Positions 1-64,000 of a stretch of 64,000 nucleotides of DNA are shown here, in pieces (position 1 is the first letter of the stretch; every line of letters starts with the position of its first letter). The DNA comes from Flavobacterium hankyongi (GTDB taxonomy: Bacteria > Bacteroidota > Bacteroidia > Flavobacteriales > Flavobacteriaceae): NCBI RefSeq assembly GCF_036840915.1, contig NZ_CP085725.1:3224001-3288000 (forward strand). The letters run 5' to 3'. A program made the translations under genes and the position numbers. Under the pieces are notes generated by a model. That model did no database searches, was not told the DNA's origin, and saw only the letters and a list, made by a program, of their open reading frames with translations.

Positions 1-1452
1 TTGCGTAGCATAATAAGTATTACCGCTAACCAAAAGAGTTGAAGTGTCTAACGCAGTTCCTCCCGTAGAAGTACTGTACCATTTTACATTAGTACCTGTT
101 ACTTGTAGGTCTGAAATAGTTTTTGCACCTGCATATATTTGTTTGGTCCAAGTAGTGGTAGGCGGCGATGGAATAATGGTTACACCTACTAAAGCCCTAT
201 TGGTATTGGATTCTTCATATATGAGTTTTAAGGTGTTACTATCAGTATCTGTTACCAGAATTTTTCCATCAGTAATTACTCCAATACCCGATGGATTCGT
301 GAAATTAGTTGTATTTCCAATAATTACAGGATTTGTACCATCTGAATTGTAAGTGGTAATTTTTCCACCCATTAATTCTGAAATGACTAATTTACCACTA
401 GATAAGCTAGCAATTGTTCGCGGAAAGCTTAACCCTGAAATCAATGTCGTTAAGTTAGTACCATCAGCATCCATTCTTTTCACAGCGCCATTGAAAGAGT
501 CTGCTATTAAAATTTTACCATCACTTTGCACGAAAAGGCCTTGGGGTCCTAGCACGTCGCCAGCATTGGTTAAAGTAGTTATTCCTGTTCCGTCTGAATT
601 TATTCTGTAAACATAATTTTGATCGCTGAATATAATTTTTCCATCTGCCTGAATGGCCACAGCAAAAAATTCTTGAGAGGCATCTCCAGTATACAAAGTT
701 TGAATTCCTGTTCCATTGGCATTTGCCCTTTTAATGGCAGTTGGCGTTACACCTGCACCACTCTCTGCAAATACTATTTTACCATCTGTTTGCAAAGCTA
801 TCGCATAAGGACCATTTAATCCTGTTATTAAATTAGTACTGTTGGTACCGTCTGCATTCATTCGTTTAATGACGCCGCCATTTGCTTCAGATAGTAATAT
901 TTTTCCATCAGATTCTATCGCTAACCCATAAGGCATATTAAATCCTGAGGCTAAGGTCGCTACCCCTGCGGGAATTATTTGATCCACATAATAATTTCCT
1001 GTTGCTAAAACTGTTATGCTAGGAAGTGGTGATCCTCCACCTGCAACATTAAACCATCGAGCGGTAGAGCCACTGCTTGGAGTACTTACTAAATTAGCCA
1101 CTGTATTCACACCAGTAAGAGTTTGTGTACTTTCAGAGATGCGACGTACTTTAATTGAAACTCTAGAAGTGCTTTCTACACCACTAACAGTTTGGCTTAA
1201 ATAATAAGTAGTATTATCTACTAGTAAAGTTGAAATTGGAATAGCTGTTCCTCCGTTAGCCACAGTGTAAAATTTTAAACTTCCTGAGGAACTCACATTC
1301 AATTGACCCACAGTGGTAGCATTTCCTGCATAGACCTGATTAGGGAATAGTGTAGTAGGTGGTGGTGTTTGTGCCCAACCTAAAGAACTAAACAAACAAA
1401 TTGCTATAATTCTCGTGATTGTCATAAATCTTTTGAGTAATAGTTTTTTCAT
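1..1452 (-). CDS. Secreted Ig-like / NHL-repeat protein, 3' end outside window
   Basis: Open reading frame of 484 codons running off the left edge, so the C-terminus is missing. It starts at the ATG at 1452 with a signal peptide (MKKLLLKRF then a hydrophobic stretch ending in GWAQ), so the product is exported. After it comes an Ig-like module with the motif DNTTYYLSQTVSG (about residues 30-105), a short second Ig-like module, then at least six repeats of the form SDGKIL-x-N-x-x-G-x-I-x-R-x-x-x-DGT, typical of NHL/SMP-30-like beta-propellers, and another Ig-like module (WYSTSTGG) at the edge. The same Ig-like module occurs near the C-terminus of the giant T9SS protein at 15624-21578. Family knowledge suggests a cell-surface or secreted protein with a C-terminal T9SS sorting domain, but that part is not visible. 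It is divergent from the histidine kinase at 1587. Confidence 0.8.
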   Translation of the reverse strand, partial: MKKLLLKRFMTITRIIAICLFSSLGWAQTPPPTTLFPNQVYAGNATTVGQLNVSSSGSLKFYTVANGGTAIPISTLLVDNTTYYLSQTVSGVESTSRVSIKVRRISESTQTLTGVNTVANLVSTPSSGSTARWFNVAGGGSPLPSITVLATGNYYVDQIIPAGVATLASGFNMPYGLAIESDGKILLSEANGGVIKRMNADGTNSTNLITGLNGPYAIALQTDGKIVFAESGAGVTPTAIKRANANGTGIQTLYTGDASQEFFAVAIQADGKIIFSDQNYVYRINSDGTGITTLTNAGDVLGPQGLFVQSDGKILIADSFNGAVKRMDADGTNLTTLISGLSFPRTIASLSSGKLVISELMGGKITTYNSDGTNPVIIGNTTNFTNPSGIGVITDGKILVTDTDSNTLKLIYEESNTNRALVGVTIIPSPPTTTWTKQIYAGAKTISDLQVTGTNVKWYSTSTGGTALDTSTLLVSGNTYYATQ

Positions 1453-1511
1453 TATTATTTATTTTAATACATACAATGCAAATTTCAAGAATGACCATTT
1501 CTTAAAAAACA

Positions 1512-1524
1512 AGGGGAAACCCCT
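1512..1524. promoter_or_regulatory. Perfect inverted repeat, candidate operator
   Basis: AGGGG-AAA-CCCCT is a perfect 5-bp inverted repeat and a GC-rich island in AT-rich DNA. It lies in the divergent intergenic region, about 20 bp upstream of the -33 element of the histidine kinase promoter and 60 bp upstream of the start of the secreted NHL-repeat gene. The position fits an activator or repressor site; the binding protein is unknown. Confidence 0.35.
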
Positions 1525-1541
1525 GAAATTTAAATGGAGTA

Positions 1542-1571
1542 TTGTCGCCAATTTTATAATCAATACTTTTG
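1542..1571 (+). promoter_or_regulatory. Bacteroidota promoter for the histidine kinase gene
   Basis: TTG at 1542-1544, a 19-bp spacer, and TACTTTTG at 1564-1571, an exact match to TAnnTTTG. A transcript from it would start near 1577. This excludes the upstream in-frame TTG codon at 1569 and supports the ATG at 1587. Confidence 0.65.
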
Positions 1572-1586
1572 CTAAAAAAGGAAACA

Positions 1587-3581
1587 ATGGTTAAGCATTT
1601 TCTATTTGTTCTATTGGCTTTTATAGTAATGACTTCGTGTAAAAACCAAACAGAACAATTATACATTTATAAGGAACCTAAAATAGAGCGATTAGATGCC
1701 ACATCAGAATGGTTGCGGGATGAGAATAATTTTTTTAAGGAGAATTATAATGAAGTTTTAAATAAATTCTATTCGCAAAATATAGCCAAAGGTAATTACA
1801 CAAAAGCAGCTAAAATATTAGAGATTGTTGCAAACAAAGCCAATAGATTTCAATCGTTTAGTGACGATTTGAAGTTTAAAATAGATGAATTCAATAAAAA
1901 ATATGCTTTTAAAATAGAGGATAAAAAAAACGTATGGTTTGTGAGTGTTTTTTGTGGTCAGTATTATGCAAACAAAGGACAATTTGAAAAAGCAATAGAA
2001 AGTTTCAAACAGTTAGAACATGTAGAGGTTATTGATTATGAAACTTGTTATTTCAAAGCGTCGAATTGGATGAGAATTGCTTGGTGTAATTTTAATCTTG
2101 GTCAACAAGACTTAGCCATTGAATACAATTTGAAAGCGTTGGAATTATTAAAGCAAACAGATCAAAAAGATATTCTAGGAAGTGTTTATTTTTATATTTA
2201 TCCTGTTTATTTAGCCTCAAAAGATTATAAAAATGCAGAAATAAACTTAAACAAATCAATAGCCTACTACAATTTGAATAGTAAGAAGAATGAAACGAAT
2301 CTTTTTATTTGTCTGTATAATAAAATAGAATTACTAGAGGAATTAAATAGAAAACAAGAAAAGAGAAAATTAATAGATTCTGTTCTTGTCGCTTTCAAAA
2401 AGAGGAAGATAAAAGACCCATCGATGAAAGTTTCCCTTTTTTTGTTAGACTTTTCTTCAAAGCTCGATGATAATAAATTAGAGGAAGCAACTTCAGTGCT
2501 TAGTGAGATAAAATCAGATGTACTGTTACTCAATTCTGATTATACAACAGCAGATTTTAATAAAGCTGAAGCATTACTAGAAATTAAAAAAAATAAAAGC
2601 ATAAAAGATCCTCAAAAAATTGTTCAAGCAATAGCTGAATTTAAAGAAGAAAATAGTTATCAAGATTTAATTAATGCCTATAACATATTATACCAAGACG
2701 CTTTATGGAAAAAACAATATAAAAAAGCACTTGAATTTTATAGCTTATATCAAGAAGCTTCTGATAGTCTTGGAAATGAAAAAATGAATAACAAGGTTAT
2801 TGAGCTTGAAACAAGGTATCAAACACAAAAGAAAGAGCAAGAAATCAAAATTCAAAAAGAAACCATTTCCAAAAAGAATGTGGCTATCGGGAGTTTAATT
2901 TCTGCATTTATAGTATTGTTTTTAGGAGCCATAATTTACTTTCTAAAGCAAAAGCAAAAAAAGCTAAAAGCAGAAAAGCTTCAATCTCAAAAATTCACCA
3001 AAAATTTGTTGGATAAAACAGAGGAAGAGCGTAAACGAATTGCTACAGATTTACACGATAGTGTTAGCCATGAATTACTTAACCTAAAAAGTTTGACGGA
3101 ACAAAATCATGAAGAGCTAAATTCAAAGATAGATTTGATCATTAATGATATACGTACAATTAGTCGGAATTTACATCCTGTCTTATTCGATAAAATTGGA
3201 TTTCGTTCTAGTGTTGAAAACCTAGTGGAACGAATGCAAAATCATCATGATTTTATGATCTCTACAAATATTGAGTACACGGATTCTCTCTCCAAAGAAA
3301 ATGAACTGCAACTGTATAGAATTGTTCAGGAAGCGCTATCAAACATTATTAAATATTCAAATGCTTTTGCTGCCCGAGTGAGTTTTGTAGAAAGTCAAAG
3401 TAAGTATTATCTTGAAATTATTGATAATGGAAAAGGATTTGATGTGGAAGAGACACTTCTCAAAAAAGATGCTTTTGGATTACATAATATCTTAGAGAGA
3501 AGCAAAGCCATAGGTGGTTCTGCACAAATTACTTCAAATGAAAAAGGAACAAAGATTGAGGTGGAAATTCAAAAAAAATAA
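1587..3581 (+). CDS. TPR-containing sensor histidine kinase (HisKA_3 type), lipoprotein-like N-terminus
   Basis: 664-residue sensor kinase. The N-terminus (MVKHFLFVLLAFIVMTSC) resembles a lipoprotein signal peptide with Cys at the lipobox. It is followed by a helical TPR-like sensor region (about 25-420, with repeats such as GQFEKAIESFKQLE), one membrane segment (about 432-453), a coiled coil, and a HisKA_3 dimerisation domain whose phospho-acceptor is His490 in TDLHDSVSHE. The C-terminal ATPase domain shows the N box (EALSNIIKYSNA) and G box (DNGKGF, FGLHNILER). It would autophosphorylate and pass phosphate to the LuxR-type regulator that starts 2 nt after its stop. An in-frame TTG at 1569 gives a longer frame but falls inside the promoter, so the ATG at 1587 is preferred. 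The signal is unknown. A lipid anchor and a transmembrane helix in one protein is unusual, so the N-terminus may instead be cleaved by signal peptidase I. Confidence 0.88.
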   Translation: MVKHFLFVLLAFIVMTSCKNQTEQLYIYKEPKIERLDATSEWLRDENNFFKENYNEVLNKFYSQNIAKGNYTKAAKILEIVANKANRFQSFSDDLKFKIDEFNKKYAFKIEDKKNVWFVSVFCGQYYANKGQFEKAIESFKQLEHVEVIDYETCYFKASNWMRIAWCNFNLGQQDLAIEYNLKALELLKQTDQKDILGSVYFYIYPVYLASKDYKNAEINLNKSIAYYNLNSKKNETNLFICLYNKIELLEELNRKQEKRKLIDSVLVAFKKRKIKDPSMKVSLFLLDFSSKLDDNKLEEATSVLSEIKSDVLLLNSDYTTADFNKAEALLEIKKNKSIKDPQKIVQAIAEFKEENSYQDLINAYNILYQDALWKKQYKKALEFYSLYQEASDSLGNEKMNNKVIELETRYQTQKKEQEIKIQKETISKKNVAIGSLISAFIVLFLGAIIYFLKQKQKKLKAEKLQSQKFTKNLLDKTEEERKRIATDLHDSVSHELLNLKSLTEQNHEELNSKIDLIINDIRTISRNLHPVLFDKIGFRSSVENLVERMQNHHDFMISTNIEYTDSLSKENELQLYRIVQEALSNIIKYSNAFAARVSFVESQSKYYLEIIDNGKGFDVEETLLKKDAFGLHNILERSKAIGGSAQITSNEKGTKIEVEIQKK

Positions 3582-3583
3582 AA

Positions 3584-4210
3584 ATGAAAGTTGTAATAGC
3601 AGATGACCATCCATTAACATTAAATGGAACAAAAAACTATATTGAAAATTTGGGATATAATGTAGTTCACGTTTGTTCAAACGGAATAGCAGCTCTAAAC
3701 TATATCCAACTCTATTTGCCTGATGTAGCAGTTTTAGATCTTAACATGCCAGGGATAGATGGTTTGGAAGTTTTGCAAAAAGTCTACGAAGCCAAGCTAC
3801 GAACAAAAATTATTCTTTTAACAATGCACAACGAAGTGAGCATCTTGAATAAAGCTAAAGAATACAAGGTTGATGGTTATGTTTTAAAAGAAAAGGCATC
3901 CCCTGATTTGGAAAACTGTTTAAAAGATATTGCCGAAGGAAAGAAGTATTATTCGAGTTCATTATTGTTAAACTATCAAATTTCACTTTCTAATTCAGAT
4001 GATAAACTAAGTCAGTTGACACTTTCAGAAAGGAAAATAATCCAACTGGTTGCTAGCCACAAAACCTCTAAACAAATAGCTGAATTACTCTTTCTTTCAG
4101 AAAAGACAGTGGAAGGACATCGAAGTAAAATTATCGAAAAATTAGGGCTTCCAAAAGAGAAAAATGCATTGTTAATTTGGGCTATTCAAAATCTCAATAA
4201 TAAAACATAA
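3584..4210 (+). CDS. LuxR/NarL-family response regulator
   Basis: 208 residues. The N-terminal receiver domain has the acidic pair in IADDHP, the phospho-acceptor Asp52 in VLDLNMPG, Thr in LLTMHN and Lys in VLKEKA. The C-terminal LuxR-type helix-turn-helix (about 145-195) contains LSERKIIQLVASHKTSKQIAELLFLSEKTVEGH in pieces typical of the NarL class. It is the cognate partner of the HisKA_3 kinase directly upstream (2-nt gap, one transcript). As a DNA-binding protein it could act on the palindrome at 1512-1524 and so on the divergent secreted-protein gene; that is inference. No terminator is obvious directly after it; the nearest hairpin is at 4578. Confidence 0.9.
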   Translation: MKVVIADDHPLTLNGTKNYIENLGYNVVHVCSNGIAALNYIQLYLPDVAVLDLNMPGIDGLEVLQKVYEAKLRTKIILLTMHNEVSILNKAKEYKVDGYVLKEKASPDLENCLKDIAEGKKYYSSSLLLNYQISLSNSDDKLSQLTLSERKIIQLVASHKTSKQIAELLFLSEKTVEGHRSKIIEKLGLPKEKNALLIWAIQNLNNKT

Positions 4211-4661
4211 AGGAATTAATTTTCAATGTTATTGCAAGGTGAAGACTTCTAAAACAGCACAACATTTCATAAAAGATGAACAAAATAATACTTATAATAA
4301 AATAAAAGAGGACTTCGAAATACACAAATCAAATAGTGTCCTGTAAAAAAGGAAATCAATACTATAGATAGTAGTGAACAGAGTGTTTTGCCGGGCTTCA
4401 AACCACAGTTTTTTTAGAAAACATACAGATACATTTGATTTAGTGTTGAGTATTAGAGCCAAAGCCATAAATTCATTACATAAATATACTTTGTATAAAC
4501 TCGAGAAATTACAACTTTAAAAAGAGAACTTTGAAATTCTTAAAAACAAACTGGAGTTAAAAATGAATTGTAGCAATAAAAAAACCTCTCACAGCGAGAG
4601 GTTTTTTCATAGATGTTGTATATTAACTGAATGTAGTCTTGTTAGCTGAGCGAAGTCGAAG
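4211..4661. other. Gene-free region, possibly a decayed gene
   Basis: About 450 bp without a credible gene. Three stretches in different frames read like short coding pieces broken by stops: 4212-4340 (ending in DFEIHKSNSVL-stop), 4350-4410, and 4385-4600 (with SIRAKAINSLHKYTLYKLEKLQL, stop, then KENFEILKNKLEL). This pattern could be a frameshifted gene remnant, but I recognise no family, and AT-rich DNA can give it by chance. The right end holds a hairpin terminator and a dispersed-repeat-like palindrome. Confidence 0.3.
4578..4608. terminator. Rho-independent terminator hairpin
   Basis: AAAACCTCTC, loop ACAGC, then GAGAGGTTTT followed by Ts. The stem is flanked by A and T runs and can act in both directions, ending the fabH-like transcript from the right and anything read through from the response regulator on the left. 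Confidence 0.75.
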
Positions 4662-4665
4662 CTAA
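4642..4665. repeat. REP-like palindromic element (CTTCGA...CTCAG class)
   Basis: TTAGCT and AGCTAA are perfect 6-bp arms around GAGCGAAGTCGA. The reverse complement contains CTTCGACTTCGCTCAG, resembling two other places in the window (37005-37019 and 47178-47194). It overlaps the stop codon of the fabH-like gene. Confidence 0.45.
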
Positions 4666-5720
4666 TATCTATACACAATCGCATTGATGTTCATACCTGA
4701 ACCTACCGAGGCAAAAATAATCACATCTCCTTTGTTAAGTTGCTGCTTATCTAGTTCGCCTTTTATGATTAAGTCATAAAGTGTAGGGACAGTTGCTACA
4801 CTCGAATTTCCTAATTTATGAATACTCATAGGCATCACACCTTCGGGAGGGGTATGCTTGTAAATTTTATAAAAACGCTGAATAATGGCTTCGTCCATTT
4901 TTTCATTTGCTTGGTGAATCAATACTTTTTTAACCTCAGAAATAGCGATACCGCTTTTGTCTAAACAAGCAGCCATTGCCTTTGGGACATTATTTAATGC
5001 AAACTCGTATATTTTACGGCCATTCATTTTAATGTAACGCACATCAGGGTCGTGGTCTTTATTAAATGAGTTTCCAAAGTATAAATAATAAGCTTCGTCA
5101 TATGTGAAAGTAGCAGTTTCGTGGGCTAAAATTCCGCCTTCTTCATCAGTAGCTTCTATTATAGTGGCTCCAGCACCATCTGAATAAATCATACTGTCTC
5201 TGTCGTGGATATCAACAACGCGAGATAAAGTTTCGGCACCTATAACCAAACATTTTTTAGCCATTCCAGCTTTGATAAATGCCTGTGCCTGAATTACGCC
5301 TTCAATCCATCCTGGGCAGCCAAAGAGCATATCGTAAGCCACACATTTTGGGTTTTTGATACGTAAATCAAATTTAACACGGGTCGCTAGACTCGGTAAA
5401 ATATCGGTTTGAATGGCGCCTTGTTTTACATTTCCAAAATTGTGGGCAAAAATGATGTAGTCGAGTTCCTCTGGGTTTATACCTGCATCTGCAATGGCTT
5501 TCTTGGCAGCAATAGTAGCAATGTCAGAGGTGAGTAAATCATTAGTAACATAACGGCGTTCTTCAATTCCAGTAATGTCATAAAATTTTTCGGTAATGGT
5601 TTCATTGGGTAACGGAAACGGAGTCCCATCATCGTTTAAAAAAACGTGTTTGGCAAAATCTTTATTGGTTACTATTTCTGTTGGAATATAGCTTCCCGAT
5701 CCTGTTATTCTGATATTCAT
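4662..5720 (-). CDS. 3-oxoacyl-ACP synthase III (FabH-like) ketosynthase
   Basis: 352 residues, thiolase fold. The catalytic triad of the FabH family is visible: Cys135 in FGCPGW, His269 in LIHQAN and Asn305 in LGNSSVATVP. Such enzymes condense an acyl-CoA or acyl thioester with malonyl-ACP, or make other acyl transfers. It stands alone rather than in a plsX-fabH cluster and carries an insertion near residues 25-40 (NDDGTPFPLPNE). It is therefore more likely one of the extra FabH homologues found in Bacteroidota than the housekeeping enzyme; substrate unknown. It is divergent from the LytS-type kinase gene. A palindrome 36 nt upstream of the start may be its operator. Confidence 0.85.
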   Translation of the reverse strand: MNIRITGSGSYIPTEIVTNKDFAKHVFLNDDGTPFPLPNETITEKFYDITGIEERRYVTNDLLTSDIATIAAKKAIADAGINPEELDYIIFAHNFGNVKQGAIQTDILPSLATRVKFDLRIKNPKCVAYDMLFGCPGWIEGVIQAQAFIKAGMAKKCLVIGAETLSRVVDIHDRDSMIYSDGAGATIIEATDEEGGILAHETATFTYDEAYYLYFGNSFNKDHDPDVRYIKMNGRKIYEFALNNVPKAMAACLDKSGIAISEVKKVLIHQANEKMDEAIIQRFYKIYKHTPPEGVMPMSIHKLGNSSVATVPTLYDLIIKGELDKQQLNKGDVIIFASVGSGMNINAIVYRY

Positions 5721-5755
5721 GTAGGTAGTTTAAGTTGATACTAAATTAACGATAA

Positions 5756-5774
5756 TACTAACGTATTGTTAGTA
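5756..5774. promoter_or_regulatory. Palindromic operator candidate upstream of the fabH-like gene
   Basis: TACTAAC-GTATT-GTTAGTA, a perfect 7-bp inverted repeat with a 5-bp spacer, 36 nt upstream of the fabH-like start. On the minus strand it covers the expected -33 region of a weak -7 box at 5748-5741 (TAATTTAG, one mismatch to TAnnTTTG). The size and symmetry fit a TetR-type dimer, but no TetR gene lies in this window. Confidence 0.45.
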
Positions 5775-5946
5775 ATTAGGTTTGTTTTGTATATTTTTAT
5801 TAAAAGTGTAAATAAAAAGTTATAAAATTATTAATGTTGTTTTTATTTGGTATTTTTTTTTATGATACCGTATTATTACTATCAAAATTTCAGAAGTTCA
5901 AAACGTATTTTTAAAAGGTTGCTCATAATCAAGAGGCTTTATGTTG

Positions 5947-5954
5947 TAAATTTG
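5947..5954 (+). promoter_or_regulatory. -7 promoter box directly before the LytS-type kinase gene
   Basis: TAAATTTG is an exact match to TAnnTTTG. Its last base is 8 nt before the ATG at 5962, so transcription would start at or within a few nt of the start codon. A TTG lies at 5919-5921 but the 25-bp spacer is longer than usual. Confidence 0.5.
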
Positions 5955-5961
5955 GTTAAGT

Positions 5962-8814
5962 ATGCTATTAAGATATCTTTTTTTGCTAATTACATTGTCG
6001 TGTTTTGCGCAGCAGCCTTCCCATTATATTGTAGGAGATGAGGACCTAGCTGGTACAAACATTTATAGTGCATTGCAGGCAAAGGATAATAAAGTGTGGC
6101 TCTCTACAAACAACGGCTTGTATGCTTATGATGGAGCATTGTTTAGTTCGATTCAAGCTAAAGGAATAAAAGATTTGTCTTTGTTTGGGCTTACAACTGA
6201 TAAAGATGGTCAAATTTTTTGTCACAATCTAAGCGGACAAGTTCTTGTGGTTGAAAATAATGCATTAAAGGTGTATTGCCAGATTCCGTTTCGTTATATT
6301 GCAAGTAGTTTTTTTATAGAGTTTGACGACCAAAATAAACTTGTTGTGTCCTGTAAAGATTTGATACAATATGACTCTAAAAGTAAAACCTTTTCAAAAC
6401 TTTTTGATTTTAAAGATGACATTGCTGAAAAACTTTCATGTGACGAAAAATTCAAAATATATTTTTGGAATGATGAAAAGAAGTACTGTTTGAGTAATGG
6501 GAAAGTGGAAGCATCGGTAATGGAAATTCCACGCCTTTCCATAATACAAAACCATCTGTATTATAAAAAAGGTGGACAGTTCTTGTATTTTGCCAATTTG
6601 TCCAACAAAGCGCTTTTGCAAAAAAATAACGGTTTACTTAAATCAGTAAACTATCCACTACCTAATGATGGTTCGGTAACGTATCGCCCTTTGATGTCAA
6701 AGTATAAAAATTTGATTTGGTTAGCAGGGTCAAAAAACGGAGCCTATTGTTATCGCACAGATGGGACTCCATTATTTGGTAATAATAAACTTTTTAGTAA
6801 CTATTTTATTTCGGCCTATTTAGAAGATCGGGAAGGAAATGTATGGCTGTGTACTTTTGGTAAAGGGATTATTATGATTCCAAACATGAATGTAATTGAT
6901 TATTCAAATGTTTCATTATTAAAAGAAGATGATATCTCTCAAATAACAGCCAAGAATAATGCAATGCTTTTGGGTGGTGTTAAAGGAAATATTTATGCTC
7001 TCGATAAGGACAAACTAACTATAAAAAGTAAAGGCTTTAATAAAATTGAGTTTTTGAAATATGAGCCTAAATCAAATCGAGTTTATGTAAATGATAAAGT
7101 CTTTGATGGTGATGTAAAGCAGCAGCTTTATAAAAACGATTACAATAAATATGATGTTTTTGAAAACAAAAAAAATGATTCGGTTTTTTATGTGACTCGT
7201 TCTGGATTGTTTTGTTTGGATAAACTGAAAAACAACCATCAATTGGGTTATGCAACTCGTACATATGGTGTCTTTAATGATGAGGAAAATAATACAATGT
7301 GGCTGGCTTCTTCAACAGGATTGGAAATAAAACAAAAGGGAAAATTCAAAAAAGTTAAAGCAGGGAAAGATGAAATTTTTAGTAATGGTATCTTAGGAAT
7401 TAACAATCAGGTTTGGGTGAGTTCCAACACAGGGATTTATGTGTTCCATAAAAATAAATTGACAAAGCATTTAACTTCTAAAAAGGGGTTGTTGTCTGAA
7501 AGGATTGTAAAAATTATATACCATAAACCTTATGTTTATGTAGCCACAAACGAAGGATTACAGCGTTTTGATGCAGATTTTAAAGAGCATCTCGATTTTA
7601 CAAAAGCAGAAGGTTTACTTTCGAATGCAATACTTGATTTTGAAGTTTTGGGAAGTATGATTTATGTGGTTTCTTCTAAAGGATTGCAATGTTTTGATTT
7701 TAATACCATTCAAAAAAAGAAAAAATTACCCGAAGTATTTATTAATAGAGTTTTTGTTAATGGTGCCGATGAGGTGAAAAATGATACTTTATTGCCTGCA
7801 AATGAAAATACATTACAATTTAGTTTTAAAGCTGTTAGTTTTCTAGATAAAAGAAACTTAAAGTATCGTTACAGATTAAAAGGATATGATGATCAATGGC
7901 AGTCCTCTGATTTTTTTGACAACATAGCGGTTTATAACAAATTGCCTGCTGGGGAGTATGTTTTTGAGGTTCAGCTTACTGATGGTGTGAATGTTTCTGC
8001 AAGCAAAGAATTTATTTTTGAAATTGAACCTGTATTTTGGAAAAAATGGCAGTTTATAACACTTGTGTTTGTATTAACTATTTTGACGCTTTTATTTATT
8101 TACAGATTGCGAATAAATTATTTGTTGCAAAAATCGAAAACTGAAATTGATAAAGAAAAGCTCAGTAAAGAGATAAACAAATCGAAATTGGCAGCGCTGA
8201 ATGCGCAAATGAATCCTCATTTTATGTTCAATGCTCTCAATAGTATTCAAGAATTTATTTTACAAAATAAAAAAGAACAAGCCTCAAACTATTTAGGCGA
8301 CTTTGCCGATTTGATGCGTAGCTATCTTCAACACAGTCAAGAGGATAGTATTATGTTGAATGACGAAATAGAAACGCTTAAACTGTATTTAAAATTAGAG
8401 AAGCTTCGATTTGATGAGGATTTTGTTTACGAATTAAATATTGACCATAAATTAGATATATACACGACTAAAATTCCATCTTTCTTGATACAACCATTTG
8501 TAGAAAATGCAATCAAGCATGGTTTGCTTCATAAAAAAAGTGATAGGCGATTACTTATCTCCATTGAAAAAGATACAGATGAGATGATTGTTTGTAAAAT
8601 AAAGGATAACGGAATAGGTCGTGAAAGAAGTTTGGTAATCAATAAAAATAAAAAGCACAAATCATTTGCTACACAAGCTAGTGTTGATCGTTTTCAATTG
8701 ATAAATCAAAACATGAAAGATCAAGTTGGTATCGAGATTAATGATTTGTTTGATGAAAATAATATAGCAAGAGGAACAGAAGTAGTGTTGAGGATTCCTG
8801 TAAAAAAAGATTAA
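5962..8814 (+). CDS. LytS-type sensor histidine kinase with Reg_prop propeller and Y_Y_Y domain
   Basis: 950 residues. Signal peptide (MLLRYLFLLITLSCFAQ), then a large periplasmic sensor with Reg_prop propeller repeats (for example KVWLSTNNGLYAYDG, GNVWLCTFGKGI, TMWLASSTGLEI), a Y_Y_Y domain (about 605-690, KYRYRLKGYDDQW), one transmembrane helix (about 697-717) and a cytoplasmic His_kinase domain of the LytS type. The likely phospho-acceptor is His753 in NAQMNPHFMFNALNSI. The ATPase domain has PFVENAIKHGL and DNGIGRERS. Unlike the hybrid systems of Bacteroides it has no receiver or AraC domain of its own; the partner is the LytTR regulator that follows with a 1-nt gap. Ligand unknown. The start is set by the signal peptide and the promoter box just upstream. 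Confidence 0.9.
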   Translation: MLLRYLFLLITLSCFAQQPSHYIVGDEDLAGTNIYSALQAKDNKVWLSTNNGLYAYDGALFSSIQAKGIKDLSLFGLTTDKDGQIFCHNLSGQVLVVENNALKVYCQIPFRYIASSFFIEFDDQNKLVVSCKDLIQYDSKSKTFSKLFDFKDDIAEKLSCDEKFKIYFWNDEKKYCLSNGKVEASVMEIPRLSIIQNHLYYKKGGQFLYFANLSNKALLQKNNGLLKSVNYPLPNDGSVTYRPLMSKYKNLIWLAGSKNGAYCYRTDGTPLFGNNKLFSNYFISAYLEDREGNVWLCTFGKGIIMIPNMNVIDYSNVSLLKEDDISQITAKNNAMLLGGVKGNIYALDKDKLTIKSKGFNKIEFLKYEPKSNRVYVNDKVFDGDVKQQLYKNDYNKYDVFENKKNDSVFYVTRSGLFCLDKLKNNHQLGYATRTYGVFNDEENNTMWLASSTGLEIKQKGKFKKVKAGKDEIFSNGILGINNQVWVSSNTGIYVFHKNKLTKHLTSKKGLLSERIVKIIYHKPYVYVATNEGLQRFDADFKEHLDFTKAEGLLSNAILDFEVLGSMIYVVSSKGLQCFDFNTIQKKKKLPEVFINRVFVNGADEVKNDTLLPANENTLQFSFKAVSFLDKRNLKYRYRLKGYDDQWQSSDFFDNIAVYNKLPAGEYVFEVQLTDGVNVSASKEFIFEIEPVFWKKWQFITLVFVLTILTLLFIYRLRINYLLQKSKTEIDKEKLSKEINKSKLAALNAQMNPHFMFNALNSIQEFILQNKKEQASNYLGDFADLMRSYLQHSQEDSIMLNDEIETLKLYLKLEKLRFDEDFVYELNIDHKLDIYTTKIPSFLIQPFVENAIKHGLLHKKSDRRLLISIEKDTDEMIVCKIKDNGIGRERSLVINKNKKHKSFATQASVDRFQLINQNMKDQVGIEINDLFDENNIARGTEVVLRIPVKKD

Positions 8815-8815
8815 T

Positions 8816-9568
8816 ATGAAAGTACTCATTATAGACGACGAAACAAAAGCCAGACAATTACTCAAAGCAATATTAGAAGAATATTGTCCTGATATCACCG
8901 AAATTTTTCTGGCCGAAAATTTAATGACAGGTGTTGAGCTGATAAAAGAGAACGATTTTCAATTGGTTTTTCTGGATATAGAAATGCCAGAACATTCTGG
9001 TTTGGAATTGTTTGATTATATAGATGTTAAGGATGTTACTTTCGATTTGATTTTTGCTACGGCATACAGTGAATTTGCGATACAGGCTTTTGAATTCTCT
9101 GCAATTGATTATTTGTTGAAACCTTTACGCCCAAATAAAGTACAGGAAGCGGTAAAAAAAGTATCGAATAAAATTAATCAGAGTCAGCTTCAGCTAAGAT
9201 TGTTAGAACTTAAAAATACATTGGCGACAGAAAAGTTCAATAAAATTGCATTACCAGTTGAAGAAGGGGTTCTTTTTATAAAAACCAATGAAATTTGTTA
9301 CCTCGAAGCAGATGGTATGTACACAAACTTTTTTCTCAATAATGATAAAAAAATTCTAATCAGCAAACCGATGAAGTACTTCTCGGACTTACTCGAAAAT
9401 AAAGAACTCTTTTATAAACCGCATCGCTCATATTTAGTGAACCTGAAATACCTTCATAAAATAGTTAAGAAAGATGGCACTTACATCGAAATGGAAAAAG
9501 GGGATAGGATTCCGGTTTCTAAAGAAAAAAAAGAAGAACTGATTAGTCTTCTTCAGGAGTTGCAGTAA
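8816..9568 (+). CDS. LytTR-family response regulator
   Basis: 250 residues. Receiver domain with DDE at residues 7-9, phospho-acceptor Asp54 in FLDIEMPEHSG, Thr/Ala in FATAYSEFA and Lys in LLKPL; then a LytTR DNA-binding domain (about 145-250) with ICYLEADGMYTNFF and FYKPHRSYLVNLKYL. It starts 1 nt after the stop of the LytS-type kinase, so the two are co-transcribed and form one two-component system. Its targets are unknown; the T9SS RCC1-repeat gene 90 bp downstream on the same strand is a natural candidate but has its own -7 box. Confidence 0.92.
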   Translation: MKVLIIDDETKARQLLKAILEEYCPDITEIFLAENLMTGVELIKENDFQLVFLDIEMPEHSGLELFDYIDVKDVTFDLIFATAYSEFAIQAFEFSAIDYLLKPLRPNKVQEAVKKVSNKINQSQLQLRLLELKNTLATEKFNKIALPVEEGVLFIKTNEICYLEADGMYTNFFLNNDKKILISKPMKYFSDLLENKELFYKPHRSYLVNLKYLHKIVKKDGTYIEMEKGDRIPVSKEKKEELISLLQELQ

Positions 9569-9629
9569 ATTTCAGCAATCGATAAATACCATTCAGAAGT
9601 TGCCGTAAAAATAGAATTGAACCTAAAGG

Positions 9630-9637
9630 TATTTTTG
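9630..9637 (+). promoter_or_regulatory. -7 promoter box for the RCC1-repeat gene
   Basis: TATTTTTG matches TAnnTTTG and lies 20 nt before the ATG at 9658. No TTG is at the usual distance upstream, which would fit a promoter needing an activator. Confidence 0.4.
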
Positions 9638-9657
9638 GTTCAATAAAATGAGCAACT

Positions 9658-10998
9658 ATGAAAACAAAACTATTTTTATTTTTCTTATTGACTGCTTTGG
9701 GCAGTAATGCACAATGCTGGCAAAAAATTGATTCGGGAATGTATCACACGGTTGCATTAGCTTCTAACGGAACATTGTGGGCGTGGGGATATAATAATGT
9801 AGGGCAATTAGGAGATGGTACAACTACCAATAGGACTCAACCAGTTCAAATTGGAACAGCAAATGATTGGGTGGGCGTATATACAGGTTACTACCATTCG
9901 TTTGCAATTAAGTCTAATGGTACTTTATGGGGTTGGGGGCAAAACACCGCTAATCAATTAGGGGATGGTTCTGCGACAAATAGACTTCAGCCTGTTCAAA
10001 TAGGGACAGCTACAAATTGGGCAAAAGTTTCTGGTGGAGAAAATTTTTCTGCAGGTCTTAAAACAGATGGAACAATATGGATGTGGGGTAGTGATGATAG
10101 AGAGCAAATGGGTAATGGAACTGGAGGAGCTCAAGCAACACCAACACAATTGGGTATTTCAACAGATAATAGTGATATAGATGCTGGTAGATATCATGTT
10201 GTTTTATTGAAAAATTATAATAAAGTATATACTTGGGGTCATAATGGAAGTGGGCAAATAGGGAATGGGACTATGGTGAATCAAAATGTTCCCTATTTAA
10301 TTCCTGGTGCAAATAACTATGTAAAAATTGATGGTTCAGTTAACGGGACTGTTGCCATTAGAGACGATGGTGGATTGTTTATGACTGGACAAATTCATAC
10401 AAATTCATATACTGCATTCACCCAAATTTTTTATCCAAGTGTTTGGGCAAATGTAAAAACTACTCAGAATAATTTTGTTGGCGTAAAATCAGATGGTACA
10501 CTTTGGGCATGGGGTGATAATACATTAGGCCAAATTTCACAACCTTCATATTCATCTTCTAATACGCCAATGCAAGTGAGTGGTACTAATTATTCTTCAA
10601 ATATTGGTATAAATATTTATTCATTTCTTGTCTTGAAGTCTGATGGAAGTTTGTATGGTTGTGGTCAAAATCATGTGGGGCAGTTGGGGGATAATACCAC
10701 AGTGCAAAAAAATACAATTACTGCTATAAGTTGCCCAGCTACATTAAGTACTGTTGATCTTGGTTCTGATTTAAATTTTGAAGTGTATCCAAATCCTGTA
10801 AAAGATGTTTTGAAGTTGTCTTCTGTAGATAATATTTCAATTGATAAAGCTGTTGTGTATGATGTTTCAGGAAAAGAAGTTTTAGAGGCAAATGGTTTTG
10901 TCAAGGAGTTGAATGTAGAAAAATTAACCAGGGGATATTATATGCTCGAAATTCTTTCGGAAGGGAAAAGAATAGTTAAAAAACTTATTAAAGAATAA
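9658..10998 (+). CDS. Secreted RCC1-repeat protein with T9SS C-terminal sorting domain
   Basis: 446 residues. Signal peptide ([19 protein letters not shown]), then six or seven RCC1-type propeller repeats (about 20-360) with the core [18 protein letters not shown]. The last 75 residues form a type A T9SS sorting domain: [25 protein letters not shown], and a basic end IVKKLIKE. It would cross the inner membrane by Sec and the outer membrane by T9SS, and be released or anchored on the cell surface. RCC1 folds bind proteins or other ligands; no enzyme motif is seen. It follows the LytS/LytTR pair on the same strand, and a strong hairpin ends the transcript. Confidence 0.9.
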
Positions 10999-11002
10999 AA
11001 AG

Positions 11003-11028
11003 AAAGGCTAACCTTAAGTTAGCCTTTT
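11003..11028. terminator. Shared terminator between convergent genes
   Basis: GGCTAAC (11006-11012), loop CTTAA, GTTAGCC (11018-11024), flanked by AAA and TTTT. It serves the RCC1-repeat gene; the hairpin also covers the stop codon of the globin gene on the other strand and may end that transcript too. Confidence 0.8.
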
Positions 11029-11399
11029 CTACTATTTATAATTTTGATTTGCATGATTGTGGCAATGCTCAACGCTTGCGTTTTTATTTGTTCTGCTTTT
11101 GGTCCTGCAAATAATTCATCTACTGTAGTATTAAAATGTCCTAGCCAAATAGTGAATAATTCAGGAGTAAGATGTTCTTTCTTGTCAATATCCAAATGAA
11201 TCTCGGTTAGGTTTTTGGTATAACCTCCAGTTCCTAAAATAGCTTGTGACCAAAAGGTAACTAAAATAGGTAAATGTTCCAGTATCTTGATTTTAACCAC
11301 ATCGGTAAAAATATAACTGATAGAAGGATCAGCAAGTAGTTTTTTGTAAAACTCATCTACAAGTAAATATAAGTCTTCTTGATTTTCTATGTCTTTCAT
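11019..11399 (-). CDS. Group III truncated haemoglobin
   Basis: 126 residues, the length of a truncated globin. The sequence EDLYLLVDEFYKKLLADPSISYIFTDV at the start and EHLPILVTFWSQAILG are typical of the group III (P) family, as is the C-terminal IHLDI...HLTPELFTIWLGHFNTTVDELFAG with its conserved Trp. Heme would be bound through a proximal His in this last region; I do not assign which one. Group III globins bind O2, NO or peroxide and are often linked to nitrosative or oxidative stress, but physiological data are sparse. It is convergent with the RCC1-repeat gene and lies downstream of gcvP on the same strand, separated by a terminator. Confidence 0.85.
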   Translation of the reverse strand: MKDIENQEDLYLLVDEFYKKLLADPSISYIFTDVVKIKILEHLPILVTFWSQAILGTGGYTKNLTEIHLDIDKKEHLTPELFTIWLGHFNTTVDELFAGPKAEQIKTQALSIATIMQIKIINSRKG

Positions 11400-11416
11400 T
11401 CAAAATTAAATTAAGA

Positions 11417-11455
11417 AAAAAATCCCAAAAACCGTATTGGAATTTGGGATTTTAA
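11417..11455 (-). terminator. Terminator after gcvP
   Basis: AATCCCAAA (11421-11429) and TTTGGGATT (11443-11451) form a 9-bp stem. On the minus strand it is followed by a run of Ts (the A run at 11415-11422), just after the gcvP stop codon. Confidence 0.7.
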
Positions 11456-11469
11456 ATGAATTGAAATTT

Positions 11470-14319
11470 TTAGTGTTCCATGTAGGCTTCGATAGGAGCA
11501 CATGAACAAACTAAGTTTCTGTCACCATACGCATCGTCAACACGACGTACAGAAGGCCAGAATTTATTGTCATAAATATACTCTAATGGATACGCTGCTT
11601 TTTCTCTTGAATATGGTAACTCCCAAGTATCTGAAGTTAACATTGCTAATGTATGTGGCGCATTTTTTAATGGGTTGTTAGTGTCTTCAGCATTTGCTTC
11701 AGCAATTTCTTTTCTAATTGAAATCATGGCATCGCAAAAACGGTCTAATTCAGCTAAATCTTCTGACTCTGTAGGTTCTACCATTAATGTTCCTGCTACT
11801 GGGAAAGAAACCGTTGGAGCGTGGAAGCCATAATCCATTAAACGTTTTGCAATATCACCTACTTCAATTCCGTTTTCTTTGAAAGAGCGGCAATCTAAAA
11901 TCATTTCGTGAGCTGCACGTCCCATTTCACCAGAATATAAAACTGGATAATGTTCTTCTAAACGCGCTTTCATATAGTTGGCATTTAAAATCGCATGTTC
12001 TGTTGATGAACGTAATCCTTCAGCACCTAACATGGTAATGTAACCATACGAAATCAAACATACTAAAGCGGATCCGTACGGTGCAGCTGAAATAGCAGAA
12101 ATTGCATCTTTTCCTCCAGTAGATACAACTGGATTTGTTGGTAAGAAGTCTACTAGTTTTTCGTTCACACAAATTGGCCCAACACCAGGTCCACCACCAC
12201 CGTGAGGGATAGCAAATGTTTTGTGTAAGTTTAAGTGACAAACATCAGCACCAATCTTTGCAGGATTTGTTAAACCTACTTGTGCATTCATGTTGGCGCC
12301 GTCCATATATACTAATCCGCCATTATCATGGATTAATTGAGTAATTTCAATAATTGAAGATTCGTATACTCCGTGAGTTGATGGATACGTTACCATTAAA
12401 CAAGATAAATCATCTTTGTGTTCAATAGCTCTTGCTTTTAAATCTTCTACATCGATATTTCCTTCTGGAGTTGTTTTCGTTACAATGATTTTCATTCCCG
12501 CCATTGCTGCAGAAGCTGGATTTGTTCCGTGAGCTGAAGAAGGGATCAAGCATACATTTCTGTGTCCTTCACCGCGAGAGATATGGTACGCACGAATAGC
12601 CATTAAACCAGCATATTCTCCTTGTGCTCCTGAGTTAGGTTGTAATGAAGTGCCTTTGAAACCAGTTACCTCATTCAATTGTTGCTCTAGTTTTTTCAAC
12701 ATGGTTAAGTAACCTTGTGTTTGATCAGCCGGTGCAAAAGGGTGGATGCTGTTCCAGTTTGGCATTGAAAGTGGAAGCATTTCTGCCGCCGCATTCAATT
12801 TCATAGTACAAGAACCTAAAGAGATCATAGAATGATTTAATGATAAATCTTTACGCTCTAATTTTTTGATGTAACGCATCAACTGACTTTCTGAATGGTG
12901 GTTGTTGAATACGTCGTGTTGTAAGAACGTTGAGGTTCTTACTAAGCTATTTTGAATTTGGTTTTCATTTGCTAATTCAGAAACATGAACTGCTGATTTA
13001 CCTGCTGCTTCAGAGAAGATAGCGATGATAGTGTTGATATCAGCAATTGAAGTCGTTTCGTTAAAAGAAATAGAAACACAATCTTTGTTAGGATAGAAGA
13101 AATTGAATTCGTTTTTCTCTGCAATCGCTTTTACTTTATCAGCATCTGCTTTTACTAAAATAGTATCGAAGAAATTCGAATTGATTTGGTTGATCCCTAA
13201 AGAAGCCAATGCTTTTGCTGTAGTTACTGCCGAAGCATGAACTTTATTAGCAATATATTGTAATCCTTTTGGTCCGTGATATACAGCATACATACCAGCC
13301 ATAACTGCTAATAAAACTTGTGCAGTACAGATGTTTGAAGTTGCTTTTTCACGTTTAATGTGTTGTTCACGAGTGCCTAATGCCATACGTAAGGCGCGGT
13401 TTCCGTTTACATCGATAGAAACTCCAATGATTCTACCCGGCATTGAACGTTTGTATTCTTCTTTAGTTGCGAAGAAACCAGCATGAGGTCCTCCAAATCC
13501 CATTGGAATACCAAAACGTTGTGTAGTGCCTACAACAACTGCAGCACCAAGTTCTCCTGGAGGAGTTAATTTTACTAAAGATAAAATATCAGCAGCAACA
13601 GCTACTTTAATTTCATTTTCTGTCGCTTTTGCTATAAATTGTGCGTAGTCATGAATTTGACCATATTTTCCTGGGTATTGTAAAATCGCTCCGAAATACT
13701 CAGCTGAGAAATCAAAAGTTTCATGATTACCAACAACTAATTCAATATTTAGTGGAGTTGATCTGGTTTGTAAAACTGACAACGTTTGTGGTAAAATTTC
13801 TTCTGAAACAAAGAATTTATTAACGTTGTTTTTCTTTTGATCGCGTGTTCTAACGTCAAAAAGTAACGCCATAGCTTCAGCAGCAGCAGTACCTTCGTCC
13901 AATAACGAAGCGTTTGCAATTTCCATTCCAGTCAATTCGATAATGGTAGTCTGGAAATTTAATAAAGCTTCTAAACGTCCTTGAGCAATTTCTGCCTGAT
14001 ACGGAGTGTAAGCAGTGTACCATCCTGGGTTTTCAAAAATGTTTCTTTGAATTACAGGCGGAACAACTGCAGGGTGGTAACCCAAACCAATGTATGATTT
14101 GAATACTTTATTTTTTGCACCTAACTGAGTAATGTGAGTTAAATACTCATATTCAGTCATGGCAGGGTCTAATTTAATATCTTCTTTTAAACGGATTCCG
14201 TCTGGAAAAGTTTCGTAAAGCAATTGGTCCATGTCTTTTACGCCAATTGTTTTGAACATGTGTTGTTGGTCAGATTCTCTCGGGCCAATGTGTCTTAAAG
14301 CAAATGCATCTGTTCTCAT
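11470..14319 (-). CDS. gcvP: Glycine dehydrogenase (decarboxylating), P protein
   Basis: 949 residues, the full length of the fused (P1+P2) form of the glycine cleavage P protein. It decarboxylates glycine using pyridoxal phosphate and passes the aminomethyl group to the lipoyl arm of the H protein. Visible landmarks: [17 protein letters not shown] at the N-terminus, the PLP lysine Lys700 in [20 protein letters not shown], and the glycine-rich substrate region [15 protein letters not shown]. The genes for the H and T proteins are not in this window. It stands alone between two terminators, so it is probably a single-gene transcript. I see no glycine riboswitch in the leader. Confidence 0.97.
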
Positions 14320-14486
14320 CAGTGTCTTTGTACTGTTTGTAGTTGAATTTGAGTATGACTCAAACGATTATTAAGTTGTGTTTTTTACGCGAACAAAAAT
14401 AACTATATAATCTTAAAATTTAAGTTAAAAAGGATGCAATTTTTATCAAATTATGAACCAAAAATGTTATTTATTAACAGATTGAT

Positions 14487-14494
14487 TACTTTTG
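14487..14494 (+). promoter_or_regulatory. -7 promoter box that sets the start of the UbiA-like gene
   Basis: TACTTTTG, exact match to TAnnTTTG, ends 5 nt before the ATG at 14500. The frame is open further upstream (ATGs at 14434 and 14464), but those starts would lie upstream of the predicted transcription start. Confidence 0.5.
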
Positions 14495-14499
14495 TAAGG

Positions 14500-15315
14500 A
14501 TGCGATTACTTAAAACAATATTTGATTTTTATTTGCATGGGAGCATTCATGTGGCGCTGGCTGTATATGCTTTGGTGCAAATGACTTTCCATTTTTTTCA
14601 TCTTCAGAATGATAATCCAATGGCATTTTTTGCTTTTTTTGGAACAATTGTAGGCTATAATTTTGTGAAATATGATGAATTGGTGCGAGCAAAGAAACTA
14701 AAAATGACTATTGAACGTAAATTGATAGTTGTTTTGAGCTTTATCTCATTTTTAGCAACAACGTATTGTTTTTTCCAGTTGGAACGACAAACACAATTTG
14801 TAGCAGTTGCTTTTTTAGGTTTAACCGTTTTGTATACCTTGCCTATTTTTCCAAAGCTAGGAAATGCACGTAATTGGGCTGGAATTAAAATTTATATTGT
14901 AGCTTTTTGCTGGGCGGGTATCACTCTTTTTTTACCAATTATTAATGCAGATTTGGCTCTTTCACATGATGTTTGGTTAAAGTTTTGTCAGCGTTTTTTA
15001 CTTGTAATTATTTTAATTCTGATTTTTGAAATCATTGATTTGAAACACGACGATGCTTCGTTACAAACTGTGCCGCAGCGATTGGGTGAGAAAAAAACGA
15101 AATTGTTGAACTTATTTTTGCTAATTCCATTTTATTGCTTGGAATTTTTAAAATCAGACTTTCAAATTGTTCAGCTTTGGGTCAATTTGGTCCTGATTGT
15201 TGTAATTGCTTTGTTTACTTTATTTGCTAGTCCTAAACGTTCCAAATACTACACTTTGTTTTGGGTTGAGAGCATTCCATTTTTCTGGTGGGTTTTAGTA
15301 TTGTTGTTTAGTTGA
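14500..15315 (+). CDS. Polytopic membrane protein resembling UbiA prenyltransferases
   Basis: 271 residues from the ATG at 14500, with about eight hydrophobic helices. Between helices 2 and 3 is NFVKYDELVRAKK and later IFEIIDLKHDDASLQTVPQRLGEKKT. These are in the right places for the two Asp-rich motifs of UbiA-type prenyltransferases (NxxxD and DxxxD, which bind Mg-diphosphate), and the second is followed by the usual T-x-P-x-x-x-G-x-x-K/R signature. It would move an isoprenoid chain onto an aromatic or other acceptor at the inner membrane, but the first motif has only one Asp, so activity is uncertain. A longer frame from 14434 is possible but the promoter box at 14487 argues against it. 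Confidence 0.7.
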   Translation: MRLLKTIFDFYLHGSIHVALAVYALVQMTFHFFHLQNDNPMAFFAFFGTIVGYNFVKYDELVRAKKLKMTIERKLIVVLSFISFLATTYCFFQLERQTQFVAVAFLGLTVLYTLPIFPKLGNARNWAGIKIYIVAFCWAGITLFLPIINADLALSHDVWLKFCQRFLLVIILILIFEIIDLKHDDASLQTVPQRLGEKKTKLLNLFLLIPFYCLEFLKSDFQIVQLWVNLVLIVVIALFTLFASPKRSKYYTLFWVESIPFFWWVLVLLFS

Positions 15316-15623
15316 TTTTATATTCTTTTTTTTGAAGCATGTTGAAAAAATGAGTCTTTTTTGTTTTATATTGGTGTTTTTTTAAGATAAATTTTAGTAA
15401 ATTTATTACCATGTGTAGGATAAATCTGTATCTAGAATACTATTCTCAAACAAACATAATCTCTATTCTATGTTGTAAACTATTAAGTAATTCAGTAGTT
15501 GCAGCTTTTATTGTAAATATAGTTTAATTTTTTTGGTTGTTAAATTTTGAATTTTAAAATGTTTTAAGATAAATATTGAATTATATCAATATATTTGGTG
15601 ATTATTTAATTAATCTTTACTAT
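15316..15623. other. AT-rich intergenic region upstream of the giant T9SS gene
   Basis: About 308 bp, very AT-rich, with no credible gene on either strand. The only element I can support is the -7 box near its right end. Confidence 0.6.
15590..15597 (+). promoter_or_regulatory. -7 promoter box for the giant T9SS gene
   Basis: TATATTTG, exact match to TAnnTTTG, 26 nt upstream of the ATG at 15624. It lies downstream of the in-frame TTG codon at 15576, which therefore is an unlikely start. Confidence 0.4.
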
Positions 15624-18600
15624 ATGGTGAAATTTTACAATTTGAAAAGAAGTACATTGAATTGTACTTCAAATTTTGTAAAGGGACAGGCTAGAGACAA
15701 AAACATAAGTTTTTTTTCTTGGAGAATTTTTGCTATGTTTCTCTTTACAATGTTGTATAGTTTTCAAGGTAATGCGCAAACCACGTATTATTCAAAAGCT
15801 TCTGCAACAGATTTTAATGATATTAATAGCTGGGGTACAGCTACAGATGGAACTGGAGCGGCTCCAGGAGTAATAAGCAATGCTGATAATTTTGTTATTC
15901 AGAATGCTTCAACGATGTCCCTTACAGGGAACGCTGCTGTAAGAAGATTAACAATAACCTCAGGAAGTTTGACAGTTCCATCCAATACACTTACAGTTAG
16001 TATAGCAGCTGCAAACAATACTGTTTTTACAATTAATGGTGGTACGTTAAATTTAAATGGAGGTACTATTGCCGTTAATGGAAATGTAGTAGTTTCAAGC
16101 GGAACTTTTAATCAGTCTGGAGGAGATTTAAGAATTGATCCTAACAGCGGTGTTGCTGGAACAAGTGTGGCTTCAGGAACAGCGTCATTGTTGTTTTCTG
16201 TAGCAACAGGAACTGTTAGTGGTGGGACTATAACAATTGTAGACCCAAATTTTAATGCTTCTGGGAAAGCTGTAGATTATAATGTAACTACAAATAGCTC
16301 GACATGGTCTGTTAATCATACTTTGCAGTTAGGTGACGGAATTAGTACTGATACATCCTCTAATACTTCTGGATTTATTCTAGAAAGTTATACAGGTAGT
16401 GGTAAACTTCTTTACGGAAAACTTAAGATAAGTGGTGGAAATGCTGCAAATCGTTGGACTTCTTTGGGAGCTTGGTCTATTTATGTAGCAGGAAGTGTTA
16501 CTGTAGATGCTGGTTCTGAATTGCGTCTGAATTCTTCATCAACCTCTCCTGTGTTGTCTGGAGATATTGTTAATGACGGTATTCTTACATCTACGGTAAA
16601 TGTAACTTTTGGTGGTACATCTGGAACTGCTACAGTTGTTAATACTAATGCACAAATGGTTTCAGGAACGGGTATTTTTAGAAATTTAACTACAGCGCCT
16701 ACTGCAAACTTTACTAGCATAACTATACAAAATAACAATGTTGCAGGAGTTACTTTTCCGGGAACTACAAATATCGCTTCACAACCTACAAACGCTTTTT
16801 CTATCAGTGGTACTTTAACTTTTACAGCTGGTAAAGTGTTTACTTCAGGAGGGGCAAGTGTTGTTTTAGGAAATGCAACACCTTCTGCTGGAACATTATC
16901 ATATACAGCGGGTGGATTTGCATCTGGAGTAACCTTTGGAAGATGGTTTACTGCTGCTGGAACCGGAACTTCTTTTGCTTCTGGGGCAGACGCTACTAAT
17001 ACTACAAGTCGATTCCCTTTTGTGGATTCTTTCGGACAAGGCCGTTCAGCTTGGATAGAGCGAGTAGCTCCAGTTACCGCTTCGGGTGTTTTAGCAGTAG
17101 TTTATAATAATGTAGCGGGTACTACATCAGGCGTTTACACTGATGGAGGGACTCCTTTAGATATAAAAGCAAACGATTATTGGACAGTTTCTGCATTGTT
17201 AGGAACACCTACCAGCGCTACTTCTTTCAAAATTCAAATGGTGGCTCCAGGAATTTTTTCTGGAACATTAGCAACAGCAAGTACTAGGGTTGTCAGAACA
17301 GATGGTACATTTGTAGGAACGCATGAGGCAGGAACAACAACGCCAGGCGGACACAGAATCGGATTGACTCCGGCGGAATTAACAACCGGATCGTATACGT
17401 TGGCAACAAATAATGCAGACATCCCATTTGCTTCAATCGCTTCAGGAGGCTGGAATGTTAATACAACATGGAATAAGGGAGTTGTACCTACTTGTACAGA
17501 TGTGGTAACAATATCAGCGGGAACAACTGTAACGTCAAACTCTGCTGCAAATGTTGCGCGAAATGTTACCATTAGTAGTGGAGGGACTTTAATATCGGCT
17601 TCAGGAGACCTTGTTATAGGATGTACTTTAAATAACAATTTCCTGACCAATAACGGAACTCTTACGGTTTCGGGCGGAACGTTAACAATTAATGGTAACC
17701 TGATGAATAATGCTGGTTCAACGTTTAACCAATCAGGGGGTGATATTTTTGTTGACGGTAGTGATGGTGTTACAGCAAATAGTGTGGCAACGGGTACACC
17801 TTTGGTTAGAGTAACTGCTTCGGCTCCGTCTAATTTAAATTGGACTGGAGGTACTTTAACCATTGTAGATCCGCATTTTGGAACTTCTACAACCGATTAT
17901 GCCCTGTCAATTTCTCAAGGTGGTGCTGCAAACGCTGCCGGTGCAGGACATACTGTTAAATTTGGTAACGGTGTTTCGACAACAGCCGGAGGACATACTA
18001 ATGGTTTCTATGCTTATTTGTTCCCAGGATCTTTTTACTATTCTTTAGGGAATATGATTGTTGATGCTTCAACAGGAACTAACAGGGTTGTAAAATACAC
18101 CTCTGCCTTTGGTATTTTGGGAGATTTGACTGTAACAAGTGGTGTTTTTGAGACTAATGCAACATCATCTCTTTATGTGGCTGGTAATATTGTAAATAAC
18201 AGTACAATCAACAATTTAGGGACAATTCAGTTAGCAAGATGGATTAATGCAGCAGCAGCAGCAAGTACAACAGCACAATCTGTTTCTGGTTCTGGAGTTT
18301 TTCAAAACCTATCTACAGCTCCAACAGCTAACCTGACTTCGTTAACTGTTAATAATTCAAACGCAGCAGGTGTGACATTGAATGTTCCATTGTCAGTAAG
18401 TGGTACTTTAACTTTAACACAAGGATTCATCAATACAACAAATGCCAATTTACTTACATTGGGCACGGTGGCTGCAGCAGGAACGCTTACAGGAGGTTCA
18501 GCAACAGCATATGTTAAAGGTCCTTTTGCTAGAACTATTACATCGGGTAACGCTAGTAGCAACTATATCACATACCCAGTTGGTAAATCTGTTTACAATC

Positions 18601-21578
18601 CGGTTTTCTTAGCACCGGCAACTACTAGTGTTTCAGTAATGAAAGCTGAAGCATTTGATACTAATGCGGGAACTACAGATGCATCTATCATGTCATTGTC
18701 ATCAAAAAGATGGGAAGCTCCTATTATGAGCGGAACTGTAACTAATATTAATGTAAGACTTGGAGATGCAGCTATTGTTGCAGCTAATATTCCAGTACAA
18801 GCAATAAGTGCTGCTGGTATTTATTCAAGTTCTTTCGGTTCAGTAGCTACTTATGCTGCGGGTACTCCTAATACAATTACTTCTAACACACCATTAGCTT
18901 CTGGAAGCTATACGGGTTACTTGTCGTATGCTACTTCTAATATATGTTCTGGTACTCCAACACCTGGAGCTACTACAACGACAGCAACTACGATTTGTTT
19001 GGGAGGTTCTGTGACTTTAGGCGTTACAACTATTCCAGCGGGATCTGGCGTAACTTTTCAATGGCAAAGTTCACCTGATGGTATAACATATACAAATATT
19101 CCAACTGCAACAGCTAATACTTATGTGGCTACACCAACAGCTACTACGTACTACCAATGTGTTGTTACTTGTAGTGCAGGTCCTGCATCAGGAACTTCAA
19201 CGCCTGTACAGATTACATTCACAAACAACATAACAGCAACTACACCAGCAACAAGATGTGGGACTGGAACGGCTAATTTAGCCGCAACAGCTTCTTCAGG
19301 AACAATTAATTGGTATGCTGCTGCCAGCGGTGGTTCTCCAGTAGGAACGGGGTCATCTTTTACAACTCCTTCTATAAGTACTAGTACAACGTATTATGCA
19401 GCTGCAGAAGGTTCAACAAATGGTATGGTTCAGTTAGGAACTGGAATAACAACAACAGGGACTACAAATCTTTCGGCATTCAATAATTATAGATCAAGTG
19501 CTAAAGTTCAGTTGATTTATACTGCGAGTGAATTGCAGTCTTTTGGGTTGAGAGCAGGGAATATTACTTCTATTGCTTTTAATGTGTCTTCATTAGGTTC
19601 TTCAGCTAATAACACAAATTATGTTGTGAATATTGGTACTACAGCTTTGGCTACTTTCTCAAACACAACATTTTTAACACCGACATTTACTACTTGTTAT
19701 GGACCTTCAACGTATACACATACGGCTAGCGGTTGGCAAACTATTAATTTTACAACACCTTATAATTGGGATGGGGTTTCAAATTTAGTATTAGAAATTT
19801 CTCATGATGGAATAGATTCTTCAGCAAGTGCTGATACCTATTATACAGCTACAACAGGTAATACCGTTTTGTATTCATATAATAACTCAACACTCAATAA
19901 TACTTTATCTACAAATAGATTTAATGTTCAATTTTCAGGTCAGATTGTTTGTTCATCACCAAGAGTTTCTGTAACAGCTACAGTAAATACGCCTCCTACA
20001 TTAACATTAAGTACATCTACAGTTTCAATTTGTAATGGTACTAGTTCCTCTGCGGTAACATTGACAACAGGAGGTGCAGATTATGATACTTATGTATGGT
20101 CACCAGCTACAAATGTAACAGGAAATTCAACTTCGGGTTGGGTTTTCAATCCAAGTGCAACAACTACTTATACTCTAACAGCATCACAAAGTTCAGGTAG
20201 TTTGTGTTCAACTTCTACAACTGTTACGGTAACGGTTAATCCACTGCCAACAGCAATTAGTATTTCTCCATCTCCTGTTACTGTTTGTGAAGGAGTTGTG
20301 CAAGCTTTGACCTCTTCAGGAGGGGCAAGTGTAGCTTCAGGTTCTAACACAATAGGTGCTGATACGACTGTAACTACTCAAAATGGATTAGAACCAACAG
20401 CATTTAATAACAGATATGAGCATTATTGGATGCAAATGGTATTTACAGCAGCTGAATTGAATGCAGCAGGTGTACAAGCAGGAAATATTAATGGAGTTAA
20501 GTTTAATATTACAACAATAGGGTCTGCTACAAGTGTTTCTGATTATAGAGTTTATATGGGAACTACTGCTTCAAGTACTTTAACAGCTTATGTAACATCA
20601 GGTCTCTCTGAAGTGTTTGCTGCAGCTACTTATTCTCAACAATTGGGAGTTAATACGATTACGTTTAATACACCATATAATTGGGACGGAGTTTCAAATA
20701 TTGTTTTAGATATTAGAAGTACTGGGGCTGATTCTACTAATAATTCAAGTACTTATTATACAGCAACAGCAGATAATAAAACGATTACATCGGTTACATC
20801 TACTACTTTTGCAAGTTCTAATGCTTATGTAGCGTCTAATCCAACTGGTACTTTAAGTTTAAAGAGATTAAACACTACGTTTGATTGGACAAGTAATGTT
20901 GCAAATCCAATTACATGGTCACCAACAACAAATTTATATACTGACGTTTCTGGTACGGTACCTTATACAGGGACTAATGCTTCTACTGTTTATTTTAAAT
21001 CAAATACAGTTGGTACAACTTCGTATACAGCTACAGCAACTTCAGTAAACACATGTACTCAATCTGCTTCAGTTTCAGTAACAGTTACTACGACTGTTGC
21101 GCCTACTGGTACATCTCCGCAAACATTTAATGCTGGTCAAACACTTGCAGATTTAGTGGTTACTGGAAGCAATATTGTATGGTATGCTTCTGCATCTGAA
21201 GCTTCTTCAGCAACTAATCCTTTACCTTCTTCAACTCCTTTGGTAGATAATACTACGTATTATGCAACTCAAACGGTATCAGGTTGTCCAAGTACAGCGA
21301 GTTTAGGAGTTTTAGTTCAAGCTGCTTTAAATACTAATGGTTTCGATTTAACTAAGTTTAAATTTTATCCTAATCCAGTTCATGATGTCTTGAACATAGA
21401 TTACGCTCAAAATATTTCAAAAGTTGAGGTATATAATGCGGTTGGACAATTAGTATCAGTTAGAAGTCAATCTGGAACATCTACAAAAGTAAACATGTCT
21501 GGATTATCAGATGGAGTTTACTTAATTAAGTTGTCTTCAGAAAATACTACTCAAGTTATTAGAGTTGTTAAAAACTAA
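15624..21578 (+). CDS. Giant adhesin-like T9SS-secreted protein
   Basis: 1984 residues from the ATG at 15624. The signal peptide is preceded by a long polar stretch of about 30 residues (hydrophobic core AMFLFTMLYSFQGNAQ). Then come Gly/Thr/Ser-rich beta-helix-like repeats with a duplicated block (FNQSGGDLRIDPNSGVAG and later FNQSGGDIFVDGSDGVTA, each followed by GGT-[IL]-TIVDP-[NH]-F). Next are Ig-like modules (GSGVTFQWQSSPDGITYT; INWYAAASGGSPVGTG), a second duplicated module of about 170 residues sharing TPYNWDGVSN, and PKD-like modules. The end is a type A T9SS sorting domain (FKFYPNPVHDVLNIDY, VYNAVGQLV, VIRVVKN). No catalytic motif is visible. A surface adhesin or gliding-related role is the usual guess for such proteins and is inference. 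Confidence 0.88.
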   Translation: MVKFYNLKRSTLNCTSNFVKGQARDKNISFFSWRIFAMFLFTMLYSFQGNAQTTYYSKASATDFNDINSWGTATDGTGAAPGVISNADNFVIQNASTMSLTGNAAVRRLTITSGSLTVPSNTLTVSIAAANNTVFTINGGTLNLNGGTIAVNGNVVVSSGTFNQSGGDLRIDPNSGVAGTSVASGTASLLFSVATGTVSGGTITIVDPNFNASGKAVDYNVTTNSSTWSVNHTLQLGDGISTDTSSNTSGFILESYTGSGKLLYGKLKISGGNAANRWTSLGAWSIYVAGSVTVDAGSELRLNSSSTSPVLSGDIVNDGILTSTVNVTFGGTSGTATVVNTNAQMVSGTGIFRNLTTAPTANFTSITIQNNNVAGVTFPGTTNIASQPTNAFSISGTLTFTAGKVFTSGGASVVLGNATPSAGTLSYTAGGFASGVTFGRWFTAAGTGTSFASGADATNTTSRFPFVDSFGQGRSAWIERVAPVTASGVLAVVYNNVAGTTSGVYTDGGTPLDIKANDYWTVSALLGTPTSATSFKIQMVAPGIFSGTLATASTRVVRTDGTFVGTHEAGTTTPGGHRIGLTPAELTTGSYTLATNNADIPFASIASGGWNVNTTWNKGVVPTCTDVVTISAGTTVTSNSAANVARNVTISSGGTLISASGDLVIGCTLNNNFLTNNGTLTVSGGTLTINGNLMNNAGSTFNQSGGDIFVDGSDGVTANSVATGTPLVRVTASAPSNLNWTGGTLTIVDPHFGTSTTDYALSISQGGAANAAGAGHTVKFGNGVSTTAGGHTNGFYAYLFPGSFYYSLGNMIVDASTGTNRVVKYTSAFGILGDLTVTSGVFETNATSSLYVAGNIVNNSTINNLGTIQLARWINAAAAASTTAQSVSGSGVFQNLSTAPTANLTSLTVNNSNAAGVTLNVPLSVSGTLTLTQGFINTTNANLLTLGTVAAAGTLTGGSATAYVKGPFARTITSGNASSNYITYPVGKSVYNPVFLAPATTSVSVMKAEAFDTNAGTTDASIMSLSSKRWEAPIMSGTVTNINVRLGDAAIVAANIPVQAISAAGIYSSSFGSVATYAAGTPNTITSNTPLASGSYTGYLSYATSNICSGTPTPGATTTTATTICLGGSVTLGVTTIPAGSGVTFQWQSSPDGITYTNIPTATANTYVATPTATTYYQCVVTCSAGPASGTSTPVQITFTNNITATTPATRCGTGTANLAATASSGTINWYAAASGGSPVGTGSSFTTPSISTSTTYYAAAEGSTNGMVQLGTGITTTGTTNLSAFNNYRSSAKVQLIYTASELQSFGLRAGNITSIAFNVSSLGSSANNTNYVVNIGTTALATFSNTTFLTPTFTTCYGPSTYTHTASGWQTINFTTPYNWDGVSNLVLEISHDGIDSSASADTYYTATTGNTVLYSYNNSTLNNTLSTNRFNVQFSGQIVCSSPRVSVTATVNTPPTLTLSTSTVSICNGTSSSAVTLTTGGADYDTYVWSPATNVTGNSTSGWVFNPSATTTYTLTASQSSGSLCSTSTTVTVTVNPLPTAISISPSPVTVCEGVVQALTSSGGASVASGSNTIGADTTVTTQNGLEPTAFNNRYEHYWMQMVFTAAELNAAGVQAGNINGVKFNITTIGSATSVSDYRVYMGTTASSTLTAYVTSGLSEVFAAATYSQQLGVNTITFNTPYNWDGVSNIVLDIRSTGADSTNNSSTYYTATADNKTITSVTSTTFASSNAYVASNPTGTLSLKRLNTTFDWTSNVANPITWSPTTNLYTDVSGTVPYTGTNASTVYFKSNTVGTTSYTATATSVNTCTQSASVSVTVTTTVAPTGTSPQTFNAGQTLADLVVTGSNIVWYASASEASSATNPLPSSTPLVDNTTYYATQTVSGCPSTASLGVLVQAALNTNGFDLTKFKFYPNPVHDVLNIDYAQNISKVEVYNAVGQLVSVRSQSGTSTKVNMSGLSDGVYLIKLSSENTTQVIRVVKN

Positions 21579-21598
21579 TTCAAATAAATTTTTATTTT

Positions 21599-21626
21599 AA
21601 GCCACCTCAATGAGGTGGCTTTTTTT
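21599..21626 (+). terminator. Rho-independent terminator of the giant T9SS gene
   Basis: GCCACCTC, loop AAT, GAGGTGGC and seven Ts, a textbook strong terminator 22 nt after the stop codon. Confidence 0.9.
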
Positions 21627-21796
21627 GTTAGTAAATTAAAATCAGGTATTTATACGCTGATAGGTTTGTTAGATTTCTTTTAAGTTTGTTTGGTAATATT
21701 ACATTGACGTCGAAGTTGAATTTGACACAACTTTAAAAAACAAGGCGGGAATCTGAAAAGCCATATGAGTAAGAACTCACTTAAACAAATTAAACT

Positions 21797-22081
21797 ATGT
21801 CAACTAACACATTAAACGAAAAAGAGATTATCGTAGGAGGATGGTCTCCTTATCATCCATTAACTGCTCAAGATAAAGCAGTATTTGAACAAGCAATGAA
21901 AGGTTTCGTGGGAGTAAAATATACACCCAATACAGTTTCGACTCAAGTAGTTGCTGGAACAAATTACCGCTTTAAATGTACAGCAAGTATGCCGCCTGCA
22001 TTAGTAGTGTGGGAAGCTATTGTTGAAATATTCCAACCATTGAAGGGTACACCGTATGTTATTGGAATTGTAAGAGTCTAA
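21797..22081 (+). CDS. Small cystatin-like protein
   Basis: 94 residues, no signal peptide and no membrane segment, so probably cytoplasmic. The centre has QVVAGTNYRFKCTAS, which matches the QxVxG loop and following strand of the cystatin fold; a Gly near the N-terminus (VGGWSPYHPLT) and a Pro/Trp region near the C-terminus are also cystatin-like. Eukaryotic cystatins block papain-type proteases with these three segments, but small bacterial relatives are not shown to do so. A single gene with about 215 bp of upstream DNA containing two TAnnTTTG matches (21661-21668 and 21681-21688), ended by a hairpin shared with the convergent operon. Confidence 0.75.
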   Translation: MSTNTLNEKEIIVGGWSPYHPLTAQDKAVFEQAMKGFVGVKYTPNTVSTQVVAGTNYRFKCTASMPPALVVWEAIVEIFQPLKGTPYVIGIVRV

Positions 22082-22116
22082 ATTTTTAGGTTGTTTTTTT
22101 TATAATAATTGGATTT

Positions 22117-22148
22117 CAAAGCGGCTTAATTAAGTCGCTTTGTTTTTT
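22117..22148. terminator. Bidirectional terminator between convergent genes
   Basis: AAAGCGGCTTAA (22118-22129) and TTAAGTCGCTTT (22130-22141), one mismatch, then TGTTTTTT. It ends the cystatin-like gene and overlaps the last codons of the SRPBCC gene on the other strand. Confidence 0.7.
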
Positions 22149-22590
22149 CTGTCTTGCTTTTTATTATTGAATTTCTTTTTTCAATCAAATGTCTAAGGTA
22201 CTTTTTTAAAAATAGCATGTTGAAAATTTTGCCTAAAATCCCACCAGGAGTTTTGTAAATTATTTCATCAACCATCAATGTGCAATTGTATTTACTTATA
22301 AATCGATGATGATGAACAAATGATTTGAAAGAACCGGTTATCATTTCATCAGTAAATGATTTGTAGAATGTCATCTCAGTTATTTTGCTTTGATGTATAA
22401 AATAAAATCCAAAATGTTTTCCTTTGAAAGTTACAGTTTCTCCTAATTCAATTAATCCTGATGCTTTACCTGAAATTACTTTTTCTTCAGTGTGTTTCAT
22501 GCTTGATTGATGTAAATCAATATTTCTGGATAAATCGAAAACAATTTCTTTTTCTGAATTGATTACAGTTTCAAAATATAGCTTAGTCAT
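22126..22590 (-). CDS. SRPBCC-family (START-like) protein
   Basis: 154 residues from the ATG at 22590. The order of elements, FETVINSEKEIVFDLSRNIDLHQSS, then GLIELGETVTFKGKHFG, MTFYKSF, FKSFVHHHRF and a C-terminal long helix (LKKYLRHLIEKRNS), is that of SRPBCC helix-grip proteins that bind hydrophobic ligands. No signal peptide. It is the last gene of the minus-strand operon; its start overlaps the stop of the TIGR01777 gene by 8 nt (ATGACTAA), so translation is coupled. A longer frame upstream (to 22647) would overlap the previous gene further and is not preferred. TIGR01777 and SRPBCC modules are found as one fused protein in some bacteria, which supports a joint role; the ligand is unknown. 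Confidence 0.8.
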   Translation of the reverse strand: MTKLYFETVINSEKEIVFDLSRNIDLHQSSMKHTEEKVISGKASGLIELGETVTFKGKHFGFYFIHQSKITEMTFYKSFTDEMITGSFKSFVHHHRFISKYNCTLMVDEIIYKTPGGILGKIFNMLFLKKYLRHLIEKRNSIIKSKTEKTKRLN

Positions 22591-23494
22591 TTTGAAGTAA
22601 TTTTTTGAAAGAAGCTTCAAGGTTTGTATAGTTAAAAGTAAATCCATTTTCTTGTAAGCGTTTCGGAATTACATTTCGGCTTTTTAATACGAGTTCGGTT
22701 TCTGTTCCTATGAATTTGGCACCAAATTCCAATAAGCGTTTGCCAACAGGAGTTCCAAAGGGTATTTTTATTGTTTTACGTAACGCTTTCATAAAATCTT
22801 TGTTTTGGATTGGGGTAGGAGATACAATATTAACAACTCCGGTGATTTCTTTTTCAATGACAAACGCCAATGCTCTGGCAAAATCTTCTTCATGAATCCA
22901 ACTCACAAACTGTTTTCCATTGCCTTGTTTACCGCCAAATCCCATTTGGGTTAAGTTTTTGAGCGGCAGAAAAGCACCGCCTTGTTTACCTAAGACTATT
23001 GAAGTACGTAAGGCAGTTTTTTTTGTATTGGGTGTCTCGGTTTTGAAGAATGCTTTTTCCCAGCTTTGCGCTACGTTCATAGAAAAATCATTGCCTATTT
23101 CACCAGTAAATTCATCCATTTGTTTGTCTTCAGAATGACGATATATAGTAGCAGTTGATGAATTTAACCAGTGTTTGGGAGGATTTTTACATTGTAATAC
23201 GGCTTTGTTCAGGATTTTAGTACTATTTATTCTCGATAAAAGAATTTCTCTCTTGTTGGCTTTGTTATAGCGACAATCTACAGATTTACCTGCTAGATTT
23301 ATCAATATATCTGTATCTTCAAGAACTGCCTCCCAGCCAGTCATGGTTTTAGCATTCCAATGTAAATAACGGATGTTTTCTTCCTGTTTTTCTTTATCGC
23401 GAGTAAGTACTACTATTTCTTCGCAGTTTTTTTTGAAATAATTTACCAATACTTGTCCTAAGAAACCTGTACCTGCGGCTATAACTATTTTCAT
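22583..23494 (-). CDS. TIGR01777-family NAD(P)-dependent epimerase-like protein
   Basis: 303 residues from the ATG at 23494 (MKIVIAAGTGFLGQ), an extended short-chain dehydrogenase fold. The Rossmann motif is GTGFLG at residues 8-13. Other family landmarks are INLAGKSVDCRYN, LNSSTATIYRHS, RTSIVLGKQGGAFLPL and SWIHEEDFARAL; the end LKSRNVIPKRLQENGFTFNY is the DUF1731 tail of this family. The usual catalytic Tyr-x-x-x-Lys is replaced, as in many members, so the reaction is not known. Its ATG overlaps the stop of the DUF393 gene (ATGA). A longer frame to 23545 exists but overlaps the preceding gene and lacks family similarity. Confidence 0.88.
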   Translation of the reverse strand: MKIVIAAGTGFLGQVLVNYFKKNCEEIVVLTRDKEKQEENIRYLHWNAKTMTGWEAVLEDTDILINLAGKSVDCRYNKANKREILLSRINSTKILNKAVLQCKNPPKHWLNSSTATIYRHSEDKQMDEFTGEIGNDFSMNVAQSWEKAFFKTETPNTKKTALRTSIVLGKQGGAFLPLKNLTQMGFGGKQGNGKQFVSWIHEEDFARALAFVIEKEITGVVNIVSPTPIQNKDFMKALRKTIKIPFGTPVGKRLLEFGAKFIGTETELVLKSRNVIPKRLQENGFTFNYTNLEASFKKLLQND

Positions 23495-24318
23495 AATGTA
23501 AAGTTTAAGATTAAATAAAGTGCTATTATGTGGTAAAGTACCCAAGTGAAGCTTAAATATTTGGGAAGTTTTAGAATTTCAATTCTGCGAATGTGTTCTA
23601 AAAAGATTAATAAAACAGTCACAAAAAACCAAGCAAGTGCAACTCTTGCTGTAATATCAGTAAATTGATTTATTACTAACAAAGGTGTTAGTAACAAGCA
23701 ACCGTATAGTGAAACAGTCATTAAATTACCTAAATAATTTATAATTGTTTTCAAATCTTTGTTGAATAGGAAACAATATTGAAAAACAATTTGTCCGCTT
23801 GCCATTGCTAATTCTCTTGTGTAATTGCTTTTTGGGATATAAGGAAGTATTGCTGAACATTTAAAAAGTACTATTGTAGTGATACAAATAGAAAAAAGGA
23901 TATATAGAATTCTATATTTTAAATTGAATGTTGGTTCACATTTTAATTTTGTTTCTACTTTTTTTGAATTTGGAATAATTACTTTTCGGTTGTAAGAAAT
24001 GAAAGAGTAAAGTTTTTTTAGTAAATAATTTACAGGAGGTATTTTTCCTATTTTTTCTATGATTGGAAATGAAGTTCCTATGATTTTTAGCAAACTATCT
24101 ATTCCGTAAAGAACTGTTTTGTTGCTGTGATCAACTAAAGCTATTTCGTTGGCAGCTTTTTCTATATTTATAAACTCTGCTTCCTTTTCACAGATTTGAT
24201 TATAAGGTTTTCTGCCATTTTCATCAAGCATTCCTGTTTTTATGAATGCAGATGTGTATGCTTGGCAAAGTGGGCAATCTTCATCGTAAAGTATCGTCTG
24301 ATTTTGTAGTGTTTTCAT
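23491..24318 (-). CDS. DUF393 (DCC-family) thiol-disulfide oxidoreductase-like protein with membrane domain
   Basis: 275 residues. The N-terminal 100 residues carry the DxxCxxC motif of the DCC/DUF393 family (Asp12/Asp14 and Cys15-x-x-Cys18 in LYDEDCPLCQAY) in a thioredoxin-like setting. From about residue 130 the protein becomes membrane-embedded with four or five hydrophobic helices. Family members are thought to be thiol-disulfide oxidoreductases, but no substrate is known. The fusion to a membrane domain suggests work at the inner membrane. It overlaps its neighbours by 4 nt at both ends (ATGA), the mark of a tightly coupled operon. Confidence 0.8.
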   Translation of the reverse strand: MKTLQNQTILYDEDCPLCQAYTSAFIKTGMLDENGRKPYNQICEKEAEFINIEKAANEIALVDHSNKTVLYGIDSLLKIIGTSFPIIEKIGKIPPVNYLLKKLYSFISYNRKVIIPNSKKVETKLKCEPTFNLKYRILYILFSICITTIVLFKCSAILPYIPKSNYTRELAMASGQIVFQYCFLFNKDLKTIINYLGNLMTVSLYGCLLLTPLLVINQFTDITARVALAWFFVTVLLIFLEHIRRIEILKLPKYLSFTWVLYHIIALYLILNFTL

Positions 24319-25028
24319 AAGATAATTTTTCGTTTGTTTTCAACATTGATTTCAGAACCTTCTGCCAGAAAAACTGATGTAGGTTTTAAGTTATTCAGAA
24401 AAGCGAAATCTTTTCCGTAGGTGTTTTCAAAATCTACCTCAATTTCATAATTTTTGATGTAGTATTGTTTCCATTTTGGGTGTTTGACCTCATACTCGTA
24501 CGTTTCGTCTTTGCTGTACTTTGTATACCCAAAATAATGCTCCATTATGAATTCGGCTTCGCTTCCTTCTTCTATCGGACTAATAAAATCATAAGCATTA
24601 ACACTTATATAGTTTGTTTTCTTCTGATTTTGCCAACTGTAACTTACTTTCAATACCTCTGCTTCAAGTTTATTTTGGTGCTGCATGAAAAGTGTTCTGT
24701 AGTTTTCTTTGTAGAAAGTATTGGCTACAAAAGTTATCATGCTTTTGGGAACAATTTCCTGAATGAATACTACACCTCTTTTCCATTGCCCGTTTTCAAA
24801 TCGTTTAACATAAAAGCGCAGATTGACTTCTTCAAAATCGGTATGCTTTGGTATTCTAAAGCCCAATACTCTGGTATCTCTGAAAAGAAAACCTACCAAA
24901 CTCACATAACATTTGCCATTCCATATATCGAACTCTGTTCCAGCTGGAATGTACTTTTTTAAATTTTCAGGATTGATGACATAGTTTGCCATAATCAAGT
25001 TTTTCCATTGTGCGGTTAAAAAGCTCAT
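24315..25028 (-). CDS. DUF2071 (YqjF-like) protein
   Basis: 237 residues, matching the DUF2071 family at the N-terminus: FLTAQWKNLIMANYVINPENLKKYIP, then GTEFDIWNGKCYVSLVGFLFRDTRVLGF and VNLRFYVKRFENGQWKRGVVFIQEIVPK. It is soluble and has no signal peptide. No reaction is known. Members are frequently found beside DUF393, TIGR01777 and SRPBCC genes, as here, so they probably work in one pathway. It starts 4 nt after the small membrane protein gene and overlaps the DUF393 start by 4 nt. Confidence 0.85.
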   Translation of the reverse strand: MSFLTAQWKNLIMANYVINPENLKKYIPAGTEFDIWNGKCYVSLVGFLFRDTRVLGFRIPKHTDFEEVNLRFYVKRFENGQWKRGVVFIQEIVPKSMITFVANTFYKENYRTLFMQHQNKLEAEVLKVSYSWQNQKKTNYISVNAYDFISPIEEGSEAEFIMEHYFGYTKYSKDETYEYEVKHPKWKQYYIKNYEIEVDFENTYGKDFAFLNNLKPTSVFLAEGSEINVENKRKIIL

Positions 25029-25032
25029 TTTT

Positions 25033-25356
25033 TTAGTTTTTAAATTCTGTAATAGGTGTTTTATTTTCTTCTTTTAGCTTCCATTTCTGCTTATAGATGA
25101 TGAAGGTTAAGAAGAATATGAGAAAAATTGGAATAGAGAACAGTAGGTTGAATGTGCCGTCCCAGAACAAGAAAAACAGAATCACTAAAGCAAAATAGAT
25201 GTATATCAGCTTATTGCTAGGAAAGAGTATTAAAAAGCATAAAGCAGCAATTACTTGGAAAATTCCTGTTGCAGCTATTCCATATGCTCCAAGAACTAGA
25301 AATAGCAAGGCAATAATATTAATAATTTGAACGACTTTAAACGAAGGTGTTATCAT
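25033..25356 (-). CDS. Small membrane protein, first gene of the operon
   Basis: 107 residues with three or four hydrophobic helices (about 10-35, 37-48, 50-65, 70-87) and a basic cytoplasmic tail (YKQKWKLKEENK). I do not recognise a family. It heads the five-gene minus-strand operon with DUF2071, DUF393, TIGR01777 and SRPBCC genes (4-nt gap to the next). The start at 25356 is 14 nt downstream of the palindrome at 25371-25398, so its expression is probably controlled there. Confidence 0.7.
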   Translation of the reverse strand: MITPSFKVVQIINIIALLFLVLGAYGIAATGIFQVIAALCFLILFPSNKLIYIYFALVILFFLFWDGTFNLLFSIPIFLIFFLTFIIYKQKWKLKEENKTPITEFKN

Positions 25357-25370
25357 AATGTTTGTATTTA

Positions 25371-25398
25371 TTAAACTTTCAGAAAAAAATGAAAGTTT
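25371..25398. promoter_or_regulatory. Operator copy 2 of the GbsR-type regulator (predicted)
   Basis: TTAAACTTTC, spacer AGAAAAAAAT, GAAAGTTT: perfect 8-bp arms (AAACTTTC/GAAAGTTT). It differs from the copy at 26001-26028 at one of 28 bases. It lies between the regulator stop and the operon start, 14 nt before the first start codon. Confidence 0.7.
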
Positions 25399-25411
25399 AA
25401 ATTAAAATTTT

Positions 25412-25915
25412 TTATTTCATGAATTTAATTAAAATTTGAGCCAACCAGTTGTCTTTGTATTCTGTCATTTTATCCAAAACATTATCTGCTTTTAAAACGA
25501 AATCATACAATTTAGTAGTTTGATCTACAAAATGTTTTTCTTCTGAAGAAGATGAGGCATCTATAGAAGATACTTCCTTAAGCACTTTTAATGCAGGTTT
25601 AATTTCTCTTTTACTACGTTCTCTTGAAATTTTTACAGCTAATTCATCTAAATCTTTTTCGGCAGTAAAAAATTCACGACGTTCACCAGCCTTAAATTCT
25701 TTGTAAACAATACCCCAATCCATCAAAGCACGTAAATTCATACTGGCATTACCACGAGAAATTTGTAATTCTTCCATAATGTCTTCCATAGAAACCGCTT
25801 CGCTAGATACCATAAGTAGGGCATGAATTTGAGCCATGGTTTTATTGATGCCCCATTGTGAACCTAAAGCTCCCCAGGTTTGAACGAATTTATTTTTTGC
25901 TTCTTTGAATTTCAT
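25412..25915 (-). CDS. GbsR/MarR-family transcriptional regulator
   Basis: 167 residues from the ATG at 25915 (MKFKEAKNKFVQTWGALGSQWGINKTMAQIHALLM). The winged helix-turn-helix follows: VSMEDIMEELQISRGNASMNLRALMDWGIVYKEFKAGERREFF. The C-terminal helices (residues about 100-167) would form the dimer. This is the GbsR type of MarR-like regulator; family members are dimeric repressors or activators, some responding to choline or glycine betaine, but the signal here is unknown. Two near-identical palindromes, one over its own promoter and one before the next operon, predict that it controls both. An upstream in-frame start at 25951 lies closer to the promoter but lacks family similarity. Confidence 0.88.
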   Translation of the reverse strand: MKFKEAKNKFVQTWGALGSQWGINKTMAQIHALLMVSSEAVSMEDIMEELQISRGNASMNLRALMDWGIVYKEFKAGERREFFTAEKDLDELAVKISRERSKREIKPALKVLKEVSSIDASSSSEEKHFVDQTTKLYDFVLKADNVLDKMTEYKDNWLAQILIKFMK

Positions 25916-25981
25916 TTGCCGTTTATATTGTTTTTTAATGGTCAAATGCAAATCGCATTAGAAATGCTCATTGTCATAAGG

Positions 25982-26012
25982 CAAATGTATAACAAAGTTT
26001 TTAAACTTTCAA
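25982..26012 (-). promoter_or_regulatory. Promoter of the GbsR-type regulator gene
   Basis: On the minus strand: TTG (26012-26010), 20-bp spacer, TACATTTG (25989-25982), an exact TAnnTTTG. The TTG lies inside the palindrome at 26001-26028, so a bound dimer would block the -33 contact. This fits negative autoregulation. Confidence 0.65.
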
Positions 26013-26028
26013 AAAAAAATGAAAGTTT
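26001..26028. promoter_or_regulatory. Operator copy 1 of the GbsR-type regulator (predicted)
   Basis: TTAAACTTTC, spacer AAAAAAAAAT, GAAAGTTT. Perfect 8-bp arms separated by 10 bp, so the centres of the arms are about two helical turns apart, as for a dimeric winged-helix protein. Identical to the copy at 25371-25398 except for one spacer base. Confidence 0.7.
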
Positions 26029-26033
26029 GTTTA

Positions 26034-26067
26034 AAAAGAAAAGCCGAAGTATCAAACTTCGGCTTCT
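26034..26067 (-). terminator. Terminator of the M3 peptidase gene
   Basis: AAGCCGAAG (26041-26049) and CTTCGGCTT (26057-26065) form a 9-bp stem; on the minus strand a T-rich tract follows. It lies just after the stop codon of the peptidase and isolates the regulator promoter from it. Confidence 0.8.
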
Positions 26068-26073
26068 AAATAT

Positions 26074-28098
26074 CTAAATCAATCCCGCTCTCTTTAATAA
26101 GGCCTCTGGTTTAGGTTCCTGACCTCTGAATTTTTTATACAATGTCATTGGATGATCGGTTCCGCCTTGAGAAAGTACATTGTCTTTAAATTTAGTTGCT
26201 ACTTCTTTATTAAAGATTCCTCTTTCCTGAAAATAAGCAAAAGCATCTGCGTCAAGAACTTCGGCCCATTTGTAACTGTAATATCCAGAAGAATATCCAC
26301 CTTGAAAAATATGAGAGAAAGAAACACTCATACAGTTTTCTGCCACATCAGGATATAAAGCTGTTGCTTCCATTGCTGTTTTTTCGAAAGTTTTTACATT
26401 CTCAACAACGACTGGTTTTCCATGATATTCCATGTCTAATAAGCCAAAACTTAGTTGGCGTAGGGTAGCCATGCCTTCAAGGAAAGAAGCACTTTCTTTT
26501 ATCTTGTCAACATATTCCTGCGGAATGATTTCGCCAGTTTCATAATGTTTGGCAAAAATAGCTAAAGCTTCAGGCTCATAGCACCAGTTCTCCATTACTT
26601 GGCTAGGCAACTCTACAAAATCCCAATATACCGAAGTCCCAGAAAGGCTAGGATAGGTAGTGTTTGCTAACATTCCGTGTAGTGCATGGCCAAATTCATG
26701 GAACAAAGTTGTCACTTCATTAAAAGTTAGTAATGATGGTTTGGTTTCTGTAGGTTTTGTGAAATTACAAACGATAGAAACGTGTGGTCTTTCGTTGTGT
26801 TGTTCTTTAATATATTGTGGTTTGAAAGAAGTCATCCAAGCGCCATTCCTTTTTCCTTTTCTAGGGAAGAAATCAGAGTAGAAGATGGCTACAAGATTTC
26901 CTTCAGCATCATTTACTTCAAAAGTATGTACATCTTGATGGTATTTGTCAATGTCAAATACTTCTGTAAAGGTTAATCCGAATAATCGTTTAGCTACTTC
27001 AAAAGCACCTTCTTGAACGTTTTGTAGTTTGAAATATGGTTTTAACTTTTCATCATCAAGATTGAATAATTCTTGTTTCAATTTTTCAGAATAGTAAGCA
27101 CCATCCCATTTTTCTAATTGGTCTAGATTGTCTAGTCTTTTTGCGAAAGCAGTCAATTGGTTGAATTCTCTTTCGGCAGCAGGTTTAGCTTTTGCTAGTA
27201 AATCATTTAAGAACGATTTTACCTTATCAGGATTTTGTGCCATACGCTCTTCCAAAACAAAATGAGCATGCGATTCGTAACCTAATAATTGTGCTCTTTC
27301 ATGACGAAGATTAACTATTTTTTTTACGTTTTTCTGATTGTCAAATTCGTTATTCTGGAAAGCTTTTTTACCATATGCTATAGCAATTTCTTTACGTAAT
27401 TCACGATTATCAGCATATGTAACAAAAGGTAAATAACTAGGCATGTCTAAAGTAAAAATCCAGCCTTCTTTTTCTTTTTGCTTAGCTAATGAAGCCGCAG
27501 CTTCGATTACTCCTTCAGGCAACCCTTTTAAATCACTTTCGTTAGTGATATGTAATTCGTAATTATTGGTTTCAGCCAATACATTTTCTCCGAAGGTTAG
27601 TTTCAGTTTAGCTAAATCAGCATCGATCTCTCTCAATCGTGATTTTTTATTTTCGGCAAGCAAAGCTCCGTTTCTTGAAAAGCTTTTGTATTTTTTTTCT
27701 AATAAAGTTGATTGTTCAGTTGTTAAGTCTAAAGATTCTCTTTGGTCATAAACTGATTTGATTCGTTGAAATAAATCAGTATTCAATGTTATGTCATTGG
27801 CTAATTCGGTCAGCATTGGAGAAATTTCCTGAGCTAACTTTTGCATTTCATCACTAGTTTCTGCCGAATTCAAATTGAAGAAAATAGTTGTTATGCGATC
27901 TAGCTGTGATCCACTAAATTCGAGAGCTTCAATAGTATTTGAAAAAGTTGGTTTTTCAGAATTACTAACAATTGCATCTATGTCTTTTTTTGTTTCTGAA
28001 ATCCCTTCTTTTACAGCAGGCAAATAGTCACTTAATTTAATTTGTGAAAAAGGAGCTGTGTTGTGTTTAGTGTCAAAATGTTTAATAAGAATATTCAT
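26074..28098 (-). CDS. M3-family metallopeptidase (oligopeptidase A / Dcp type)
   Basis: 674 residues, typical of the cytoplasmic M3A peptidases (thimet oligopeptidase family). The zinc site HEFGH is at His467-His471 (TLFHEFGHALHGM), with the third ligand Glu in the following helix (SQVMENWCYEP). The C-terminal region ISFSHIF-like (SVSFSHIFQGGYSSGYYSYKWAEVLDADAF) shapes the substrate pocket. No signal peptide, so it most likely degrades short peptides in the cytoplasm, either as oligopeptidase or as dipeptidyl carboxypeptidase; the sequence alone does not decide. It is a single gene: purE upstream ends in its own terminator, and a hairpin follows at 26041. Confidence 0.92.
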   Translation of the reverse strand: MNILIKHFDTKHNTAPFSQIKLSDYLPAVKEGISETKKDIDAIVSNSEKPTFSNTIEALEFSGSQLDRITTIFFNLNSAETSDEMQKLAQEISPMLTELANDITLNTDLFQRIKSVYDQRESLDLTTEQSTLLEKKYKSFSRNGALLAENKKSRLREIDADLAKLKLTFGENVLAETNNYELHITNESDLKGLPEGVIEAAASLAKQKEKEGWIFTLDMPSYLPFVTYADNRELRKEIAIAYGKKAFQNNEFDNQKNVKKIVNLRHERAQLLGYESHAHFVLEERMAQNPDKVKSFLNDLLAKAKPAAEREFNQLTAFAKRLDNLDQLEKWDGAYYSEKLKQELFNLDDEKLKPYFKLQNVQEGAFEVAKRLFGLTFTEVFDIDKYHQDVHTFEVNDAEGNLVAIFYSDFFPRKGKRNGAWMTSFKPQYIKEQHNERPHVSIVCNFTKPTETKPSLLTFNEVTTLFHEFGHALHGMLANTTYPSLSGTSVYWDFVELPSQVMENWCYEPEALAIFAKHYETGEIIPQEYVDKIKESASFLEGMATLRQLSFGLLDMEYHGKPVVVENVKTFEKTAMEATALYPDVAENCMSVSFSHIFQGGYSSGYYSYKWAEVLDADAFAYFQERGIFNKEVATKFKDNVLSQGGTDHPMTLYKKFRGQEPKPEALLKRAGLI

Positions 28099-28239
28099 AA
28101 CAAAGTGTATTTCGTCGATTTTATTTGTTGTATATCGAAAGGTGTTCTATATTTGAAGCTGAAAATCAGTAATATATTTAAAATTATATATATCGATTAG
28201 ATATTGATTTAACCCAATCAGTATTTATGTTTGTGTTAC

Positions 28240-28276
28240 TTAAAAGCTCCAAAATACCACATTCTGGAGCTTTTTT
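28240..28276 (-). terminator. Terminator of the purK-purE operon
   Basis: AAAAGCTCCA (28242-28251) and TGGAGCTTTT (28265-28274), a perfect 10-bp stem directly after the purE stop codon on the minus strand. Confidence 0.75.
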
Positions 28277-28760
28277 ATTTATTTAATTTAGCAGAAGCGT
28301 CTAAAACGGCTTGTTTTAACCCTTCTTTATAATTAATAATTTTATCTAAAACAGTTTTATTGCTTGATCCAATGATTTGAGCGGCTAGTATTCCAGCATT
28401 TTTAGCACCGTTTAGTGCCACAGTTGCAACAGGTACGCCTCCTGGCATTTGAAGAATTGATAATACAGAATCCCAACCATCAATAGAATTACTCGATTTT
28501 ACGGGTACGCCAATTACTGGAAGCGGACTCATACTGGCTACCATTCCCGGTAAATGAGCAGCACCACCAGCTCCAGCGATGATTACAGAAATACCTTTGT
28601 TGTGTGCGTTTTTACTGAAATCAAATAATTTTTCTGGAGTTCTGTGAGCCGAAACAATGTCAACTTCTGTATCTATTCCAAATTGTTTTAATATATCAAT
28701 GGCTTCTTGCATGACTGGCATGTCTGAAACACTTCCCATTACGATGGCTACTTTACTCAT
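28275..28760 (-). CDS. purE: N5-carboxyaminoimidazole ribonucleotide mutase
   Basis: 161 residues, the class I PurE length. It converts N5-CAIR into CAIR in purine synthesis, acting after PurK. The N-terminal GSVSDMPVM (residues 9-17) and SAHRTPEKLF (with the catalytic His) and the glycine-rich IIAGAGGAAHLPGMVAS are class I signatures, and GVPVKSSNSIDGWDSVLSI completes the active site. It is the last gene of purK, small secreted protein, purE on the minus strand, which is the order purK-purE with an unrelated gene between. Confidence 0.97.
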   Translation of the reverse strand: MSKVAIVMGSVSDMPVMQEAIDILKQFGIDTEVDIVSAHRTPEKLFDFSKNAHNKGISVIIAGAGGAAHLPGMVASMSPLPVIGVPVKSSNSIDGWDSVLSILQMPGGVPVATVALNGAKNAGILAAQIIGSSNKTVLDKIINYKEGLKQAVLDASAKLNK

Positions 28761-28778
28761 TATGTATTGATTATTCGT

Positions 28779-29153
28779 TTATTTATTTGTCTTTTTCCAC
28801 TCTTTAAAGCCAATAACATCTTTTCTAATTTCTTTTTCCCATTTTTTTCCAAAGTTTTTAGATAAATGTGCATAAATAATGAAATTATAATAGATTGAAA
28901 ATTTTGAGCCTGTACACCCTTCATCATTAAACTGAATATTATATTTTGTTTCAAAATCTTTATCAGTATTATAAACCATGGGACCCCAGCCAATTTTTAA
29001 GTAAATAAAGATGCTGTTATTTTTAATGTCTTCTTTTGCAAATGTTTCTGCTTCAATTTTATTAGCAAAAGATATATGTTCATTATATGTTTTTATTTTA
29101 CTTTGTCCGAAACTGAATAAATTAAACAATAAAAATATTATAATATATCTCAT
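28779..29153 (-). CDS. Small exported protein of unknown function between purK and purE
   Basis: 124 residues with a signal peptide (MRYIIIFLLFNLFSFGQ), so secreted to the periplasm or beyond. The mature part contains FAKEDIKNNSIFIYL, FETKYNIQFNDEGC and a C-terminal KNFGKKWEKEIRKDVIGFKEWKK. I believe similar short proteins occur in other Flavobacteria, but I do not know a function. It has one Cys. It sits inside the purine operon with 18 nt to purE and 32 nt to purK and so should be co-transcribed. A second frame (28760-28993) overlaps it and is a shadow. Confidence 0.7.
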   Translation of the reverse strand: MRYIIIFLLFNLFSFGQSKIKTYNEHISFANKIEAETFAKEDIKNNSIFIYLKIGWGPMVYNTDKDFETKYNIQFNDEGCTGSKFSIYYNFIIYAHLSKNFGKKWEKEIRKDVIGFKEWKKTNK

Positions 29154-29185
29154 CTTGTATTTTATTTCTATTCAGTTAAACTTAA

Positions 29186-30343
29186 TTACTGGACACTTAT
29201 TACTCTAATACTATTTTTTACCTCTTCAGCAATCTTACGGGCTTCTTTCATATCTTCATTGATTATGGTTACGTGACCCATTTTACGGAAAGGCCTTGTT
29301 TCTCGCTTACCATAAATATGTGGTGTAACACCAGGAATTTCCATTATTTTTTCGATGTTTTCATAAATGACTGGACCTGAAAATCCTTCTGCGCCAACCA
29401 AATTTACCATAATTCCGGCAACTTTACTATCTGTACTCCCTAAAGGCAGATTTAAAATAGAACGGATGTGTTGCTCAAACTGGGAAGTATAACTAGCCTC
29501 AATGCTGTAATGTCCCGAATTGTGAGGACGTGGTGCTACTTCATTGACCAAAATTTCATCGTCTTCGGTTTGGAACATTTCTACGGCTAACAAGCCAACA
29601 TGATTAAAAGCTTCTGAAACTTGTAAAGCGACTTTTTGCGCTTTTTGCGCAACTTTTTCACTTATTCTTGCTGGGCAAATTGTGTATTCTACTTGATTGG
29701 CTTCTGGATGAAATTCCATTTCAACAACAGGATAGGTTTTAACTTCCCCAAAAACACTTCTTGATACAATAACGGCCAATTCATTTTTGAAAGGAACCAT
29801 GTCTTCAGCAATGCATTCTACATCATCCAATCCTAATAAATCAATGGTTGAACGAACTATTTTTACTCCGTTTCCATCATAACCAAATTGAGCTGATTTC
29901 CAAACAAAAGGAAATTCAACTTTATCATCTTCAATAGCTTTTTTTAACTCATTGATACCTACAAAACGTTGATGTTTTGATGTAGGGATTTCGTTTTCTG
30001 TATAAAAATCTTTTTGTCTTCCCTTATTCTGGATTAAACGTAAAGTTTTAGGAGAAGGATAAATTTTTAAACCTTCGCTTTCAAGTGTGTCTAATGCATC
30101 AAGGTTTACGTTTTCGATTTCAATGGTTAGCAAATCGACCATTTTTCCAAATTGATAAATAGTCTCATAATCCATTAAGCTTCCTAAGAAGAATTTTGTA
30201 GCGCCAAATTGACACGGTGCTTCTTTGCTTGAATCTAAAACGTAAGTTTGAATGTCTAATTTTCGGGTTTCGCTAAGCAACATTTTGCCTAATTGACCTC
30301 CACCCAAGATTCCTAATTTGAAATCGGAAGAAAAATAATTCAT
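29186..30343 (-). CDS. purK: 5-(carboxyamino)imidazole ribonucleotide synthase
   Basis: 385 residues from the ATG at 30343 (MNYFSSDFKLGILGGGQLGKML). ATP-grasp enzyme that carboxylates AIR to N5-CAIR with bicarbonate and ATP. The N-terminal GGGQLGKM loop, FPFVWKSAQFGYDGNGV (ATP-binding Lys and glycine-rich loop), ELAVIVSRS and the C-terminal VNEVAPRPHNSGHYSIEAS are typical. The frame could start at 30370, but the promoter box at 30375-30368 makes the ATG at 30343 more likely. It heads the purK-purE operon. Confidence 0.97.
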   Translation of the reverse strand: MNYFSSDFKLGILGGGQLGKMLLSETRKLDIQTYVLDSSKEAPCQFGATKFFLGSLMDYETIYQFGKMVDLLTIEIENVNLDALDTLESEGLKIYPSPKTLRLIQNKGRQKDFYTENEIPTSKHQRFVGINELKKAIEDDKVEFPFVWKSAQFGYDGNGVKIVRSTIDLLGLDDVECIAEDMVPFKNELAVIVSRSVFGEVKTYPVVEMEFHPEANQVEYTICPARISEKVAQKAQKVALQVSEAFNHVGLLAVEMFQTEDDEILVNEVAPRPHNSGHYSIEASYTSQFEQHIRSILNLPLGSTDSKVAGIMVNLVGAEGFSGPVIYENIEKIMEIPGVTPHIYGKRETRPFRKMGHVTIINEDMKEARKIAEEVKNSIRVISVQ

Positions 30344-30367
30344 GTAGTTGTAGTGTTGTGTGTTGCG

Positions 30368-30401
30368 CAAATATAATGCTTTTAAAAAAAGTGGAAAACA
30401 A
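30368..30401 (-). promoter_or_regulatory. Promoter of the purK operon
   Basis: On the minus strand TATATTTG (30375-30368) matches TAnnTTTG. A TTG lies 23 bp further upstream (30401-30399), at the long end of allowed spacing. The start would be near 30363, giving a leader of about 20 nt. Confidence 0.5.
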
Positions 30402-30406
30402 TAATT

Positions 30407-30946
30407 TTAATGTTTCATTCTTCTCAAAATTTCTTTAGCTACGGCTTTATATGCAGCAGAATGATGCGCAAAATCTTGCTGAATAATTTGAAGTAATTCA
30501 GGATGAATCCAATCGTGTTTTTTTCCTAGATTATACAAGGCACGTATAGAATAGGCTTTAGCAGCGACTTTTTCATCTCTTATAAGCCAGTCGAGACAAG
30601 TCTCAATAATTACTGTTTCTTGGTTTTCATTAAGATTGTATTTTTTTGGATCTGATAAAAAGAGACAAATTTTAGACGCTGGCCTTTTAGCAGGGTCTTC
30701 TTTTAACTGAGATATTATTTTGCAAAAAGTATCTATATAAGGATTGATGAAATGGAGGTTTTCTTCAAAAATTAATTCTAAAATCCACCACGCTTTATGA
30801 TGGTTTTTGTCTTTTATATTAAAAGCAATTACAGTTAATTCATTTAAAAAATCGGGGTTTTTGTAAATAAAATCGCGATTGTCTTCTCTGCTTTTTCTGT
30901 GAGCAGTACTTTTTTCAATTTGTTTGTAAAATTCAGAATCCATCAT
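30407..30946 (-). CDS. HEAT-like helical protein next to purine genes
   Basis: 179 residues, all-helical, with pairs of helices such as WWILELIFEENLHFINPYIDTFCKII and KAYSIRALYNLGKKHDW that look like HEAT/ARM-type repeats. No signal peptide, no catalytic motif. Similar proteins in this group have sometimes been labelled adenylosuccinate lyase; the sequence here shows none of that enzyme's signature and the length is far too short. Two ATGs in tandem (30946, 30943). A -7 box ends 2 nt before the first, so the second ATG could be the true start of a leaderless message. It is divergent from hpt and 60 bp upstream of the purK start. Confidence 0.7.
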   Translation of the reverse strand: MMDSEFYKQIEKSTAHRKSREDNRDFIYKNPDFLNELTVIAFNIKDKNHHKAWWILELIFEENLHFINPYIDTFCKIISQLKEDPAKRPASKICLFLSDPKKYNLNENQETVIIETCLDWLIRDEKVAAKAYSIRALYNLGKKHDWIHPELLQIIQQDFAHHSAAYKAVAKEILRRMKH

Positions 30947-30948
30947 TT

Positions 30949-30956
30949 CAAAAATA
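30949..30956 (-). promoter_or_regulatory. -7 box abutting the start of the HEAT-like gene
   Basis: TATTTTTG on the minus strand (30956-30949), exact TAnnTTTG, 2 nt before the first ATG and 5 nt before the second. Confidence 0.45.
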
Positions 30957-30986
30957 AATAATTTTCCTGATACTGAACTCTTTTGT

Positions 30987-30994
30987 TATCTTTG
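30987..30994 (+). promoter_or_regulatory. -7 promoter box of the hpt operon
   Basis: TATCTTTG, exact TAnnTTTG, 21 nt before the hpt ATG at 31016. The in-frame TTG at 30983 precedes the predicted transcription start and is rejected as start codon. Confidence 0.5.
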
Positions 30995-31015
30995 CCCTTT
31001 ATTTTAAATTTAAAA

Positions 31016-31546
31016 ATGGAAATTCAGCTTCACGATAAGCATTTTGTGCCTTTTATTTCTGCAGATGAACTAGATAGCGCAATTGCCAAAATGGCAAAAC
31101 AAATTTCGAAAGATTTTCAAGAAGAAGTGCCTGTTTTTATAGGTGTTTTGAACGGGGCATTTATGGTTGTTTCAGATTTTATGAAACATTATAAAAATCC
31201 TTGTGAATTGAGCTTTATAAAAATGGCTTCATACGATGGTATGGAAACTACTCACGAAGTAAAACAGTTAATAGGTTTAAACCAAGATTTAACTGGAAGA
31301 AGTGTCGTGATTATTGAGGATATTGTTGATACAGGAAATACAATCGAAGAACTTCATAAGTTGTTTGCAGATAAAAATCTAAAACAATTAAAATTTGCTA
31401 CCCTGTTTTTAAAGCCAGAAGCATACAAAAAAGATATCAAAATTGATTATATTGGTATCGAAATTGAAAATAAGTTCATTGTAGGTTTTGGATTGGATTA
31501 TGATGGTTTAGGTAGAAACCTTTCAGAAGTATATCAGTTAAAGTAA
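31016..31546 (+). CDS. hpt: Hypoxanthine phosphoribosyltransferase
   Basis: 176 residues from the ATG at 31016. It salvages hypoxanthine (and often guanine) with PRPP to give IMP or GMP. The PRPP-binding motif is VVIIEDIVDTGNTIEEL, and the N-terminal GVLNGAFMVVSDF and the C-terminal VGFGLDYDGLGRNL complete the family pattern. It is followed after 30 nt by adk, so the two purine-nucleotide genes are probably one transcript. The opposite strand carries purine synthesis (purK, purE), making this a purine-centred neighbourhood. Confidence 0.95.
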   Translation: MEIQLHDKHFVPFISADELDSAIAKMAKQISKDFQEEVPVFIGVLNGAFMVVSDFMKHYKNPCELSFIKMASYDGMETTHEVKQLIGLNQDLTGRSVVIIEDIVDTGNTIEELHKLFADKNLKQLKFATLFLKPEAYKKDIKIDYIGIEIENKFIVGFGLDYDGLGRNLSEVYQLK

Positions 31547-31576
31547 CACACAACACATTTATAAATTTCTAATTTA

Positions 31577-32149
31577 ATGATTAACATAGTTTTGTTCGGA
31601 AAACCTGGGGCAGGTAAAGGAACCCAAGCCGAATTTTTAAAAGGGAAGTACAATTTGACACATTTGTCAACAGGAGATATCTTTAGATACAATATCAAAA
31701 ATGATACAGATTTAGGTAAATTAGCTAAAACCTATATGGACAAAGGGGATTTAGTGCCAGATGCTGTTACCATTCAAATGTTACAAAGTGAGGTTGATAA
31801 AAACCCTGATTCTGCTGGTTTTTTGTTTGATGGATTTCCAAGAACTATTTCCCAGGCTGAAGCTTTGGATTCTTTTTTAGAAACTAAAAATCAATCTATA
31901 ACTGCTACTATAGCACTTGAGGCTGATGATGAGGTTTTGGTACAGAGACTTTTAGAAAGAGGAAAAACTTCTGGAAGACCTGATGATCAAGATGAAGAAA
32001 AAATTCGTAATCGTTATCAGGAGTATAATGAAAAAACAGCTCCTTTGATGAATTATTATAAAGAACAAAATAAATTTTATGCCGTAAACGGTATTGGATC
32101 TATTACAGAAATTACCGAAAGATTAAGTACTGTAATAGATAATTTGTAA
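31577..32149 (+). CDS. adk: Adenylate kinase
   Basis: 190 residues, the short form without the zinc LID domain. It interconverts ATP + AMP and 2 ADP. P-loop GKPGAGKGTQ at the N-terminus, STGDIFR (AMP site), LFDGFPRT with the conserved Arg, and RGKTSGRPDDQ as the short lid. Follows hpt by 30 nt and precedes a CNNM/CorC-type gene by 15 nt, likely one operon. Confidence 0.97.
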   Translation: MINIVLFGKPGAGKGTQAEFLKGKYNLTHLSTGDIFRYNIKNDTDLGKLAKTYMDKGDLVPDAVTIQMLQSEVDKNPDSAGFLFDGFPRTISQAEALDSFLETKNQSITATIALEADDEVLVQRLLERGKTSGRPDDQDEEKIRNRYQEYNEKTAPLMNYYKEQNKFYAVNGIGSITEITERLSTVIDNL

Positions 32150-32164
32150 CTAAATTTTTAAAAT

Positions 32165-33448
32165 TTGGAAATAGTCATAATCTTCTTGCTGATTTTACTT
32201 AATGGAATTTTTTCCATGTCAGAAATCGCACTCATATCAGCAAGAAAGAACCGGTTAGAAACCGCTGCCAAAAAAGGCAATACGAGTGCGAAAACAGCTT
32301 TAGAATTAGCAAATTCACCCAATAAGTTTTTGTCTACTGTTCAGATAGGAATAACACTTATTGGTATTTTGACAGGTATTTATTCTGGAGAAAAAGTAAC
32401 CGAAAATGTTCGCATTTTCTTCGAAGGATTTGCGCTTACAAAACCTTATTCAAACTCTTTATCAGTAGGTACAGTTGTTGTGATTTTGACTTTCTTTTCA
32501 TTGGTGTTGGGAGAATTATTACCAAAGAGAATTGGTTTAAATTATCCTGAAACTATCGCTAAAGCAGTAGCAGTTCCAATGAAAGTTGTTTCAATTGTTA
32601 CTGCTCCTTTTATTTGGTTGCTAACAGTTTCGACTGAGTTTATTTTAGATGTTTTTAAAATAAAACCAACGGCGGATGGTAAAGTTACTGAAGAAGAAAT
32701 CAAAGCCATTATAAAAGAAGGAACCGAAGGTGGAGAAGTTCAGGAAATAGAACAAGACATTGTGGAAAGGGTTTTCCATATTGGAGATAGAAAAATTAAC
32801 TCTTTGATGAGTCATCGTAAATCGGTAATGTATTTGTCTTTAGAGGATGATTTAGAAACTATAAAATCACAGGTTTTAGAAGAGTTGCATTCGATTTATC
32901 CAGTTTGTGAGGATAATTTAGATAATGTGGTTGGCGTTGTTTTTCTTAAAGATTTGTTTACCAATTTTGAAAAGAAAAATCAGTTCGATTTAAGATCAAT
33001 CTGCAAAGAACCAGTTTATTTTATCGAACATACATCAGCTTATAAAGCGCTGGAAATATTCAAAAAAACAAAAGTGCATTATGCTTTGGTTACTGATGAA
33101 TATGGAGTAGTGCAAGGGATAATTACTCTAAATGATATTTTAGAAGCTTTGGTAGGAGATGCAGCTGAGTTTTATGAAGAAGAATTTCAATTGATTGCTA
33201 GAGAAGATGGAAGTTGGTTAGTGGATGGTCACTATTCATTGCACGATTTCTTAACATACTTTGATATGGATGATTTAATCAATGATTATGACGTTACTAC
33301 AGTAAGTGGATTAATCATGACCGAATTATCATATATTCCTAAAGTAGGAGAGAAGTTGATTTGGAATAAAATGGAATTAGAAGTTATGGATATGGACGGA
33401 ATTAAAATTGACAAAGTCTTGGTTCGTTCATTGAAAGAGATAAATTAA
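32165..33448 (+). CDS. CNNM/CorC-type membrane protein (hemolysin family)
   Basis: 427 residues. The TTG at 32165 is chosen as start because it keeps the first membrane helix (EIVIIFLLILLNGIFSMSEIALISARK); no ATG upstream is in frame and the first downstream ATG would cut the helix. The order is a CNNM/DUF21 membrane domain (about 1-175, with LGELLPKRI), a CBS pair (about 205-330, HSIYPVCEDN, YALVTDEYGVVQGIITLND) and a CorC_HlyC domain (to the end, DGSWLVDGHYSLHDFL). Members are linked to magnesium or cobalt export and are often called hemolysins without proof. Co-transcribed with adk. Confidence 0.9.
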   Translation: MEIVIIFLLILLNGIFSMSEIALISARKNRLETAAKKGNTSAKTALELANSPNKFLSTVQIGITLIGILTGIYSGEKVTENVRIFFEGFALTKPYSNSLSVGTVVVILTFFSLVLGELLPKRIGLNYPETIAKAVAVPMKVVSIVTAPFIWLLTVSTEFILDVFKIKPTADGKVTEEEIKAIIKEGTEGGEVQEIEQDIVERVFHIGDRKINSLMSHRKSVMYLSLEDDLETIKSQVLEELHSIYPVCEDNLDNVVGVVFLKDLFTNFEKKNQFDLRSICKEPVYFIEHTSAYKALEIFKKTKVHYALVTDEYGVVQGIITLNDILEALVGDAAEFYEEEFQLIAREDGSWLVDGHYSLHDFLTYFDMDDLINDYDVTTVSGLIMTELSYIPKVGEKLIWNKMELEVMDMDGIKIDKVLVRSLKEIN

Positions 33449-33590
33449 AAATAGTTTACAGTAATCAGTATTTAGACAACAATTTTCTGAATACTTGATG
33501 CTGAAAGCTTAGAAAATGACTGAAGATTTGATATTAAGAGGAGGACAACCAGTGGCTGTCAGGTATTTTTAAATTTGAATCATTAATAAT

Positions 33591-33598
33591 TAGGAGGA
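33591..33598 (+). promoter_or_regulatory. Strong Shine-Dalgarno sequence of obgE
   Basis: TAGGAGGA, a full match to the anti-SD of 16S rRNA, with AGGAGG 8 nt before the obgE ATG. Such sequences are nearly absent elsewhere in this window. A second AGGAGG lies upstream at 33539-33544. Confidence 0.8.
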
Positions 33599-33605
33599 AT
33601 ATAAA

Positions 33606-34619
33606 ATGACTGAGGGTAACTTTGTAGATTACGTAAAAATATATGTTTCATCTGGAAAAGGTGGAAAAGGTTCATCGCATCTACATAGAGAGAAGTTTAT
33701 CGAAAAAGGTGGACCAGATGGAGGAGATGGTGGTCGTGGTGGACATGTTATTGTAAAAGGAAATAAAAATCTTTGGACACTCTTTCATTTAAAATTTACC
33801 AAGCACGTAAAAGCTGGTCATGGTGGCGATGGTGGTAGTTCAAGAAGTACTGGTCACGATGGTGAAGATAAATATCTAGAAGTACCTCTAGGGACTGTTG
33901 TAAAAGATAAAGATACTGACGAAGTTTTATTTGAAATTACAGAAGATGGAGAGGAAATAATTTTGGTACAAGGGGGAAAAGGTGGATTAGGAAACTGGCA
34001 TTTTAGAACTTCGACTAATCAAACTCCTCGATATGCACAACCAGGAATGCCTCCTATAGAAGCTGATATTGTTTTAGAACTTAAAGTTTTAGCCGATGTT
34101 GGTCTTGTAGGTTTCCCTAATGCAGGTAAGTCTACCCTGTTATCAGTCTTAACTTCTGCAAAACCTAAAATTGCTGATTATCCTTTTACAACATTAAAGC
34201 CTAACTTAGGAATTGTTGCTTACCGTGATTTTCAATCATTTGTAATTGCAGATATCCCTGGGATTATCGAAGGAGCAGCTGAAGGAAAAGGTTTGGGACA
34301 TTATTTCTTACGTCATATTGAGAGGAATTCAACACTTTTGTTTTTAGTTCCCGCTGATGCTAAAGACATAAAAAAGGAGTATGACATTCTTTTGGATGAG
34401 TTGAGAAGATACAATCCTGAAATGTTAGATAAGGATAGATTGCTTGTAATTTCTAAATGTGACATGCTTGATGATGAGTTAAAAGCAGAGATGAAAAAGC
34501 AATTAGATAAAGAATTAAAAGGTGTGCCTTACATGTTTATTTCATCAGTAGCACAACAAGGCCTTACTGAATTAAAAGACAAACTATGGCAAATGTTAAA
34601 TACAGAATTAGAATCGTAA
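33606..34619 (+). CDS. obgE: Obg-family ribosome-associated GTPase
   Basis: 337 residues. The Obg glycine-rich domain (residues 1-155; [15 protein letters not shown] and [19 protein letters not shown]) is followed by the GTPase domain (about 160-330) with G1 [12 protein letters not shown]2 [10 protein letters not shown]3 DIPGII and G4 ISKCDML. Obg proteins act in late assembly of the 50S subunit and in stringent or stress control; this one lacks the variable C-terminal extension of some homologues. It has a strong Shine-Dalgarno sequence, unusual for this phylum, and a terminator directly after the stop. The start is certain from the SD and the conserved [13 protein letters not shown]. Confidence 0.97.
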
Positions 34620-34648
34620 AAAATCCCTCATATTGAGGGATTTTTTTA
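34618..34648 (+). terminator. Terminator after obgE
   Basis: ATCCCTCA, loop TAT, TGAGGGAT and seven Ts, starting at the stop codon. Confidence 0.88.
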
Positions 34649-34769
34649 TTTTATCATGTAATTGTTTTTAAAAGTTAAATTTTTCTTAATAAAAAGGTTT
34701 TCTTTTTCCTTATGTTTTAGGCAATTATCAAAAAAGGGTATATTCGCATCACTAAAAATAAATTATGTT

Positions 34770-36923
34770 ATGAAAAAATTACTTTTATCTCTAATCGCGG
34801 CTATTACACTTGTGCCAATGAGTGTTAAGGCTGATGAAGGTATGTGGTTCTTAATGTTCATTGAGCGTTTAAATCACAGAGATATGCAAAAAATGGGTTT
34901 ACAGTTAACAGCTGAAGAAATTTACAGCATTAACCACCATAGTTTAAAAGATGCAATCGTTCAGTTTAATGGAGGTTGTACTGCAGAAATTATTTCTAAA
35001 GATGGATTGGTGTTAACAAACCACCACTGTGGATATGATGCAATTGCTGAGTTATCTACTGCTGAGAAAAATCACTTAAAAAACGGTTTTTGGGCAAAAG
35101 ACAGAAAGGATGAAATTAAACCTTCAAGTTTATTTGTTCGTTTCTTTGTTCGTATGGACGACTGTTCAAAAAGAATTTTAGCAGTTGTAAATGATAAAAT
35201 GACAGAAGCAGAGCGTGAAAAAGCAATCAATGCTGAAATTGCTAAAATCGAAAAGGAAAACAACGAAGGAGGAAAATATACAGTATCTGTACGTTCATTT
35301 TTTCAAGGAAATGAATACTACTACTTTGTTTACCAAGATTATAAAGACGTTCGTTTAGTAGGAACACCACCAGAAAGCTTAGGTAAGTTTGGTGGAGATA
35401 CAGACAACTGGGAGTGGCCTCGTCATACTGCAGATTTCTCAATGTTCCGTGTGTATGGAGATGCTAATGGAAATCCTGCAGAATATTCTCAAAACAACGT
35501 GCCTTTAAAACCTAAACATTACTTACCAGTAAACATTGGAGGTGTTAAAGAAAACGATTATGCTATGATTTTAGGATATCCTGGTCGTACAAATCGTTGG
35601 ATGCCAGCTGCTGGAATCGAGCAAAACGTAAAATTTGCTTACCCTGCATGGGTTGAAGGTTCAAAAGTAGGTATGGACCAAATGAAAAAATATATGGTAC
35701 AAAGCGATGCTTTGAACTTAGTATATGCTTCAAAATTTGCTGGTGTTGCTAACTACTGGAAAAACCGTCAAGGTATGATTGATGCTTTAACAAAATTTGG
35801 AACTGCAAAAACAAAAGCAGCTCAAGAAGCAAAATTCAATACATGGGCTAACAAACAAGAAAACAAAGCAAAATATGGAAACGTAGTTGCTACAATTAAT
35901 AACTTCTATAAGTTAACTAACGAAAAATCACGCCATGATAACTATCTAAACATGATTTTTAGAAATAGTGCTTATGGAGCTATTGCAAGAACTTTAGGAA
36001 AACAATTAGAAAATTACGCTAAAGCAGACGCTGCTAAACGTGGTCAAATGGCACCAGCTATTTCTGAAATGGCAGATGAGTTCTTTAAAGAAGTTCACAT
36101 TCCTGCTGAAAAAGATATTCTTGCAGCTGAGTTAAATTTATATGCTACAAAATCTACAGGATACAACATTGCACCTGCTGTTGCTGAATTAGGAAAAGCA
36201 AATAATAATGATTTCTCTAAATATGTTAATGCTGCTTTCGATTTAAGTTTACTTTCATCAAAAGATAGAGTTAAAGCTTTCTTAGAAGTGCCAAACGAAG
36301 CATTAATTACAAACGACCCATTATTTAAATTGTCTAATGATTTAATTACACATTTTGGTTCTAAATCAGACGAAATTGCAAAAGCACAAAACGATTATGG
36401 AGCTGCTTTCCGTAAATTGGTTGAAGGATTACGTGAGTCTAAAATTGGAACAATCAAATACCCAGATGCTAACTCAACGTTGCGTTTAACTTACGGAAAA
36501 GTTCGTTCATTGCCTGCTGATAAGCGTAACGATGCAAAAATCAACAACTATACTACTTTAGCTGGTCAAGTAAAAAAATACAAAAAAGGCGATGCTGAAT
36601 TTGATTTACCAGAGAGAGTTCTTGAAATGAACAAGAACAAAGATTTTGGTCGTTATGCAGACAAAGATGGTTCATTACACGTAAACTTCTTAACTGATAA
36701 TGATATTACTGGTGGTAATTCAGGTTCTCCAGTATTAAATGGAAAAGGTGAGCTAATTGGTCTAGCTTTCGACGGAAATATCGAAGCAATGGCGGGAGAC
36801 GTAATTTTCGACAAAAACCTTCAAAGAACAATTAACGTTGATATTCGTTATGTACTTTGGGTAATCGAAAATTTCTCAGGTGCTAAGCATATTGTAGATG
36901 AAATGACATTAGTTAAACAATAA
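34770..36923 (+). CDS. S46-family dipeptidyl-peptidase (DPP7-like)
   Basis: 717 residues from the ATG at 34770 with a signal peptide (MKKLLLSLIAAITLVPMSVKA), so periplasmic. The S46 serine protease landmarks are the His in TNHHCGYDAI (His85/86), the Asp in the FGGDTDNWEWPRHT region, and the nucleophile Ser651 in GGNSGSPVLNG. The residue after the nucleophile loop that divides the family is Gly (LAFDGNIEAMAGD), as in DPP7, which prefers a hydrophobic residue at P1; DPP11, which prefers Asp/Glu, has Arg there. The enzyme frees dipeptides from N-termini of peptides imported across the outer membrane. An in-frame extension to 34662 has no similarity. A near-consensus -7 box (TATATTCG, 34739-34746) precedes it. 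Confidence 0.93.
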   Translation: MKKLLLSLIAAITLVPMSVKADEGMWFLMFIERLNHRDMQKMGLQLTAEEIYSINHHSLKDAIVQFNGGCTAEIISKDGLVLTNHHCGYDAIAELSTAEKNHLKNGFWAKDRKDEIKPSSLFVRFFVRMDDCSKRILAVVNDKMTEAEREKAINAEIAKIEKENNEGGKYTVSVRSFFQGNEYYYFVYQDYKDVRLVGTPPESLGKFGGDTDNWEWPRHTADFSMFRVYGDANGNPAEYSQNNVPLKPKHYLPVNIGGVKENDYAMILGYPGRTNRWMPAAGIEQNVKFAYPAWVEGSKVGMDQMKKYMVQSDALNLVYASKFAGVANYWKNRQGMIDALTKFGTAKTKAAQEAKFNTWANKQENKAKYGNVVATINNFYKLTNEKSRHDNYLNMIFRNSAYGAIARTLGKQLENYAKADAAKRGQMAPAISEMADEFFKEVHIPAEKDILAAELNLYATKSTGYNIAPAVAELGKANNNDFSKYVNAAFDLSLLSSKDRVKAFLEVPNEALITNDPLFKLSNDLITHFGSKSDEIAKAQNDYGAAFRKLVEGLRESKIGTIKYPDANSTLRLTYGKVRSLPADKRNDAKINNYTTLAGQVKKYKKGDAEFDLPERVLEMNKNKDFGRYADKDGSLHVNFLTDNDITGGNSGSPVLNGKGELIGLAFDGNIEAMAGDVIFDKNLQRTINVDIRYVLWVIENFSGAKHIVDEMTLVKQ

Positions 36924-36942
36924 TACTGATTAACACGTAAAA

Positions 36943-36982
36943 ATATAATCCGAATTCAGCAATGAGTTCGGATTATTTATTT
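36943..36982 (+). terminator. Terminator after the S46 peptidase gene
   Basis: ATAATCCGAA (36945-36954) and TTCGGATTAT (36967-36976), a perfect 10-bp stem with a 12-nt loop, followed by a T-rich tract. Confidence 0.8.
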
Positions 36983-36994
36983 TTGGGCATTCCC

Positions 36995-37080
36995 TTTTTG
37001 TTAACTTCGAGAACCTCAGTCAACAAAAATGTCGGGCTGTTCGCGCTACATGGTAGCTTGCTTCCATCCCTAATGCAAAC
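36995..37080. repeat. Intergenic element with dispersed-repeat features
   Basis: A piece of GC-richer DNA between the S46 terminator and the TPR gene. It begins with an inverted repeat (TTTTTGTT at 36995-37002, AACAAAAA at 37022-37029) enclosing CTTCGAGAACCTCAG (37005-37019), a variant of the REP-like class. Then comes GTCGGGCTGTTCGCGCTACA (37031-37050) and TGGTAGCTTGCTTCCATCCC (37051-37070). The composition differs from the neighbours. It looks like an interspersed intergenic element of Flavobacterium, but I cannot count copies here. Confidence 0.4.
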
Positions 37081-37090
37081 AATTTTTTTA

Positions 37091-37098
37091 TATTTTTG
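37091..37098 (+). promoter_or_regulatory. -7 box abutting the TPR gene start
   Basis: TATTTTTG, exact TAnnTTTG, ends 4 nt before the ATG at 37103, so the predicted transcript starts at the start codon. Confidence 0.45.
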
Positions 37099-37102
37099 AA
37101 AG

Positions 37103-37786
37103 ATGAAATATTTCTTAAGCACTTTTTTATTTGGCACAATATCTCTTTGGTCACAATCCAATTGTGAAAATGGCGAGATACTTTTCAAACAGAAAAAATA
37201 TGTTGAAGCACAAGCCTTACTTCAGAAATGTATTTCAGAAAATCCAAAAAATTATAAAGCAATTGATCAATTGGGCGAAATAGCCTATCATAATAAAAAT
37301 TGGGATGATGCCATAAAATATTCAACGATACTTAAAAATGCTTACCCAACAAATGCCGAGTATTGGTTTAGGTATGGAGGTTCGTTAGGAATGAAAGCTA
37401 AAACATCTAGTAAAATGAAAGCGTTAATGTTGCTAGATGATGTTGAGGGCGCTTTTATTAAAGCAACAAAATTAGATTCTAAACATATAAATTCAAGATG
37501 GGCTCTAGTTGTTTTATATGTAGAACTACCAGGAATTATTGGCGGGAGCGAGAGCAAAGCGTTGCGATATGCAAATGAATTGATGCAACTTTCAAAAGTA
37601 GATGGATATTTGGCAAAAGGATATATTGACGTCTATTTTGAACGTTATGATAAAGCTGAAATTAATTACAAAAAAGCACATGAAATAGGACAATCAAAAA
37701 CCACTTTCGAAAAATTATATGATTTATACTTAAACAAGCTTAAAAATAAAGCAAAGGCAGAGGAATTTAAAAGGACAAACAAATAG
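37103..37786 (+). CDS. Exported TPR-repeat protein
   Basis: 227 residues. Signal peptide (MKYFLSTFLFGTISLWSQ), then TPR-type helix pairs: NGEILFKQKKYVEAQALLQKCISENPKNYKAIDQLGEIAYHNKNWDDAIKY in pieces, and later YFERYDKAEINYKKAHEIG. The middle contains LVVLYVELPGIIGGSESKAL, which breaks the repeat; the motif PGIIGGS is shared by related TPR proteins of this phylum. A periplasmic scaffold for protein contacts is likely; the partner is unknown. Single gene with its own -7 box and a terminator shared with the convergent gene. Confidence 0.82.
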   Translation: MKYFLSTFLFGTISLWSQSNCENGEILFKQKKYVEAQALLQKCISENPKNYKAIDQLGEIAYHNKNWDDAIKYSTILKNAYPTNAEYWFRYGGSLGMKAKTSSKMKALMLLDDVEGAFIKATKLDSKHINSRWALVVLYVELPGIIGGSESKALRYANELMQLSKVDGYLAKGYIDVYFERYDKAEINYKKAHEIGQSKTTFEKLYDLYLNKLKNKAKAEEFKRTNK

Positions 37787-37811
37787 TATACATTCTTGTT
37801 TGTCCTTATTA
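37771..37811. terminator. Shared terminator between convergent genes
   Basis: AAGGACAAACAA (37771-37782) and TTGTTTGTCCTT (37796-37807), a perfect 12-bp stem that overlaps the end of the TPR gene; the convergent minus-strand gene ends at 37815. Confidence 0.75.
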
Positions 37812-37814
37812 AAT

Positions 37815-39332
37815 TTATAATCTACGACTATTTGGTAGTAATAGTAATGAGCATTCACTAATTGCTGCAGAAAAAGAATTTGTTTCGGCATTTCCTCTAG
37901 TTATCTCAATGTGAACAGTGAAATTTCCTGTCTCGTTAATGTTTATAGGGATATTAGACAGGCTATTAAACATTCTTAAGCCGTTTTTGACTTCAAAAAA
38001 TGGTATACTTTTAACTATTCTACTTGTGCCTCCTGTTTTAAATAAAGTTATGGTTATAATTCCTGCTGTAGTACAATTTATACTTCCAATACCACATCCA
38101 ACCAATGTGTAATCATAATTAACAGACAAAAGTAGTGTTGAAGGAGTCGTTATGTTTATATTTTGAAAGCTTTTTTGAGGATTTGAAAAGTTAGGAGTAA
38201 CAGAACTTACAATAGCTCTATTATCTGTAGGTCCTATGGTGAATTTATAATTTGACTCCCATCTAGCAGGTGAATATTCACCACCACTTGTGAGTACATC
38301 TCCTGCAGTTCCCACATTTCTATTTACACCAATATTTCCATTTGCTTTGACAGCAAATTTTTCTTGAAAGCCAATACTCCTGTCGTCATAGCCAATAGCA
38401 ACATCAGTATAGGGATGATCACTATATATTTGTAAGCGATTCCCTGTTACAGCAAAGCCAACATCTCCTGTAGCTCCTGGATAAAGAGTAATTTTCTTTT
38501 CTAAAGTAGGAGGAAAGGATAATGGCGCAGTTGGATTGTTTGTTCCAATTCCGACTTTTCCGCCACTATTAGAATTAGTAATGCTTCCGTTACTATTTAA
38601 AGCCCAATATGAAGGAGTTGAAGGAGATATTGGTGCATTTTCCCAACGAGCAACACCATTAGCATCACTTGTCAGGATTTTACCGAAACCTTGCGTGCCA
38701 TCCGTAATTTTTATTTTACCATTAATGTCAAGTTTTTGACTAGGGTAAGCATTATTTATTCCTATATTTCCATTTGGTTTTATAACAAATCTTCCAGCTT
38801 GTATTCCAGGAGCATCTACTTCTACATCTCCATTACCTCCAATAGACAGTGCTTTGCTATTAGTATCGGCAATACGAATTCTTTTTTCAAACATTATACC
38901 ATAAGCATCTTTTTTCCAGTAACCGTTTGCAGCATGTAATGCATAAGGAACACTGTTTATAGGACTAGTGGTACTTATAGTGTAAGTATTTCCTCCGTTT
39001 GGATCAATCTCTGTTAAAATAAAATATTCGTTCTCACCCCATTCAATATCTGCAAAATGTGCAGAATTATTATTACCAGTGCCAATTTCGATAGTAAATA
39101 ATCCATTGTCATTAGTAGTTGTAGTATGTTCTTCTGAATATACTTCAGGACCATTAGCTTGACTTTTTAAAATCGCAACTCTAATTCCAATATTTTGGTT
39201 TATTAATAAATTATTGTTTATGTCTCTCCCAATAGCTTGAAAACTCATTTTTTGAGGTGTTTGAGCTATCATTCTTGTACTAATAATCAAGATTAGGGTT
39301 AGTAATACTTGTTTTAAAATATTTTTTCTCAT
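37815..39332 (-). CDS. Secreted tail-fibre-like surface protein
   Basis: 505 residues. Signal peptide (MRKNILKQVLLTLILIISTRMIAQ), an N-terminal domain common in Bacteroidota surface proteins (SFQAIGRDINNNLLINQNIGIRVAILKS, then GLFTIEIGTG and PYALHAANG), then repeats with the phage-tail-fibre-like pattern KPNGNIGINNAYPSQKLDINGKIKI and GGKVGIGTNNPTAPL, and a C-terminal beta-rich domain with several Cys (residues about 400-505). No T9SS sorting domain is seen on this protein. The upstream gene of the same operon (4-nt gap) has one. Function unknown; trimeric fibre-like or collagen-like surface structures are the usual guess. Confidence 0.78.
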   Translation of the reverse strand: MRKNILKQVLLTLILIISTRMIAQTPQKMSFQAIGRDINNNLLINQNIGIRVAILKSQANGPEVYSEEHTTTTNDNGLFTIEIGTGNNNSAHFADIEWGENEYFILTEIDPNGGNTYTISTTSPINSVPYALHAANGYWKKDAYGIMFEKRIRIADTNSKALSIGGNGDVEVDAPGIQAGRFVIKPNGNIGINNAYPSQKLDINGKIKITDGTQGFGKILTSDANGVARWENAPISPSTPSYWALNSNGSITNSNSGGKVGIGTNNPTAPLSFPPTLEKKITLYPGATGDVGFAVTGNRLQIYSDHPYTDVAIGYDDRSIGFQEKFAVKANGNIGVNRNVGTAGDVLTSGGEYSPARWESNYKFTIGPTDNRAIVSSVTPNFSNPQKSFQNINITTPSTLLLSVNYDYTLVGCGIGSINCTTAGIITITLFKTGGTSRIVKSIPFFEVKNGLRMFNSLSNIPININETGNFTVHIEITRGNAETNSFSAAISECSLLLLPNSRRL

Positions 39333-39336
39333 GTTG

Positions 39337-39807
39337 TTAGTTTTTAATTAGTTTAAAGGTTTTAGAGCCTATATCATTATAAAGTTTTAAGAAGTAAAGA
39401 TCCTTTGTTAGAAATGATAGATTTATGATTGTCTGAGATTCCATAATTTCACCTTCTTTTATCTTAGAACCATTTAAATTAAAAAGCTCATACTTAATAG
39501 GCGTTTTTATTTCTTCTGTGAAATAAATTTGAATAGCTTCATTAAAATTATTTGGGTAAACAATAGCATTAAATTCATTATTCACTTCAACTTTTTTTGT
39601 TGAGTTTTTATAAATTTCAAAAGGTTGCTGAATACCGCATGTAATTTTTTCTGATTGAGAGTCAACAGATTTATAATCGATTAGTCCAATGCTATACGAT
39701 AGCTTTCCATTAGAACTGCTCGAAGAACCACCACTGCAAACTATTGCTTGCTGGCCATAATTAATCTGACTAGTGGTTAAGAATAAAATGTAAGTAATTG
39801 ATTTCAT
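39337..39807 (-). CDS. Small secreted protein with T9SS sorting domain
   Basis: 156 residues. Signal peptide (MKSITYILFLTTSQINYGQQ), a short region VCSGGSSSSSNGKLSYSIGLIDYKS and ITCGIQQPFEIYK that recurs in small Bacteroidota surface proteins, then a type A T9SS sorting domain (NAIVYPNNFNEAIQIYF, YELFNLNGSKIKEGE, KTFKLIKN). So it is exported by T9SS. It precedes the fibre-like gene by 4 nt and is probably co-expressed and functionally paired with it. The role is unknown; this two-gene arrangement recurs in Flavobacteria as far as I recall. Confidence 0.8.
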   Translation of the reverse strand: MKSITYILFLTTSQINYGQQAIVCSGGSSSSSNGKLSYSIGLIDYKSVDSQSEKITCGIQQPFEIYKNSTKKVEVNNEFNAIVYPNNFNEAIQIYFTEEIKTPIKYELFNLNGSKIKEGEIMESQTIINLSFLTKDLYFLKLYNDIGSKTFKLIKN

Positions 39808-39929
39808 TTTTAGTTTTTTTTGTTTGTCATGACAATTATTAAGGATAAAAACATTTGCTTGGTTTTTATAATGTAAAAGTATTTTATGTTTAAATCCTTG
39901 TCAATCAACCGAAAGGCTCATTTTTAAAG

Positions 39930-39963
39930 TTGTGTTTATTTTAAACTTTATGACTTATATTTG
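39930..39963 (+). promoter_or_regulatory. Promoter of mpl
   Basis: TTG at 39930-39932, a 23-bp spacer, TATATTTG at 39956-39963 (exact TAnnTTTG). The leader to the ATG at 40018 would be about 48 nt. Confidence 0.45.
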
Positions 39964-40017
39964 AAGATACTTAAGCACAGTGCATAGAAAAGTTAAATTG
40001 ATTATAGAAACTAAATA

Positions 40018-41373
40018 ATGAGAACTCACTTCATAGCTATTGGCGGAGCTGCCATGCACAATTTGGCATTAGCCTTACATAGTAAAGGATATAAAGTTAC
40101 AGGTAGTGACGATGCCATTTTTGAACCGTCAAAATCACGATTAGAAAAAAAAGGTTTATTGCCTGTTGAAATGGGTTGGTTTCCTGAAAAAATTACTGCT
40201 GATATCGAAGCTGTTATTTTAGGAATGCATGCAAAAGCTGATAATCCTGAATTGTTAAAAGCACAAGAATTAGGTCTTAAAATTTATTCGTATCCTGAAT
40301 TTTTATACGAGCAATCAAAAAATAAAACACGTGTCGTTATAGGAGGCTCACATGGTAAAACAACCATAACCTCTATGATTCTTCACGTAATGCATTATCA
40401 TAATGTAGAAGTTGACTACATGGTAGGAGCGCAATTAGAGGGGTTTGACACTATGGTTCATCTTACAGAAAAGAATGATTTTATTGTTTTAGAAGGAGAT
40501 GAGTACTTGTCTTCACCAATGGATAGAAGGCCTAAATTTCACTTGTACCAACCAAATATTGCTTTGATTTCGGGAATTGCTTGGGACCATATCAATGTGT
40601 TTCCTACGTATGAAAATTATATTGAGCAGTTTGAAATTTTTATTCAGAAGATTACTAATGGTGGAATTTTGGTTTACAATGAAAATGATCCTGAAGTGAA
40701 ACGTGTAGCTGAAAAAGCCGAAAATCCTATTCGTAAAATACCTTATCATACGCCAGAATACACGGTTCAAAAAGGTGTAACATTATTGGAAACACCAGAA
40801 GGTCCTATGCCAATTGAGGTTTTTGGTGCACATAATCTAAATAATTTGGCTGGTGCAAAATGGATTTGTCAAAATATGGGAATCGACGAAGCCGATTTCT
40901 ATGAGGCGATTGCTAGTTTCAAAGGAGCTTCTAAGAGATTGGAAAAAATTGCTGTGAGTGCTAACAAAGTAGCTTACAAAGATTTTGCGCATTCGCCAAG
41001 TAAAGTAGCAGCTACTACAAAGGCTGTTAAGGAACAATATCCTGACCGTACACTAGTAGCTTGTTTAGAATTACATACTTACAGTAGTTTAAATGCTGAA
41101 TTTTTAAAAGAGTACGAAGGAGCATTAGATTATGCAGATGTTGCTGTGGTCTTCTATTCTCCAGATGCAGTTAAGATTAAACAATTAGAAGAAGTGACTT
41201 ATGAGCAAATTGCCAAAGCGTTTAAACGTGATAATTTGGTAATTTATACTAATCCTGCCGAATTCAAACAGTTTTTATTCAGTGCTGATTTAAATGATTC
41301 GGCATTACTTTTAATGAGTTCAGGGAATTATGGTGGATTAGATTTTGAAGAGGTGAAAGGATTAATTCAATAA
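40018..41373 (+). CDS. mpl: UDP-N-acetylmuramate:L-alanyl-gamma-D-glutamyl-meso-diaminopimelate ligase
   Basis: 451 residues, a Mur-ligase relative that reattaches the recycled murein tripeptide to UDP-MurNAc. N-terminal Rossmann-like FIAIGGAAMHNLALALH, the ATP loop GGSHGKTTITSM, the central VLEGDEYLSSPMDRRPKF and ISGIAWDHINVFPTYENY that are typical for Mpl rather than MurC, and the C-terminal VAYKDFAHSPSKVAATTKAV. It works in the cytoplasm in peptidoglycan recycling. It ends base to base with the convergent DUF1287 gene, with no space for a terminator. Confidence 0.95.
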   Translation: MRTHFIAIGGAAMHNLALALHSKGYKVTGSDDAIFEPSKSRLEKKGLLPVEMGWFPEKITADIEAVILGMHAKADNPELLKAQELGLKIYSYPEFLYEQSKNKTRVVIGGSHGKTTITSMILHVMHYHNVEVDYMVGAQLEGFDTMVHLTEKNDFIVLEGDEYLSSPMDRRPKFHLYQPNIALISGIAWDHINVFPTYENYIEQFEIFIQKITNGGILVYNENDPEVKRVAEKAENPIRKIPYHTPEYTVQKGVTLLETPEGPMPIEVFGAHNLNNLAGAKWICQNMGIDEADFYEAIASFKGASKRLEKIAVSANKVAYKDFAHSPSKVAATTKAVKEQYPDRTLVACLELHTYSSLNAEFLKEYEGALDYADVAVVFYSPDAVKIKQLEEVTYEQIAKAFKRDNLVIYTNPAEFKQFLFSADLNDSALLLMSSGNYGGLDFEEVKGLIQ

Positions 41374-42024
41374 TCACTTTTCATACTTAAAATGACCAAC
41401 AATATCATAACTAAAAAGACAATCAGCCAAAACTTGTCCGCTTCCAACATTGTGAACAATCATAGGTCTTTTACCATCTTCTGATTTAAGATGTGTAATA
41501 ATCCCAATATGTGGTAATTTATCATTTATCATCCAAGTTACAATATCACCCGTTTCATAATCATCAGGATTTTGTGAAACGGGTAATTTGTTTCCTTTTC
41601 TCTCAAAAAAGACTTCCAAATTAGGAACTCTTCTGTGATCAATGTTTGTGTCGGTTGTTTTTAATCCCCATTTTTTGAGATTAGGATATAAGTTGAAATT
41701 AGATACCATATCTTCATGAACTTCTTTTTGTAAATCGATATTTAATTTTCTGTACGCTCTAATAACGACATCTGTACAAACTCCAGTTTTTTGGGGTACA
41801 TCTCCGTTTGGATATGTTATTCCAACATAGTTTGGAGTGTAAACAACGTTAGGGTCAATTATTGATAGTGCTGCATTTGATAGCTTTTCGGCAAATGAGT
41901 TGGGATTGACTATTTTTTTAATAGATGTATTGATTACTGGAGAATTCTGAGTTTGTGCAACAGAATCATGGTTTTTACAGCCCATGAATAAGCTTCCAAA
42001 GATTAATATAAAATGTTTGTACAT
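41374..42024 (-). CDS. DUF1287 lipoprotein (NlpC/P60-like)
   Basis: 216 residues. The start MYKHFILIFGSLFMGCKNHD has a lipobox with Cys16, so a lipoprotein. The DUF1287 core contains GDVPQKTGVCTDVVIRAYRKLNIDLQKEVHEDM (a Cys in a helix start, as in papain-like peptidases), then DTNIDHRRVPNLEVFF and the PHIGIITH region with a His, compatible with a Cys-His pair of the NlpC/P60 class. Substrate unknown; cell-wall peptides are plausible. Convergent with mpl, whose product recycles murein peptides, but the link is only positional. Confidence 0.85.
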   Translation of the reverse strand: MYKHFILIFGSLFMGCKNHDSVAQTQNSPVINTSIKKIVNPNSFAEKLSNAALSIIDPNVVYTPNYVGITYPNGDVPQKTGVCTDVVIRAYRKLNIDLQKEVHEDMVSNFNLYPNLKKWGLKTTDTNIDHRRVPNLEVFFERKGNKLPVSQNPDDYETGDIVTWMINDKLPHIGIITHLKSEDGKRPMIVHNVGSGQVLADCLFSYDIVGHFKYEK

Positions 42025-42066
42025 AGAATTAGTTTTGATGAAAATGAGTTTTATGTATGGTAAATA

Positions 42067-42074
42067 TATTTTTG
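42067..42074 (+). promoter_or_regulatory. -7 promoter box of the radC operon
   Basis: TATTTTTG, exact TAnnTTTG, 32 nt before the radC ATG at 42107. The frame remains open upstream to 41984, but this lies before the promoter and overlaps the divergent gene. Confidence 0.45.
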
Positions 42075-42106
42075 TTATTTTGTATCAAATTTTAAGCCAA
42101 AAAAGT

Positions 42107-42790
42107 ATGTATACGCCAATCAATCAGTGGGCCGAAGATGACCGCCCGCGTGAAAAATTTCTTCTTAAGGGAAAAACCACTCTTTCCGATTCTGAATTAT
42201 TAGCTATTCTTATTGGTTCAGGATCTCGTAATGAGAGTGCTGTCCAATTGTGTCAGCGTATTTTAGCATCAGCCAATAATAATCTTAACCAACTCGGAAA
42301 ACTTTCAGTGCAACAGCTAATGCAATTTAAAGGAATAGGTGAGGCTAAAGCCATTTCTATAGCAGCTGCTTTAGAGTTAGGAAAACGAAGACAAAGTGAG
42401 CCTACATCTGAATTGAAAAAAATAACGTCTAGTAAAGCTGTTTTTGAGATTATGCAACCTATTGTTGGAGAACTCCCTCACGAAGAATTTTGGGTATTAT
42501 ACCTTAATAATTCAAACAAAGTTATTTACAAAACACAAATCAGTAAAGGAGGAATTACTGGAACAGTTGTAGATTCACGATTGATTTTTAAAACTGCATT
42601 TGAGCATTTTGCGACTAATATCATTTTGATACATAACCATCCATCTGGAAAATTGCAAGCTAGTGAAGCCGATAATCAAATAACCAAAAAAATAAAAGAG
42701 GCGGGTAAGCATCTCGATATTGTAGTTCTTGATCACGTTATTGTCACCGAAAAGAGTTATTTTAGCTTCGCCGATGAAGGCATACTATAA
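42107..42790 (+). CDS. radC: RadC-family JAMM protein
   Basis: 227 residues from the ATG at 42107 (MYTPINQWAEDDRPREKFLLKG). The N-terminal helix-hairpin-helix-like region LMQFKGIGEAKAISIAAALELGKRR is followed by the RadC domain with the JAMM metal motif IHNHPSGKLQASEAD. RadC was named after a DNA repair phenotype that later proved to be caused by another gene, so the function is open. It ends 2 nt before the ABC ATPase gene, so it heads a long plus-strand run. Confidence 0.93.
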   Translation: MYTPINQWAEDDRPREKFLLKGKTTLSDSELLAILIGSGSRNESAVQLCQRILASANNNLNQLGKLSVQQLMQFKGIGEAKAISIAAALELGKRRQSEPTSELKKITSSKAVFEIMQPIVGELPHEEFWVLYLNNSNKVIYKTQISKGGITGTVVDSRLIFKTAFEHFATNIILIHNHPSGKLQASEADNQITKKIKEAGKHLDIVVLDHVIVTEKSYFSFADEGIL

Positions 42791-42792
42791 AA

Positions 42793-43422
42793 ATGATTGT
42801 AACTAAAAATCTTTCTTTTTCCTACGGGAGCGAAACACATTTTACGTTTCCTGATATTATTTGCAATGCTTCTGAATCTGTTTTGATTACAGGGAATTCA
42901 GGAGTAGGGAAAACTACCTTATTACACCTTTTGGGCGGATTGTTAAAACCATCTTCTGGAGAAGTTATTTTTGACGGAATCAAAATTAGTCCATTTTCTG
43001 AAAAACAAATGGATGTTTTTAGAGGTAAAAATATAGGTGTTGTTTTACAACAAAATCATTTTGTTGAATCTATTTCAGTTTTAGAGAATATAATGCTTGC
43101 GTCTTGGCTTGCGACTGGAAAAAAAGAAAAGCAAAAGGCTAAATCACTTTTAGAACATCTGCATCTTGAAAAACATTTGAATAAATTGCCTTCACAATTG
43201 AGTGTGGGGCAGCAGCAAAGAGTTTCTATTGCTAGAGCTTTAATTAATAATCCAAAAGTTTTATTAGCAGACGAACCTACTTCCAGTTTGGATGATGCTA
43301 ATACAATAAAAGTAGCTGATTTACTAGAGAATTTAGCTAAAGAGTACAATACAGCTTTAGTTATTGTTACTCATGATTCTAGATTAAAACAACGTTTTAG
43401 TAACCAAATATTATTGTCATGA
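42793..43422 (+). CDS. ABC transporter ATP-binding protein (LolD/MacB-like)
   Basis: 209 residues. Walker A GNSGVGKTTLL, Q loop VVLQQNHF, signature LSVGQQQRVSIARAL, Walker B VLLADEPTSSLD and the switch His in VTHDS. The permease gene overlaps its stop by 4 nt (ATGA), so the two form one transporter. The ATPases of the MacB/LolD class power extraction of lipids or lipoproteins or export of small molecules. Here the permease has a histidine-rich loop and the third gene encodes a DUF3299-like protein, which points to a metal-linked role (inference). Confidence 0.92.
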   Translation: MIVTKNLSFSYGSETHFTFPDIICNASESVLITGNSGVGKTTLLHLLGGLLKPSSGEVIFDGIKISPFSEKQMDVFRGKNIGVVLQQNHFVESISVLENIMLASWLATGKKEKQKAKSLLEHLHLEKHLNKLPSQLSVGQQQRVSIARALINNPKVLLADEPTSSLDDANTIKVADLLENLAKEYNTALVIVTHDSRLKQRFSNQILLS

Positions 43423-44612
43423 TTGCAAAGCTAGCATGGAGAAATATATGGTTTAAACCTCTCAATACTTTGTTGAGTGTATTGTTGCTCTCGTCAAGTG
43501 TAGCAATTATTACTTTGTTGATTTTGCTGCAAAAACAATTTGAAGAACAATTTTCAAGCAATGCAGATAATATCGATTTGGTTTTAGGAGCGCAAGGAAG
43601 TCCGTTGCAATTGATATTGTCTTCGGTCTATCAGGTTGATGCGCCAACGGGAAACATAAATTATGATTCAGCAAGAGTATGGATGCGTCATCCTTTTATA
43701 AAATCAGCAATTCCATTGGCTTACGGAGATAATTATTTAGGGTATAAAATCGTTGGAACAACACCAGATTATTTGCAAAAATTTAATGCAAAAATTGAAA
43801 AAGGAAAAATCTTTAAAAAAGAATTTGAAGTTGTTGTAGGACATAGTGTGGCTACGAAACTTAATTTGAAAGTTGGGGATAAGTTTAATGGAACGCATGG
43901 TGATGCTAAAGAAGGAGAGCAACATGAAGAGTTTCAATATTTAGTAGTAGGTATAAGTTCAAGAACTGGAAGAGTTATTGATAATTTGATTTTAAGTAAC
44001 ATTGAAAGTGTTTGGGCTATGCATGGTCATTCTCATGAGGAATCTGAAGAAATTCAGGAAGAACCAAAAGAAATCACCTCTGTATTACTGAAATTTCGAA
44101 ATAAGATGGGAATTGTAACTTGGCCAAGAATCATTGTCCAAAATACAAAAATGCAAGCTGCTTCACCTGCTATTGAGATCAATCGCTTGTTTACGCTATT
44201 TGGAATCGGATTAAAAACTCTTGAATATATGGCTTACGGTATTATGCTTATTTCTGGAGTAAGTATATTTATTGCTTTATTTAATCGGTTAAAAGAAAAG
44301 GAATATGAGTTTGCTTTAATGCGTTTGCATGGAGCTTCACGTATTCAAATTCTTTCCTTAGTGATTTCAGAAAGTTTATTTTTGTGCGCAGTAGGTTATT
44401 TTTTTGGAACAATTATTGGAAGAGTTGTATTACGATGGCTTTCTAGCGCTGCAGCAGAAGATTTTAAAATGGAATTTAATCCAATTGAAATAATTTGGGA
44501 TAAAGAAAGTTGTCTTTTTATGATTACATTATTGGTTGGTGTTGTTGCGGCTTTAATTCCGGCAATCAGAGCATACCGAATGAATATATCAAAAACATTA
44601 GCAAATGGATAA
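43419..44612 (+). CDS. FtsX-like ABC transporter permease with histidine-rich loop
   Basis: 397 residues. One N-terminal helix (about 15-35), a large periplasmic MacB-like domain (40-260), then three helices (about 270-292, 318-345, 365-385), the FtsX/MacB topology. At residues 201-216 the periplasmic domain has MHGHSHEESEEIQEEP, a His/Glu-rich stretch that could bind zinc or another metal. Such His-rich loops occur in the permeases of zinc-regulated MacB-like operons in other bacteria as far as I recall. It overlaps the DUF3299-like gene by 8 nt. Confidence 0.9.
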   Translation: MIAKLAWRNIWFKPLNTLLSVLLLSSSVAIITLLILLQKQFEEQFSSNADNIDLVLGAQGSPLQLILSSVYQVDAPTGNINYDSARVWMRHPFIKSAIPLAYGDNYLGYKIVGTTPDYLQKFNAKIEKGKIFKKEFEVVVGHSVATKLNLKVGDKFNGTHGDAKEGEQHEEFQYLVVGISSRTGRVIDNLILSNIESVWAMHGHSHEESEEIQEEPKEITSVLLKFRNKMGIVTWPRIIVQNTKMQAASPAIEINRLFTLFGIGLKTLEYMAYGIMLISGVSIFIALFNRLKEKEYEFALMRLHGASRIQILSLVISESLFLCAVGYFFGTIIGRVVLRWLSSAAAEDFKMEFNPIEIIWDKESCLFMITLLVGVVAALIPAIRAYRMNISKTLANG

Positions 44613-45078
44613 AATAAAAATTGAAATAGTTGTATTGGCTTTTGCCTTATTTGGATTTCAAAAATCAGAATTTTTAAAAGAGAAAACTCAAAAAACTGTA
44701 GTTTCAGATACATTAAGTTGGAAGAAACTAGGACAAATTAAATTTGTAAAAAAACAGCATAAAGATTATGGAAACATTGATTTTCCTGTAATTAGCCCCG
44801 AAGTCAAAAAGTACCATAACAAACGCATTTTTATGTCGGGCTTCATTGTACCTATAGACAATGTTAATTATGCATTGAGTAAAAACGTGTTTGCATCTTG
44901 TTTTTTTTGTGGGAAAGCAGGACCAGAGACCATTATGGGGATTAAGTTTAAAGCAGGAAAATTAAAATTGCGTACAGATCAATATGTAACATTGGAAGGA
45001 ATCATGAAAGTGAATGAAAATGACCCTGACAACTGGATGTATAATATTGAAGATGCTGTAATTGTTAAAGGGAATTAA
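44605..45078 (+). CDS. DUF3299-like exported protein with CxxC
   Basis: 157 residues with a hydrophobic N-terminus (MDKIKIEIVVLAFALFGFQ) suitable for export. The core FMSGFIVPIDNVNYALSKNVFASCFFCGKAGPET carries Cys99-x-x-Cys102 and fits the DUF3299 pattern (a G-x-x-V/I-P strand followed by a Cys pair). It overlaps the permease gene by 8 nt, so it is a dedicated accessory of the ABC transporter, perhaps holding a metal or a thiol group. The exact role is unknown. Confidence 0.7.
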   Translation: MDKIKIEIVVLAFALFGFQKSEFLKEKTQKTVVSDTLSWKKLGQIKFVKKQHKDYGNIDFPVISPEVKKYHNKRIFMSGFIVPIDNVNYALSKNVFASCFFCGKAGPETIMGIKFKAGKLKLRTDQYVTLEGIMKVNENDPDNWMYNIEDAVIVKGN

Positions 45079-45081
45079 ATT

Positions 45082-45768
45082 ATGTATTCAAAAATCAGCC
45101 ATATATTTTTTGATTTAGATCATACACTTTGGGATTTTGATAAAAATTCAGAGAAGGCTTTCGAAGTAGTTTTTTCAGAAGTTTTACCAGAAATTAATAT
45201 TGAAAAGTTTGTTTCGGTTTATGCACCTATAAATCAAGCTTGTTGGAAATTGTATCAAAATAATCTCATGACGCATGATGAATTAAGGTATAGAAGACTT
45301 AAGGATTCGTTTGATGCTTTGAATGTTTCAGTTTCAGATGCTTTGATTGATAAAATCTCCGATGATTATATTTTGAACTTGCCCAATAGCAATCATTTGT
45401 TTGAGGGTTGTGTGGAAACGCTTGAGTATCTTCATAAAAAATATAAATTACACATTATAACGAATGGTTTTGCCGAAGTACAATTTAAAAAGCTTAACAA
45501 TTCAGGAATACATCATTTTTTTGAGACAGTGACTAATTCTGAAATGGCTGGAGTAAAAAAACCACATTCGGGGATTTTTGAGCATGCTTTGTCAAAAGCT
45601 TCTGCAGAAAAAGAAGAAAGTGTAATGATTGGAGATTGTTTAGACGCCGATGTGGCTGGAGCCATTAACTTTGGAATACAATCTATTTTTTTTAATTCAG
45701 AAAAAATTGATGTTTCAAAAGATGTTAATCAAATTACTAACTTAGCCGAACTTAAATACCTATTTTAA
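45082..45768 (+). CDS. HAD-superfamily nucleotidase, YjjG type
   Basis: 228 residues. HAD motif I FFDLDHTLWDFDKNS (Asp nucleophile), motif II ITNGFAEVQ, motif III Lys in GVKKPHSGIF and motif IV GDCLDADVAGA. The helical cap between motifs I and II and the LDHTLWDF start are those of YjjG-like pyrimidine nucleotidases, which remove phosphate from noncanonical nucleoside monophosphates. Three nucleotides after the DUF3299-like gene and 1 nt before the next, so in the same run of genes. Confidence 0.9.
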   Translation: MYSKISHIFFDLDHTLWDFDKNSEKAFEVVFSEVLPEINIEKFVSVYAPINQACWKLYQNNLMTHDELRYRRLKDSFDALNVSVSDALIDKISDDYILNLPNSNHLFEGCVETLEYLHKKYKLHIITNGFAEVQFKKLNNSGIHHFFETVTNSEMAGVKKPHSGIFEHALSKASAEKEESVMIGDCLDADVAGAINFGIQSIFFNSEKIDVSKDVNQITNLAELKYLF

Positions 45769-45769
45769 T

Positions 45770-46534
45770 ATGAAGAATTTATTTTTTGTAATTGTAATGT
45801 TTTTATCATTTGCTGGAATAGCTCAATCATCCTTGAATGATTATAATATGGCAATTATACCTGCAAGATTTGATTTTCAAAAAGAAGATAATCAGCATAG
45901 AATAAACTCGACAATAAAAGCTTTTTTACAACAAAAAGGATTTGAGGTTTATTTGTCTTCAGATGTTTTACCTGAAGGTTTCATAGATTACAATTGCAAT
46001 AAATTGTTTATAGGTGTAAAGGAGAAAAGTAATATGTTTACGACTGAACTTCAGGTTGAGTTTAAAGATTGTAGGGATAAGGTTTTATATATTACAGATA
46101 TAGGAAAAAGCAATGAAAAAAATATTGCAAAATCATATAGTGAGGCTCTGCAAGCTACTTTAAAAACTTTCTATAAAGCAAACTATAAATATTCAGGTAA
46201 AACTTATTTTGATGAAGAGGCTGATGAGAAAATTAAAAGTAGAGATGTAGAAAATGTTTCCCAAGAAGTTACGAAAGTGATTAAATCAGAAAAAGAGGTA
46301 ACCTACGAAAAAGTTGGAAACCCAGCCAAACAAGAAAATAACCAGCCCTTTATAAAAGTTGTTAATAAGACTAATCAAAAAGAGCTTGTTTTGTATAAAA
46401 CATCTACACCAAATGTTTATTTGTTAAATTACAATGGTAGAAATGGTATAGTGATATCTAAAGATAATGTTTGGTACTTTGAATATAATGATGGTGATAA
46501 AACAACTTCTGAAAAACTAGATATTAAACTATAA
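45770..46534 (+). CDS. Exported protein of unknown function
   Basis: 254 residues. Signal peptide (MKNLFFVIVMFLSFAGIAQ). The first half (NMAIIPARFDFQKEDNQHRINSTIKAFLQQKGFEVYLSSDVLPEG) is predicted alpha/beta, with FKDCRDKVLYITDIGKS following; a charged linker (about 140-185) leads to a C-terminal beta region ending in GVVISK-like (GRNGIVISKDNVWYFEYNDG). I recognise no family with a function. It starts 1 nt after the YjjG-type gene, in the same transcript, and ends 3 nt before the convergent rarA gene. Confidence 0.7.
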   Translation: MKNLFFVIVMFLSFAGIAQSSLNDYNMAIIPARFDFQKEDNQHRINSTIKAFLQQKGFEVYLSSDVLPEGFIDYNCNKLFIGVKEKSNMFTTELQVEFKDCRDKVLYITDIGKSNEKNIAKSYSEALQATLKTFYKANYKYSGKTYFDEEADEKIKSRDVENVSQEVTKVIKSEKEVTYEKVGNPAKQENNQPFIKVVNKTNQKELVLYKTSTPNVYLLNYNGRNGIVISKDNVWYFEYNDGDKTTSEKLDIKL

Positions 46535-46537
46535 AGG

Positions 46538-47827
46538 TTAATAATCATATTTATCTTTCCATCTGTTTTTTAAAAATTGACGTAGTTCTTTTTCACGAGC
46601 ATTATCTCCTGGTTCAAAAAAACGTGTTTCAGATATTTCTGTTGGCAGGAATTCTTGCTCAGCGAAGTTGTTAGCATAATCGTGAGAGTATTTATATTCT
46701 TCACCATAGCCTAATTCTTTCATGAGTTTAGTGGGAGCATTTCGTAAATGCAAAGGAACTGGTAAGTCTCCAGTTTGTTTTACTATTTGTTGTGCTTTTC
46801 CAATTGCCAGATAACTGGCGTTGCTTTTTGCTGAAGTGGCCAAATAAATAGCACATTGACTTAATATAATTCTGCTTTCTGGATAACCAATTGTGGTAAC
46901 CGCCTGAAAAGTATTATTAGCCATGATTAGTGCTGTAGGATTTGCATTTCCTATGTCTTCACTGGCTAAAATAAGCATACGCCGTGCGATGAATTTTACA
47001 TCTTCGCCACCTTCAATCATTCTTGCTAACCAATATACAGCCCCATTTGGGTCACTTCCTCGAATAGATTTTATAAAAGCTGAGACAATATCATAATGTT
47101 GTTCGCCAGTTTTGTCATACAATACGGTGTTTTTTTGCACGAGTTGCATTACTTTTTCATTCGTAATCTCAATGGGTGCTGAGCTTGTCGAAGCATCGGA
47201 TGCATTAATGATTAATTCAAAAATATTCAACAATTTTCTTCCATCACCTCCAGAAAGTCTTAAAAGAGCTTCAGTTTCTTTAAGCTCAATGTTTTTGGTT
47301 TGCAGAATTGCATCGGTTTCAATTGCGCGATGTAATAAAGCTTCTAAATCTTCCTTAGTAAAGGCATTTAAAACATAAACCTGACATCTTGACAACAAAG
47401 CGGGTATTACTTCAAAACTAGGATTTTCAGTAGTAGCTCCAATCAGTGTAACCCAACCTTTTTCTACTGCTGCTAATAAAGAATCTTGTTGTGATTTACT
47501 AAAACGATGAATCTCATCAATAAATAAAATAGGGTTTTTAGCTGTGAATAAACCGCCACTTTGTTTGGCTTTATCTATAACATCACGAATGTCTTTTACC
47601 CCTGAATTGATTGCGCTCAATTCATAAAACGGACGCTGACTTTCATTAGCCATAATTTGTGCCAATGTTGTTTTTCCTGTCCCAGGAGGTCCCCACAAAA
47701 TCAATGAAGGAATAATCCCTTTTGCAATTTGATGAGTTAATGAGCCATTTTCTCCCACCAAATGTGATTGGCTAATGTATTCTTTTAATGATTTAGGGCG
47801 AATGCGTTCTGCTAAAGGTGCTTCCAT
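46538..47827 (-). CDS. rarA: Replication-associated recombination protein A (AAA ATPase)
   Basis: 429 residues. Clamp-loader-like AAA protein acting at stalled replication forks. Walker [13 protein letters not shown], Walker [11 protein letters not shown], sensor 1 GATTENPSF, and the family-specific C-terminal domain ([26 protein letters not shown], then [15 protein letters not shown]). Between the AAA lid and this domain is a stretch rich in Ser/Ala ([13 protein letters not shown], about residues 207-219) whose DNA matches a REP-like element (47178-47194); this looks like an insertion into the coding frame. Preceded by its own promoter at 47866-47896. Confidence 0.95.
47178..47194. repeat. 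REP-like element inside rarA
   Basis: GCTGAGCTTGTCGAAGC; the reverse complement is GCTTCGACAAGCTCAGC, of the same class as 4642-4665 and 37005-37019 (CTTCGA...CTCAG). The core GCTT-GTCG-AAGC is a small hairpin. Translated in the rarA frame it gives ASTSSA. Confidence 0.5.
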
Positions 47828-47865
47828 TTATTGAGTAATTTACTTGTCTTATAAATAAGAGTCAT

Positions 47866-47896
47866 CAAATTTAGGACTTTTCAATTATCAAATCAA
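47866..47896 (-). promoter_or_regulatory. Promoter of rarA
   Basis: On the minus strand TTG (47896-47894), 20-bp spacer, TAAATTTG (47873-47866), an exact TAnnTTTG. The leader to the ATG at 47827 would be about 34 nt. Confidence 0.55.
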
Positions 47897-47949
47897 CAAA
47901 GGTTTCATGTATAAATGCTGACAAAAGTTCATTAAATTCTATTTGGATA

Positions 47950-47957
47950 TATTTTTG
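47950..47957 (+). promoter_or_regulatory. -7 promoter box of the rhomboid gene
   Basis: TATTTTTG, exact TAnnTTTG, 13 nt before the ATG at 47971; no TTG at the right distance. Confidence 0.4.
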
Positions 47958-47970
47958 ATTAGAGTAATGA

Positions 47971-48738
47971 ATGAAAGAATCAGATTTTAAATTTTCTACA
48001 TCTGTAATTGCTTGGCCTTTGTTTTTTGTGCTGATGCTTTGGGGAGTTTATTTACTCGAAGTTATTTTGCCAGGCGATTTATTGCATTATGGAGTTTTGC
48101 CAAGAACAGTTTCTGGAGCAAAAGGAATTTTGTTCAGTGTTTTTCTTCATGGCGATATGAACCATTTATGGAATAATAGTGTTTCTCTTTTTGTTTTACT
48201 GATGGCATTACGCTATTTTTATCGAGCAGAGTCATTAAAGGTGTTGATTTGGGGTGTGATTCTTTCTGGAGTTGGGACTTGGTTAATAGGAAGGGAAAGT
48301 TATCATATTGGTGCTAGTGGTTTAGTATATGTTTTGGCAAGTTTTATGTTTTTTGAAGGTTTTCAAACGAAACATTATCGTTTAATGGCTTTGTCTTTTG
48401 CAATCGTTTTGATGTATGGCGGAATGATTTGGTATATGTTTCCATCAGCAGAAGTGCATATTTCTTGGGAGGCCCATTTAAGTGGTTTTTTAGCGGGATT
48501 TGTCTTGTCAAGAATGATTGATTCTAAAGCCTATGAGAAACCTATTGTTTATGATTGGCAACGACCAGATTTTGATCCTTCACAAGATGAGTTTATGAAA
48601 CACTTTGATGAAAACGGAAATTTTGCCCCTAAGCCTAAAGAACCTGAAATATTAGAAGAAGATGAAATGTTGCGGTTTTTTAACTCAAATTTTCCAGTAT
48701 TTTATCATTATAAAGAAGAAAAAAAGGACAACCAGTAA
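47971..48738 (+). CDS. Rhomboid-family intramembrane serine protease
   Basis: 255 residues with about six membrane helices. The catalytic Ser116 is in YHIGASGLVYV (helix 4) and the catalytic His169 in WEAHLSGFLAG (helix 6); HGDMNHLWNNSVSLFVLL is the conserved loop and helix 2 with the oxyanion-supporting Asn. It cleaves membrane proteins within or near their helices. The C-terminal 70 residues are a charged cytoplasmic tail. Single gene with a hairpin overlapping its end. Confidence 0.93.
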   Translation: MKESDFKFSTSVIAWPLFFVLMLWGVYLLEVILPGDLLHYGVLPRTVSGAKGILFSVFLHGDMNHLWNNSVSLFVLLMALRYFYRAESLKVLIWGVILSGVGTWLIGRESYHIGASGLVYVLASFMFFEGFQTKHYRLMALSFAIVLMYGGMIWYMFPSAEVHISWEAHLSGFLAGFVLSRMIDSKAYEKPIVYDWQRPDFDPSQDEFMKHFDENGNFAPKPKEPEILEEDEMLRFFNSNFPVFYHYKEEKKDNQ

Positions 48739-48757
48739 AATGATTGTCCTTTTTTAA
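48719..48757. terminator. Shared terminator between rhomboid gene and rlmB
   Basis: AAAAAGGACAA (48721-48731) and TTGTCCTTTTT (48744-48754), a perfect 11-bp stem with T run, overlapping the last codons of the rhomboid gene. On the other strand it lies just after the rlmB stop. Confidence 0.8.
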
Positions 48758-48773
48758 TTTATCTCTTCATTTT

Positions 48774-49508
48774 TTAAAGTCTTTGTCTAACAGCTTCGTA
48801 TAAAAAAGCCCCACAAGCTACCGAAACATTTAATGATTCTATAGTTCCATACATAGGTAATTTGGCTTTTTCATCAATTATTTTTAGAACAGAAGGATTT
48901 ACACCTCTATCTTCACTTCCCATAATGATAGCTACTGGTTCGTTGAAATTGATGTCGTATATATTATTGTCTGTTTTTTCAGTTGCAGCAACAGTTTTGA
49001 TGCCTGATCCTTGCAAATAGAAAACAGCATCTTTAATGTGATCCACTTTGCAAATAGGGATGTTGAATACAGCACCAGCAGATGTTTTTACTGTATCTCC
49101 ATTAACAGGCGCAGATCCTTGTTTTTGAATAATGATACCGTCAACACCTGTGCATTCTGCTGTACGAATTATAGCACCGAAATTTCTAGCATCAGATAAT
49201 TGATCTAAAATTAATAACAGCGGTTTCTTTTCTTTTTCTAATAAAGATTCTACTAAATTTTCAAGAGTATGAAATGAAATAGGGGCAATCGTTGCAACAA
49301 CACCTTGGTGATTGTTGTGAGTAAGTTTGTTTAATTTTTCAACAGGGACATAAGAAAAATTGATGTTGTTTTTCTTCATCGTTTTCATTAACTCACTCAT
49401 TAAGTCTCCATGAGCATCTTTTTGAATAAAAACTTTATCAACTTCCTTTTTTGCATTAATGGCTTCAATGATAGCTCTAATCCCGAATATTTGGTTTTCT
49501 TTTTCCAT
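48774..49508 (-). CDS. rlmB: 23S rRNA 2'-O-methyltransferase, RlmB (TrmH/SpoU) family
   Basis: 244 residues from the ATG at 49508 (MEKENQIFGIRAIIEAINAKKEVDKVFIQKD). The N-terminal L30e-like substrate-binding domain (about 1-80) is followed by the SPOUT methyltransferase domain with motif 1 LDQLSDARNFGAIIRTAECTG, motif 2 IIMGSEDRGVN and motif 3 LPMYGTIESLNVSVACGAFLYE. It methylates a G in 23S rRNA (G2251 in E. coli numbering), or a related RNA site. The frame could extend to 49586 but a -7 box lies 4 nt before the ATG at 49508. Confidence 0.9.
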   Translation of the reverse strand: MEKENQIFGIRAIIEAINAKKEVDKVFIQKDAHGDLMSELMKTMKKNNINFSYVPVEKLNKLTHNNHQGVVATIAPISFHTLENLVESLLEKEKKPLLLILDQLSDARNFGAIIRTAECTGVDGIIIQKQGSAPVNGDTVKTSAGAVFNIPICKVDHIKDAVFYLQGSGIKTVAATEKTDNNIYDINFNEPVAIIMGSEDRGVNPSVLKIIDEKAKLPMYGTIESLNVSVACGAFLYEAVRQRL

Positions 49509-49512
49509 GGTG

Positions 49513-49520
49513 CAAAGATA
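49513..49520 (-). promoter_or_regulatory. -7 box abutting the rlmB start
   Basis: On the minus strand TATCTTTG (49520-49513), exact TAnnTTTG, 4 nt before the ATG at 49508. Its -33 region is occupied by the terminator hairpin of the susD-type gene. Confidence 0.5.
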
Positions 49521-49521
49521 T

Positions 49522-49558
49522 AAAAAAACCGCCAAGCTATGCTTGACGGTTTTTAGGA
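49522..49558 (-). terminator. Terminator of the SusC/SusD operon
   Basis: AAAACCG-T-CAAGC, loop ATA, GCTTG-G-CGGTTTT on the minus strand with one internal mismatch, then a run of Ts. It lies directly upstream of the rlmB -7 box. Confidence 0.75.
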
Positions 49559-49579
49559 AATAATATAACTCAAATAATA

Positions 49580-51151
49580 TTACCACCCAGGGTTTTGTTG
49601 AGCCGCTAATATTGGACTAACATTAGTTTCCAATTGAGGAATTGGCCATAAAATTCTTTTATCGCTACCAGGAATAGCAGGCGTTCCATAAGGTCCTGAA
49701 TAAGGAGTTCCTAATGTGAAAGCTGATGCTGGTGGGTTTGAAGCACTTGTTATTTTAGCAGGAATTCCATTGATTGGGAATAAGTTGTCTAGTTGTAATC
49801 TGTGGATATCAGACCAACGACGACCCTCCATAACGAATTCAATTCTTCTTTCTTTTAAAATTGCTCCAACTAGATCAGTAGCTGTAGGGAATGAAGCAGC
49901 AGTATAAGCTTGAGCCCCAGGATTTGCTAAAGCTCTGTTTCTAACACTGTTTAATAATGTTAATGAAGTTGTTACATCTGGTGCTGCTTTTCTAGCGTGA
50001 GCTTCAGCCATGTTTAAAACAACCTCTGCATAACGAATTACAGGAGCTGCATCAGTGTAATTAACATCATCTTTGTATTTGTTGGTAAATTTAAGACCTG
50101 CAATACCAGGTCCAACTCCAGTTTCTACTAAAGAACCTTCTTGTCTTCTTTTATCGTCAGCTAACCATGAAGGATCTCTCCAAATAATAGGGCTGATACA
50201 AACTAATTTTCTTCTTTTGTATTGAGATGCTAAAGCAGCATTAACACCAGGATTGAAAATTGAAGAATGAGCTATTGAGAAAATTGATTCTGTATTAGTT
50301 AAGTTGTTTGCAGTAACAAACGGGTCTCCTGGATTTGGAGTTAATGTAAATTGACCAGCTAATTTATTACCCTCAGTGATTACATTATCCCAATCTCTTT
50401 TATGTAAATACACTCTTGTTTTAAAAGCTATAGCAGCATTTTTAGTTGCTTTACTTTTTGTAGCTGTTTGAGTAATTAGGGTTTCTGCATCATTAAGGTC
50501 TGCAATTATCTTGTCATAACATTCTGCAACTGTGTTACGTCCTTTTGTTGATTCAGCATCAACTTCTTCTAAGGTGTCAACACCAACTACTCTGTATGGA
50601 ATTCCAGGGTGAGTTGCTCCAACAGTGAAGTTGTAAGGTTGAGAAAAATATGTTAATAATTCAAAATGTGTAATTGCTCTTAAGAATTTTACTTGACCAA
50701 TATAATTATTGGCAGCAGCTTGGGTAATAATACCTTTTGCAACAGCTCCATTAACTCCATCAATCATGATGTTACATCTGTTGATAAGTCTGTAACCATC
50801 AATCCAATAATAAACATTGTTTGCAGTTGCAGGATCATAGGTTCCGCTATATGTTATGTCATAAAATGTAGCAAGATTTACTACATCTTCCCCTCTACAG
50901 TCTCCTTGTTGAACGAACGCAGCTCCCCAAACATATCCTCTACCTCCATTTGGAGTAGTTCCATTGTATTGACCTATTTGAGCTGCATTGTAAACTCCAT
51001 TTAAAGAAGCTTCAATATATGCAGGAGTGCTAAAGGCATCCTCTACAGCTACGCCTGAAAAAGGCTTAGTATCAATAATTGTATCTTCTGTACATGAATT
51101 CATGCTGAATCCAAGTAGTCCGATTGTTATGATTTTTAAATACTTTTTCAT
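49580..51151 (-). CDS. SusD/RagB-family outer-membrane nutrient-binding lipoprotein
   Basis: 523 residues. Lipobox at the N-terminus (MKKYLKIITIGLLGFSMNSC, Cys20). TPR-like helices of the SusD fold, with the family signatures AFSTPAYIEASLNGVYNAAQ, VKFLRAITHFELLTYFSQPY near the ligand site, and the C-terminal LKERRIEFVMEGRRWSDIHRL and DKRILWPIPQLETNV. It sits on the outer surface as the lid of the SusC transporter encoded just upstream (4-nt gap). Ligand unknown; the neighbours contain no glycoside hydrolase or sulfatase, so a peptide ligand as for RagB is equally possible. Confidence 0.93.
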   Translation of the reverse strand: MKKYLKIITIGLLGFSMNSCTEDTIIDTKPFSGVAVEDAFSTPAYIEASLNGVYNAAQIGQYNGTTPNGGRGYVWGAAFVQQGDCRGEDVVNLATFYDITYSGTYDPATANNVYYWIDGYRLINRCNIMIDGVNGAVAKGIITQAAANNYIGQVKFLRAITHFELLTYFSQPYNFTVGATHPGIPYRVVGVDTLEEVDAESTKGRNTVAECYDKIIADLNDAETLITQTATKSKATKNAAIAFKTRVYLHKRDWDNVITEGNKLAGQFTLTPNPGDPFVTANNLTNTESIFSIAHSSIFNPGVNAALASQYKRRKLVCISPIIWRDPSWLADDKRRQEGSLVETGVGPGIAGLKFTNKYKDDVNYTDAAPVIRYAEVVLNMAEAHARKAAPDVTTSLTLLNSVRNRALANPGAQAYTAASFPTATDLVGAILKERRIEFVMEGRRWSDIHRLQLDNLFPINGIPAKITSASNPPASAFTLGTPYSGPYGTPAIPGSDKRILWPIPQLETNVSPILAAQQNPGW

Positions 51152-51155
51152 TTTT

Positions 51156-54100
51156 TTATAAGTTTAAATTAACGCCCATTGAGAAAACTTTTGATCTAGG
51201 TGTTCCGTTTAAATCAACTCCTAAAGTTTCCATTTCTGGGTTAAGTCCTTTGTATTTAGTTATTAATAACATGTTTTGCGCTTGAACAAATAAGCGTATT
51301 GAATTTACGTTAATTTTTTCAAGTAAACTTTTAGGTAAAGTATAACCTAATGAAACATTTTCTAAGCTAATAAAGTCACCTTTTTCAACAAAACGAGAAG
51401 TAGCGTTACTTGATTGATTTACAAATGTGTTTCCTCCAGCCCAAAGTCTAGGAGTCCATCCATCTCCAGGCTCAGAAGGGCTTTGCCATCTTCCTAAGAT
51501 TTCAGTACTGTTGTTGTTGAAGTTTAAATTCATTAACTCTCTTCTAGTTGAGTTGAAAATTTTATTTCCTCCACTAAATCTGAATAAGAAACCAAAATCA
51601 ACATTTTTGTACGTAAAACTAGAACTAAAACCTCCAAAGTAAGTTGGAATTGTATTTCCTAAAATTTTCTTATCTGCCGTTGTTAAACTTGATGCAGTAG
51701 ATATATCAGAAGGGTTGTTAGGGTTAAATACATAATACGTACTGTTTGGTATGTTACCTTGTACTAAAGAACCATCAGCTTTGTAATACACTGGGTTTCC
51801 ATTAGCAGGGTTAACCCCCCAATATTCAAATCCATACAAAGAGTTTAATGACTCACCAACTCTAACAATAATGTTAGGTTGAATGTTGATATCAGATGTT
51901 GTACCACCAATAATATCAGCATTGTTTGAAGGAAGTGCCTTAACAACGTTTTTTACAGATGTAAAATTGGCATTTACTTTCCATTTAAAATTAGCATTAT
52001 TGATAACGCTATAGTCTATACTCGCTTCAAAACCTTTGTTTTGCATTTTTCCAACATTAAAAATGTAAGCATTGTTAGGAACACCTAAAGAGTGAGGTGT
52101 AATTTTTGACATTACTAATCCATTTTGGTCATTAACGAAATAATCGAAAGTTACTTTTACTTTATCATTCATTAAGCCTAAATCAACACCATAGTCAGTT
52201 TTTTTACTAGTTTCCCATGTTAATGCAGGATTCCCTAATTGTGTAAATGCAATTCCGTTTGAAGAACCATAAACCGATGGTGTAAATAGATTTAAATATG
52301 GTTGAGAACTTCCAGGGATACTAATGTTACCCATTTCAGCGTAAGACGCTCTTAGTTTTAAATCTGAAATAGTTTCTTTTAGTCCTGCCATGAAGCTTTC
52401 ATTTGAAACAGTCCATCCTAATGAAACACCTGAGAAGTCAATCCATCTTTTGTCTTCAGCAAATTTAGAAAGACCATCTCTTCTATAAGAACCTTGTAAA
52501 AAGTATCTTTGTTTGTAGTTGTAGCTTAATCTACCAATGTATGAGATAATTCCTTCTTCATTGATTGATCCTCCTGAATCTTTTACAGAATATGCGTCTG
52601 ATATTAGACCTTGATTGAAAAAGTCTGAAATTAAATTTGTACCTAAACCAAAGAAAAATTGATTTCTTTCTTTTTGGTATTCAGCTACAGCAGTCGCAGA
52701 TAGATTATGAGCATCAGCAAATGTTTTATTATAGCTTAAGATATTTTGTAAATTCCATCTTAATAAATCTGTTTGATCGTTTTGTAATCTACCAGATGAT
52801 CCTCTTCCGTCTCCGTGAGTTGGGTCATAATATAATAGACCTTTAGTAGAGGCGTTATCAACACTAGCTTGGAATTTGTAATTTAAGTCCTTAGTGATAT
52901 TTGCTGAAGCAAAAGTTGTAATTAAAGTTCTTTGGATTTTAGATTCTAATTTGTTTTTGTCTAAAACATAACCAATGTTTGAAATGTTGTCACCTACTGC
53001 AGCAGTATTTGTCCATTGTCCCATATTTCCTGTAGTAAGGTTTATGTTATAGCCAGTAGGATTAGAAGCATCGTAAACAGGTGTATTTGGTAATTGTCTG
53101 ATTGCGTTAAACATGTTTCCAGATAATGAATTTCTACCTGTATTCAATCCGCTATAATCTGTTTTAGTTAGAGCGATAGAACCACCAACTGTAAGCCATT
53201 TTGAAACTTCATGGTCTAAGTTCGTTCTAATGTTGTAACGATTCATGCTGTTAGCTTTAGCAATACCATCTTGAGAAGTATAACCTAAAGATAAAAAGTA
53301 TCTAGTTTTGTCTGAACCACCACTTAAAGAAAGGTTATGATCCATTTGTAAAGCAGCTTTGTTTAAAACAACATCTTGCCAATCTGTATCATACTCAGTT
53401 CCAACAGCCCATGGAGTTTGTCCTCTGTTAGTTCTTTTTTCGTTAGCAATAGTAATAAAGTCAGCTGTTTTTAATAGATCAAATTTATCCATTGGAGAAG
53501 CGAAACCAACAACATTGTTGTAGCTTACCTTCATTGATCCTTTTTTACCTTTTTTCGTAGTAATAATGATTACTCCATTAGCAGCACGAGAACCGTAAAT
53601 TGCTGCTGCTGCACCATCTTTTAAAATGTCAAAAGATTCAATGTCTGATGGATTGATATCTCCTAATCCATTTGCATTCGCTTGACCTCCAAGATCTCCT
53701 GAATAAATAGGCACGCCATCAACAATATAAAGTGGATCTTGAGAGCCATTAATTGAATTAACACCTCTAATTCTTACTCTAGGTGCTTGCCCAACGATAC
53801 CAGTTGATGTTGCAACTTGAACCCCAGAAGCTCTACCAGCTAATTGGCTTTCAAAACTTGGAGTTACTAAACCTTGAATGTCAGATCCTTTAACTTTTGA
53901 AATTGAAGTAGTTACATCTTTCTTTTTCTGAACGCCATAACCAACAACAACAACTTCTGTTAATTGTTTTGATTCGTCAGATAATACAGTGTTAATTGTG
54001 TTTTCTGATCCAACAGTTTTTACTACATCATTCATGCCCATGAAAGAGAAAATAAGACTTTCGCCTTCTTTAGCTTTGATTGAGTAGGTTCCGTCAAAAT

Positions 54101-54263
54101 TTGTTGTTGTGCCTTTTGTTGTTCCTTTTACGACAACATTTACTCCAGGAAGTGGTCCGCTTGCGTCAGTAACCTTACCTGTGATTGTTTTCTCTTGAGC
54201 AAAAGAAAACTGCATTGTAAACGCTAAAAGAAGCGTAAAAATCCATTTGAATTTTGATCTCAT
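51156..54263 (-). CDS. SusC/RagA-family TonB-dependent transporter
   Basis: 1035 residues. Signal peptide (MRSKFKWIFTLLLAFTMQFSFAQ), a carboxypeptidase-D-like beta-sandwich (about 24-100, ITGKVTDASGPLPGVNVVVKG), a TonB box and plug (about 110-240, VVVGYGVQKKKDVTTS, then RIRGVNSINGSQDPLYIVDGVPI and DGAAAAIYGSRAANGVIIITTKKG), and the 22-strand barrel ending in SMGVNLNL. Imports a ligand captured by the SusD-like lipoprotein, using proton-motive force through TonB. The operon has a well-formed promoter (54289-54317). No dedicated regulator (HTCS, SusR-like or anti-sigma factor) is visible nearby. Confidence 0.95.
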   Translation of the reverse strand: MRSKFKWIFTLLLAFTMQFSFAQEKTITGKVTDASGPLPGVNVVVKGTTKGTTTNFDGTYSIKAKEGESLIFSFMGMNDVVKTVGSENTINTVLSDESKQLTEVVVVGYGVQKKKDVTTSISKVKGSDIQGLVTPSFESQLAGRASGVQVATSTGIVGQAPRVRIRGVNSINGSQDPLYIVDGVPIYSGDLGGQANANGLGDINPSDIESFDILKDGAAAAIYGSRAANGVIIITTKKGKKGSMKVSYNNVVGFASPMDKFDLLKTADFITIANEKRTNRGQTPWAVGTEYDTDWQDVVLNKAALQMDHNLSLSGGSDKTRYFLSLGYTSQDGIAKANSMNRYNIRTNLDHEVSKWLTVGGSIALTKTDYSGLNTGRNSLSGNMFNAIRQLPNTPVYDASNPTGYNINLTTGNMGQWTNTAAVGDNISNIGYVLDKNKLESKIQRTLITTFASANITKDLNYKFQASVDNASTKGLLYYDPTHGDGRGSSGRLQNDQTDLLRWNLQNILSYNKTFADAHNLSATAVAEYQKERNQFFFGLGTNLISDFFNQGLISDAYSVKDSGGSINEEGIISYIGRLSYNYKQRYFLQGSYRRDGLSKFAEDKRWIDFSGVSLGWTVSNESFMAGLKETISDLKLRASYAEMGNISIPGSSQPYLNLFTPSVYGSSNGIAFTQLGNPALTWETSKKTDYGVDLGLMNDKVKVTFDYFVNDQNGLVMSKITPHSLGVPNNAYIFNVGKMQNKGFEASIDYSVINNANFKWKVNANFTSVKNVVKALPSNNADIIGGTTSDINIQPNIIVRVGESLNSLYGFEYWGVNPANGNPVYYKADGSLVQGNIPNSTYYVFNPNNPSDISTASSLTTADKKILGNTIPTYFGGFSSSFTYKNVDFGFLFRFSGGNKIFNSTRRELMNLNFNNNSTEILGRWQSPSEPGDGWTPRLWAGGNTFVNQSSNATSRFVEKGDFISLENVSLGYTLPKSLLEKINVNSIRLFVQAQNMLLITKYKGLNPEMETLGVDLNGTPRSKVFSMGVNLNL

Positions 54264-54288
54264 ATTGGGTTTGTTAAGTTAATTTTAA

Positions 54289-54317
54289 CAAAAGTATTAA
54301 TTTTGATCGTAATTCAA
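54289..54317 (-). promoter_or_regulatory. Promoter of the SusC/SusD operon
   Basis: On the minus strand TTG (54317-54315), 18-bp spacer, TACTTTTG (54296-54289): close to the Bacteroidota consensus, suggesting constitutive or growth-linked expression. Leader about 20 nt. Confidence 0.65.
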
Positions 54318-54335
54318 AAAATTATGTTAAAAATT

Positions 54336-56006
54336 TTAAAAAAAAGTGTTAATACTAACTTGGATAACTGTGTTTTTTAATTCTATATTATTGTTATTAG
54401 TGCTTCCGTTGGCATAAACAATTTTTAAAAGACCATTTTTGTTAAGTAATCCTAATCCTACACCTAATCCAAGTAGGCTATTGTTTTTGTTTGTTGCCTT
54501 GTCTTGAAGATAGCCGTAATCGGTTATGGTATGTATATAAAGGTTTTGTGCTGCTAGATATCTGTATTCTAAAAGAAGTGATCCAAAAAGATTTCCTTGT
54601 AGGCTGTTCTCATTGAATCCTCTTATCGAATTTATGCCTCCAAATCTAAAAAGTTCATTTATTAAATAGTTGTTGCTTTTTAAATATGCATTTTGACTTT
54701 TTAAATTGACTGAGTTTTTTTGATTGAGATAGAAATTATGGGAAGCGTCTATTTTGGCAAAATATTGACTGTCGTTAAATTTTGAAGTTTCTCTTTTACC
54801 TGTTCCAAATTTTATATTCAATAATGTTTTGTTAGGGAAGAGTATTGAGTTTATGTCATTATTTATGTATTCTAAACTTGCGGTATAAAATACATTTGAA
54901 AAATCGCTTAAATTAGAACTGACCGTATTCTGTATATTGCTCGATTCAGCTTCTTGATAACCTATGTAGGTTCTTGTATTGTAATTAAAGTAATATCCTA
55001 GATCTAGGTTAGTTTGAGTGTTCTGAAAAATACTATCTTGTTTAAAAATGTATAGTTGTGCTTTTAAGCCTAAAGGACTTTTGAAAAGATAGGGGAGTTC
55101 TGTGGATGCATTAAAAGTCTTTTGATTTTTACCGTCGCTTTTCCAAAAGATGTTTATTTTTTCGCCTCCATTCAAAAGATTTTGAAATTTTATATCTAAA
55201 TATCCATTAATAACTAGTTTTTGTTTTGTATCATCGTTTGTAAATCCTATAAAACCATCAAAAGAGTTGGCTTTATTTTTTTCTAAATAAACATATACTT
55301 TAGTTGAATCTTTTGTAAATAGAATTTCTGGATATTTGGTTTGTTTCACAAATTTAAATTTATTGAAATCAGCGTTCAGTTTTTCTAGGTTTTCTTGATT
55401 AAAAGTTTTGTTTCTATAAAGTCTTAAAACATTTTTTAAGTGACTTTTAGGAAATTTATCATAGCCGTTTATAACAATTCCGTCAAGCGTTCTCTTTTTC
55501 TCATTTTTAACTTCAAGTTCAGAATAAAGATGATTGTTTATTTGTTTATGATTTTTCAATCGAATTTTTACTAAAGGAAATCCTGCTTTTTCAAATTTGT
55601 ATAAAATAGAATTCATATAAGATTCTACTTCGTTGCTTTTGATTTTTATGGTGTCTTTGTTTTCTTCAAAAATTTTAGGATTCTCGTTGCGTAAATCTAT
55701 TCCTATATATATAATAGAATATTTTGTAAATTGATTTAAGGAGGCGATACTCGAAAATGTTGAGTCGTTTATTTTTTTTATGTTTTCCAAAGAAGCTTCA
55801 AGAAATCCAATTTGAGAAATTTTAGTAATAAATTTTTGTTCTTCATCTAAGATTGATTTCACAGAAGAGTGCTTTTTTTGATAACCAATACTGTCAATTT
55901 TTTTGGTTTCTTCTGGTTTTGTTGATGAAATTTGGTAATAAAAATTTTGCCCAAAACTTATTTGGGAGTAAAAAATAAAAAAGAAAAGTAGATGGTTCAA
56001 TCTCAC
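54336..56006 (-). CDS. Omp85-family outer-membrane protein (TamA/ShlB-like)
   Basis: 556 residues. Signal peptide (MRLNHLLFFFIFYSQISFGQ), a POTRA-type periplasmic part (about 100-240, VIINGYDKFPKSHLKNVLRLYRNK is the typical POTRA start), then a beta-barrel with the Omp85 motif FRFGGINSIRGFNENSL (about residue 430) and a C-terminal strand ending in Phe (QVSINTFF), the usual recognition for barrel insertion. It is shorter than BamA, so a TamA-, TpsB- or surface-protein-export-like role is more likely. No TpsA-type partner is beside it. It is followed by about 70 bp and the SusC promoter. Confidence 0.85.
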   Translation of the reverse strand: MRLNHLLFFFIFYSQISFGQNFYYQISSTKPEETKKIDSIGYQKKHSSVKSILDEEQKFITKISQIGFLEASLENIKKINDSTFSSIASLNQFTKYSIIYIGIDLRNENPKIFEENKDTIKIKSNEVESYMNSILYKFEKAGFPLVKIRLKNHKQINNHLYSELEVKNEKKRTLDGIVINGYDKFPKSHLKNVLRLYRNKTFNQENLEKLNADFNKFKFVKQTKYPEILFTKDSTKVYVYLEKNKANSFDGFIGFTNDDTKQKLVINGYLDIKFQNLLNGGEKINIFWKSDGKNQKTFNASTELPYLFKSPLGLKAQLYIFKQDSIFQNTQTNLDLGYYFNYNTRTYIGYQEAESSNIQNTVSSNLSDFSNVFYTASLEYINNDINSILFPNKTLLNIKFGTGKRETSKFNDSQYFAKIDASHNFYLNQKNSVNLKSQNAYLKSNNYLINELFRFGGINSIRGFNENSLQGNLFGSLLLEYRYLAAQNLYIHTITDYGYLQDKATNKNNSLLGLGVGLGLLNKNGLLKIVYANGSTNNNNIELKNTVIQVSINTFF

Positions 56007-56094
56007 TTGAAGTTGAAAATTTTGATAAAAGTAACGTAAAAAATAGCAATACAGTATCTAAAAAATTACCTTGCTGAAAATTAATAAATTACAG

Positions 56095-56125
56095 TTTGTT
56101 TTTACGAAAATAATATATACATTTG
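56095..56125 (+). promoter_or_regulatory. Promoter of the rpsL operon
   Basis: TTTG at 56095-56098, 19-bp spacer, TACATTTG at 56118-56125, a full consensus promoter. Start near 56132. The leader begins with a small hairpin, CCCG-TAAAATG-CGGG (56130-56144). Confidence 0.75.
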
Positions 56126-56177
56126 CAACCCCGTAAAATGCGGGATTTTATAAACAAGTAATTTTTAGTATTTAATT

Positions 56178-56561
56178 ATGCCAACAATTCAACAATTAGT
56201 AAGAACAGGGAGAGCCCAAATGACTAAGAAGTCTAAATCGGCTGCTTTGGATTCTTGTCCTCAAAGAAGAGGTGTTTGTACGCGTGTTTACACTACTACT
56301 CCAAAAAAACCAAACTCTGCAATGCGTAAAGTAGCGCGTGTACGTTTGACTAATGGAAATGAAGTGAATGCTTACATCCCAGGAGAAGGACACAATCTAC
56401 AAGAGCACTCGATAGTATTAGTTAGAGGCGGAAGGGTAAAAGATTTACCAGGTGTTAGATACCACATCGTGCGTGGTGCTTTAGATACAGCCGGAGTTAA
56501 CGGTCGTACACAAAGAAGATCTAAATATGGTGCTAAGAGACCTAAAGAGGCTAAAAAGTAA
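56178..56561 (+). CDS. rpsL: 30S ribosomal protein S12
   Basis: 127 residues. It lies in the decoding centre of the 30S subunit. The conserved loops [20 protein letters not shown] and [19 protein letters not shown] are complete, with the wild-type lysines at the positions linked to streptomycin response. First gene of the rpsL-rpsG-fusA-rpsJ run with a consensus promoter 60 bp upstream. No Shine-Dalgarno sequence precedes it (AT-rich leader), as expected in this phylum. Confidence 0.98.
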
Positions 56562-56587
56562 TTTTTAAAAACTTTTAAGAAAAAGAC

Positions 56588-57064
56588 ATGAGAAAAAGAG
56601 CGGCAAAGAAAAGACCACTTTTACCAGATCCGAAATTTAACGATCAGTTAGTAACGCGTTTTGTAAATAACTTAATGTGGGATGGTAAAAAATCGACTGC
56701 TTTTACAGTATTTTACGATGCATTAGATATCGTAGAGTCTAAAAAGCAAGATGCTGAGAAATCAGCTTTAGAAATTTGGAAAGATGCATTAACTAATGTT
56801 ATGCCTCACGTAGAAGTTCGTTCACGTAGAGTGGGTGGAGCTACTTTTCAAATTCCAATGCAAATTCGTCCAGATAGAAAAATTTCATATTCTATGAAAT
56901 GGATGATTCTTTATGCTAGAAGAAGAAATGAAAAATCAATGGCTGCTAAATTAGCTTCTGAAATTTTAGCTGCGGCTAAAGAAGAAGGTGCTGCTGTTAA
57001 GAAAAGAATGGATACTCACAAGATGGCAGATGCTAATAAAGCATTCTCTCACTTTAGATTTTAA
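56588..57064 (+). CDS. rpsG: 30S ribosomal protein S7
   Basis: 158 residues; [35 protein letters not shown] and [19 protein letters not shown] are diagnostic. S7 binds the 3' major domain of 16S rRNA and starts assembly of the 30S head; in E. coli it also represses its own operon by binding the mRNA. It starts 26 nt after rpsL. Between rpsL and rpsG there is no obvious structure of the E. coli type. Confidence 0.98.
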
Positions 57065-57075
57065 TTCGTACAGAA

Positions 57076-59232
57076 ATGGCTAGAGATTTAAAATTTACAA
57101 GAAACATAGGTATTGCAGCTCACATTGATGCTGGAAAAACTACTACTACTGAGCGTATCTTATTTTATACAGGAAAATCACATAAAATTGGTGAAGTACA
57201 CGATGGTGCTGCAACAATGGACTGGATGGCACAAGAGCAAGAAAGAGGTATTACAATTACTTCTGCTGCAACAACTTGTGAATGGAGTTTTCCAACAGAA
57301 CAAGGTAAATTAACTCCAGAATCTAAACCGTACCACTTTAATATTATCGATACTCCGGGTCACGTTGACTTTACAGTAGAGGTAAACCGTTCATTGCGTG
57401 TGTTAGATGGTTTAGTGTTCTTGTTTTCTGCTGTTGATGGTGTTGAGCCACAATCAGAAACAAACTGGAGACTTGCTGATCAATATAGAGTTCCTCGTAT
57501 GGGATTCGTAAACAAAATGGACCGTCAAGGGTCTAACTTCTTAAATGTGTGTCAACAAGTTCGTGACATGCTAAAATCAAATGCGGTAGCGATTACTTTA
57601 CCAATTGGTGAAGAAAATGACTTTAAAGGAGTTGTTGACTTAGTAAAAAATCAAGCTATCATTTGGCATGATGCTACTCAAGGGGCAACTTTTGACGTGG
57701 TTGATATCCCTGCTGATATGGTTGATGAAGTAAAACAATACAGATCAATTCTTATTGAAGCGGTTGCTGAGTATGATGAAAATCTACTTGACAAATACAT
57801 GGAAGATGAGAACTCTATTACTGAGGAAGAAATCAATGCTGCATTACGTGCTGCTACTATTGATATGGCGATCATTCCTATGATTGCAGGTTCTTCTTTC
57901 AAAAACAAAGGGGTTCAATTCATGTTAGATGCAGTATGTAAATACTTGCCATCTCCATTAGATAAAGAAGGTATCGAAGGTATTCACCCTGATGATGCTG
58001 AATTATTAGAGGAGGATCAAACTAAAATTATTCGTCGTCCAGATGTAAAAGAGCCTTTTGCGGCTTTAGCATTTAAAATTGCAACTGACCCTTATGTTGG
58101 TCGTTTGGCTTTCTTCCGTGCTTATTCTGGTCGTTTAGATGCTGGTTCTTATATCTTGAACACTCGTTCTGGAAACAAAGAGCGTATTTCTCGTATCTAC
58201 CAAATGCACGCTAACAAACAAAACCCAATCGAGTATATCGAGGCTGGAGATATTGGAGCAGCAGTTGGATTTAAAGATATCAAGACTGGAGATACAATGT
58301 GTGATGAAAAACACCCAATAATTCTTGAGTCTATGAAATTCCCTGATCCAGTAATTGGTATCGCGATTGAGCCTAAAACAAAAGCTGACGTAGATAAAAT
58401 GGGTATGGCTTTAGCTAAACTTGCTGAAGAAGATCCTACATTTACAGTTAGAACTGATGAGGCTTCAGGTCAAACAATTATCTCTGGTATGGGTGAGCTT
58501 CACTTAGATATCTTAGTAGATCGTATGAAACGTGAGTTCAAAGTTGAGGTTAACCAAGGTGAGCCACAAGTAGAATATAAAGAAGCGTTTACAAAATCTG
58601 CACAACACAGAGAGGTTTACAAAAAACAATCTGGAGGTCGTGGTAAATTCGGGGATATCGTTTTCCGTTTAGAGCCGGCTGAAATGGTTGATGGTAAAGC
58701 TCCGGTTGGGTTACAATTCGTAAATGAGGTAAAAGGTGGTAACGTTCCTAAAGAATATATCCCTGCAGTTGAAAAAGGTTTCCGTGAAGCTATGAAAACT
58801 GGACCTTTGGCTGGATATGTTGTAGATAGTTTAAAAGTTACTTTATTAGATGGATCTTACCACGCAGTGGATTCGGATGCATTATCGTTCGAATTAGCAG
58901 CGAAAATGGGTTACAAAGAAGTGGCTAAAGCTGCTGGTGCTGTTATTCTTGAGCCAATCATGAAAATTGAAGTTATTACTCCAGAAGAAAATATGGGTGA
59001 TATCGTAGGTGACTTAAACCGTCGTCGTGGTCAAGTAAATGATATGGGTGACAGAAATGGTGCTAAAACTATTAAAGCTAGTGTGCCATTATCAGAAATG
59101 TTTGGATATGTTACAACTTTAAGAACTTTATCTTCAGGTCGTGCAACTTCAACAATGGAATTCTCTCACTACGAGCAAACTCCATCTAACATTTCAGAAG
59201 AAGTAATTAAGAAAGCAAAAGGTAACGCTTAA
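57076..59232 (+). CDS. fusA: Elongation factor G
   Basis: 718 residues. GTPase of ribosomal translocation and recycling. G1 [16 protein letters not shown]2 region [12 protein letters not shown]3 DTPGHVDF, G4 NKMDRQG; domain II and domain IV ([17 protein letters not shown], with the loop reaching the A site), and the C-terminal [21 protein letters not shown]. It follows rpsG by 11 nt and precedes rpsJ by 11 nt. In E. coli tufA comes next, but here tuf is absent. The phylum often carries two EF-G forms; this one is in the ribosomal operon and keeps the canonical G domain, as expected of the main factor. Confidence 0.98.
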
Positions 59233-59243
59233 TTTTTAAGAAA

Positions 59244-59549
59244 ATGAGTCAAAAAATCAGAATAAAATTAAAGTCTTACGATCATATGTTGGTTGATAAA
59301 TCAGCAGAGAAAATCGTAAAAACTGTAAAAAGTACAGGAGCTGTGGTAACTGGTCCAATTCCATTACCAACAAACAAAAAGATTTTTACTGTATTGCGTT
59401 CTCCTCACGTTAACAAAAAGTCGAGAGAGCAATTTGAAGTAATGTCATACAAAAGATTGTTAGATATCTATTCTTCATCTTCAAAAACTATCGATGCTCT
59501 AATGAAATTAGAGCTTCCAAGTGGAGTAGAAGTAGAGATTAAAGTGTGA
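59244..59549 (+). CDS. rpsJ: 30S ribosomal protein S10
   Basis: 101 residues: [41 protein letters not shown] and [25 protein letters not shown]. Part of the 30S head; also NusE, a partner of NusB/NusG in antitermination. It directly follows fusA (11 nt), so the str-type and S10-type operons are joined here without tuf. The next gene rplC is separated by 111 bp that contain a new promoter and a large palindrome. Confidence 0.98.
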
Positions 59550-59573
59550 TAATTCACTGAAAGTAAATATTTA

Positions 59574-59606
59574 GGCATTATGTTTTGTAATTCAAAACAT
59601 AATGCC
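59574..59606. promoter_or_regulatory. 14-bp perfect palindrome over the rplC promoter
   Basis: GGCATTATGTTTTG (59574-59587), spacer TAATT, CAAAACATAATGCC (59593-59606): 14 bp of perfect inverted repeat. The left arm ends with the -33 TTTG and the right arm fills the spacer up to the -7 box. Also capable of forming an RNA hairpin in read-through transcripts from rpsJ; no T run follows directly. Confidence 0.7.
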
Positions 59607-59614
59607 TACTTTTG
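59584..59614 (+). promoter_or_regulatory. Promoter of the rplC operon
   Basis: TTTG at 59584-59587, 19-bp spacer, TACTTTTG at 59607-59614, consensus and with the same spacing as the rpsL promoter. Leader of about 40 nt to the ATG at 59661. Confidence 0.75.
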
Positions 59615-59660
59615 CACACTCAAAAATAAAATTTTATAAATAATTAATAATTAGTTTAAT

Positions 59661-60278
59661 ATGTCTGGGTTAATCGGAAAGAAAATCGGAATGACTAGCA
59701 TCTTTGATGAGAACGGGAAAAACATCCCTTGTACTGTTATTGAAGTAGGTCCTTGCGTAGTTACCCAAGTCAGAACCAATGAGGTTGACGGGTATGAGGC
59801 TCTTCAACTTGGTTTCGATGACAAAACTGAAAAGCACACTACAAAAGCTGCTGAAGGTCACTTCAAGAAAGCGGGTACTGTTGCTAAGAAGAAAGTTGTT
59901 GAGTTCCAAGGATTTGAAAACGAGCACAAATTAGGTGATGTTATCACTGTAGATCTATTCTCTGAAGGGGAGTTTGTAGATGTTCAAGGTGTTTCTAAAG
60001 GTAAAGGTTTCCAAGGTGTTGTAAAACGTCACGGTTTTGGTGGTGTTGGACAAGCTACGCATGGTCAGCACAACCGTTTAAGAGCGCCAGGTTCTGTAGG
60101 AGCTTCATCTTATCCATCTAGAGTATTCAAAGGGATGCGTATGGCTGGAAGAATGGGTGGAGATAATGTAAAAGTACAAAATCTTAGAGTTTTAAAAGTA
60201 GTTGCTGAAAAGAACTTACTTGTTGTTAAAGGATGTGTTCCTGGTCACAAAGACTCTTATGTAATCGTTCAGAAGTAA
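59661..60278 (+). CDS. rplC: 50S ribosomal protein L3
   Basis: 205 residues: [54 protein letters not shown] and [15 protein letters not shown] are diagnostic. An early assembly protein of the 50S subunit near the peptidyl-transferase centre. Its stop codon overlaps the rplD ATG by 1 nt (TAATG). First gene after the palindromic promoter. Confidence 0.98.
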
Positions 60279-60907
60279 TGGAAGTAAAAGTTTTAGATAT
60301 CAACGGAAAAGAAACTGGAAGAAAAGTTCAACTTTCTGATTCAGTTTTCGCAATTGAGCCTAACAAACACGCTGTTTACTTAGATGTTAAGCAATATCTT
60401 GCTAATCAAAGACAAGGTACGCACAAAGCTAAGGAAAGAGCTGAAGTTGCAGGTAGTACTCGCAAAATCAAAAAGCAAAAAGGTACTGGTACAGCTCGTG
60501 CTGGTAGTGCTAAATCTCCTGTATTCAAAGGAGGAGGAACAATCTTTGGTCCAAGACCAAGAAGTTATTCTTTCAAATTGAATAAAGCTTTAAAAAGATT
60601 AGCTCGTAAATCAGCTTTCTCTATCAAAGCGCAAGAATCAAATTTAATCGTAGTAGAAGACTTCACATTTGAAGCTCCAAGTACTAAAAATTTCACTAAC
60701 GTATTGAAAGCGTTAGGATTAGAAAACAAAAAATCTTTATTCGTTTTAGGTGATACAAATAAAAATGTATATTTGTCGTCTCGTAATTTGAAAGGGTCTT
60801 CTGTTGTAACTAATTCAGAATTAAGTACTTATGCGATATTAAACGCAAATAATTTAGTTCTTTTAGAGGGATCTTTAGAAGGAATTGAAGAAAATTTAAG
60901 CAAATAA
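60278..60907 (+). CDS. rplD: 50S ribosomal protein L4
   Basis: 209 residues from the ATG at 60278 ([19 protein letters not shown]). The extended loop [30 protein letters not shown] lines the exit tunnel. In E. coli L4 also represses its operon; no such mRNA structure is visible before rplC apart from the palindrome. Start set by homology: the longer frame from 60233 is within rplC. Stop overlap with rplC shows coupled translation. Confidence 0.98.
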
Positions 60908-60913
60908 TAGGCC

Positions 60914-61204
60914 ATGAGTATCATTATTAAACCTATCGTTACAGAAAAAATAACTAAAGACGGTGAAGTATTCAATCGTTTTGGTTTCGTTGTAGATAAA
61001 AAAGCTAACAAAGTAGAAATTAAGAAAGCTGTTGAGGCTGCTTATGGAGTTACTGTTGTTGAAGTAAATACAATGAATGTACGTCCAGATCGTTCAACTA
61101 AATATACAAAAAGTGGAATGATTTCTGGTAAAACTAATGCTTACAAAAAAGCAATTGTACAAGTACAAGAAGGAGAAACAATAGATTTTTACAACAATAT
61201 CTAA
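60914..61204 (+). CDS. rplW: 50S ribosomal protein L23
   Basis: 96 residues: IIIKPIVTEKITKDGEVFNRFGFVVDKKANKVEIKKAVEAAYGV is typical. It sits at the exit of the tunnel and docks trigger factor and SRP. Six nucleotides after rplD, 10 nt before rplB. Confidence 0.97.
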   Translation: MSIIIKPIVTEKITKDGEVFNRFGFVVDKKANKVEIKKAVEAAYGVTVVEVNTMNVRPDRSTKYTKSGMISGKTNAYKKAIVQVQEGETIDFYNNI

Positions 61205-61214
61205 GTAAAAAAAG

Positions 61215-62039
61215 ATGTCAGTAAGAAAATTAAAACCTATTACCCCGGGTCAGCGTTTTAGAGTTGTTAATGGTTTTGACGCCATTACAACTGATAAGCC
61301 GGAGCGTTCATTAATAGCACCGATAAAAAACTCAGGAGGTAGAAATAGTCAAGGAAAAATGACCATGCGTTACACAGGTGGTGGTCACAAACAAAGATAT
61401 CGTATCATTGATTTCAAAAGAACTAAAGATGGTATTCCAGCTACAGTGAAATCAATCGAGTATGATCCAAACAGAACTGCTTTTATCGCATTATTAGCTT
61501 ATGCAGATGGTGCTAAAACGTATATCATTGCTCAAAATGGTTTGCAAGTAGGTCAAAAAGTGGTATCAGGTGCTGATGCAGCTCCAGAAATTGGTAACAC
61601 TTTACCATTAAGTAAAATCCCTCTAGGTACAGTTATTTCTTGTATCGAATTACGTCCAGGTCAAGGTGCGGTTATCGCTCGTTCTGCAGGTACATTCGCG
61701 CAATTAATGGCTCGTGATGGTAAATATGCTACTATCAAAATGCCTTCTGGAGAAACTAGACTTATTTTGTTAACTTGTTCTGCAACAATTGGTGCAGTAT
61801 CTAACTCAGATCACCAGTTAATCGTTTCTGGTAAAGCAGGTAGATCTAGATGGTTAGGTAGAAGACCTAGAACGAGACCAGTAGCGATGAACCCAGTTGA
61901 TCACCCAATGGGAGGTGGTGAAGGACGTTCATCTGGAGGTCACCCACGTTCAAGAAAAGGTTTACCAGCTAAAGGTTACAGAACCCGTGCTAAACAAAAC
62001 CCGAGCAACAAGTATATTGTAGAACGTAGAAAGAAATAA
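61215..62039 (+). CDS. rplB: 50S ribosomal protein L2
   Basis: 274 residues: [45 protein letters not shown], and the conserved C-terminal [30 protein letters not shown] with the His essential for peptidyl transfer. Largest protein of the inner 50S. Follows rplW and precedes rpsS by 6 nt. Confidence 0.98.
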
Positions 62040-62045
62040 TAAGAT

Positions 62046-62324
62046 ATGGCACGTTCATTAAAAAAAGGACCTTTCGTACACTATAAATTAGAGAAGAAAG
62101 TACAAGAAAATATCGAAGGTGGTAACAAAGGAGTTGTTAAGACTTGGTCTAGAGCTTCAATGATTACTCCTGATTTCGTAGGACAAACAATAGCAGTTCA
62201 CAACGGTCGTCAATTTGTTCCAGTATATGTTACTGAAAACATGGTAGGACACAAGTTAGGTGAATTTTCACCAACAAGATCTTTTAGAGGTCACGCTGGA
62301 GCTAAAAATAAAGGTAAAAAATAA
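62046..62324 (+). CDS. rpsS: 30S ribosomal protein S19
   Basis: 92 residues: [66 protein letters not shown] in pieces are diagnostic. Part of the 30S head with S13. In order with E. coli: rplB, rpsS, rplV, rpsC. Confidence 0.98.
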
Positions 62325-62332
62325 AAGAAGAC

Positions 62333-62743
62333 ATGGGAGTTCGTAAAAGAGAAACGGCAGAAGCAAGAAAAGAGGCTAACAAGTCTTTAGCATTTGCTAA
62401 ATTGAATAACTGCCCTACTTCACCTAGAAAAATGCGCTTAGTAGCAGACTTGGTAAGAGGTCAGAAAGTTGAGAATGCACTAAATATATTAAGATTTAGT
62501 CAAAAAGAAGCTTCAAGAAAATTAGAAAAACTATTATTATCTGCAATCAACAACTGGGAGCAAAAAAATAGTGAAGGTAATGTAGCTGAAGCAGGCTTAT
62601 TTGTAAAAGAGATCAAAGTAGACGGTGGTATGATGTTAAAAAGACTTCGTCCAGCTCCACAAGGTCGCGCACACAGAATTAGAAAACGCTCAAATCACGT
62701 AACAATCGTTTTAGGAGCTATTAATAACACACAAAGCAATTAA
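62333..62743 (+). CDS. rplV: 50S ribosomal protein L22
   Basis: 136 residues: [31 protein letters not shown] and the tunnel loop [31 protein letters not shown]-terminal extension ([23 protein letters not shown]) longer than in E. coli, as usual in this phylum. Confidence 0.98.
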
Positions 62744-62748
62744 TAAAG

Positions 62749-63489
62749 ATGGGACAAAAGACAAATCCAATCGGAAATCGCCTTGGTATCATCAGAGGAT
62801 GGGATTCTAACTGGTATGGTGGAAATGACTACGGTGATAAAATCGCCGAGGACTACAAAATCAGAAAGTACATTCATGCTCGTTTATCAAAAGCTAGTGT
62901 ATCAAAAGTAATCATCGAGAGAACTTTAAAGCTTGTAACCGTTACTATCACTACTGCTAGACCTGGTATCATTATCGGAAAAGGTGGACAAGAGGTAGAC
63001 AAGTTAAAAGAAGAGCTTAAGAAAATTACTGACAAAGAGGTTCAAATCAACATCTTTGAAATCAAAAGACCTGAGTTAGATGCTTATTTAGTTGCAAATA
63101 GTATCTGTCGTCAAATTGAAAGCCGTATTTCTTACAGAAGAGCTATCAAAATGGCAATCGCTGCATCAATGAGAATGAATGCAGAAGGAATCAAAGTAAT
63201 GATTTCTGGTCGTTTAAACGGAGCTGAAATGGCACGTTCAGAAAGTTTCAAAGAAGGACGTATTCCTCTATCAACTTTCAGAGCAGACATCGATTATGCT
63301 TTAGCTGAGGCTCACACTACTTATGGTAGAATGGGTGTTAAAGTTTGGATCATGAAAGGTGAAGTTTACGGAAAGAGAGATCTTTCTCCACTTGTAGGTA
63401 TGGATAAAAAAGCTGCAGCTGGTAAAGGTGGTGATGCTCCAAGAGGAGGAAAGCCAAACGGTAAACAAGGAGCTCGTAAGAGAAAGTAA
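62749..63489 (+). CDS. rpsC: 30S ribosomal protein S3
   Basis: 246 residues: [25 protein letters not shown], the KH domain with [17 protein letters not shown], and the C-terminal domain [33 protein letters not shown]. The tail after about residue 215 ([28 protein letters not shown]) is a low-complexity basic extension. Follows rplV by 5 nt. Confidence 0.98.
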
Positions 63490-63507
63490 TTTTTAAATTA
63501 AAGAAAA

Positions 63508-63933
63508 ATGTTACAGCCTAAAAGAACAAAATACCGTAAGGTACAAAAAGGTAGAATGAAAGGGAACTCTAATAGAGGGCATGAACTTTCAAATGGAATG
63601 TTTGGAATTAAATCTGTACATGAAGATGGTGCTTTCTTAACGTCTCGTCAAATTGAGGCAGCTCGTATCGCAGCTACTCGTTACATGAAACGTGAAGGAC
63701 AATTATGGATTAAAATTTTCCCAGATAAGCCAATTACAAAGAAACCTCTTGAGGTACGTATGGGTAAAGGTAAAGGTGCAGTTGAATACTGGGCTGCTGT
63801 TGTTAAACCAGGAAGAATTATGTTTGAGGTAGGTGGTGTGCCACTAGCTGTTGCAAAAGAGGCTTTACGTCTTGCAGCACAAAAATTACCAGTAAAAACT
63901 AAATTCGTCGTTGCTAGAGATTTCGAAGCATAA
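63508..63933 (+). CDS. rplP: 50S ribosomal protein L16
   Basis: 141 residues: [67 protein letters not shown] and [27 protein letters not shown]. Near the A site of the 50S. The order rpsC-rplP-rpmC is the same as in E. coli. Confidence 0.98.
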
Positions 63934-63944
63934 TAAATAAGATT

Positions 63945-64000
63945 ATGAAACAATCAGAAATTAAAAATCTATCTGCAGCTGAGTTACAAGAGAAGCTAGT
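63945..64000 (+). CDS. rpmC: 50S ribosomal protein L29, 5' part only
   Basis: ATG at 63945 followed by 17 more complete codons reading MKQSEIKNLSAAELQEKL, then cut by the window end. Position after rplP and the sequence match the L29 N-terminus. It is too short to judge further. Confidence 0.9.
   Translation, partial: MKQSEIKNLSAAELQEKL

Follow-up and report, generated by a model that had tools for sequence, protein, structure and literature searches.

Two near-identical palindromes as predicted operators of a GbsR/MarR-type regulator and its adjacent operon in Flavobacterium

Two near-identical palindromes in the genome of Flavobacterium hankyongi very probably serve the GbsR/MarR-type regulator beside them as operators and constitute its entire regulon, a local one of two sites. 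Repression would work by occlusion at the palindrome preceding the regulator gene (UP) and, with rather less certainty, by roadblock at the one preceding a five-gene operon (DN). The features of the locus, all within the window (the whole 64,000-nucleotide stretch of DNA analysed), are the following:

26039..26067, minus strand: terminator-like hairpin following the M3 peptidase gene that lies upstream, insulating the unit
26003..26028, minus strand: UP operator (predicted), AAACTTTCATTTTTTTTTGAAAGTTT on the gene strand; exact match, core conserved before the regulator
26010..26012, minus strand: -33 TTG of the regulator promoter, within UP; from the sequence and the promoter pattern across loci
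25982..25989, minus strand: -7 element TACATTTG, sigmaA consensus TAnnTTTG; from the sequence and a logo of 90 loci
25412..25915, minus strand: GbsR/MarR-type regulator, 167 aa; profile matches and orthologue alignment
25399..25411, minus strand: AT-rich element just before DN, consensus AAAAAAATTTAATCA; logo of 92 loci
25373..25398, minus strand: DN operator (predicted), AAACTTTCATTTTTTTCTGAAAGTTT on the gene strand; exact match, core conserved
25033..25356, minus strand: operon gene 1, small membrane-type protein, 107 aa; no Pfam family matched
24315..25028, minus strand: operon gene 2, DUF2071 protein; PF09844, E=1.7e-56
23491..24318, minus strand: operon gene 3, DCC1-like thiol-disulfide oxidoreductase family protein; PF04134, E=1.7e-7
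22583..23494, minus strand: operon gene 4, TIGR01777-family SDR oxidoreductase (ORF listed from 23545); TIGR01777, E=3e-81
22126..22590, minus strand: operon gene 5, SRPBCC-like protein (ORF listed from 22647); position conserved
22117..22142, no strand assigned: terminator-like hairpin at the operon end, scored on the plus strand, with a near-symmetric stem

The palindromes, TTAAACTTTCAAAAAAAAATGAAAGTTT at 26001-26028 and TTAAACTTTCAGAAAAAAATGAAAGTTT at 25371-25398, share the 26-bp symmetric unit AAACTTTCA-N8-TGAAAGTTT (26003-26028 and 25373-25398). Inspection of the sequence confirmed what the earlier note had described, namely the pair itself with its positions and identity at 27 of 28 bases, the -33 TTG inside the first palindrome, 20 nt before the -7 element, and the end of the second palindrome 14 nt before the ATG at 25356. 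The exact palindrome occurs twice in the 3.47 Mb genome, both times at the regulator locus, and a reversed control gave no copies. Exact matches were found in 54 of 150 Flavobacterium genomes, nearly all adjoining the regulator, and in a single genome with the reversed control. When three mismatches were allowed, the counts were at background (2 matches in the window vs 2.1 expected; 107 genome-wide vs 134 with the reversed control), so that loose matches carry no meaning as evidence. A chance similarity or a dispersed repeat, a reading to which the chance-level frequency of these three-mismatch matches could lend some colour, has practically no probability left, since exact copies are confined to the locus and two fixed places are strictly conserved; it was rejected on the conservation data.

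The earlier note had made its proposal depend on the palindrome standing before orthologous regulator and operon genes and not at many unrelated sites. Both hold: exact copies lie only at the locus, and genome searches from Flavobacterium to other Bacteroidia found the core retained and the motif co-occurring with the regulator. The relaxed motif AASTTTCA-N8-TGAAASTT (core, TTTCA-N8-TGAAA) was present in 68 of the 68 Flavobacterium genomes encoding the regulator and in 3 of the 82 lacking it, each of these three carrying one motif (Fisher P=1e-39 over the 150 genomes, uncorrected for phylogeny and, the genomes being related, not a true probability). At UP, the exact core was found in 78 of 80 named Flavobacterium loci, 47 of 48 loci of other Flavobacteriales, 15 of 17 of other Bacteroidia orders and 9 of 13 plasmid-borne proteobacterial relatives; dinucleotide shuffles predicted 0.22, 0.18 and 0.00 UP cores for Flavobacterium, other Flavobacteriales and the proteobacterial group, respectively, and at most 0.3 loci per group for either site. 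At DN, the core was retained in 79/80, 42/48 and 9/17 loci of the three Bacteroidia groups and in none of the 13 proteobacterial ones. Seven loci without DN were inspected (L184, L185, L206, L210, L211, L213 and L226), and at each of them the co-directional operon was absent next door, its place being taken by a different or convergent gene.

The link between the encoded protein and the palindromes is one that we infer, which leaves some room for binding by a different, unlinked regulator. This is most improbable, since the motif tracks the presence of the encoded regulator genome by genome and adjoins its orthologues across phyla, and the footprinted site of the GbsR-type repressor CydE has the same core (PMC6096048). 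Moreover, the UP and DN spacers showed 2.24 differences within a locus vs 3.29 between loci (none of 5,000 permutations was as low), a likeness expected if one protein reads both sites. A second GbsR clade of the phylum (L289-L308, 20 members), taken as a negative control, lacks the motif, with three exact UP cores of which only one lies at a promoter-like distance, so the motif is not general among GbsR proteins.

The assignment of the regulator itself to the GbsR/MarR type was upheld. It matches PF12802 MarR_2 above the Pfam cut-off (29.9 bits vs 27), resembles MJ223 (1ku9, the template on which GbsR proteins are modelled) over residues 5-150 with E=2.1e-16, and is up to 44% identical to RefSeq proteins annotated GbsR/MarR. 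By its score it is a family relative and not a CudC equivalog (51.4 bits vs the NCBIfam cut-off of 218), and the adjoining operon contains no glycine betaine or choline genes. Orthologue alignment places its start at a conserved ATG at 25915, while the mechanical ORF begins at 25951. The regulator leader is longer by about 56 nt in the window and in some ten further Flavobacterium loci, where it harbours a conserved mini-ORF (25942-25977, minus strand; MTMSISNAICI* here, MTMSIYAICI* elsewhere) whose ATG occupies the position of the regulator ATG in short-leader species; the genome has no second copy of the sequence. In roughly half of the L079-L158 loci, about 5 nt separate TAnnTTTG from the regulator ATG that follows it, so leaderless regulator mRNAs are predicted there; in F. 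psychrophilum, only 5.5% of mRNAs are leaderless (PMC9723704).

UP coincides with a promoter. The -7 consensus TAnnTTTG is that published for F. psychrophilum (PMC9723704), and a sigmaA promoter of the form TTG-N17-23-TAnnTTTG was found at UP in 100 of 105 loci, with UP covering the -33 TTG; the base preceding TGAAA is T in 50 of 51 UP sites and thereby forms that TTG. UP thus has the layout of negative autoregulation, a predicted operator overlapping the regulator's own promoter, and its position over the -33 element points to occlusion. Judged from these sequence features, the negative autoregulation proposed in the earlier note is supported. Between the -33 and -7 elements, TTTAAAAACTTT (25990-26002; UP logo positions 26-34) is almost invariant in the Flavobacterium loci L079-L158; this conservation exceeds what a promoter spacer needs, and a third half-site may lie there.

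DN is a different kind of site. No sigmaA promoter (TAnnTTTG with a spaced TTG) was found there in any of the 105 loci, the best -7 match nearby having 1-2 mismatches, and no terminator-like hairpin was found between regulator and operon. Control of the operon by the same regulator is supported as had been proposed, but DN is probably not a promoter operator like UP. A roadblock inside one shared regulator-operon transcript is the likeliest mode, and we regard it as rather probable. The base preceding TGAAA is C in 39 of 40 DN sites, a base shared with the CydE site and, without exception, with the eight distinct proteobacterial sites. This CTG half may make DN a stronger site than UP, in which case repression would be tighter for the operon than for the regulator.

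Certain features around DN are, however, more than a pure roadblock needs. TTTAA, 98-100% conserved in the logo and thus on a par with the arms, directly precedes DN; an A/T tract (A7TTT or T7) stops 12-13 nt before the DN core across Flavobacteriales (25399-25411 in the window; L173-L225); and the core lies 19-21 nt from the ATG in 81 of 105 loci. Since a pure roadblock requires neither the near-fixed distance nor TTTAA, the same regulator might instead act at DN by occluding a separate, atypical operon promoter that uses another sigma factor or a weak sigmaA variant. All three features would fit such a promoter, but the missing sigmaA pattern and the imperfect -7 matches tell against it, and we consider it possible, if somewhat doubtful.

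DN might also act at the RNA level, as a hairpin by which the operon leader controls translation or stability, and not as a DNA site. In the window, folding of the DN RNA gives an 11-bp hairpin (-9.7 kcal/mol, z=-4.4) near the start codon. Nevertheless, the same sequence at UP sits at -33 and is hence untranscribed from that promoter. In addition, the ten bases of the DN core remain exact in other Flavobacteriales, where, of the three pairs that come next outside the core, two are usually unpairable (0.36 and 0.18). This reading is very unlikely.

Under the favoured roadblock reading, a regulator dimer would bind TTTCA-N8-TGAAA, and at UP it would cover the -33 TTG and exclude RNA polymerase from the regulator promoter, resulting in negative autoregulation. 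Transcription from this promoter would continue through the regulator into the five-gene operon, where a dimer on DN, just ahead of the first operon gene, would stop the passing polymerase. The operon would then be gated twice and the regulator once, and an inducing signal would release UP and DN together. Whether UP and DN cooperate by looping was considered from their start distances (568-630 bp), which show no obvious helical phasing.

Among relatives the operon varies as a mosaic, with about ten families contributing to it, paired small membrane proteins and in some cases a fatty acid desaturase among them; the desaturase was the only clear Pfam match among the variable genes, other matches being sub-threshold. 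The SRPBCC-like call for gene 5 is based on a weak Polyketide_cyc match of a relative, and a literature search for a light-response link of the operon gave nothing usable. Elsewhere in the window, 15576-21578 (plus strand) encodes a 2000-aa repeat-rich protein whose C-terminal region resembles a type IX secretion sorting domain.

The regulon is most likely local, with two sites. The genome of the window contains 47 exact TTTCA-N8-TGAAA cores, and of about twenty others that were inspected, a single one falls outside ORFs, in an intergenic stretch that has no start close by. That the other cores inspected fall almost entirely within ORFs and that the seven inspected loci without DN also lack the operon argue for locality; a wider regulon was considered and found unsupported. 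With nearly even prospects, one repressor might work in two modes on one transcript, by occlusion at a weaker, TTG-held UP and by roadblock at a stronger, CTG-bearing DN, as a Bacteroidia-wide two-step gate for an uncharacterised membrane/redox operon. For one GbsR clade spanning Bacteroidia, the analysis provides a predicted operator and a local regulon together with a conserved operon as the likely target, which makes the role of Bacteroidetes GbsR-type regulators directly testable, and the two-operator layout offers a clean natural system for occlusion and roadblock by one repressor.

The closest known system is CydE, a GbsR-type repressor of cydAB in Alishewanella sp. WH16-1, whose footprinted site 1, TATTTCAGAAATTTCTGAAAGTTCA, contains the TTTCA-N8-TGAAA core common to UP and DN and precedes the regulator's own operon (PMC6096048). 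The feature by which a CydE-type operator would be recognised, this core before the regulator, is found exactly at UP and, by sequence, again at DN, making both candidate sites of that type. CydE differs in controlling cytochrome bd and in having a second footprinted site of another sequence, GGGATGCGCATATGCAAAT (PMC6096048), and the proteobacterial relatives examined have no DN core copy. The earlier suggestion that the operator sequence had not been described hence stands only in part: the core is already present in CydE site 1, while the Bacteroidia regulon and layout appear to be new. Within the partial literature covered, a text search found TTTCAGAAATTTCTGAAA in no paper besides PMC6096048, and no description of a second operator inside the unit or of the target operon was found. 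On plasmids of rhizobia and other Alphaproteobacteria, several GbsR-type genes (L228, L230-L232, L236 and L237) precede cydDC or cydAB and have TTTCA-N8-TGAAA before them, from which CydE-like control is predicted. In Burkholderia and Cupriavidus (L235 and L240), TATTTCT-N8-AGAAATA or a near copy lies on either side of another GbsR-like protein, a hint that the layout with paired operators has also evolved around a different specificity.

GbsR of Bacillus subtilis belongs to the same protein family, has an A/T-rich inverted repeat as operator and represses by roadblock downstream of the start site, a precedent for DN; its half-sites, however, are 4 bp apart, and it controls gbsAB and opuB (glycine betaine) and senses choline (PMC7396694). 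Its relative OpcR, also of B. subtilis, has its operator over the -35 region as UP lies over -33, a precedent for occlusion at UP, but differs in operator spacing and in its targets, opuB and opuC (PMC7396694). CioR of Chromobacterium violaceum differs in controlling cytochrome bd, and the main text of its paper names no operator motif or inverted repeat (PMC11837568). Finally, a survey of Bacteroidetes GbsR homologues, to which the present regulator presumably belongs, found neither a consistent role nor a consistent gene neighbourhood (PMC6207618), whereas for the Bacteroidia clade a consistent neighbourhood was found here. The core shared with proteobacterial relatives beside cydAB/cydDC suggests that DNA specificity has been kept across phyla; the operator type is not wholly new, and what appears to be new is the Bacteroidia regulon, the two-operator layout and the breadth of its conservation.
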